A DNA stretch of 28,440 nucleotides from IMG/VR virus record IMGVR_UViG_3300032893_000234, positions 1 through 28,440 of that record, one strand, 5' to 3'. Positions 1 to 28,440 of this stretch are shown piece by piece. This DNA comes from a virus. The translations under genes and the position numbers were made by a program. How positions within the stretch are numbered: the stretch's first letter is position 1; each line of letters begins with the position of its first letter. The notes below the pieces were generated by a model, which worked only from the letters and a program-made list of their open reading frames with translations, was not told the DNA's origin and did no database searches.

Positions 1-1330
1 CGTCAGCATCATAGTCAACACATAACAAACCCTTAGCAGATTTCTTTGTGCCATCATCTGTCACTGGGTCTTTGAAGATTTCTATGAGGCCACGGGATTT
101 GGTGCGGCCCGCTGTAGCCTTCATAGCATAGCCATGAGCATCCCTAGTTACGAATTGGTAAGTATAGCTACCCATTCCCAACACAATATTGCTAGAAGCA
201 AAACCACCAAGATACAGGCCGTTAAGTATCGCATCCTGACGCTCAGGATTAATGCCATCACCATAGATACAACCAATATGCTCATCAAGCATAATGTGAC
301 CAGTCTCAGTTTCGGCACCTCCGAAGGTCTGATACAGGAGTTGTATTACGCCTTGTGACTGAGGACTACCGGCCGGGGCATCGTCATCGCCTAGAATGAT
401 CTTAACAGGATCACCACTATCAGGACGAATAACAAGCTTACCGTTACGTGATAATATTTCGTCTTTAAGAGCCGGAAGGTATTCAGTTAACACTCTCCAA
501 AGATCCCAGGTGTCTGAAACAACCGACACAATTCCATCGGGGTAAACTTCTGTAATGAGTCTCTTGAAAGTATCAAGTTCATTTTCAGGCTCCCCCATGC
601 ACATGACTGAATGCTCGGTGGCAGGTACACTCCCACCGATAAGTCCTTCAGCGTCGTAATAATGCTTGAGAAATCCGATGGCGGGTATAGTATCGGTGCC
701 AGTAAAGGAAAGTAAGTGCGCTGCTCCCGAGACTGCTGCATCTTCTACACCGCACATTCCTCTAAAGCTAAAGTCATGACCTTGCCATGGAATAAACTCT
801 CTAGGAGCACCTGTTAGGGCAGCATACTTTTCAAACTGTCTGCGGTAGAAGAATGCCGTTGTGGCCGAAGTAGAAGCCTTCCACAACACAGACGACATAA
901 GCGTTTCTAACATATTGGTAAGCCAGAAGAATTCTGGATGCGTATTTACTACCGTAAGAACAGGAACACCATAGGGAACAAGTGCTCCCTCAGGCAATGC
1001 CTTTATTCTTAGGGGAAGAAATCCGAGTTCATGAAGAGCACCAACATGATTGAAAGAAATGTTGCTATTAAGATAAGAGTTAATAGTGCTGTCATACTCA
1101 TCCTGAACTTCCTTTCGTGGGCGTTGAAAGAAGTTTTCGTTGAATTGCTCTATTAAATACTCTTGAATGAAATACTGCAAACCAAAGTTAATTACCCCGC
1201 CAATATCAACATTGGCTCGCTGTCCCGTGCGGGGGGTGAGGTTTGAATAAACTTCGGTGGTGTCTGAAGGATATTGATATACGTGACCTACTTTATATCC
1301 GTCCTTAAGCAGTAGGGGTAGGTGCTTCAT
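1..1330 (-). CDS. nadV: Nicotinamide phosphoribosyltransferase, C-terminus beyond the window
   Basis: Joins nicotinamide to PRPP to make nicotinamide mononucleotide, the committed step of NAD salvage, in the cytoplasm. Reading leftward from ATG 1330, 443 residues are visible; the family is about 450-600 long, so only the tail is missing. The N-terminus DGYKVGHVYQYP matches the family start. Key residues by comparison with human NAMPT: Asp213 in GTDT (human Asp219), His240 in SVPATEH (the phosphorylated His247), and Arg302/Asp304 in RPDSGDP (human Arg311/Asp313). An AAAGAGG ribosome site lies 6 bases before the ATG. It overlaps the upstream small gene by 26 bases, so the two are probably cotranscribed. 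Such genes are known from several phage groups, where they are thought to counter host NAD depletion; that role is inferred here. Family assignment is firm. Confidence 0.95.
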   Translation of the reverse strand, partial: MKHLPLLLKDGYKVGHVYQYPSDTTEVYSNLTPRTGQRANVDIGGVINFGLQYFIQEYLIEQFNENFFQRPRKEVQDEYDSTINSYLNSNISFNHVGALHELGFLPLRIKALPEGALVPYGVPVLTVVNTHPEFFWLTNMLETLMSSVLWKASTSATTAFFYRRQFEKYAALTGAPREFIPWQGHDFSFRGMCGVEDAAVSGAAHLLSFTGTDTIPAIGFLKHYYDAEGLIGGSVPATEHSVMCMGEPENELDTFKRLITEVYPDGIVSVVSDTWDLWRVLTEYLPALKDEILSRNGKLVIRPDSGDPVKIILGDDDAPAGSPQSQGVIQLLYQTFGGAETETGHIMLDEHIGCIYGDGINPERQDAILNGLYLGGFASSNIVLGMGSYTYQFVTRDAHGYAMKATAGRTKSRGLIEIFKDPVTDDGTKKSAKGLLCVDYDAD

Positions 1331-1544
1331 TCACAACCTCTTTCATATTAATTTGTTTTCTAACATCAATGACTAGATTAATGTTCCATGGCTCCCTCTT
1401 CCATTCAGGGGGACCATCGGCTGGCTTAAGTAATCTACAACATGAATCGTGGTACTGATGCATCTTGAGCATATCAATAGGAACGGCGGGACCAAGTTCC
1501 ATGATTAACGTATCTTCATGTATATGGTACGGAGTTAAGCACAT
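1305..1544 (-). CDS. Small hypothetical protein, 79 aa, upstream of nadV
   Basis: No family recognised. The start is ATG 1544 because AAGGAAGG sits 3 bases before it; an upstream in-frame ATG at 1601 has no such site. The product is polar with an acidic-basic mix and a His/Cys-containing middle (HQYHDSCC). It ends 26 bases inside nadV, which suggests translational coupling. It could be a small partner or simply a leader gene for nadV. Confidence 0.6.
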   Translation of the reverse strand: MCLTPYHIHEDTLIMELGPAVPIDMLKMHQYHDSCCRLLKPADGPPEWKREPWNINLVIDVRKQINMKEVVNEAPTPTA

Positions 1545-1585
1545 AATCCTTCCTTTGTATATAGCAGTTACCACAGACTTTAACC

Positions 1586-2144
1586 GGGGCCAGAGAGGCA
1601 ATATCCATCCCCCCCGGCCCCTATTAAAGCATGTGATTTAGGTGTCGTGGGCGAACAACCTTCAAATAGATCTGCCCACATGATCACGTACTCAGGCTTA
1701 CTTAGACTACCGAACTCAGTTTAAAAACCATAGATCATTTATTAAATAGCCGATGCTTTACTAATTAAGCTAGCTGTGCTTTAGGGCCACCAATTAGAAA
1801 CGGCACGGTTAACTAACTGATGACCCTAGAGCACAGCCCTAGAATTGCACTAGGATTCTCGGACTTATCGTCTATGGTTGGTCTATTTCGGCTATCGCCC
1901 TCGCTTCAGCTTGTGCCAAATATTCTAAGTTTTAAAGGTGCTGATGAAACACCCGAGGCTAACCTGCGGCGGGCTCTAGATAAATAGAATGCATAGGTTT
2001 TTCAAGATCAAGCTTCCAATCTTCCTATGTAAGCCCGTGGACTATTTCTCACTCTATTTATCTAGAGCCTGCCCCAAGAGTCGAACTTGGCTCGTCTTAG
2101 ATTCAGCTTTAGCTTTAGCTTGTGGCTGCTAGTTTGGCACTAGC
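1586..2144. ncRNA. Candidate large structured RNA region, unknown family
   Basis: No credible coding frame on either strand. A chain of inverted repeats covers the stretch: 1586-1591 with 1616-1621; 1647-1652 with 1674-1679; 1773-1786 with 1824-1837 (14 pairs); 1838-1842 with 1850-1854; 1899-1903 with 1954-1958 enclosing 1906-1910 with 1940-1944; 1968-1988 with 2053-2073 (21 pairs) enclosing 1992-1997 with 2024-2029; 2074-2078 with 2086-2090; 2128-2132 with 2140-2144. In the 14- and 21-pair helices the only imperfect pair is G-U if the plus strand is the RNA and A-C if the minus strand is. That favours a rightward transcript, although all neighbouring genes here read leftward. I find no group I core, tmRNA tag or complete tRNA. 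The last hairpin overlaps the stop of the next gene and may serve only as its 3' end. Confidence 0.4.
1968..2073. repeat. 21-bp inverted repeat with nested hairpin
   Basis: Arms 1968-1988 and 2053-2073 pair over 21 positions with one G-U (plus-strand reading). Inside, CATAGG 1992-1997 pairs with CCTATG 2024-2029, and AAGAT 2004-2008 with ATCTT 2019-2023. A run of T does not follow, so it is not a normal intrinsic terminator. Confidence 0.7.
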
Positions 2145-2886
2145 TCTGTTGGAAGATATAACCCAGGACTGAATCCTGAACTTCCTTCCGTTCTATAGTC
2201 AGGTCGTTTGCAGCCTCTCTAGCTGTAATAACAGCTTGGCGCAATTTATCAACCCGCTCCAACATTTCATTGATATTACGCTGTGGCAGAGCGCCACTCA
2301 AATCCCTGGTGGTCCATTCACCAACAGGAACATCCTCATGGTAAACCTCAACCTGTGCAGGATGCTTGTCTGTCGCTTCTGCCTTTATATGATTGCGAGG
2401 GATCTTTTTGGTTTTGATGGAGATGCGCTCATCTGTAGTGAACAGATCTACGTTCTCATCGTAATGCCACACTTTGTCAGATGGGAGAGTCGGCAGCTTC
2501 GTGATAAATGTACGCACATTTACAAGCTGCTTTTCAAGCCACATAAGATATGTGACAGGAACATCGACTAAGATTTCCGTATCATCAACTGTGACTGTAG
2601 CGGTAGCCTTACAGTTATTCCAATCCTTGGTGGCTTCAACATCTAACAACTTACCAAGAGCCTCAGAGAAGTTCTCAATAAGAGTTTGTGCTTTAGCTTG
2701 AACCTGCTGAGATTCGGGCGGGAACTGCTCGCCATCATCTTCTCTTGGCTCGTAAGTCTTAACGATTCCAAAGAATGCATTGGTCCGCTGCACTGCATGA
2801 TATGCGGCGGTAATTGCATTCTCTAAACCCGTCTTGCTACCACGTTCGATAGCAATAACTTGATTTAATTTGATTTTGACCACCAT
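2140..2886 (-). CDS. DUF7873-type conserved protein, 248 aa
   Basis: Matches from memory the DUF7873-type proteins found in Streptomyces and their phages: an N-terminal KLNQVIAIERG, a middle VPVTYLMWLEKQL and the strongly conserved block TKKIPRNHIKAEATDKHPAQ (about residues 170-190) followed by VEVYHEDVPVGEW. Biochemical function is unknown to me. The start is ATG 2886, because an ATG further upstream (2925) would run into the divergent HNH gene. The bases before 2886 (CACAAGG) offer only a weak ribosome site placed very close. The C-terminal third is helical and charged. It stands alone between the structured RNA region and a divergent HNH gene; only 19 bases separate the two starts. Confidence 0.8.
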   Translation of the reverse strand: MVVKIKLNQVIAIERGSKTGLENAITAAYHAVQRTNAFFGIVKTYEPREDDGEQFPPESQQVQAKAQTLIENFSEALGKLLDVEATKDWNNCKATATVTVDDTEILVDVPVTYLMWLEKQLVNVRTFITKLPTLPSDKVWHYDENVDLFTTDERISIKTKKIPRNHIKAEATDKHPAQVEVYHEDVPVGEWTTRDLSGALPQRNINEMLERVDKLRQAVITAREAANDLTIERKEVQDSVLGYIFQQS

Positions 2887-2894
2887 CCTTGTGA

Positions 2895-2900
2895 TATAAT
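2895..2900 (+). promoter_or_regulatory. -10 element for HNH gene, leaderless start
   Basis: TATAAT ends 5 bases before the ATG at 2906, so transcription should begin at or next to the start codon. A TTGATT lies 19 bases upstream of the hexamer, a loose -35. It sits in the 19-base gap between divergent genes. Confidence 0.5.
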
Positions 2901-2905
2901 ATAGT

Positions 2906-3418
2906 ATGAAAAGACATTCTGACAATCAACTTCTTAAATTCACTGAGGAAGAATTCAAACTTATTATAAGCACATCCTATACTATGACTGATGCCATTCG
3001 AGCTTTAAACTACAAGCACGTTACTAATGCCGCAAGAGAACAAATCAAAAGTTACGCAAACGAACTGAATATAGATTTGTCACATTTTGAGCGACAGAAG
3101 TTTGGAAGAGGACGACCTAAAGAAAATCCAGGATGGCGCAAACCAGTTGATGAAATCACTGATTCACGTTGTCTTAAAACTAGACTTATTAAGACTGGTA
3201 TTTTGGAATTTAAATGTTATCGCTGTGGCATAACAGAGTGGATGGGTGAACCAGCACCATTACAACTTGATCATATAGATGGAAACCATCGTAATAACGA
3301 TTTATATAATCTTCGCATCCTATGTCCTAACTGTCATGCACAAACCGAAACATTCTGTGGTCGTAATACCAAGAACACAAAACGAATGGCTCAACGAAAG
3401 GGGTCATCCCTAACCTGA
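2906..3418 (+). CDS. HNH homing-type endonuclease, 170 aa
   Basis: Probable selfish DNA endonuclease. The N-terminus (about residues 12-60) has a helix-turn-helix-like segment likely to bind DNA. The C-terminal HNH/zinc unit has Cys104-x2-Cys107, Asp122-His123 in LDHIDGNH, Asn135, and Cys140-x2-Cys143-His144 in CPNCHAQT. It is a paralogue of the HNH protein inside the tRNA-Leu intron: the same order of elements and the shared ending CPNCHAQT. It runs against the flanking leftward genes, starts in a predicted leaderless transcript and ends 19 bases before the end of whiB. No intron core is seen around it, so it is a free-standing HNH gene in this window. Confidence 0.9.
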   Translation: MKRHSDNQLLKFTEEEFKLIISTSYTMTDAIRALNYKHVTNAAREQIKSYANELNIDLSHFERQKFGRGRPKENPGWRKPVDEITDSRCLKTRLIKTGILEFKCYRCGITEWMGEPAPLQLDHIDGNHRNNDLYNLRILCPNCHAQTETFCGRNTKNTKRMAQRKGSSLT

Positions 3419-3437
3419 TTGAGCTTCACATTTCTCC

Positions 3438-3749
3438 TTAGGATGCTTCTCCAATATAAGTATAAAATCTCTTAAGACGATCTTCTTTTTTCATAGCCTT
3501 GCGTTCTTTTTCGGTATGGCCGCCCCAAATACCATCTTTCTGATTGGTTTCAAGCGCCCAATTCAAGCAATCTTGACGAACAGGACAAGGCCAACAAAAC
3601 TTGCGGTTTTGTCTTTCTTCATTAGTGCCATGGTTGGGGAAGAAGAAGTTTGGATCCTTTCCAAAACATAAGGCAAGTCGGCGCCATGGTCCGTCTAGAT
3701 CACCTAGAAACTTATCCTGTTGAAACTTTCCATCATCCCCGTGATCCAT
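3438..3749 (-). CDS. whiB-like: WhiB-like iron-sulfur transcription factor, 103 aa
   Basis: WhiB-like proteins are confined to actinobacteria and their phages. They hold a 4Fe-4S cluster and usually regulate through the primary sigma factor. The four cluster cysteines are present with family spacing: Cys28, Cys52-x2-Cys55, Cys61. The signature turn GIWGG is at residues 73-77, followed by a basic tail (KERKAMKKEDRLKR) that probably contacts DNA. Start ATG 3749 follows a GTAGGGGGATA ribosome site. It is the last gene of a leftward run, 7 bases after the DUF1876-like gene. It could repress or retarget host developmental or stress genes, or phage genes; the target is not visible. Confidence 0.95.
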   Translation of the reverse strand: MDHGDDGKFQQDKFLGDLDGPWRRLALCFGKDPNFFFPNHGTNEERQNRKFCWPCPVRQDCLNWALETNQKDGIWGGHTEKERKAMKKEDRLKRFYTYIGEAS

Positions 3750-3756
3750 TATCCCC

Positions 3757-4194
3757 CTACTTTCTACGCAGTCTGCGGGCTTTAACAGGTTCAGGTGTAG
3801 GTTCCGGCATTGTTATTTCTACCGGTTCTGCTTCAAAGAATGCAGTGATTGCCTCTTTTTCTTGAACTCTTTTTGCGGCGGCCTTAAGTCTAGCTTCCCC
3901 CTTAGCAGTCAGTATCTCATCCTGCTGCTTCATAAATCCTCTGGCTCTTTTGTGTAGCCCATTAGCCAGCGATTCTAACGCTCTAGCTATTGCAAGGGTT
4001 TGAGCTAGTTCAGGATTTTCATCATCTACAGGATTACGACGTGCAGAGCCTTCGGCTGCAAACATTCCAACATCAGTATCTAGAACTAACCTAAGACCGC
4101 ACACATTCTGATCCATATAGCTGTGAGTAACTGCCACATCTACAAAAGATATGGGATCATGTTTTTTAATGTGTCTTGTAATAAACGTTTTCAT
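3757..4194 (-). CDS. DUF1876-like protein, 145 aa
   Basis: Residues about 30-85 resemble the DUF1876 fold (described as dsRBD-like): a beta strand GLRLVLD, then GSARRNPVDDENPELAQTL leading into a helix AIARALESLANGL. The C-terminal half is a long charged helix followed by a proline-glutamate stretch and an Arg/Lys-rich end. Function unknown. Its ATG overlaps the stop of the upstream 59-residue gene (ATGA), showing coupling. Confidence 0.65.
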   Translation of the reverse strand: MKTFITRHIKKHDPISFVDVAVTHSYMDQNVCGLRLVLDTDVGMFAAEGSARRNPVDDENPELAQTLAIARALESLANGLHKRARGFMKQQDEILTAKGEARLKAAAKRVQEKEAITAFFEAEPVEITMPEPTPEPVKARRLRRK

Positions 4195-4370
4195 TGCAAT
4201 ATCTTCCCCATAAACTCAAATAGTTTGCACCATGCTGTAGGTTCTATGTGACCCGCAACTAGTTCGCATCGGAACTTGCCTTCCCAGTGATCACATACAC
4301 TACAGTGTTTAGAGGGAATTTTGGCGGGATCTTCATAATCTACATCGTCCTTAGCCTTCTTCGTTCCCAC
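4191..4370 (-). CDS. Small four-cysteine protein, 59 aa
   Basis: GTG start at 4370 preceded by AGAGGTGAAAG. Cys23-x2-Cys26, Cys35 and Cys48 form a likely zinc site around CSVCDHWEGKFRC. It overlaps the DUF6197 gene by 20 bases at its start and the DUF1876-like gene by 4 at its stop, which supports a real gene inside the operon. No family name recognised. Confidence 0.7.
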   Translation of the reverse strand: MGTKKAKDDVDYEDPAKIPSKHCSVCDHWEGKFRCELVAGHIEPTAWCKLFEFMGKILQ

Positions 4371-4881
4371 CTTTCACCTCTCCCAATTCCTGAACTAATC
4401 TTGTAAGTTCAGCTTCAAGGTTTCCATCGGCGGTACCAAACCATTTCTGCCAGAAATGAAGCTCTTCATTCTTTTTAGCTATTTCTTTCTCAAGTCTTAC
4501 AATCTCACGTTCCATGTGGCGAATATAGCTATCAGCGTACTTGTATTGAAGTCTACGAAGTTTGCGGACAACGGTATTTTTCTGGCGCCACGGAACATCA
4601 TTCCACCATTCAATAGCAACAATACGTTCATAAGTTGCATCATCTGCAAAAATGGGATAATCAACAACCTTTGGTTGACCAGCTAAACCAGAAATGAATT
4701 TGACGTGTGGCAACATCGTCATATCCAATTCTTTGATTATGTCATACTGTTCACTGCCATTTAGATGTTCTTCCCGTAGAGCACCCATTAGGCAATATCT
4801 ATCATTTGATCTAAGTTCGCCTCTGATCCACCCCTTTTCAATACGATCTGCCATATGCTTATATACAAGATACTTATGCAC
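4351..4881 (-). CDS. DUF6197-like protein with coiled-coil tail, 176 aa
   Basis: Residues about 8-110 follow the DUF6197 pattern: GWIRGEL, then YCLMGALREEH, then IEWWNDVPWRQKNTVVRKLRRL. From about 115 to 170 it is a heptad-like charged helix (MEREIVRLEKEIAKKNEEL), a coiled coil not usual for the family. GTG start at 4881 with GGGAG 5 bases upstream. It follows tRNA-Ile and begins a four-gene leftward cluster ending in whiB. A second DUF6197-like gene lies at 15045. The biochemical role is unknown. Confidence 0.65.
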   Translation of the reverse strand: MHKYLVYKHMADRIEKGWIRGELRSNDRYCLMGALREEHLNGSEQYDIIKELDMTMLPHVKFISGLAGQPKVVDYPIFADDATYERIVAIEWWNDVPWRQKNTVVRKLRRLQYKYADSYIRHMEREIVRLEKEIAKKNEELHFWQKWFGTADGNLEAELTRLVQELGEVKGGNEEG

Positions 4882-4903
4882 ATTATCTCCCTAGGTCCAT
4901 TCG

Positions 4904-4976
4904 TGCCGCTGGATGGATTTGAACCATCGACTCGCACATTATAAGTGTGCTACTCTTACCCCTGAGTTACAGCGGC
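4904..4976 (-). tRNA. tRNA-Ile(UAU)
   Basis: Full cloverleaf: acceptor GCCGCTG with CAGCGGC, D arm ACTC/GAGT, anticodon stem GCACA/TGTGC around loop CTTATAA (anticodon UAU), T arm GATGG/CCATC with TTCAAAT, discriminator A. CCA is not encoded. It reads AUA, rare in high-GC hosts. A CAT anticodon is not involved. Confidence 0.93.
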
Positions 4977-4998
4977 TAAGAGCTTAGGAATTAAACAA

Positions 4999-5241
4999 TT
5001 ACACCACCTTAAATCCGGTACCGGTATGTTGTAATATTCTGCCGGTTTTTACTACTCGCATCGCTCCTGTCTTTGCATTAAGCACCACTACACACTCAGG
5101 AACGGGCGGCAGCTTAGCTTTGGCTTGTGAGGTTAGCTTTAAACGCTTCGGCTTATTGCGCTGATTATCTGACTTAGATTTCCAGCGGCTGGAAAAGCCT
5201 ACTCTATACTTTTGTTTTAACGGTATCGCAACTGGCTCCAT
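4999..5241 (-). CDS. Small basic hypothetical protein, 80 aa
   Basis: N-terminal half is rich in Lys and Arg (SRWKSKSDNQRNKPKRLK), so nucleic-acid contact is plausible; the C-terminal half alternates beta-like segments (VVVLNAKTGAMRVVKTG). An AGGATAGGTT ribosome site precedes the ATG. It lies between tRNA-Ile and the tRNA-Leu 3' exon. No family recognised. Confidence 0.6.
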   Translation of the reverse strand: MEPVAIPLKQKYRVGFSSRWKSKSDNQRNKPKRLKLTSQAKAKLPPVPECVVVLNAKTGAMRVVKTGRILQHTGTGFKVV

Positions 5242-5311
5242 AACCTATCCTAATTTCATTTGTGCCCACAGCAGGACTTGAACCTGCACGCTATTACTAG
5301 CAGGGGATTTT

Positions 5312-5982
5312 CTTCCCACTATAGCTTTCGCTACCAAGTATGGTAAACTTGTTTGTGGGCTGGACTTTACCTTTACCATATTAGCATAGCTAACTTAGGT
5401 AGGAGCCGTCAAGTCTCTACACTTTCCTTGGAGATTTTTACTGTGAAATATAGACATTCTGAAGATGAGTTGAAAAAGGCTGTTGCTGAATCACTATCCT
5501 ACAGACAAGTCCTTTTAAAACTTAATATAGTTGCGGCGGGAGGGAATTACCAATGCCTTAAAAAGCGTATACAACAACTTGCTATTGATACATCTCATTT
5601 TAAGGGTAAGGGATGGAGCAAAAATGCAGTAATTGGACCACAGCGCCCAATTTCTGATTATCTTACCAACAAGGCATCTATTCTCTCTTACAAGCTAAAG
5701 AAAAGATTATTGAGAGAGGGATATTTCGACTATAAGTGCTATAAGTGTTTAAATACTGAATGGAACCAACAGCCGATTCCATTAGAGCTAGAACACATTA
5801 ATGGCAATCACTTAGACAATACTCTCGACAATCTAACCTTATTATGCCCCAACTGTCATGCTCAGACTTCTACATATCGAGGTAAAAATATCTCCAAGAC
5901 TTAGCTCGGTGTTGCCATTTTACAGGTTTCACCGAATTTGACTCCATCCACATAGAACTTTCGTTTCTATGCGCTCAAATTT
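5312..5982 (-). ncRNA. Self-splicing group I intron in tRNA-Leu(UAA)
   Basis: 671 nt. P1: exon CUU pairs with intron GAG, leaving the required U-G at the 5' splice site. P2: 5951-5957 with 5965-5971. P3: 5940-5945 with 5402-5407. P4: 5930-5934 with 5907-5911. P6: 5882-5898 with 5427-5441, with the HNH gene in its loop. P7: R strand 5411-5420 (AGAGACTT in the RNA) with S strand 5362-5368 (AAAGTCC). P8 is 5374-5401. P9: 5355-5360 with 5315-5319, carrying a GAAA tetraloop hairpin (5322-5333). The last intron base is G (5312). Layout and site suggest subgroup IC3. Splicing activity is inferred, not shown. Confidence 0.92.
5443..5904 (+). CDS. HNH homing endonuclease inside the intron, antisense, 153 aa
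   Basis: Probable homing endonuclease that would spread the intron by cutting intronless tRNA-Leu. N-terminal helix-turn-helix-like segment (about 8-50), then Cys99-x2-Cys102, His118 in LEHINGNH, Asn130, and Cys135-x2-Cys138-His139 in CPNCHAQT. Start GTG 5443 is chosen because TTGGAG lies 9 bases upstream; the frame is open back to 5353 but that part is intron core. It reads opposite to the tRNA and intron. Its ribosome site is in one arm of P6 and its stop region is next to the other arm. It needs its own rightward transcript; no convincing -10 was found in the intron core upstream. Paralogue of the HNH at 2906. Confidence 0.9.
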   Translation: MKYRHSEDELKKAVAESLSYRQVLLKLNIVAAGGNYQCLKKRIQQLAIDTSHFKGKGWSKNAVIGPQRPISDYLTNKASILSYKLKKRLLREGYFDYKCYKCLNTEWNQQPIPLELEHINGNHLDNTLDNLTLLCPNCHAQTSTYRGKNISKT

Positions 5983-6025
5983 AAGTCCCCGGTGTCTACC
6001 TATTCCACCATGCGGGCAACAACTA

Positions 6026-6256
6026 CTATCGTATTTGATGACAAAAACCTGATGCGTGGTTGCAGTAGCCTGGATGAAGGCCAACTTGTTCTTTACGTTC
6101 GGTGGCTCCATAAACTTTTGTACCGTCTAGGTACTTTACCTTTAGATAAGAAGTAGTACAATAGTCAATAATGTAGAAATTTTTGTGGACCACACTGTGG
6201 TTTTTATTTGTTTTACCACGGAACTGGATTACATCGCCAGGTCGGAAGTGAATCAT
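6026..6256 (-). CDS. Hypothetical protein, 76 aa, start uncertain
   Basis: Begins MIHFRPGDVIQFRGK, a pattern that resembles small beta-barrel domains, and contains NFYIIDYCTTSYLKVKYLDGTK. ATG 6256 has no ribosome site and no clear -10. The frame stays open upstream to the end of the 6322-6516 gene, where a slippery-type CCCTTTT occurs (see findings). It ends 8 bases before the tRNA-Leu 5' end. No family recognised. Confidence 0.55.
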   Translation of the reverse strand: MIHFRPGDVIQFRGKTNKNHSVVHKNFYIIDYCTTSYLKVKYLDGTKVYGATERKEQVGLHPGYCNHASGFCHQIR

Positions 6257-6321
6257 ACCATAACATTCACAATTTGGATCTATTCTATATTCTGAAGTTT
6301 GTACATTCTCTTCATAGGCAA

Positions 6322-6516
6322 CTAGCTCCCCGCAAAAGGGCGGACCAAAATCTTGATCTTCACAATATCATAATTGGGATGCGCCTTCACCAAGTCTGCA
6401 ATTGCTAAACGTTCTGCATCTGCCTTGCACTCAGCGAGCACCGTTGATACATCTTGAACAAGGACCCAGCTTTGATCACTATTCTGCTGATAAGCAATAT
6501 ACTGAAAAGGTTCCAT
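6322..6516 (-). CDS. Hypothetical protein, 64 aa
   Basis: ATG 6516 is chosen: GAAAGGA lies 5 bases upstream, while an in-frame ATG at 6543 would lie inside tRNA-Arg. The product reads MEPFQYIAYQ, then a helix VSTVLAECKADAERLAIADL and a strand IVKIKILVRPF, a compact alpha/beta pattern. Function not recognised. It follows tRNA-Arg closely. Confidence 0.65.
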   Translation of the reverse strand: MEPFQYIAYQQNSDQSWVLVQDVSTVLAECKADAERLAIADLVKAHPNYDIVKIKILVRPFAGS

Positions 6517-6534
6517 GTTGTCCTTTCTGTTGAG

Positions 6535-6606
6535 CGCCCCCACAAGGAATCGAACCTTGAATGAGAGATTAGAAGTCTCTTGTTATGTCCATTTAACTAC
6601 AGGGGC
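6535..6606 (-). tRNA. tRNA-Arg(UCU)
   Basis: Cloverleaf: acceptor GCCCCTG with TGGGGGC (a T-G and a G-T pair at its base), D arm GTTA/TAAC, anticodon stem AGAGA/TCTCT around CTTCTAA (anticodon UCU), T arm CAAGG/CCTTG with TTCGATT, discriminator G. It reads AGA, rare in high-GC actinobacteria. Confidence 0.93.
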
Positions 6607-6673
6607 AAGTCAAAGTCACCCCTAAGGGATGGTCAGGAGGCTAGCACAGGCTACCAGGCGGGGCAAGGTCCAC

Positions 6674-6707
6674 TTGTCCACAAGAGCTATCCACAGGTTG
6701 TGGATAA
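6674..6707. promoter_or_regulatory. Cluster of three DnaA boxes
   Basis: TTGTCCACA at 6674-6682 is the consensus DnaA box of Streptomyces and Mycobacterium. CTATCCACA at 6687-6695 differs by one base from TTATCCACA, and TGTGGATAA at 6699-6707 is TTATCCACA on the minus strand. They sit in a 115-base gene-free gap between tRNA-Arg and the next gene. This could be a replication origin or a site that titrates host DnaA. Confidence 0.65.
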
Positions 6708-6721
6708 AGCTTGTGGGGAGG

Positions 6722-7075
6722 CTACTCGTCCTCCCCTTCCATATATAAGGACTCTATAGGCAGGCTATTAAGCTGGTCTACAAGGGCATTGAGCACGTTA
6801 ATTAAATCCTGTTGACCCTCACCAATACTCTCTAGCTTCTCTTCGATAGGAGATAGGTCTACAGGCTTAGGTGCTTTTGCGGCTACAGCTTTAGATGGTT
6901 TAGCTTCAGCTAATCTATTATTTAGATTGCCTAGATCCGACATAATACCAACTTGTATTTTGCCAAGACCAGTTAGATAATCAACAAGAGCTTTGTGATT
7001 AGTATTTTGAGTCTTGAGGCTGAAAATATCTAAAACAATAAGTCCAACAATTAAAGCAATTACAACAAAGATCAT
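6722..7075 (-). CDS. Single-pass membrane protein with coiled coil, 117 aa
   Basis: A hydrophobic helix at residues 2-19 (IFVVIALIVGLIVLDIF) anchors it in the membrane, followed by a soluble helical tail with Ala/Pro/Lys linker (about 58-73) and a heptad-like end (IEEKLESIGEGQQDLINVLNAL). The ATG overlaps the stop of the papain-like gene by 4 bases. Such proteins near lysis genes can be spanins or holin partners; this is a guess. Confidence 0.6.
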   Translation of the reverse strand: MIFVVIALIVGLIVLDIFSLKTQNTNHKALVDYLTGLGKIQVGIMSDLGNLNNRLAEAKPSKAVAAKAPKPVDLSPIEEKLESIGEGQQDLINVLNALVDQLNSLPIESLYMEGEDE

Positions 7076-7845
7076 GCTCTCACCACTGCTAGATCTGCCG
7101 TTAGCTGCTGCCAGTTAAATCCCTGCGGGGAGTTAGTGCCATTAAGCCAATCTTGGCTAGATAGAATGGCCCACTGCTCATCAAAGTAGTGTGCAATAAA
7201 GTTCCAATCTACAGTAATTAGCTGGCCCCATGAAACTACCTTTACACCATTAGCATCATAAGATACGGTCCATACACAGTGACCACCCCATGAGCCAGGT
7301 TGAGCGTAAGGGTCGCCAAGATCCGAGGGTAGCATCCAATGGTCACCCATTTCCTGTGCTATTGCAGGTAGGGCTACGCCACTGTAGAGGCCACCAAACA
7401 AATAGATAGCGGCTTTCTGTAACCTCATATTTCTTGGGTTTACTAAAGTATATGCGGCTATACGATGCTTATCTACTGTCCCTGCGGCATCAGTAACAGG
7501 ATAACCAACCTTTGACCATACTCGTAAAACATCTAGTTCGTTAGCACCCTGATCAGTATTAGGATCATCGGGATTATAACCAAATAACTCATAGAAATTA
7601 ATAGCATTGGTATCGGTTACATTGAGAATAACATCTCTAGAGTCTGCCACAAAGGTTTGAACTGCATGACCAGCACCAGCACTTGTACAATCTCCTAAGC
7701 GATCATTAGCCAACATGGGCCAATCAGTAATACGAGTACCTTGATCATAACTTGCAGGTATTAAAGGAAGGTGTGACCCATCCACATAATCTTCTAATAA
7801 TAGTGTTCTTGGATCGTGCCTATAAGGCTTTTTACCTAATTTCAT
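7072..7845 (-). CDS. Papain-like fold protein, possible peptidase or amidase, 257 aa
   Basis: Cys53 in LGDCTSAGAGHAVQ starts a helix as in papain-type enzymes. His189 in SWGGHCVWTVSY starts the C-terminal barrel, and VVSWGQ (203-208) fills the position where papain has its Asn-Ser-Trp-Gly. The third catalytic residue is therefore unclear (Ser or the later Gln). The N-terminal KLGKKPYRHDPRTL and overall length are like other phage proteins of this type. It sits next to membrane proteins that may form a lysis group, so a cell-wall or processing role is possible. No good ribosome site: AGGAG lies 16 bases upstream of the ATG. No signal peptide. Confidence 0.65.
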   Translation of the reverse strand: MKLGKKPYRHDPRTLLLEDYVDGSHLPLIPASYDQGTRITDWPMLANDRLGDCTSAGAGHAVQTFVADSRDVILNVTDTNAINFYELFGYNPDDPNTDQGANELDVLRVWSKVGYPVTDAAGTVDKHRIAAYTLVNPRNMRLQKAAIYLFGGLYSGVALPAIAQEMGDHWMLPSDLGDPYAQPGSWGGHCVWTVSYDANGVKVVSWGQLITVDWNFIAHYFDEQWAILSSQDWLNGTNSPQGFNWQQLTADLAVVRA

Positions 7846-7871
7846 GATGGCTTTATGAAAACTCCTAGTGT

Positions 7872-7877
7872 TATATT
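7872..7877 (+). promoter_or_regulatory. -10 element, leaderless start
   Basis: TATATT, then 6 bases, then the ATG at 7884. It fits the spacing seen before many other isolated genes in this window. No clear -35. Confidence 0.5.
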
Positions 7878-7883
7878 TAGTGT

Positions 7884-8186
7884 ATGGCGGAACCTACACA
7901 AACTCAGTTTAACACTAGACACGGATGGGTTAAAGTCGTTATCAAAAATTTTGAGAGCGATCCCAAAACCCAACTAAAAATTCACCTTTTCTTTACTTAC
8001 TTTTGGCTTGTTAATATGGTTGTAGCTTTAAGCTGCTTCATATTTATGCATGGTTTTTGGAGCAAGGCCAGCGTGTTATACCTTGTATTGGTTTCATTAT
8101 ACGCCAACTTTGCCACAGATTACGGTTCGGTATCGGCGGCTGAAGCTGCTCATGGCTACGAAGTAGATATAGAAGAGAAAGACTAA
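7884..8186 (+). CDS. Two-helix membrane protein, holin candidate, 100 aa
   Basis: Hydrophilic N-terminus with basic residues (to about 30), then two hydrophobic helices, about 33-55 (IHLFFTYFWLVNMVVALSCFIF) and 62-77 (ASVLYLVLVSLYANFA), and an acidic C-terminus. This layout fits a class II holin but also other small membrane proteins. It is a lone rightward gene among leftward ones and shares 4 bases with the end of the gene that converges on it. Confidence 0.6.
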   Translation: MAEPTQTQFNTRHGWVKVVIKNFESDPKTQLKIHLFFTYFWLVNMVVALSCFIFMHGFWSKASVLYLVLVSLYANFATDYGSVSAAEAAHGYEVDIEEKD

Positions 8187-8602
8187 TTTTCTTCTAGATG
8201 TAGATCTTTTAGCTGTTGTGAATGCTTGGATGTAATACGCTTTAACGTTTCCACATCCTTAGCTAGTTGTTTCAGGGCTTCTGCATTCTCTTTGGTGATC
8301 TGAGTATTCTCATTCATTGCATCACGCATACTTTTACCACCATTAGTATGAAATTCCGCATGTATTTCTTCAACCAGTGGTGCCAACTCTGCTACTCGTT
8401 TTAGCTCAGGGGCCAACTCTGCATTAGAGTTTACGCCCCTGAACCACACAAACCCTTTGTTGCTTCCTCTATAAAACACACCGATCATCCTCAATATTGA
8501 GTAAATTGCTCCGCAAACTGCGGCAACAATAATGATGTCGGCGGTCCATCCATGAACATTGAATGTCGGACCACTAGTTGTTAGGGCAGGAATTAGAAGC
8601 AT
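8183..8602 (-). CDS. DUF2746-like membrane protein, possible holin, 139 aa
   Basis: A transmembrane helix at about 20-42 (TADIIIVAAVCGAIYSILRMI) is followed by a soluble part with NGGKSMRDAMNEN (about 88-100), resembling the GGxSxRDA motif of DUF2746 proteins of mycobacteriophages, and a C-terminal coiled coil. Those proteins are often annotated as holins by position; proof is lacking here. It overlaps the upstream gene by 29 bases. Confidence 0.6.
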   Translation of the reverse strand: MLLIPALTTSGPTFNVHGWTADIIIVAAVCGAIYSILRMIGVFYRGSNKGFVWFRGVNSNAELAPELKRVAELAPLVEEIHAEFHTNGGKSMRDAMNENTQITKENAEALKQLAKDVETLKRITSKHSQQLKDLHLEEN

Positions 8603-8783
8603 TATTAACCATTTTAGCTTCTATAAGATTATATTTCGCTAAGACAAAGACCAAATTTGGATTATCGCTTTTGATCCGGCCCATTAGCCTATCATAATCC
8701 TCATCGTAGTACTCATAAACCTTATAAACGTTATAAGGTAGGTCCGTCCAATAAACTGTTAGCTGGTATATCGACTTGTTCAA
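8574..8783 (-). CDS. Small acidic hypothetical protein, 69 aa
   Basis: TTG start at 8783 is the only usable start that keeps YQLTVYWTDLPYNVYKVYEYYDED; the ribosome site is weak. Aromatic-rich strand-like N-terminus, then a helix. It overlaps both neighbours (53 and 29 bases). No family recognised; start uncertain. Confidence 0.5.
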   Translation of the reverse strand: MNKSIYQLTVYWTDLPYNVYKVYEYYDEDYDRLMGRIKSDNPNLVFVLAKYNLIEAKMVNNASNSCPNN

Positions 8784-8934
8784 TTTTCAAGATTTCTTGT
8801 ACATCATTGTCGTAAATTACATCAACAATATTTTGTCCGGCCATAAAACGTTCATAAGCATCTACTGCATCGTCTGCCTCTACGGTATAGGTAACGTCAT
8901 ATTCTGTCTTAGTATATATATCAAACTGTGGCAT
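8731..8934 (-). CDS. Small acidic hypothetical protein, 67 aa
   Basis: Reads FDIYTKTEYDVTYTVEADDA, then a helix VDAYERFMAGQ and a strand, an alpha/beta pattern common in small phage proteins. The ATG directly follows the stop of the upstream gene with no gap. Function unknown. Confidence 0.6.
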   Translation of the reverse strand: MPQFDIYTKTEYDVTYTVEADDAVDAYERFMAGQNIVDVIYDNDVQEILKIEQVDIPANSLLDGPTL

Positions 8935-9171
8935 TTACTTTTTCTTGTTAGGTTTGTTCTTTACCTTCATAGAAGGATTCTTGGGTAGTTCGTTGATAAC
9001 GCTATTAGCCGCTTTGATGGCTTGAACTTCGTCACCGGTATCACGCTGAACAGCATTGGCTACCTGCGCCCACTTGGATTTCTGTTTAGAGTTAAGACCT
9101 TTATGCTTAGCTCCGGCATCACCGGAGCCAAACTTGCCCTTCTCTAAATCTTCTGCTTCATCCTCAGCCAT
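8935..9171 (-). CDS. Small charged protein with KWAQVANAV motif, 78 aa
   Basis: ATG 9171 is chosen since AAGG precedes it and it overlaps the upstream stop by 8 bases; a longer form from 9216 would overlap a membrane protein gene. Residues about 27-58 (LNSKQKSKWAQVANAVQRDT then EVQAIKAANSVI) resemble a short helical motif seen in other phage proteins. It ends in a lysine-rich tail. Role unknown. Confidence 0.65.
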   Translation of the reverse strand: MAEDEAEDLEKGKFGSGDAGAKHKGLNSKQKSKWAQVANAVQRDTGDEVQAIKAANSVINELPKNPSMKVKNKPNKKK

Positions 9172-9421
9172 TAACCTTGATGCTAACGCCCTTAGCAATG
9201 CTGGATACAAGGCCAATTGCTAGGGTTACTAACATTGATCCCACATAGCTCCAACTAGTACCGGGCCAGCCAATCTCATGATATAGGCCACCTGAAACTA
9301 ACATTACTAGCCAGGAGGTGAAGAAGAATCCTCCTACTACTAGTGCTGCAACTAGTACAACTAAAGCGGCACCAATACCTGCTGCCTCTCCATTTGTAAG
9401 TCTTGCCTTAACGGTTGTCAT
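9164..9421 (-). CDS. Two-helix membrane protein, 85 aa
   Basis: Hydrophobic helices at about 14-40 and 58-76 separated by a short loop GLYHEIGWPGTSW. AGAGGAAAA precedes the ATG. Another holin candidate in this region; three small membrane proteins lie within 1.6 kb and sequence alone cannot say which is the holin. Confidence 0.6.
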   Translation of the reverse strand: MTTVKARLTNGEAAGIGAALVVLVAALVVGGFFFTSWLVMLVSGGLYHEIGWPGTSWSYVGSMLVTLAIGLVSSIAKGVSIKVNG

Positions 9422-9605
9422 AAAATTTTCCTCTTATCTCTCTAGGGTTTTTCTGTTCTGATGGCCCCTCATAAACAATGGCCGTGCCATCGCAATACCA
9501 ACAAGGGGTACCATCACTATCGTATCCGTGACCATCGCACTCTGGACAGTCTTGCCAATTCTGGTTCTTAGTCGTCCTTTTTCGCATCTGGTGTCCACAG
9601 TTCAT
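9408..9605 (-). CDS. DnaJ-type zinc-ribbon protein, 65 aa
   Basis: Two CxxCxG units: Cys20-x2-Cys23 in CPECDGHG and Cys35-x2-Cys38 in CWYCDGTA, as in the DnaJ cysteine-rich domain, probably binding one zinc. The start is uncertain: ATG 9605 (overlap 38 bases) or ATG 9587 (overlap 20). Function unknown; such mini-zinc proteins are common in phages. Confidence 0.65.
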   Translation of the reverse strand: MNCGHQMRKRTTKNQNWQDCPECDGHGYDSDGTPCWYCDGTAIVYEGPSEQKNPREIRGKFYDNR

Positions 9606-9810
9606 AAAATATTATGAGGCTAAGGTCACACTCTCCGGTTATTTCACTTGTGCCAAGATTGCGATCTATACCGCAAACGTAGCCGCCTTCTTTCTCTATA
9701 TTATCAACAAACTTTGCTGCTTCACGTAATAGCTCACCAAAACCTAGCGGCTCATTAGACTCAAATACCTGCGCCAGTACATCTACTGGCCTACCTTTTC
9801 TATTCTGCAC
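9568..9810 (-). CDS. Hypothetical protein, 80 aa
   Basis: GTG start at 9810 with AGGAGCAGG upstream, overlapping the previous gene by 11 bases. A helix (LGFGELLREAAKFVDNIEKE) is followed by strands with CGID and CDLSLIIFYELW. No family recognised. Confidence 0.6.
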   Translation of the reverse strand: MQNRKGRPVDVLAQVFESNEPLGFGELLREAAKFVDNIEKEGGYVCGIDRNLGTSEITGECDLSLIIFYELWTPDAKKDD

Positions 9811-10057
9811 TATATCCTGCTCCTGCTAGAAGGTCGTCTAAATCGCCCTTCTTAAAATCAATAAATGGTCCGGGGTGTCTAGCTATAGCCACCGCTCTTG
9901 CAAGGTTTCTACGGGAAACTGGCGGGGTTATGGGGAGAGCCTGTCTGTGCTGTAGTCTAACCTTTCTAAGATTGCCAGCCTGAATGCCTTCATTGACTCT
10001 TTTTATCAGAAGATCAATACAAGTTTTTCTAGCCAGGGGATTGTATCTAACTTTCAT
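9800..10057 (-). CDS. Basic hypothetical protein, 85 aa
   Basis: ATG 10057 overlaps the upstream stop as ATGA. Arg/Lys-rich over residues 1-55 with an acidic end (FKKGDLDDLLAGAG). A nucleic-acid or protein-binding role is possible; none is recognised. Confidence 0.6.
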   Translation of the reverse strand: MKVRYNPLARKTCIDLLIKRVNEGIQAGNLRKVRLQHRQALPITPPVSRRNLARAVAIARHPGPFIDFKKGDLDDLLAGAGYSAE

Positions 10058-10272
10058 TGACAATATGCTCCATATATAGCTTCGGTAAGTTCTTGCGGAT
10101 TAAGTTGTGGCTTAGGCAATTCATCTGGTGGTTGTACCCCAGCCTGTAGATGTAGCTCATTCCATACTCTTAAGGCATCCTGCTTAGCATGAGGATCCTT
10201 AGCTATTCTTTTCTTTAAGCATTCAACTATGAATGCAATATCTCGTTGTTCTAGTTCTAATATATAATTCAT
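10054..10272 (-). CDS. Small helical hypothetical protein, 72 aa
   Basis: Mostly helical (LELEQRDIAFIVECLKKRIA) with a proline-rich linker (VQPPDELPKPQLNP). Four-base overlaps at both ends place it in the leftward operon. No family recognised. Confidence 0.6.
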   Translation of the reverse strand: MNYILELEQRDIAFIVECLKKRIAKDPHAKQDALRVWNELHLQAGVQPPDELPKPQLNPQELTEAIYGAYCQ

Positions 10273-10457
10273 CGTGGACCGTAATCTATCGAATCGTAGG
10301 TACTAATATCATTATCCCAAATAAGTTTAAATTTAGCTCTAGGATATTGTTTATCGTCGTGGCCTTTTAACTCTATAAGTTCTTTACTCGGTTTCTCCTG
10401 ATTCTGTCGTTTGGGGAGCCAACTTCCATCCAAGTGCTCTGAGTTCTGATTCACCAT
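10269..10457 (-). CDS. Hypothetical protein, about 62 aa, start uncertain
   Basis: The C-terminal half, after the upstream gene ends, looks protein-like (YPRAKFKLIWDNDISTYDS). The start may be ATG 10457, which overlaps the upstream gene by 74 bases and has no ribosome site, or the later TTG in HLDGSW. No family recognised. Confidence 0.45.
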   Translation of the reverse strand: MVNQNSEHLDGSWLPKRQNQEKPSKELIELKGHDDKQYPRAKFKLIWDNDISTYDSIDYGPR

Positions 10458-10689
10458 AATATTCAAGCTTAACAGGTCCACTTTTATTTAGTAAACCACC
10501 ACACTTTCCACAGAAAACCAGTTGGAGTTTAGATAGTTCATCATTGGAAACTATTGTTCCACCAATATGAAAATCTAAATCTAGTTCTGAAAATAGGCCA
10601 AGAGGGTAAATCTCTACAGGCATATTGTCATTACATGCATAACACATTGCAAATGGAATGGATAAGTTATCTGTTTCAAAGTTTTCCAT
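10384..10689 (-). CDS. Zinc-ribbon hypothetical protein, 101 aa
   Basis: Cys16-x2-Cys19 (CYAC) and Cys60-x2-Cys63 (CGKC) form a likely zinc site around a beta-rich core. It starts two bases after the preceding gene ends. No family recognised. Confidence 0.65.
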   Translation of the reverse strand: MENFETDNLSIPFAMCYACNDNMPVEIYPLGLFSELDLDFHIGGTIVSNDELSKLQLVFCGKCGGLLNKSGPVKLEYYGESELRALGWKLAPQTTESGETE

Positions 10690-10691
10690 TA

Positions 10692-10994
10692 CTACTCTAT
10701 TATCAACCTGGCTAGTTCTTTTACTATGAACTCACTTAATAGTGGAGCATAAGTAACTTCAGTTGCTCCTTTATCATAATATTTATTATGCCAAGGATCA
10801 GGTCTTTCACAAATTAATTTACCATCAGAATCTATATATATAACTTCTGAAGTACACATAACGAATTCTTTATTTCGTTGGGCTAAAAACCCTAAGAACT
10901 CTACCATGTTTGATATGTTTTTGAATACTAGAACATAATGTGTATCAGTTACTACATTGTATGTTCCGTTTGATTGATCTTTATTGAGTTTCAC
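10692..10994 (-). CDS. Hypothetical protein, 100 aa
   Basis: GTG 10994 with AAAGG seven bases before it, overlapping the 46-residue gene upstream. Strand-rich N-terminus (GTYNVVTDTHYVLVF), a helix (ISNMVEFLGFLAQRN) and a C-terminal helix. Function unknown. Confidence 0.65.
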   Translation of the reverse strand: MKLNKDQSNGTYNVVTDTHYVLVFKNISNMVEFLGFLAQRNKEFVMCTSEVIYIDSDGKLICERPDPWHNKYYDKGATEVTYAPLLSEFIVKELARLIIE

Positions 10995-11121
10995 CTAAAG
11001 CCTTTTTAATAGCTATAAGTTTTTCAGGTGGTAAAAGAGATGGATCATATGAAATTTTTACTTTAGAAGCCTTAGGCTTACGTTTTTTTTCTATTTCTCT
11101 TACTATAAGAAACTGTCTCAA
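10981..11121 (-). CDS. Small lysine-rich protein, about 46 aa
   Basis: Open frame ending in TAA at 10981, inside the start of the next gene. The reading IEKKRKPKASKVKISYDP, then LLPPEKLIAIKKALGETQ, is protein-like. TTG 11119-11121 is the only usual start near the leftward edge; AGGGA lies 11 bases upstream. First gene of the leftward run. Confidence 0.4.
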   Translation of the reverse strand: MRQFLIVREIEKKRKPKASKVKISYDPSLLPPEKLIAIKKALGETQ

Positions 11122-11181
11122 GAGATAGCTCGTCCCTATTGTTTTTTTTTTTCTTTATTTTCTTAAACCTCTACATTACAA

Positions 11182-11420
11182 AAGGAATACTGCCGGAGTC
11201 GCAGCGTTACCCTTCTTTTACGACTGTCTAAGTTGTCACTCACCAACGTACACCGTGAATATTCCTTACCCACCCTTCATCGAATAATCCTTAAGCCGCA
11301 TGGAATTTCTCGGCAGACCCGCCGAGGGATAGCCCCCTGTGCTAGCCTGGGCAGTAGGGTCGGCTCGTATCCCCCGGATACAGTCTCGGGATGGCCCCCC
11401 GCAATAACATTGGAGGCCAA
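11182..11420 (+). ncRNA. Structured non-coding leader between divergent gene blocks
   Basis: The stretch 11122-11425 has no convincing gene. It begins with A/T runs (to about 11170) and becomes GC-rich with several helices: 11182-11189 with 11260-11267, enclosing 11197-11201 with 11221-11225 and 11232-11235 with 11244-11247; 11310-11314 with 11321-11325; a stem 11362-11372 with 11376-11385 (bulged C, one G-U in plus-strand reading); and TGGCC 11392-11396 with GGCCA 11415-11419, which covers the ribosome site of the next gene. This suggests a regulated 5' leader. No known riboswitch class recognised. Confidence 0.4.
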
Positions 11421-11425
11421 AATTG

Positions 11426-11815
11426 ATGTATGAGATTCTGGATGAAGCATTCTTCGCTAGCGGTGAGAATAAGAAAATTTACCTAGAGGCGCTTATCCTA
11501 GACGAACTAAGGGACGAAGATAGCATTGAGCAAAGAATCCAGTTTCTAACTTGTGCCATAACGATATGCCAGAGGACGTTAACTGAGGCGGACCTAAGAA
11601 AGTATCTTATCCTACTTCAAATCTCTCTGGCTGATTATTGGGATGAAGTTAGTTCACAAATGTCTGTGGCTAATGAGCTAGATATCATTAGGGTGACTGA
11701 ATTTTGGGAGCCATCTCTTATTAGAGCTATTCCAGAACTGAAATTTGACTCAGAGGCCCTAAGCCAAGCTACTCGTATTCTAGAGGAAGCGTGTCTTATG
11801 CAGGCGGTACTATGA
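11426..11815 (+). CDS. Hypothetical protein, 129 aa, first gene of rightward block
   Basis: Largely helical and acidic (KIYLEALILDELRDEDSIEQ, then LRKYLILLQISLADYW). GGAGG at 11412-11416 lies 9 bases before ATG 11426; a TTG three bases earlier is possible. Its stop overlaps the kinase start (ATGA). No family recognised. Confidence 0.65.
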   Translation: MYEILDEAFFASGENKKIYLEALILDELRDEDSIEQRIQFLTCAITICQRTLTEADLRKYLILLQISLADYWDEVSSQMSVANELDIIRVTEFWEPSLIRAIPELKFDSEALSQATRILEEACLMQAVL

Positions 11816-12273
11816 GTTATTATCACATTACTGTTGGCATCCCTGGCTCTGGTAAGTCCACATGGGTAGCCGAGATGGTTGAGTGGTATATGGTTAGATA
11901 TGTAGTTTGTCCTGATGAAATTAGGTTACAGTTGACTGGCGATATGTCAGATCAGTCTGCCAATGGCAAGGTATTTGAAAAAGCCCATGCTGAATGGGCT
12001 AAGCATGTTTATGATGCCGATCCAGTTATTTTTGATGCCACCAATCTTCTAACAAGATACAGGAAAGAACTCATAGTTCCAATAAAGAGATGGGGCGGCT
12101 TGCCTGTAGCTCATATTTTTAATACTGAGTATGAGGTTTGCTGCTACCGTAATACTTTGCGGGATAGAGTTGTCCCTGAAGATGTAATGGAAAAAATGTG
12201 GGAGAAGTTCAAGCTGCACGTATCTCCTGAAATATTAGATAGCGAAGGTTGGGAAGTAGTAATTCATGAGTGA
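11812..12273 (+). CDS. P-loop kinase, polynucleotide-kinase-like, 153 aa
   Basis: Walker A GIPGSGKST at residues 9-17. PDEIR (about 38-42) follows the strand after the first helix, DATNLLTRYRK (about 75-85) matches the DxTN motif of T4 polynucleotide kinase and the AAA_33 group, and a lid-like RDRVVPEDVMEKMW comes near residue 125. Likely phosphorylates a nucleic acid 5' end or small substrate with ATP in the cytoplasm. No phosphatase domain, so only the kinase half of a T4-type enzyme. Start ATG 11812 overlaps the upstream stop; an earlier in-frame ATG (11791) would add seven residues. Confidence 0.85.
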   Translation: MSYYHITVGIPGSGKSTWVAEMVEWYMVRYVVCPDEIRLQLTGDMSDQSANGKVFEKAHAEWAKHVYDADPVIFDATNLLTRYRKELIVPIKRWGGLPVAHIFNTEYEVCCYRNTLRDRVVPEDVMEKMWEKFKLHVSPEILDSEGWEVVIHE

Positions 12274-12748
12274 GATTCCAGAACATTGGTATCCATATAA
12301 GGATAAAGATGGAAAAGCAGTTACTATAACTTGGGATCACATATATGCTATCTGGCACGCCTTCCGTATTTGGCAGGAAGTATATAAAAAGGAAAAGGGC
12401 GAATATCCTGATATGAAGAATGCTGCCAACTGGCAGAAGAGTTGTCTATTGCGGAGGCTATTGGTTGATGGCAAACCGCCGCTTCCTGAGCCACCACCGG
12501 TATATATGGGCGCACCAGCTTACCATTTAGTAGATGAAGAGTTATGTCCGTATTGTGGCGAGCTAAAGTTAGACCCAGGTGGGATACTAATGGGCAGTAT
12601 AGTTCCGCCAGTAGAATTTGACCGTTTGTGGACAACTGGTGCCGGGGCACATAGATGGATTAATGGGCAATGGGAAAAGGTAGATACGTCTCATGGCAAG
12701 ACTTATACCAAGGTTATTTGTAACGAGGATTGGCATCCTCGAAAATAG
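12266..12748 (+). CDS. Hypothetical protein, 160 aa
   Basis: Overlaps the kinase stop by 8 bases. Aromatic-rich N-terminal helix (WDHIYAIWHAFRIWQEVY), a proline run (PPLPEPPPVY), then CPYCGELK (Cys94, Cys97) and a late single cysteine, CNEDWH. The two-cysteine knuckle may bind metal with His residues nearby. No family recognised. Confidence 0.7.
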   Translation: MSEIPEHWYPYKDKDGKAVTITWDHIYAIWHAFRIWQEVYKKEKGEYPDMKNAANWQKSCLLRRLLVDGKPPLPEPPPVYMGAPAYHLVDEELCPYCGELKLDPGGILMGSIVPPVEFDRLWTTGAGAHRWINGQWEKVDTSHGKTYTKVICNEDWHPRK

Positions 12749-12761
12749 AGGTATGCTCCGC

Positions 12762-12767
12762 TAAACT
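12762..12767 (+). promoter_or_regulatory. -10 element, leaderless start of connector operon
   Basis: TAAACT, six bases, then GTG 12774. No ribosome site precedes the GTG. Identical hexamer and spacing occur before the second glycosyltransferase. Confidence 0.55.
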
Positions 12768-12773
12768 GTTAGT

Positions 12774-13760
12774 GTGCAGGAAATTAATCTAGGCAGTGCT
12801 ATCAGCTTAACCGCCCCCGCAAATACTACAAATGTTGTAGTTCAACATGAATGGGGCGATCTAGAGGTAGGGTTTGCGAGTGCTTCGGCAGGCGTTTATA
12901 CCTATACGCCCAATAGCATTGGTAAATATACAATCTATTTTGTAAAGAATTATAGTTATAGTACAGCAGTAGCTCAGCCTTATCCTAACTTTGTTAACCA
13001 CCCAACGACTACGGTTGTTAATGGCGTTTTGACAGTCCAAATAGTTACGGCTAGTGGTTCTACGCTTACTACTGGTACATATACAGCAACGGTACTTCAG
13101 CGTAATGTGGTTAATGTTGTAACCCCACTAGTAACAGCATCAGATTTCTTCGGTACCTACAGCAATCTTGATAATAGTACCAACGAGAGCAACTTTGCAT
13201 TTACTGAACGTATCATACGGAAATATGTTCAGCGGCATTGCCAGCAGGATTTCGGTCCCTACATAAACAAAAGTAGGGTCATTCAAGGGGAGGGTAAAGA
13301 TGACTTACCGCTTCCGTATTCGCTGCTAGCCTTAAATGATATTGCAGACTCGTTCGGGAATGACCTTACAATATACGTTGATACTGATTTTGTATCTCCT
13401 TGGTTTATACATCATCGTCCTGACGTTTTATTTGTGGATTCGTCGGTGGATTACAGTTTTATTGATCGTAAGTCTGATGTCACTATTCGTGGCTATGATT
13501 TTTTTAGTAAAAAGTTAAACTATACGGTCACAGCAGATTGGGGTTTCTATGACGTTCCTAATGACGTTATAGATGCCTGTAAGCTTCTGATTGCAGATAC
13601 CTATACAGGAATTTCTGCGCTAATTAGGGCTGGGATAGATCAGGCTCAGCTAGGGGATTATAGCTTTAGGGTTAATCCAATGATGGCGGGCAGTACAGGT
13701 AACCTACTGGCTGATGAACTACTGTCCAATTACGTACTTATTAATATTGGGCTGGCCTAA
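12774..13760 (+). CDS. Head-tail adaptor with N-terminal Ig-like extension, 328 aa
   Basis: The C-terminal part (about 135-328) has the layout of head-completion adaptors: a helix FAFTERIIRKYVQRHCQQDF (about 141-160), strands, then TADWGFYDVPNDVIDACKLL (about 256-275), the usual WG-x-VP-x-V-x-A-x-LL block, and DYSFRV. These form the ring below the portal. The first 120 residues are beta-rich and Thr/Ser-rich with GVYTYTPNSIGKYTIYF, an immunoglobulin-like domain that ordinary adaptors lack. It starts with GTG in a predicted leaderless mRNA and leads a run of connector genes joined by one-base overlaps. Confidence 0.75.
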   Translation: MQEINLGSAISLTAPANTTNVVVQHEWGDLEVGFASASAGVYTYTPNSIGKYTIYFVKNYSYSTAVAQPYPNFVNHPTTTVVNGVLTVQIVTASGSTLTTGTYTATVLQRNVVNVVTPLVTASDFFGTYSNLDNSTNESNFAFTERIIRKYVQRHCQQDFGPYINKSRVIQGEGKDDLPLPYSLLALNDIADSFGNDLTIYVDTDFVSPWFIHHRPDVLFVDSSVDYSFIDRKSDVTIRGYDFFSKKLNYTVTADWGFYDVPNDVIDACKLLIADTYTGISALIRAGIDQAQLGDYSFRVNPMMAGSTGNLLADELLSNYVLINIGLA

Positions 13761-14134
13761 TGGTTACAGTAGGCTTTTTTCCACTGACCTTTCAGGCTAC
13801 TGTTCAGCAGGAAACTGTGACTTATGCTGCTAATTCAGGTCAGCAGTTTAAGGCGTGGACTACTGTAGGCACATATAACTGTGCATATATGGAGAATCGT
13901 GGTAGTAGAATCACGAATCCAAGAGAAGAATATGAAGCAATTAATGCTGTATATTTTGATCCGTCAGTGCCTATACAGGCAGGATATAGGATCATAAACA
14001 TATCAGATATGAATGGCGCTGTAATTTATGGTGGACCATTTATTGTCTTAAGTGTAAAGAAAATGGGTGGCTTGGGCGGTTTGATGCATCATAAGACCTG
14101 TATGGTTACTGGCCCCACAGGTGGTAGTTTGTAA
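13760..14134 (+). CDS. Probable head-closure (stopper) protein, 124 aa
   Basis: Small beta-rich protein of the right size and position for a head-tail stopper: after the adaptor and before a tail-terminator-like gene. Residues WTTVGTYNCAYMENRG, then EEYEAINAVYFDPSVPIQAGYRI, are reminiscent of the SPP1 gp16 type. TAATG junctions at both ends couple translation. The assignment rests mainly on order and fold impression. Confidence 0.55.
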   Translation: MVTVGFFPLTFQATVQQETVTYAANSGQQFKAWTTVGTYNCAYMENRGSRITNPREEYEAINAVYFDPSVPIQAGYRIINISDMNGAVIYGGPFIVLSVKKMGGLGGLMHHKTCMVTGPTGGSL

Positions 14135-14667
14135 TGCCTAATTATGTCACTGGTAGTGGTATTGACTTTATCTATACTTTTAATCAGTATACGAGTCAAA
14201 TTATAGATCAGAATGTTGCTGATACTACTGGCACTAATCCAGGGGGTGGTTTGAGTTTACAATACTATCCCGGTAAATTTGCAGGAGAATCTGCGCCAGA
14301 TACTTTTATAGTCTATAAAGTCTTACCATATACTGATCGTGAATTCTTTATGGTTCACTGGGATAAGTTAGAATATAAAGTTTATAGTGTTAACTATGAC
14401 ACTCTACATAGAGTGATGGATACACTACTTATAAACTTGAATATCAATATTCTGTTTGAGCAAGCTAACCTAGATGCGGCACCACTCCCAACTTTCCTAG
14501 CTTCAGGATATAGACTCATGGGCTGTTTCGTCCGCATAATAGATGAGGACGAGGATATTTATATAGAGGGTAATAATTATTGGATGGGTATGATCCAGTT
14601 CAACCTGATCTATACTTATATTGCGACAACGATTAGTAACTCACAAGCTGCATATATAGGAGCCTAA
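14134..14667 (+). CDS. Probable tail terminator / neck protein, 177 aa
   Basis: Mixed alpha/beta with SVNYDTLHRVMDTLLINL (a helix after a strand) and a beta-rich end (YRLMGCFVRIIDEDEDIYIEGNNYW). Size and order fit a tail terminator that caps the tail tube. No diagnostic motif; assigned by context. Confidence 0.45.
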   Translation: MPNYVTGSGIDFIYTFNQYTSQIIDQNVADTTGTNPGGGLSLQYYPGKFAGESAPDTFIVYKVLPYTDREFFMVHWDKLEYKVYSVNYDTLHRVMDTLLINLNINILFEQANLDAAPLPTFLASGYRLMGCFVRIIDEDEDIYIEGNNYWMGMIQFNLIYTYIATTISNSQAAYIGA

Positions 14668-15039
14668 ATGCCCTGGGAAGTTTTAACTACAGATAACAAG
14701 CGGTTCAATCAAGAAGATTCGTGGACCCATTTAATGAATTATTGTAATTCAAAAAAGGTGGGAATACGTAAGATGAAGCTCTTTCTAGAAGATAGTGTGC
14801 TTCATCTGCCAGAGAATGCTGAGGGCTATTGGGTAGCTACTTCTATGAATGCATTAATGTCGGGACCAAGAGCGCATAAATATGGTGCGGGCTTTGTACA
14901 AGGTGACACTGTACGTATAGCCTGGTTATCCTATGATCCAACTGGTAGGGTAATTAGAGAGAGCGAAACTCGCCATATTGCCAACGAGAAACAGATAATT
15001 TGGAGGCCCGACTGTAGGGACCGGCTGTTGATACGCTAG
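14668..15039 (+). CDS. Hypothetical protein, 123 aa
   Basis: Begins directly after the preceding stop. Basic-rich, with KKVGIRKMKLFLEDSVLHLP and a C-terminal IIWRPDCRDRLLIR. No transmembrane segment. Function not recognised; position in the connector run suggests a virion or assembly role. Confidence 0.6.
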   Translation: MPWEVLTTDNKRFNQEDSWTHLMNYCNSKKVGIRKMKLFLEDSVLHLPENAEGYWVATSMNALMSGPRAHKYGAGFVQGDTVRIAWLSYDPTGRVIRESETRHIANEKQIIWRPDCRDRLLIR

Positions 15040-15044
15040 GTGGT

Positions 15045-15365
15045 ATGAGCAATTCACAGCAGAGACAGCGGGTTATTAGCCTGCTTACAAGAGCAAGAGA
15101 TTTAATCCAGAACAGTGGTTGGTGTACCGATACCTTTCAGAAGAAGGTAAATGGTACCACTCATTATTGTGCTTTAGGCGCTCTAGACAAGGCTTTTAAT
15201 GGGCGTACTAATACTACTACCTTTATTGAGGCCGAAGATCTACTAAGAGAGGCAATGGGTGGCAGTATTGTTCGTTTTAATGATGAGGTAGCCGGTCGTG
15301 CCAATGGTGATCGTAGATATGTTATCAGAGCGTTCAATAGAGCAATTAATCTAGCCACCCGGTAA
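15045..15365 (+). CDS. DUF6197-like protein, 106 aa
   Basis: Follows the DUF6197 pattern: LLTRARDLIQNSGWCTDTFQ, CALGALDKAF, and FNDEVAGRANGDRRYVIRAF. Shorter than the copy at 4351 and lacking its coiled coil. Role unknown; the family is common in actinobacterial phages. Confidence 0.7.
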   Translation: MSNSQQRQRVISLLTRARDLIQNSGWCTDTFQKKVNGTTHYCALGALDKAFNGRTNTTTFIEAEDLLREAMGGSIVRFNDEVAGRANGDRRYVIRAFNRAINLATR

Positions 15366-15496
15366 TGGGCGGTTTGAAAAAGAGGAAAGCCTTGGCTCGT
15401 TTGGAAGAGCGTATGAAGGCTTATGAACTCACCGTAAAAGATAAAAATAAGGTAAATGCTTATCATAAACCTGGCTCACCGGGTAAGAAATACTAG
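15365..15496 (+). CDS. Small basic protein, 43 aa
   Basis: ATG overlaps the previous stop (TAATG). Product MGGLKKRKALARLEERMKAY, then a lysine-rich tail ending PGSPGKKY, highly basic and helical. It is the last gene before a promoter and terminator, so it closes the connector run. Confidence 0.6.
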   Translation: MGGLKKRKALARLEERMKAYELTVKDKNKVNAYHKPGSPGKKY

Positions 15497-15501
15497 ATGA
15501 G

Positions 15502-15512
15502 TGTGCTATACT
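15502..15512 (+). promoter_or_regulatory. Promoter element TGTGCTATACT
   Basis: The same 11 bases stand before the tRNA cluster at 26459. -10 TATACT is 15507-15512, with start predicted near 15519. No -35 match seen. Confidence 0.5.
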
Positions 15513-15518
15513 AGAGAT

Positions 15519-15615
15519 TGCGGGCCACTACGTGGGTCGTTATAGTTACGTAAATTACTTAGTAAGTTAGTTAATTAATGTTACGAAGGGAGCCGCAAGG
15601 CTCCCTTTGCTTTAT
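15519..15615 (+). ncRNA. Candidate small RNA, about 95 nt
   Basis: Lies between the TGTGCTATACT element and an intrinsic terminator, with no open frame. A short 5' hairpin CCAC-TAC-GTGG is followed by an A/T-rich single-stranded-looking stretch and the terminator stem. It could instead be an attenuated leader of the 15677 gene, but a second -10 follows the terminator. Confidence 0.4.
15586..15615 (+). terminator. Intrinsic terminator
   Basis: AAGGGAGCC, loop GCAA, GGCTCCCTT: nine pairs, followed by TGCTTTAT, a modest T tract. Confidence 0.75.
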
Positions 15616-15616
15616 C

Positions 15617-15622
15617 TATACT
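15617..15622 (+). promoter_or_regulatory. -10 element before the 15677 gene
   Basis: TATACT just after the terminator. The predicted leader of about 48 bases contains hairpin GCGGA-AAA-TCCGC (15642-15654). Confidence 0.4.
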
Positions 15623-15676
15623 TAAATGCCATAATTGGATAGCGGAAAATCCGCAATTTCTTTTACGGTGATGTAG

Positions 15677-16804
15677 ATGACTAACCCTGGTAAAATCGGA
15701 CCAGTTATTAACCAAAGAGTCCCTAGCGATATATTTGATCGTCAGGCAGGGTGGGGCCATAGTGCTACCACACAATTAAACTTTGCAAGCGGTTCAAACG
15801 TAACCGTTCAGGCTGTATGGAATGATCCATACCAGCAGTTCCAGACTGGTGATGCTAATGATATTACTGGTGCTCAGTCTATTCAGATTCCACAGATTGG
15901 TAGCAATAGCGATTTAGGGTTTGATCAGGCTCAGCAGACGAGTGCTGCGGTAGCTAGAGATGGTGTTGTTTCAGCAGTAACGACTGGGATTACTCCACCA
16001 ACGGCTTCATTCAACTCAACCTATAACGGTACTACTACGTCACAGACCTATTCCACTCTAGCTGCAAAGCAGTCATATACCGTAAACTACGGTGGGACCG
16101 CACAGCTTGGTAATACTGATCAGCAGCAGGGTAGTTTTGCTACTGTCCTGGCAGATAGATTTTGGGGCTTTGGTCATGGTAGTGCAACTACTTATGGGCA
16201 GGCTTATAATACTAGCACTACTATTGCCGTGAGTGCTCCTGGGCTTTCTACTTATGCCCAGCAGCCATACGATGCTACTCCTAACGATGCTAATTATCAG
16301 CCAATTCTTCCAAGTCCACTGCTTGGTCAGCTTCTAACTAGCCATAATGTTGGTGGGACTAGTCAGTACAGCATTTATAATGCTGCTAATGCTCCACTAA
16401 GAATTGTTGCTGCCTCATCAGGTCAAGCACTTAGCTCAACGGCTTCAATAATTTGGGTTAGTGCTAACCCAGCAACCAATGGTTTTACCGCTTCTGGTAC
16501 GCTGGCTGTGTTTAATCCATATACTGATGAGACTGTGTTTGTAACTTATACCAGCACTCAGGGTGGCGCTTCAAACAACTTCCAGGGTTGCACCTACACT
16601 GGTACGCCATTCATTCTTCAGACTGGTATGTATGTCTATCAGGCCACGACTTCCACCAATATCAACGAGCCTGTTGCTTCTTACCTTGACCCAGCATGGG
16701 GCGGGGTTAACGACAGAACGACCGGTTGGGGTCATACCAATAATCCTGGTGGTACTGTTTCAATGGCAGGTCAGACAGTTAATCTTCCTGCAATGCACGA
16801 TTAA
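15677..16804 (+). CDS. Repeat-containing probable virion protein, 375 aa
   Basis: Low-charge, Ser/Thr/Gly/Ala/Asn/Gln-rich, beta-like throughout, with few Lys, Cys or Glu, typical of an abundant structural protein. The motif DR-x-x-G-[WF]-G-H occurs three times: residues 21-28, 160-167 and 346-353. The first two are followed within two residues by SATT (HSATTQ and HGSATTY); the third by TNNPGG. No signal peptide or membrane segment. Its own promoter and a strong terminator isolate it as a single-gene unit, consistent with high expression. Candidates are capsid decoration, head fibre or tail tube; I cannot choose between them. Confidence 0.65.
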   Translation: MTNPGKIGPVINQRVPSDIFDRQAGWGHSATTQLNFASGSNVTVQAVWNDPYQQFQTGDANDITGAQSIQIPQIGSNSDLGFDQAQQTSAAVARDGVVSAVTTGITPPTASFNSTYNGTTTSQTYSTLAAKQSYTVNYGGTAQLGNTDQQQGSFATVLADRFWGFGHGSATTYGQAYNTSTTIAVSAPGLSTYAQQPYDATPNDANYQPILPSPLLGQLLTSHNVGGTSQYSIYNAANAPLRIVAASSGQALSSTASIIWVSANPATNGFTASGTLAVFNPYTDETVFVTYTSTQGGASNNFQGCTYTGTPFILQTGMYVYQATTSTNINEPVASYLDPAWGGVNDRTTGWGHTNNPGGTVSMAGQTVNLPAMHD

Positions 16805-16825
16805 AATTTATAACCCAACATTGAG

Positions 16826-16857
16826 TACCCGGCTCTCCATAGCCGGGTATTTTTTTT
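16826..16857 (+). terminator. Strong intrinsic terminator
   Basis: TACCCGGCT, loop CTCCAT, AGCCGGGTA: nine pairs, then eight T. Confidence 0.92.
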
Positions 16858-16862
16858 GGGTG

Positions 16863-16868
16863 TAAAAT
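16863..16868 (+). promoter_or_regulatory. -10 element, leaderless start
   Basis: TAAAAT, six bases, then ATG 16875. Five bases separate it from the terminator T tract. Confidence 0.6.
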
Positions 16869-16874
16869 AGTGGT

Positions 16875-17189
16875 ATGGCAAGTGAGCAGAACCACATGCA
16901 CGTTCTTGGGTTCTACGAGTGCCCGAACTGCGGATTCCAGTACATAAGAAACACAGATGAAGTAGCTATCTGGATCAATGCAGACGATTATCTACAGCTA
17001 GTACAGATACACTGTAATCAATGTAATACGCTCATTGAGGATAATATTCCCTTTTTTGAAGTAGCAGCTTTCAGGAACCATGGTGTTAAACTGAAAGAGT
17101 TCAATGATCATTTTCATAAACTAACTGAACAAGATATAGAGTCTTGGGATATAGAGAAAGAGCTAAAGAGTGTTTTCGGGAAAATTTAA
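16875..17189 (+). CDS. Zinc-finger hypothetical protein, 104 aa
   Basis: Cys16-x2-Cys19 (CPNCG) and Cys47-x2-Cys50 (CNQC) make a zinc ribbon over a beta hairpin; the C-terminal half is acidic and helical (LKEFNDHFHKLTEQDIESW). Leads the glycosyltransferase transcript and overlaps it by 20 bases. Function unknown. Confidence 0.7.
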   Translation: MASEQNHMHVLGFYECPNCGFQYIRNTDEVAIWINADDYLQLVQIHCNQCNTLIEDNIPFFEVAAFRNHGVKLKEFNDHFHKLTEQDIESWDIEKELKSVFGKI

Positions 17190-18300
17190 GGATATAAAGT
17201 TTGGAGATGTAGTATATCCTGAATTAGAAGCCAAGGATGGCGAGGTACCTGAGGGTATTGGGTTAGGATTCTTCGGGCCATCAGATATTGATGATGCTGA
17301 TAGGACTGATCCTAGACCACCAGTAGATCCTAAAAAACTTTCTATAAGTTTTAATGGAACTATTGCGGGGATAGGAATGAATGTTGGTTATGGTTATGCA
17401 GGTCAGCAACTTATAGAAGCGTGGCAGGCAGAAAGAATCCCTGTATGGTGGTCCAAGCATGATTGTCCTATAGCTATTAGTCTAGGGCAGCCGTGGGGAT
17501 ATAACTGGCAAAAGAGTAGTCAATATAAGATTGGTTATTCAGCTTGGGAGTCTACCGAAATGCCATTCGGCTGGCTAAGAGTCATGGAAGAGATGGACGA
17601 AATATGGGCACCAAGTGCAGCTAATATTGAATGGTTCAAAGCTAGCGGGCTAGAGAAGCCTACTAGAGTTTTACAACATGGGATTAATAGAGAACATTGG
17701 CCCGTACAGAAACGTAAGCCATCAATGCCATTTACCTTTTTGCATGTAGGTTGTGACTCTAAGCGTAAGGGTGGAGATATTGCTTATACAGCGTTCAAGG
17801 AAGCATTTGGTGATGATCCTTATGTTAAATTGATATTAAAAGGCCGTCCCGATTTTAAGACCTATGGAAGCAACGTACAGGTCATAACTTCTGAGTTGTC
17901 ACAGGAGTCACTAACAAATCTATATCTCGCCTCACACGCCTTTCTAGGGTGCTCTCGGGGGGAAGGGTTTGGGTTACCGGCATTCCAAGCTGCGGCAACA
18001 GGTATGCCAACATTAGCAACTAATTGGGGTGGCCAATTAGAATATAAAGACTTCGTATGGCCTATAGGATACGAACTTGTAGACTGTCAGTTTGAACCAC
18101 ACATTGGTCATGGTAAATGGGCGGAACCAAAGGTAGAAGATCTTGTGTTGTGGATGCAGTACTTCTCAGATTCTCCAACCTATTTCTTTACCCATGCCTA
18201 TAACAAAGCAAAGAGGATGGATAGGGAATTCTCATGGAAGGCAATCGCTAAAAAAAGTATTGGCTGGCTCCAAGAAATCTTCGCCAGCCGCTGCGCCTAG
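17170..18300 (+). CDS. GT4-type glycosyltransferase (GT-B fold), 376 aa
   Basis: Transfers a sugar from a nucleotide-sugar donor; the acceptor is unknown. The C-terminal donor-binding half has FLHVGCDSKRKGGDIAY (about 195-210), LILKGRPDF, and the family motif CSRGEGFGLPAFQAAATGMP (about 260-279) with the usual two glutamate-type contact positions partly replaced (Glu in GEG kept). The N-terminal half has a glycine-rich GMNVGYGYAGQQ. GTG start overlapping the zinc-finger gene by 20 bases. Related to the gene at 20400, with the ribonucleotide reductase between them. It may decorate virion proteins or modify the host surface. Confidence 0.88.
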   Translation: MFSGKFKDIKFGDVVYPELEAKDGEVPEGIGLGFFGPSDIDDADRTDPRPPVDPKKLSISFNGTIAGIGMNVGYGYAGQQLIEAWQAERIPVWWSKHDCPIAISLGQPWGYNWQKSSQYKIGYSAWESTEMPFGWLRVMEEMDEIWAPSAANIEWFKASGLEKPTRVLQHGINREHWPVQKRKPSMPFTFLHVGCDSKRKGGDIAYTAFKEAFGDDPYVKLILKGRPDFKTYGSNVQVITSELSQESLTNLYLASHAFLGCSRGEGFGLPAFQAAATGMPTLATNWGGQLEYKDFVWPIGYELVDCQFEPHIGHGKWAEPKVEDLVLWMQYFSDSPTYFFTHAYNKAKRMDREFSWKAIAKKSIGWLQEIFASRCA

Positions 18301-18310
18301 AACCTCTGCC

Positions 18311-18319
18311 TGGTAAAAT
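18311..18319 (+). promoter_or_regulatory. Extended -10-like TGGTAAAAT ahead of a terminator
   Basis: TGG-TAAAAT with no start codon at leaderless distance; the transcript would meet the terminator 18337-18371 about ten bases after its start. Possible attenuated promoter of nrdJ. Confidence 0.3.
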
Positions 18320-18336
18320 GGAACTACTTACGAAAT

Positions 18337-18371
18337 AAGGATAACCCCTTCCGAGGGGTTCTCCTTTTTTT
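18337..18371 (+). terminator. Intrinsic terminator
   Basis: AAGGA and AACCCCT pair with AGGGGTT and TCCTT around loop TCCG with one internal mismatch, followed by a run of T. Confidence 0.88.
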
Positions 18372-18401
18372 GTACCCATTTTTTAAGTTGGAGAGAATGC
18401 G

Positions 18402-20390
18402 TTGTCACAGTCTGTAGTCAAACACGCCCCAAAGTGGGGGCCGCTAGGGGAAAAAGTTTATAATCGTACTTATCAAAGACCAGGGGAGACTTGGGAAGAT
18501 ACAGTAAGAAGAGTAGTAAATGGTAATTGTAATTTTGTAGGTCCACAGTATATAGAGAAAGATGAACGTGAAAAATTATTTGACCTTATTTATGATTTTA
18601 AGTTGCTGCCAGGTGGGAGGCATCTTTGGGCTACAGGCATTCGTGAGGGTAAAGAGTTCATCAATAACTGTTTCGTTGTGGGCTTCGACCGTAATCCATC
18701 TAATCACTTTACATTACTCTTCGATCTTCTTATGCAAGGCGGGGGAGTAGGAGCTAATTATTCCAATCGTTATCTAGATATATGTGCGCCACTAAATCAT
18801 CACGCTGAGGGTGTAGAGTTACGCATTAAGTGTGACCCAAGCCATCCAGATTATGCTGAGGTAGAGCACCATGTTTATAAACAACCAGCTATTCATCTTA
18901 ATAGTGGGGGAGCGGGTGGACAAACAATAGTTGCTGATTCCAGAGAAGGTTGGGTTAATGCTCTACGGCGTGTCTTTTGGGCACACCAACATCAGTATTC
19001 AACCATGACCATTGACGTGTCTCAGGTACGTTGTAGAGGCTCAGAAATCAAAGGCTTCGGTGGGATAGCTTGCGGGCCAGGACCATTAGTCGAGATGCTT
19101 GTGGCCGTTAATGAATATCTTAACAAGGTTGATTCATACATTACTGGCTATGATGCTATGTGTATTGATCATGAAATAGCACGCTGCGTGGTCAGTGGTG
19201 GAGTAAGACGGTCCAGTAGAATGGCTATGAAGTCATGGCTGGACGACGATATCTTAGACTTTATTCATTGCAAGTCTGGTGGTCTTAATCACTGGACCAC
19301 CAATATCTCAGTAGAGATTGATGATGAGTTTTTCATTGCATTGAATGACCCGGAGCATCCATACTTTGAGCAAGCAACGCAGGTAATGTCTAACTGTGTT
19401 ACGGGAATGTTACGAGATGGTGAGCCAGGATTCTTTAATCGTTCCTTAGCCTCTATCAATGATGAGAACATTATCGGTACAAATCCTTGCGGGGAGATAA
19501 CTTTAGAGTCAGGCGAGGCTTGTATTCTTGGTCATGTTAATCTTTCAGCGTTTGATTCAATAATTGATCAGTTAGAAGCATTCAGGCTCATGACTAGATT
19601 CCTTATCAGAGCTACATTTGCTAAGATGCCAAATGAGGAAGTTAAAAATGTAGTAAATCGTAACAGGCGTATTGGTGTAGGCTTTTTAGGCTACCAGGAA
19701 TGGTGCTTATCTAAGGGTATTAAATATTCTAACTCTGTAAATAGTCCATATGTAAGAGAATCTTTGAGGCTATTCAAGGAAGTTGTGGACCAGGAGAAGC
19801 GTGCTTATGCTGATCAGCTTAAGATCCCGGTGCCAGTAAAGGGTACATGCGTAGCTCCTACAGGTTCTATTAGTAATCTGCCAGGTGTTACAGGTGCTTT
19901 TCAAACTATCTATCGGAAGTATTTTAAGCGCCGGATCAGATATCAAGATAATCATCCAGAGTTTTTAGCTCAGGTGGCTGCTGGGGCTGAATGGGAAACT
20001 GATGTTACAGACCCTTCTGGACATACAAAGATTATAGTAAATTATTGTAAAGATAATATTCTAGATTCATATGATGAAAGATTAGTTGAGGCCGCAGACG
20101 AAGTACCGTTAGAAACTTATTTAGCTATACAGGCTATGGTACAAAGAGTCTATGCAGATAATGCTATATCTTTTACTATAAATATTCCTCCTGAGAAAAT
20201 ACTTCCAGAGCAATTAGAGGCGGCTCTAAGACATTATCTACCTAAGCTTAAAGGAACCACTATTTTTCCAGATCTTAGTAGGCCACAGCCACCCTTTGAA
20301 AAGATAAGCAAGGAAGAGTATGAAGCTCATCACGGGATAGTTTCTCAGTCAGAACTAGAATGCTTAAATGGAGCTTGTCCCATACGGTAA
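18402..20390 (+). CDS. nrdJ: Class II (B12-dependent) ribonucleotide reductase, 662 aa
   Basis: Makes deoxyribonucleotides using adenosylcobalamin. It resembles the monomeric Lactobacillus-type enzyme: LPGGRHLWATG (about 68-78), NNCFVVGFD with an active-site cysteine (about 87-95), GGGVGANYS (about 112-120), NPCGEITLE with the radical cysteine (about 359-367), PTGSISNLPG (about 487) and the C-terminal CLNGACPIR cysteine pair that is re-reduced after turnover. Family length is about 740, so it is a compact form; an N-terminal allosteric ATP cone is absent. TTG start with GGAG eight bases before. It lies after a terminator and between two glycosyltransferases. Oxygen-independent, so useful in any growth condition if the host supplies cobalamin. 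Confidence 0.92.
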   Translation: MSQSVVKHAPKWGPLGEKVYNRTYQRPGETWEDTVRRVVNGNCNFVGPQYIEKDEREKLFDLIYDFKLLPGGRHLWATGIREGKEFINNCFVVGFDRNPSNHFTLLFDLLMQGGGVGANYSNRYLDICAPLNHHAEGVELRIKCDPSHPDYAEVEHHVYKQPAIHLNSGGAGGQTIVADSREGWVNALRRVFWAHQHQYSTMTIDVSQVRCRGSEIKGFGGIACGPGPLVEMLVAVNEYLNKVDSYITGYDAMCIDHEIARCVVSGGVRRSSRMAMKSWLDDDILDFIHCKSGGLNHWTTNISVEIDDEFFIALNDPEHPYFEQATQVMSNCVTGMLRDGEPGFFNRSLASINDENIIGTNPCGEITLESGEACILGHVNLSAFDSIIDQLEAFRLMTRFLIRATFAKMPNEEVKNVVNRNRRIGVGFLGYQEWCLSKGIKYSNSVNSPYVRESLRLFKEVVDQEKRAYADQLKIPVPVKGTCVAPTGSISNLPGVTGAFQTIYRKYFKRRIRYQDNHPEFLAQVAAGAEWETDVTDPSGHTKIIVNYCKDNILDSYDERLVEAADEVPLETYLAIQAMVQRVYADNAISFTINIPPEKILPEQLEAALRHYLPKLKGTTIFPDLSRPQPPFEKISKEEYEAHHGIVSQSELECLNGACPIR

Positions 20391-20393
20391 ACT
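20388..20393 (+). promoter_or_regulatory. -10 element made from the nrdJ stop codon
   Basis: TAAACT, whose TAA is the nrdJ stop, six bases, then GTG 20400 of the next gene. Confidence 0.5.
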
Positions 20394-20399
20394 AAAAAT

Positions 20400-21368
20400 G
20401 TGCATCCAATTTACTGGAATACTGTAAGTATCGGCCAGCACACCGGTTATGGTAAGGCTGGCAAACAATTAGCATTACACATGACAAAACATGGGGCTAC
20501 CTGGGAACCTTTTGGTCCGGTAGCCCTTAATTTTTGTATGCCCCCCGAGTATTATTTTTCTGATTTCACCATAGGATATACACCATGGGAAACCACTGAG
20601 ATACCAGGCAACTGGAAGAATAATCTCATGAAGGTGGATGATATATGGGCTACATCAGAATTCGTAGCTGAGGTATTTCGTCAGAAAACTAAACGGGAAA
20701 ATATATTCGTATTACCTCATGGCATAGAAAACTTGTGGCAACCCAAGCGTAGAGAAGCAACGGAACCATTTATATTTCTTCATATTGGTGGGGATGCTAC
20801 TCGTAAGGGTAGTGAAATTATGCTACAAGCGTGGCACAAGAAGTTTGGGGGCCGCAAGGATTGTCAGCTTATCTTTAAAACTAATAGATTCGTGACGGCT
20901 AGAATATACGATAAGGAAGGTTCAATTATAGCTTCTCCATCAACATATCCTAATATACGTATTTTAGATAAAGTATTTACAGAGGATCAGATGTTGGAGC
21001 TATTCTATAACTCACACTGCCTGGTTACTACATCTAGAGGTGAGGGCTTTGGTTTACCACCATTTGAGTTTATAGCTTCTGGTGGACCATGCATATTGCC
21101 TGCGGCTACAGGAATGAAAGAGTTTAGTCGCTTTGGCTGGGAGTTAAATAATCTCACATTGGTAGATTCTACTAACCAGAGAGAGCATCCAGGTAAATGG
21201 TTAGACTTTGATGTTGATGAGATTATTCATAATATGGAAGTTATATTAGCTGATCCACAAGCAGCTTTTGATAAGGCATTTCAGAACGGTAAACAGCTAC
21301 ATGAAGAGTATGGCTGGGATGGAGTTGCTAAGAAGGCTTTGCAAAGAATTGAGCAGGTAGTAAAATAG
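20400..21368 (+). CDS. GT4-type glycosyltransferase, 322 aa
   Basis: Same fold and order as the 17170 protein but without its first 55 residues: HTGYGKAGKQLA near the N-terminus, FLHIGGDATRKGSEIMLQAW (about 125-145), and TTSRGEGFGLPPFEFIASGG (about 208-228) as the nucleotide-sugar site. Acceptor unknown. GTG start, predicted leaderless. Together the two enzymes suggest a two-sugar modification or two separate acceptors. Confidence 0.88.
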   Translation: MHPIYWNTVSIGQHTGYGKAGKQLALHMTKHGATWEPFGPVALNFCMPPEYYFSDFTIGYTPWETTEIPGNWKNNLMKVDDIWATSEFVAEVFRQKTKRENIFVLPHGIENLWQPKRREATEPFIFLHIGGDATRKGSEIMLQAWHKKFGGRKDCQLIFKTNRFVTARIYDKEGSIIASPSTYPNIRILDKVFTEDQMLELFYNSHCLVTTSRGEGFGLPPFEFIASGGPCILPAATGMKEFSRFGWELNNLTLVDSTNQREHPGKWLDFDVDEIIHNMEVILADPQAAFDKAFQNGKQLHEEYGWDGVAKKALQRIEQVVK

Positions 21369-21378
21369 GGGCTAAAAT
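21349..21378 (+). promoter_or_regulatory. Promoter, leaderless start of the portal operon
   Basis: TTGAGC, 18 bases, TAAAAT (21373-21378), six bases, ATG 21385. One of the few here with a plausible -35. Confidence 0.6.
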
Positions 21379-21384
21379 TATTAC

Positions 21385-21708
21385 ATGCCTCTTTATAAGC
21401 CTAAAAGAACTTTAATAGCTGACAACGTACCATACGGAGTTTGCTTATGGAAACTGCCTGACGGTCGCTATGTACAGAATGCTAATCAGGATTATCTTAA
21501 CTGTGCAGGTAAGGTAGGAGATAAGGTCGTTGAGGAAAAGATGCGGGCCGCAGCTAGATCCCTTGGCATAGAAGGTGGAATTGCTTGGTGGATGCCGGGC
21601 TTTAGACAAATATCTCAAATGGAGTGGGACGATCAGATGGAGCGACTACAGGATGGTAAGACTCCTGACCTAGCTGACGTTTATAGAGAATTAAATGGCG
21701 GATGGTAA
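21385..21708 (+). CDS. Hypothetical protein upstream of portal, 107 aa
   Basis: Begins MPLYKPKRTLIADNVPYGVC and has a C-terminal helix (ISQMEWDDQMERLQDG). Overlaps the portal gene by 14 bases. No family recognised; may assist portal or packaging. Confidence 0.7.
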   Translation: MPLYKPKRTLIADNVPYGVCLWKLPDGRYVQNANQDYLNCAGKVGDKVVEEKMRAAARSLGIEGGIAWWMPGFRQISQMEWDDQMERLQDGKTPDLADVYRELNGGW

Positions 21709-23608
21709 TGCCCTAGAAAAAGTTGAAGTAGTGCCGGATACACCGATCATAGATGGTGTTAGTTGGCAGGAAACAACTATGTCAAGAAGCTTGGCAAAGG
21801 TGGAGGACCCCTTTGTCCATATTAAACCTGTCACTCGTAAGGATAAAGCTGAGGCCAGAAGGCTTATAAAGAGATATCAGGGTGACAGTGGAGCACACGC
21901 TAAATATCTAACCATTGAGCAAATTAATGGTTACATGCTTTATAGATTGGCGTGGCCTCCATATAATCTTGACTACTTAAACTTCTTAGCCACAGAGGAT
22001 CCAACTCATCATGCCTGCATTATGACCAAGGCATATAATATTGTTGGCGCTGGATATATGTGGAAGGAAACTAAGAAAGTCGAAATGATGCGTCAGGATG
22101 CTATGCAGACTGATCAGTATAATAAGCGGCTTCAATCTTATAATACTCAGGTTATGATGAATCAGCATGAAGCTGATGAGGCTACGGCAGCTTCTAAGGT
22201 TAGCCCATTAACCGGTATGCGTACTACAAAGGTACAGCCAAAGCCGGTACCAAAGCCTACTCCTGAGTCAATGGACCAGAAAGTTCAGAAGCTTGCGGCT
22301 AAGCTGATACGAGCACAGTTAAATCTTGAGGAAACTATTGAGAGTCTTAATCAGGAGGATCCTTTCCTAGAAACATTACTCAAGGTATGGATTGATGTTG
22401 AGTCTATAGGTAATGGTTACATTGAAGTTGGGCGGAATAATGATGGCTCCATAGGTTATGTAGGTTATATTCCTGCATATACTATGCGGGTAAGAATTGA
22501 TCGGGACGGTTTTGTACAGTGGGTACTACCTGGCTACGTAGGTCCACAACCCATGGGTCTGCAAGGCCCATATCCTGGTCTGACTTTCTTTAGGAATTTT
22601 GGGGATACAACTACGCCAGATATCTTTGGCAAAGATCCTCGTCCTAATGAAATATTGCATATCAAGAAGCACACTGCGAAATCAGTTTACTACGGTATTC
22701 CTGATATTGTGCCTGCTTTAGCGTCAGTGGTTGGTGACCGCTACGCCAGAGAATACAACTTGGATTACTTTGAAAATAAGGCGGTCCCTAGATATGCATT
22801 AATTGTGAAGGGAGCGAAGCTCAGCGCTGCGGCTGAGAAAAAGATACTTGATTACTTTAGAAAAGAAGTTAAGGGACGCCATCATGGCACTCTCTACATT
22901 CCTGTACCTGCATCTATTGGTGGAACAGTAGATGTAAAGCTAGAAGCTATTGAAGCTGATATGCAGGATGGTTCCTTCTCAGAATATAGAATGGTGAACC
23001 GTGGTGAAATAGCTATGTGCCACAGAGTACCCATCACGAAGCTAGGTGCCGGTGGTGGAGGTGGAGGTGGTAGTGCAGGTCATCAAGCACAAGGTAGAGA
23101 GGATTCAAAGAACTTTGATGAGGCTTTAGTAGGTCCAGAGAAGCGTAGATTTGAATATAAAATTAATAGAATTATTGAAGAGTTCACTGATATGTTTAAA
23201 TTTAAATTCAATGAGTATCAGATTGATGATAAAGATACTATCAGTAGAATTCAAGATAGAAATATCAGAAATGGTCAGGACAGTCCAAATGAAGCACGAA
23301 TTGAAAGAGGAAAACTTCCAAGACCAGGAGGGGATGAATATCTTAATCCCACACAGCAAGCTATTGGAGATGCAAATCTCAATATTACGGGAGCTACAGA
23401 AATGGGAGGGTCCAGTGCAGCTAACGGACCAAACTCTAATACCGATACTACAGTCCCAGGTAGCGGTAATCCAGGTAGACCTAGACAAACTACGGACGGG
23501 TCACCAAAAAATGCTAACCCTTCTAGATCGCCAGTAAGGCCGGTCAATAGAGCATCGCAAGGATCGAAAGGGGGTCAAAGCACTCCGTTGCCCACTAACC
23601 GTAGGTAA
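21695..23608 (+). CDS. Portal protein, 637 aa
   Basis: Forms the dodecameric DNA channel at one head vertex. The core resembles HK97/PBSX-type portals: HACIMTKAYNIVGAGY (about 105-120), GNGYIEVGRNNDG, PAYTMRVRIDRDG, EILHIKKHTAKSVYYGIPDI (about 320-340), and VGDRYAREYNLDYFENKAVP. A glycine run, GAGGGGGGGS (about 450), forms a flexible linker before GREDSKNFDEAL and helix EKRRFEYKINRIIEEF. The last 90 residues are Pro/Ser/Asn-rich and probably disordered. Longer than many portals because of an inserted helix around 140-190 (MRQDAMQTDQYNKRLQSYN). Followed by protease and capsid genes as expected. Confidence 0.92.
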   Translation: MADGNALEKVEVVPDTPIIDGVSWQETTMSRSLAKVEDPFVHIKPVTRKDKAEARRLIKRYQGDSGAHAKYLTIEQINGYMLYRLAWPPYNLDYLNFLATEDPTHHACIMTKAYNIVGAGYMWKETKKVEMMRQDAMQTDQYNKRLQSYNTQVMMNQHEADEATAASKVSPLTGMRTTKVQPKPVPKPTPESMDQKVQKLAAKLIRAQLNLEETIESLNQEDPFLETLLKVWIDVESIGNGYIEVGRNNDGSIGYVGYIPAYTMRVRIDRDGFVQWVLPGYVGPQPMGLQGPYPGLTFFRNFGDTTTPDIFGKDPRPNEILHIKKHTAKSVYYGIPDIVPALASVVGDRYAREYNLDYFENKAVPRYALIVKGAKLSAAAEKKILDYFRKEVKGRHHGTLYIPVPASIGGTVDVKLEAIEADMQDGSFSEYRMVNRGEIAMCHRVPITKLGAGGGGGGGSAGHQAQGREDSKNFDEALVGPEKRRFEYKINRIIEEFTDMFKFKFNEYQIDDKDTISRIQDRNIRNGQDSPNEARIERGKLPRPGGDEYLNPTQQAIGDANLNITGATEMGGSSAANGPNSNTDTTVPGSGNPGRPRQTTDGSPKNANPSRSPVRPVNRASQGSKGGQSTPLPTNRR

Positions 23609-23616
23609 TTTATAAT
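23588..23616 (+). promoter_or_regulatory. Promoter, leaderless start of protease gene
   Basis: TTGCCC, 17 bases, TATAAT (23611-23616), seven bases, ATG 23624. It lets protease/scaffold and capsid be made independently of portal. Confidence 0.6.
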
Positions 23617-23623
23617 AAGTTTC

Positions 23624-25396
23624 ATGGACCTTCAGCCACTAGACGTTTCTTTAGACAACGACCGCCTCTCTTTCTTTATTCCTTTTATGAAGGTTGATCA
23701 GAAAGAAAGAACTGTACAGGGATTTGCGACCCTAGATAATATAGATAATGCCGACGATATTGTAGACTCAAATGCTTCTATGGAGGCATTCAAGGCATGG
23801 CCCGGCAACTTACGAGAAATGCATCAGAAAGTTGCTGTAGGTAGAGCACTTACCGCTAGCCCACGACAGTATACAGATGATGAGGGTAATACTTATAATG
23901 GTATTTGGGTTAAAGCCCGTGTCTCACAAGGGGCGGAAGATACGTGGCAAAAAGTTCTTGATGGCACTCTAACTGGCTTTAGTGTCGGTGGGGCCATACA
24001 AGAAACGAAACGTGAACTGCTCAAAGGCAAGCCGGTAAGACGAGTAACGAAGTACCGTCTGAATGAGCTATCTCTAGTAGATGCTCCCTGCAATGGCCTA
24101 GCCACCTTTAGTCTTATTAAAGATATTGATGGCGAATCGGAGTTCACTGATATTGTAGAGAAGGTTAGCTTTGATGCTGCTACTCCGATATCTAAGTTCC
24201 TACCAAAAAAGGTGCGGCAGCGTGAATCCGTTGCCGGTAAAGCTTTGGGTCCAATTCAGACTCAAGATCATGTGGACTATGCAGCGCATCTAGTGAATGA
24301 TGCAAAAAATCCAGAATCGTTGCGGGCACATATAATTCATTCCACCAATTCATTAGGGCTTAGACTCCCTGCTGGTTGGGACAATAGCGAGAGTATCAAA
24401 GATATGAAAAAATTTACAGATGAACCGCTCATTAAAGATGCGGACGGCGATGATGATGCATCGTCTATGGACGAATGCAAGGGTTGTGATAATGAAACAG
24501 ATCACATTAATGCTGCTCAGGCACACTTAAGGGAAGCCGCATCCAAAGCTGGTGCTCGTAATGATCATAGTGCTGCTGCCGACCTGCATAATCACGCTGC
24601 TGACTTGGATTATGCCAAGCAGAAAGCAATGCTTGCTCATGTGAAAGATATGGGTAAGTCAATAGAAGATATGTCTTTAGAAGATTTGGAAAAGGCTGTA
24701 CTTACATCAAAAGCACGTAATGCGCTCCCTAAGTCTGCATTTGCGTATGTAGATGAAAATGGTAAAGGTCATTTTCCAATTCATGATGCGGCGCATGTTC
24801 GCAATGCGTTAGCACGGTTAAATCAGTCACCATTCGGTCCTAAGGCAAAGCCTGCCGTGATGGCTGCTGCTAAGAAATTTGGCATAGAAACAGATGATGA
24901 TGGTGGAGATACCTCCAAGTCCAACGATGTTTCGACAGAGAAAGAAATTGATGCTAAAAATGAAGATGAGAATCTTCTACAAAAATTCTTAGCCATCGTC
25001 AAGGGTAGCGAACTTAGTAAGTCCCAAGATGATACAAAATCGAAGGAGGATATGGAATCCGAAATGGATAGTGAAGAGTTTGCAAAGGCCCTTGAAGGAT
25101 TCGGTGCCGATCTAAATAAGACTCTCAAGAAAAAGCTTAGTTCTATGAGTGAGGAACTTGAGAAGTCAAATGCGACTTCAGAGGCCGCTTTAGCCGAGCT
25201 TAAGGATGAGTTAACCAAAAAGATAGAGGAACTATCAAACCGTATGGACGGTATTGAGTCCTCAGGTGCTATTAAGAAGTCCGGTGAGGGCGATGGTGCT
25301 GAGAAGCTTGAGAAGTCAGACGAAGGGGATGCCGGTCTATGGGCCGACGCTATTGTACCCTCAATGATTAAAGAAAGATTTTCCGGTTTACGGTAA
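23624..25396 (+). CDS. Prohead protease fused to DUF6582-like and scaffold domains, 590 aa
   Basis: Residues 1-165 are an HK97-type prohead protease: VQGFATLDNIDNADDIVDSN, catalytic His67 in LREMHQK, catalytic Ser120 in LTGFSVGG, and LNELSLVDAPCN (147-158). Residues about 365-424 (FAYVDENGKGHFPIHDAAHV then RNALARLNQSPFGPKAK) resemble DUF6582. Residues 440-560 are charged and coiled-coil rich, as in scaffolds. Such a fusion would assemble the shell and then digest its own scaffold part. Many phages keep these as separate genes. Followed 19 bases later by the capsid gene. Confidence 0.9.
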   Translation: MDLQPLDVSLDNDRLSFFIPFMKVDQKERTVQGFATLDNIDNADDIVDSNASMEAFKAWPGNLREMHQKVAVGRALTASPRQYTDDEGNTYNGIWVKARVSQGAEDTWQKVLDGTLTGFSVGGAIQETKRELLKGKPVRRVTKYRLNELSLVDAPCNGLATFSLIKDIDGESEFTDIVEKVSFDAATPISKFLPKKVRQRESVAGKALGPIQTQDHVDYAAHLVNDAKNPESLRAHIIHSTNSLGLRLPAGWDNSESIKDMKKFTDEPLIKDADGDDDASSMDECKGCDNETDHINAAQAHLREAASKAGARNDHSAAADLHNHAADLDYAKQKAMLAHVKDMGKSIEDMSLEDLEKAVLTSKARNALPKSAFAYVDENGKGHFPIHDAAHVRNALARLNQSPFGPKAKPAVMAAAKKFGIETDDDGGDTSKSNDVSTEKEIDAKNEDENLLQKFLAIVKGSELSKSQDDTKSKEDMESEMDSEEFAKALEGFGADLNKTLKKKLSSMSEELEKSNATSEAALAELKDELTKKIEELSNRMDGIESSGAIKKSGEGDGAEKLEKSDEGDAGLWADAIVPSMIKERFSGLR

Positions 25397-25415
25397 ATAG
25401 GGGGTGTAAGAAACA

Positions 25416-26411
25416 ATGGCTTTAACTACAGAGGAACTACTTGAAAAGGTACTACAGACTTCTACCATCGGTGCTGGTGGTGGTGGTATTCTTACTCCCT
25501 TGCAGGCAGATCGTTTCATTGACTATCTATGGGATCAGACGGCATTAACGTCTATGGTTCGTAAGGTTAAAATGACCAGACCTAGCCAGGATATTGATAA
25601 GATGGCAATTGGTCAGAGACTAGCCCGGAAAGCAACTGAAGGTGTCGATGGCACTGTTCAGAACGATCCGGTCTTTTCAAAGATCAGTATGACCACTGTC
25701 AAAATCCGGTTAGACTGGGAACTAACGACTGAATCCCTAGAGGATAACCTTGAGGGTGAGCAGCTAGAAGATCACGTAGCTAGAATGATGGCTACGCAGC
25801 TAGGTAACGATCTTGAGGATCTTTATATTAACGGTGATACTTCTACGTCTGATCCACTACTTCAGTCCTTAGATGGTTTTATTAAGCGGTGCCTAAATGG
25901 TTCACACCTATTTAGCTACGGTGGAGCGGTCATGGACAGACCATTCTTCAATACCGTTGTTAAATCAATGCCAAGAAAGTACCTTTCACGGAGAGGTGAT
26001 CTGCGAGGGCTAACTTCGCCAGGTCTACTACAGGACTTTCTAAATGCAACTGCTGCTAACTCAAACGATAGATTCTTCAACCTGCCAGAATCGAGTTACC
26101 TCGCTCCTGGTGGTGTAGCTGGTCAGGGTGGTGGCTCAATTGCCGTCCGTCCATTCGGTATCCAGCTTGTTGAAATCCCTCTATTCCCTGAGAATGCTGC
26201 GGGTACCTATTCAGGTGCATCTGGCAACCATGGGTACTTTGTCTGGACGTTCCCACAGAACTTTATTGTGGGCGTACAGAGAGAAGTCGTGGTCTATAGA
26301 GAATTCAAGCCCAAGAAAGACTCAATTGAGTACACGGTTTATACCAGAATCGCTAATCAGATTGAGAACCTTGACGCTGCTGTTCTTGGTTACGATCTAA
26401 AACTTCAGTAA
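25416..26411 (+). CDS. Major capsid protein, HK97 fold, 331 aa
   Basis: Main shell subunit. No long N-terminal delta domain, which agrees with scaffolding supplied by the upstream fusion. Features: glycine-rich GAGGGGILTPLQADRFIDYL (about 20-40), the N-arm to E-loop transition MVRKVKMTRPSQDIDKM, P-domain helix LEDHVARMMATQLGNDLEDL (about 117-136) followed by INGDTSTSDP, and the C-terminal FPQNFIVGVQREVVVYREFK typical of this capsid group. The ribosome site GGGGGTG lies before ATG 25416. A terminator ends the unit. Confidence 0.93.
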   Translation: MALTTEELLEKVLQTSTIGAGGGGILTPLQADRFIDYLWDQTALTSMVRKVKMTRPSQDIDKMAIGQRLARKATEGVDGTVQNDPVFSKISMTTVKIRLDWELTTESLEDNLEGEQLEDHVARMMATQLGNDLEDLYINGDTSTSDPLLQSLDGFIKRCLNGSHLFSYGGAVMDRPFFNTVVKSMPRKYLSRRGDLRGLTSPGLLQDFLNATAANSNDRFFNLPESSYLAPGGVAGQGGGSIAVRPFGIQLVEIPLFPENAAGTYSGASGNHGYFVWTFPQNFIVGVQREVVVYREFKPKKDSIEYTVYTRIANQIENLDAAVLGYDLKLQ

Positions 26412-26432
26412 TATTAATATATACTGCAAACG

Positions 26433-26459
26433 AGCGGGGGATGAAGCCCCCGCTTTTTT
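26433..26459 (+). terminator. Intrinsic terminator after capsid gene
   Basis: AGCGGGGG, loop ATGAAG, CCCCCGCT: eight pairs with a T run. Confidence 0.93.
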
Positions 26460-26469
26460 GTGCTATACT
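26459..26469 (+). promoter_or_regulatory. Promoter element of the tRNA cluster
   Basis: TGTGCTATACT, the same 11 bases as at 15502. TATACT ends seven bases before the first base of tRNA-Met, so transcripts should start at or next to the mature 5' end. Confidence 0.55.
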
Positions 26470-26476
26470 ATAATTA

Positions 26477-26552
26477 CCTACCGTGGAGCAGCCTGGTTGT
26501 GCTCGCCTGTCTCATAAGCAGGAGGTCGTCGGTTCAAATCCGACCGGGAGTA
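26477..26552 (+). tRNA. tRNA with CAU anticodon (Met, or Ile2)
   Basis: D arm GAGC/GCTC, anticodon stem CCTGT/GCAGG around CTCATAA (CAU), T arm GTCGG/CCGAC with TTCAAAT. The acceptor is imperfect: position 1-72 (C-U) and 4-69 (A-G) mismatch. The anticodon stem lacks the three G-C pairs of initiator tRNA. It may be an elongator Met, or an Ile tRNA needing lysidine. Confidence 0.8.
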
Positions 26553-26558
26553 CCGCAA

Positions 26559-26629
26559 GTCATAGTTGCATAATGGTAGTGCGCTTGCCTTCCAAGCAAG
26601 CGGTGAGGGTTCGATCCCCTCTTATGACT
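26559..26629 (+). tRNA. tRNA-Gly(UCC)
   Basis: Acceptor GTCATAG/TTATGAC, D arm GCAT/GTGC, anticodon stem CTTGC/GCAAG around CTTCCAA (UCC), T arm GAGGG/CCCTC with TTCGATC. CCA not encoded. Confidence 0.93.
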
Positions 26630-26681
26630 CTATGAGACTTACACTAGTCCGATGGCATCGACATTATTTTGTTTGAACCAT

Positions 26682-26752
26682 GCGGGCTTGGTGTAGTGGT
26701 AGCACAATGGCTTCCAACCCCATTAGCAAGCGTTCGATTCGTTTAGCCCGTG
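26682..26752 (+). tRNA. tRNA-Trp(CCA)
   Basis: Acceptor GCGGGCT/AGCCCGT, D arm GTGT/GCAC, anticodon stem ATGGC/CCCAT with a C-C mismatch next to loop TTCCAAC (CCA), T arm AAGCG/CGTTT with TTCGATT. Somewhat degenerate. Confidence 0.75.
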
Positions 26753-26754
26753 CT

Positions 26755-26826
26755 GTGGCCTAAGGCAAATAGTGCGCCGCTGGGTTGTGGCCCCAGTGTA
26801 AGAGAATGCAAGTTTCTCAGGTCACC
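26755..26826 (+). tRNA. tRNA-His(GUG), atypical
   Basis: Acceptor GTGGCCT/AGGTCAC with discriminator C, as usual for His, but the preceding base is T, not the usual G-1. Anticodon stem CTGGG/CCCAG around TTGTGGC (GUG). The T loop is TGCAAGT instead of TTCAAGT, and the D loop lacks the GG pair. It may be decaying or specialised. Confidence 0.72.
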
Positions 26827-26827
26827 C

Positions 26828-27175
26828 TTAGTTGGGTAGTATTGGAGTACCAGGAACAGTCTGTTGTACGTTTACTTTAACGTAGCCAATAGGTTCGGGT
26901 GCAATATACTTAGAAGCTTGGTCGGGGGGACTATTAGAATTCCCGCCACCATAATTATTAAATACCGTAACCCATGCTGTACCAGTACCAACACCAGTTA
27001 CAAGCCCTGAGGAATTAACTGAGGCTATATTGGGAGCTTCTGAGACATAGGTGTAAGAGCCAGGGGCGGCAGCACCGGCACCTGTAGATATTGTGACAAC
27101 GCTTGGCACAATTAGATGGGTCTGTCCCACACCTGAAAGGTTAACAACTTCGGAGTTGGTAAAATCGGTAGGCAT
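26828..27175 (-). CDS. Bacterial Ig-like (Big_2) domain protein, 115 aa
   Basis: A single Big_2 domain: EAPNIASVNSSGLVTGVGTG then TAWVTV (about 46-71) is the signature strand-turn-strand. A Pro-rich C-terminus follows (VPGTPILPN). No signal peptide, so probably displayed on the virion rather than secreted; such domains bind carbohydrates or surfaces. Reads opposite to the head genes from its own leaderless promoter and stops one base from the tRNA-His 3' end. Confidence 0.85.
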   Translation of the reverse strand: MPTDFTNSEVVNLSGVGQTHLIVPSVVTISTGAGAAAPGSYTYVSEAPNIASVNSSGLVTGVGTGTAWVTVFNNYGGGNSNSPPDQASKYIAPEPIGYVKVNVQQTVPGTPILPN

Positions 27176-27181
27176 ACAAAT

Positions 27182-27187
27182 ATTTTA
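27182..27187 (-). promoter_or_regulatory. -10 element, leaderless start of Ig-like gene
   Basis: On the minus strand TGA-TAAAAT (extended -10), six bases, then ATG 27175. Eleven bases from the rightward -10 at 27198. Confidence 0.6.
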
Positions 27188-27197
27188 TCAGCAACGG

Positions 27198-27203
27198 TAT
27201 AAT
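27198..27203 (+). promoter_or_regulatory. -10 element, leaderless start
   Basis: TATAAT, six bases, then ATG 27210. Confidence 0.6.
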
Positions 27204-27209
27204 AGGGCT

Positions 27210-27488
27210 ATGAAGCAGAAGCTATATGATCAGAATCGTTTACTATTTGATGCCAAAGAGCTATTAGATGCCCGCCATAATAAGGGCAAGGTGCTCATGA
27301 AAATGATTCCGGCAGACAATGCACAGACTACTCCTGCCAGTTTGACTACGCCAGATGGCGTTACCTTTTATAAGGAACATCCATATCAGTATGTAACTCA
27401 GGAAGAGTCAGATAGATTGCGGGGCCAGAGAATGCCTAGATTTATTCCCGCCACTAAAGAAGAACTAGAAGAGTATTACAGAGAATGA
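27210..27488 (+). CDS. Hypothetical protein, 92 aa
   Basis: ATG 27210 is taken from the promoter spacing; the frame is open further upstream but runs over the divergent gene. Helical N-terminus (LLFDAKELLDARHNKGK), a middle with TTPDGVTFYKEHPYQYV and an acidic helical end (ATKEELEEYYRE). Overlaps the next gene by four bases. No family recognised. Confidence 0.7.
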   Translation: MKQKLYDQNRLLFDAKELLDARHNKGKVLMKMIPADNAQTTPASLTTPDGVTFYKEHPYQYVTQEESDRLRGQRMPRFIPATKEELEEYYRE

Positions 27489-27715
27489 TAGATAATAAGC
27501 TTTATTACCGTCCCACATATGTGTTCTTTGATATAGATACTAAGGAACGTATAGAGTTCTTAGAAGCTGGTGAGCACTATATTATCATGCCTAATCAGTT
27601 CTTAGTACCAATGGACCACAACGAGGACACAACCATACAGGATCATTTTCTGTATGTATTTGTTAGGAAAGCAAACCCTTCACAAATTTCTGAGCTTCAA
27701 AGTCTGAAGCGCTAG
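27485..27715 (+). CDS. Hypothetical protein, 76 aa
   Basis: Beta-rich (YYRPTYVFFDIDTKERIEFL, then HYIIMPNQFLVPMD), ATGA-coupled to the 27210 gene. Its last 53 bases overlap the end of the converging HNH gene. Function unknown. Confidence 0.65.
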   Translation: MIDNKLYYRPTYVFFDIDTKERIEFLEAGEHYIIMPNQFLVPMDHNEDTTIQDHFLYVFVRKANPSQISELQSLKR

Positions 27716-28073
27716 CTACATGAGCACCGCCATGGCCTCTATGGTGAAAGCTACATAGCCATTGAAAGTTAGCTTCACTCTCAACCCATGCACCTACTTC
27801 ATTAGGGTTAGAGATACCAGGGTAGAACTTTTCTAGCACATCAAAGCTGACGCCATTAGTTAGAGCAAACTCAATATGAGCGTGGTGTAGTTCTAGCTGA
27901 TCCGTACATTGAGTTTGTGAGGCGGTTCCAAAGAAGGCACACTTAGCTGTAGCTTTATGTGTTTTTTTATAATGATTAAAATCAATATAGTGCGGATCAG
28001 ACTCTCTAGGCCCATGTTCTGGATAGTGAACTAAATAAGTATGGGTAACTTTTTGTTCATGTTCGTCAACCAT
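27663..28073 (-). CDS. HNH family protein, 136 aa
   Basis: A different HNH subtype from the two at 2906 and 5443: Cys45, Cys56, LELHHAHIEFAL with His63-His64, then Asn102 in SEANFQWLC (Cys107) and HHRGHGGAH (His110, His111, His114, His118). Zinc and catalytic residues appear complete. It could be a free-standing homing enzyme or a packaging-associated HNH nuclease. Leaderless promoter of its own, diverging from the next gene. Confidence 0.82.
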   Translation of the reverse strand: MVDEHEQKVTHTYLVHYPEHGPRESDPHYIDFNHYKKTHKATAKCAFFGTASQTQCTDQLELHHAHIEFALTNGVSFDVLEKFYPGISNPNEVGAWVESEANFQWLCSFHHRGHGGAHVASASDFEAQKFVKGLLS

Positions 28074-28075
28074 AC

Positions 28076-28085
28076 TAAAATTATA
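28076..28085. promoter_or_regulatory. Overlapping divergent -10 elements
   Basis: Rightward TAAAAT (28076-28081) and leftward TATAAT (complement of 28080-28085) share two bases; each is six bases from its ATG (28088 and 28073). A rightward TTGTTC at 28053 lies 17 bases upstream of TAAAAT. Confidence 0.6.
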
Positions 28086-28087
28086 TT

Positions 28088-28440
28088 ATGGCAAAGGTAA
28101 ATGTAGCCAATTCAGCATTCAAATTCACCTGGGATGATACCGGTGTTACTAACTTCCTAAGGGAGTTACAGACTACTGCCATACGTTTCGATGCTGCCGT
28201 AGTGCAGATCTATGCATATATAGAAGAGATGTTGCTGCCAATGATTCAGAACACTATTAAAGGTGAGCTTCATCCAGCTAATTTTGCTAACTTCATGGCA
28301 CGTAGAACCAAGGTCACAGTTAATTTTGAGGATAAATTATTAAAGGTTACTGTTGCAGGTAAGTTAGAGAGTGAGTTGCCAGATGATGGTGACAGTGATC
28401 GTCAGGGTACTGGTGGTCCCTATAATTTATGGGCCGTTCA
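28088..28440 (+). CDS. Hypothetical protein, cut by the window end
   Basis: 117 residues visible, starting MAKVNVANSAFKFTWDDTGV. A long helix (about 20-60, FLRELQTTAIRFDAAVVQIY then AYIEEML) and a strand pair (KVTVNFEDKLLKVTVAG), then LESELPDDGDSDRQ. The helical part resembles minor head or tail-completion proteins in outline only. Predicted leaderless. Confidence 0.6.
   Translation, partial: MAKVNVANSAFKFTWDDTGVTNFLRELQTTAIRFDAAVVQIYAYIEEMLLPMIQNTIKGELHPANFANFMARRTKVTVNFEDKLLKVTVAGKLESELPDDGDSDRQGTGGPYNLWAV

Follow-up and report, generated by a model that had tools for sequence, protein, structure and literature searches.

A phage tRNA-Leu(UAA) gene split by a group I intron and an antisense HNH gene from a family linked to tRNA-Leu

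The split tRNA-Leu(UAA) gene and its group I intron

The window, that is the whole stretch of DNA analysed here, is a virus record of 28,440 bases. When introns are allowed, ARAGORN reports on its minus strand (6017-5263) a tRNA-Leu(taa) gene with a 671-nt intron, and an HNH endonuclease gene is found inside this intron on the opposite strand. The locus is composed of the following features.

5983-6017, minus strand: 5' exon of tRNA-Leu(UAA), last letters GGGGACTT, with U34 (ARAGORN with introns)
5312-5982, minus strand: group I intron, 671 nt, terminal G at 5312 (RF00028, model R1, covariation)
5940-5945, minus strand: 5' strand of P3, GGAGUC, partner 5402-5407 (6 pairs, 100% of cells paired)
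5907-5934, minus strand: P4-P5, CGGUG/CACCG and CC/GG (100% and 98.8% of cells paired)
5891-5905, minus strand: 5' strands of P6 and P6a, GCU and CUUGGAGA; the HNH stop codon (5902-5904) overlaps P6
5443-5904, plus strand: HNH endonuclease gene, 153 aa, GTG start, antisense to the intron and filling the P6a loop (phrog_10822 profile, motifs, predicted structure)
5421-5434, minus strand: 3' strands of P6a and P6, UCUCCAAG and AGU; read on the plus strand, the HNH Shine-Dalgarno GGAG
5363-5415, minus strand: P7, with the 3' strand of P3 and P8 between its arms (P7 100%, P8 98.2% of cells paired)
5315-5359, minus strand: P9 with P9a and P9b (94.6%, 85.4% and 100% of cells paired)
5263-5311, minus strand: 3' exon of tRNA-Leu(UAA), first letters AAAATCCCC (ARAGORN and sequence)

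The joined halves adopt in ARAGORN a normal class II tRNA-Leu fold, so that the two halves and the perfect GGGGA/TCCCC anticodon stem described in an earlier note on this DNA are recovered on the spliced gene. The placement of the exons also confirms the insertion site given there, between U34 and A35 (GGGGACTT / intron / AAAATCCCC), which is the site that characterises the tRNA-Leu(UAA) intron lineage (subgroup IC3). The 3' exon ends with the discriminator A at 5263, and CCA is absent from the encoded tRNA. In the window, the split tRNA-Leu is reported neither by ARAGORN with default settings nor by the Rfam tRNA model. Since default tRNA annotation overlooks split genes, the tRNA counts of phages are likely too low. 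As a separate observation, the phage tRNA-Leu(UAA) genes at loci L032, L048, L081 and L171 carry a short variable loop of class I size instead of the usual long Leu arm.

The Rfam Intron_gpI model (RF00028) matches positions 5992-5779 with 21.8 bits (E 0.0037), under its gathering score of 50 bits, which is a database threshold and not a biological feature; this low score is probably explained by the ORF of about 460 nt that interrupts the core in P6a. A covariance model, R1, was based on 41 tRNA-Leu introns, with the ORF loop excised, and matches the two halves of the window intron with 98.5 bits (E 7e-32) and 55.4 bits (E 1.7e-17), the window being itself one of the 41 model rows. The covariance search proposed in the earlier note thus yields a group I match to 5312-5982, below the cut-off with RF00028 and strong with R1.

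The fold was scored as a hand-drawn P1-P10 structure on the alignment of the window intron with 40 other tRNA-Leu introns from phage and bacterial contigs, after removal of the ORF loop. Canonical pairs occupy 89.9% of the pair cells and double changes are seen in 48 of the 65 pairs; the covariation score is 0.428, against 0.138 after shuffling and at most 0.139 with slid partners. All the named helices are found in the window intron. The CTT.GAG pairing of P1, with its U.G at the 5' splice site, is invariant across the aligned introns (U8-G22 in 41/41), and the terminal G is an invariant column as well. P3 is paired in every one of the 41 sequences and has double changes at all six pairs, while the fifth pair of P7 (GACUU 5415-5411 with AAGUC 5367-5363) alternates between A-U, U-A, C-G and G-C. 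P6 and P6a are paired in 100% and 84.4% of the cells, with a duplex of -14.6 kcal/mol. The conserved P3-P9 core is present with its P3/P7 pseudoknot, and compensatory changes occur in P3, P7, P8 and P9. From the RF00028 match, the R1 match and this covariation, the insert is a group I intron, as had been claimed, and its fold is well supported. It is predicted to splice itself out of the tRNA-Leu precursor.

The antisense HNH gene

The endonuclease gene occupies a loop outside the intron core and is encoded on the complementary strand, in agreement with the earlier description of an antisense HNH gene in P6. Its most likely start is the GTG at 5443, nine bases past the GGAG at 5430-5433. As the start and the end of the ORF both lie in or beside the arms of P6/P6a, the same helix also holds the Shine-Dalgarno sequence and part of the stop codon, and a comparable layout is observed at several of the other antisense loci.

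The protein matches the phrog_10822 profile with an E value of 7.9e-51; its Pfam HNH score of 19.5 bits lies under the cut-off of 21.4 bits. The residues C99, C102, H118, N130, C135, C138 and H139, conserved in at least 99% of the family rows, are all present in the window protein, and its H-N-H and both CxxC motifs are intact. AlphaFold (mean pLDDT 89) predicts an N-terminal three-helix domain followed by a C-terminal strand-strand-helix domain with the HNH layout. A comparison with solved structures by sequence gave no significant match, and the fold search returned weak matches alone, the best of which are HNH enzymes such as EcoKMcrA (E 0.048). A second HNH gene of phrog_10822 is found in the window at 2906-3418, on the plus strand between minus-strand genes, with no tRNA adjoining; on the HNH tree it groups with copies mostly located away from tRNAs.

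The phage carrying this locus is well supported as an actinophage by its gene content: a WhiB gene is encoded in the window (E 1.9e-22), and the capsid protein and the portal are nearest to those of Streptomyces phages (52% and 37% identity). The apparent actinophage origin proposed in the earlier note agrees with these three genes.

An HNH family linked to tRNA-Leu(UAA)

The genomic context of the HNH relatives is strongly biased. Among 55 non-redundant relatives, 51 are located at most 100 nt from a tRNA-Leu(UAA) gene, against a mean of 2.6% for the control, which consists of the other ORFs of at least 100 aa at the same 55 loci. Similarly, nearly all of the best 80 relatives in viral contigs adjoin tRNA-Leu or sit inside it. 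The HNH gene can lie downstream of tRNA-Leu, whether or not this carries the intron, upstream of it, or within the intron in either orientation, and most relatives are free-standing beside the tRNA gene. The sense orientation inside the intron is represented by L002, L120, L193 and L289, the last being a Bacilli genome. The antisense arrangement was considered unusual in the earlier note; this is only partly right, as it recurs beyond the window in five other phage contigs (L013, L025, L072, L109, L171) and in five gammaproteobacterial genomes (L251, L257, L274, L344, L345).

In cultured phages, the HNH relatives are found in tRNA clusters, often next to tRNA-Leu, as in Synechococcus phage S-CRM01; some lie near tRNAs of other specificity and others away from tRNAs, so that the linkage to tRNA-Leu is strong without being absolute. 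As the 51 relatives at tRNA-Leu(UAA) occur with or without an intron, the family is tied to the gene independently of the intron. This HNH family is a tRNA-Leu specialist, intron present or not, which is the main point missed by the earlier note.

Two further observations concern the surroundings of these genes. In the spacer that separates tRNA-Leu from the HNH gene at L014, L010, L035 and L055, an inverted repeat immediately preceding the HNH start contains the sequence TATAAATA, which resembles a T4-type late promoter. At L021 (2789-2914, same contig as L336) and L048/L049/L051 (2831-2948, contigs of L337-L339), a tRNA-Leu(UAA) gene contains at U34|A35 a 41-nt insert in which the group I core is absent and the pattern ATCG-N14-GGTGGAT-N16 is shared; an HNH gene of the family lies just upstream in divergent orientation. 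A scan of the collection with the 41-nt insert pattern found these contigs only.

The family extends to bacterial chromosomes. At L251, L257 and L274, all from Gammaproteobacteria, the HNH gene again lies antisense in this loop of the tRNA-Leu intron. A search of 274 sampled gammaproteobacterial genomes detected the HNH gene in four, those of L251 and L274 and two more (L344, L345), always antisense in a tRNA-Leu intron. The context of L251 and L274 is uvrC-pgsA-tRNA, the names uvrC and pgsA being presumed from our own reading of the translated ORFs. In E. coli, the corresponding order is uvrC-pgsA-glyW-cysT-leuZ. This match to an E. coli-type chromosomal locus indicates that L251 and L274 are chromosomal tRNA-Leu genes and not part of a prophage.

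Distribution and phylogeny of the intron

A search with a 16-base core pattern produced many matches in viral contigs and bacterial genomes. Among the matches listed, at least 201 ARAGORN tRNA genes contain a group I core motif, a set that includes a few duplicates of one contig, some shifted anticodon calls due to misplaced splice sites and a few long calls that are possibly wrong. The phage tRNA introns among these listed matches are mostly in tRNA-Leu(UAA), other tRNAs being included. Judged from such motif matches, group I introns in tRNA genes are widespread in viral contigs. One example comes from a cultured jumbo phage, Agrobacterium phage Atu_ph07 (MF403008; L003, 1253-1614), where a group I intron of 278 nt splits a tRNA-Leu(UAA) gene that is missing from the annotation; the 3' part of this split gene is overlapped by an annotated 'hypothetical protein'.

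Core-like matches in crAss-like phages and pelagiphages were considered as tRNA introns and rejected, being located in or beside protein genes instead. A similar core is indeed found in or beside pelagiphage capsid genes and the helicase and DNA polymerase genes of crAss-like phages (L004, L005, L354, L355, L359). The resemblance of the cores at tRNA and protein genes suggests a possible exchange between them.

The phylogeny of the core against cyanobacterial and bacterial introns, which the earlier note had called for, identifies phage and gammaproteobacterial introns as the nearest relatives. After removal of P6, the window intron pairs with that of phage L171 (support 97/83). It falls in a 14-row set (97/96) in which the eight tested antisense introns, without exception, are joined by three further introns from Gammaproteobacteria, two from phages and one with a sense HNH. 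The cyanobacterial introns constitute a clade of their own (100/100). In AU tests, a grouping of the window with cyanobacteria received p 0.50 and a single clade of antisense introns p 0.10, and neither of the two is rejected. The intron tree (184-212 columns) and the HNH tree (147 columns) are both poorly resolved. Acidobacteriota locus L275, whose P6 resembles that of the window, was considered as a remnant that had lost its HNH and was placed elsewhere by the tree.

The earlier note had suggested a horizontal movement of the ancient tRNA-Leu intron. The movement itself is supported, as the same intron-plus-HNH unit is present in phages and in the chromosomal tRNA-Leu of another phylum. The descent from the cyanobacterial and plastid lineage is not supported, given the separate clade and the phage and gammaproteobacterial nearest relatives, but the AU test does not reject it; on these trees a cyanobacterial origin of the window intron is neither supported nor excluded.

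Probable mobility of the element

The HNH tree and the comparison of related loci provide indications of mobility. On this tree, the 9 rows in the state 'beside intron-bearing tRNA, downstream' account for 9 changes, as poor a fit as with shuffled labels, which means that the presence of the intron varies freely around a persisting HNH gene. For the antisense position inside the intron, the supported branches force a minimum of 2 changes and the best tree gives 5. An empty site is seen in a pair of relatives that are not the window's own close kin: L014, with the intron, and L010, without it, align closely on both flanks of tRNA-Leu and differ by the intron. No close relative of the window phage was found in which the tRNA-Leu site is empty; the neighbouring 176-aa gene has no encoded relative, and a search with the capsid gene returned one identical short contig and three distant ones only.

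Taken with the linkage described above, it is quite probable that this phage-encoded tRNA-Leu(UAA) holds a mobile group I intron with a homing endonuclease gene antisense in P6a, from a family adapted to tRNA-Leu(UAA). Alternatively, the intron could be old and essentially immobile, an unrelated freestanding HNH having entered its P6a loop by chance with no functional link. Most of the sampled tRNA introns indeed have no HNH in or beside them (59/80 in viral contigs and 93/97 in genomes, in the pattern-based sets and among the matches listed), and the tree places several HNH entries into the intron. This explanation is nevertheless unlikely, because 51 of the 55 relatives are found at tRNA-Leu(UAA) regardless of the intron and because the antisense introns cluster even after the removal of P6.

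A spread of the intron by reverse splicing at the RNA level, independently of an HNH that converts only the neighbourhood of tRNA-Leu, is slightly less credible still. It would account for the introns of related core found, without HNH, after U34 or nearby in several other tRNA specificities of phages and bacteria, and for the scattered presence of the intron among close HNH relatives. It leaves unexplained, however, why intron and HNH form one physical unit in eleven antisense cases from phages and Gammaproteobacteria. A vertical or local derivation from the actinobacterial host's own tRNA-Leu is very improbable: phages often acquire host tRNAs and introns matching R1 occur in 19 of 296 sampled Actinomycetota genomes, but no typed intron of those 19 is in tRNA-Leu(UAA), so that the host phylum is not an evident source, and the nearest relatives are from phages and Gammaproteobacteria. 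The actinobacterial group I introns recorded at L367-L387, in about 6% of the sampled Actinomycetota genomes, are in other tRNAs (apparently Lys, Asn, Met and others).

The best reading of these comparisons is a putative homing endonuclease that targets tRNA-Leu and would have joined a tRNA-Leu intron more than once. We infer splicing, DNA cleavage, homing, direction of transfer and expression from the features of the locus and its relatives, and the proposed mechanism is as follows. The precursor would remove the intron by itself, leaving a normal tRNA-Leu. HNH would be translated from a separate plus-strand transcript, with its Shine-Dalgarno sequence inside the P6a helix. The enzyme would bind and cut or nick the tRNA-Leu(UAA) of co-infecting phages or hosts without the element, and repair would copy the tRNA and the HNH gene, plus the intron where present. 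In several lineages, the HNH gene may then have entered the splicing intron, where it would be harmless to the tRNA. Many HNH-bearing phages keep an intronless tRNA-Leu, which implies either that the target does not coincide exactly with the intron site or that these phages escape self-cleavage in another way. Antisense transcription through the intron could hinder splicing.

A broader proposal has about an even chance of being correct: tRNA-Leu(UAA) would be the niche of one HNH family in phages and bacteria, which would have captured the tRNA-Leu group I intron repeatedly, passing from beside the gene to the inside of the intron in either orientation, and would transfer the combined element between phages and the chromosomes of bacteria in different phyla.

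Relation to known systems and significance

The tRNA-Leu(UAA) introns of cyanobacteria, plastids and Gammaproteobacteria share with the window their tRNA and their group I nature, the gammaproteobacterial cases being the interrupted tRNA-Leu genes known in Beggiatoa and Thiomargarita (PMC4853749). The sampled cyanobacterial introns also share the site after U34, the core helices and the terminal G; in contrast to the window intron, found in a phage with an HNH gene in P6a, they lack this HNH family and belong to a separate clade. According to a 2014 review, all phage introns then known were in protein genes, despite the many tRNA genes of phages (PMC3984707). The main text of the papers on huge phages and on phage Atu_ph07 does not mention introns; Atu_ph07 and records of uncultured huge phages do carry such introns (L001-L003). 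The literature search covered few subscription papers, and phage tRNA introns may have been reported before.

Freestanding endonuclease genes between the tRNA genes of phage clusters are also represented by T4 SegB and the T5 F-Tfl HNH enzymes. Those genes are not known to lie inside introns, and the present family differs in its strong preference for tRNA-Leu(UAA). One relative, next to tRNA-Leu in a Klebsiella phage, carries an annotation of similarity to T5 TflIV. Bonocora and Shub reportedly described in 2001 an intron-encoded endonuclease of the PD-(D/E)xK type, I-SspI, in the tRNA-fMet intron of Synechocystis. It is likewise aimed at a tRNA anticodon region, with another nuclease fold and another tRNA, and is not known from phages.

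The Didymium nuclear rDNA introns provide a parallel for an endonuclease gene opposite the ribozyme strand, with both orientations at one site (PMC9548176). They combine a His-Cys endonuclease, P9 and eukaryotic rRNA, where the present system combines an HNH enzyme, P6a and a tRNA intron in phages and bacteria. How such antisense genes in nuclear rDNA introns are expressed while the host RNA stays undisturbed was called an unsolved question in the same paper, and a phage or bacterial system would offer a simpler setting for it than eukaryotic introns.

The many HNH relatives just outside an intron-bearing tRNA-Leu recall collaborative homing, in which a freestanding endonuclease gene adjoins a gene with an intron, and of which the origin was said not to be clear in 2023 (PMC10448857). 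Here the gene is a tRNA, and the intronless and HNH-inside-intron states occur in the same family. One HNH family therefore displays the intronless, adjacent and intron-internal states at one tRNA gene, in phages as well as on bacterial chromosomes, which makes the origin of collaborative homing directly testable. The HNH genes at tRNA-Leu in dozens of other phages and some bacteria constitute a natural series on the assembly of mobile introns. If the broader proposal is true, a single family would today show side by side the stages through which mobile introns form, from freestanding and collaborative to intron-encoded.
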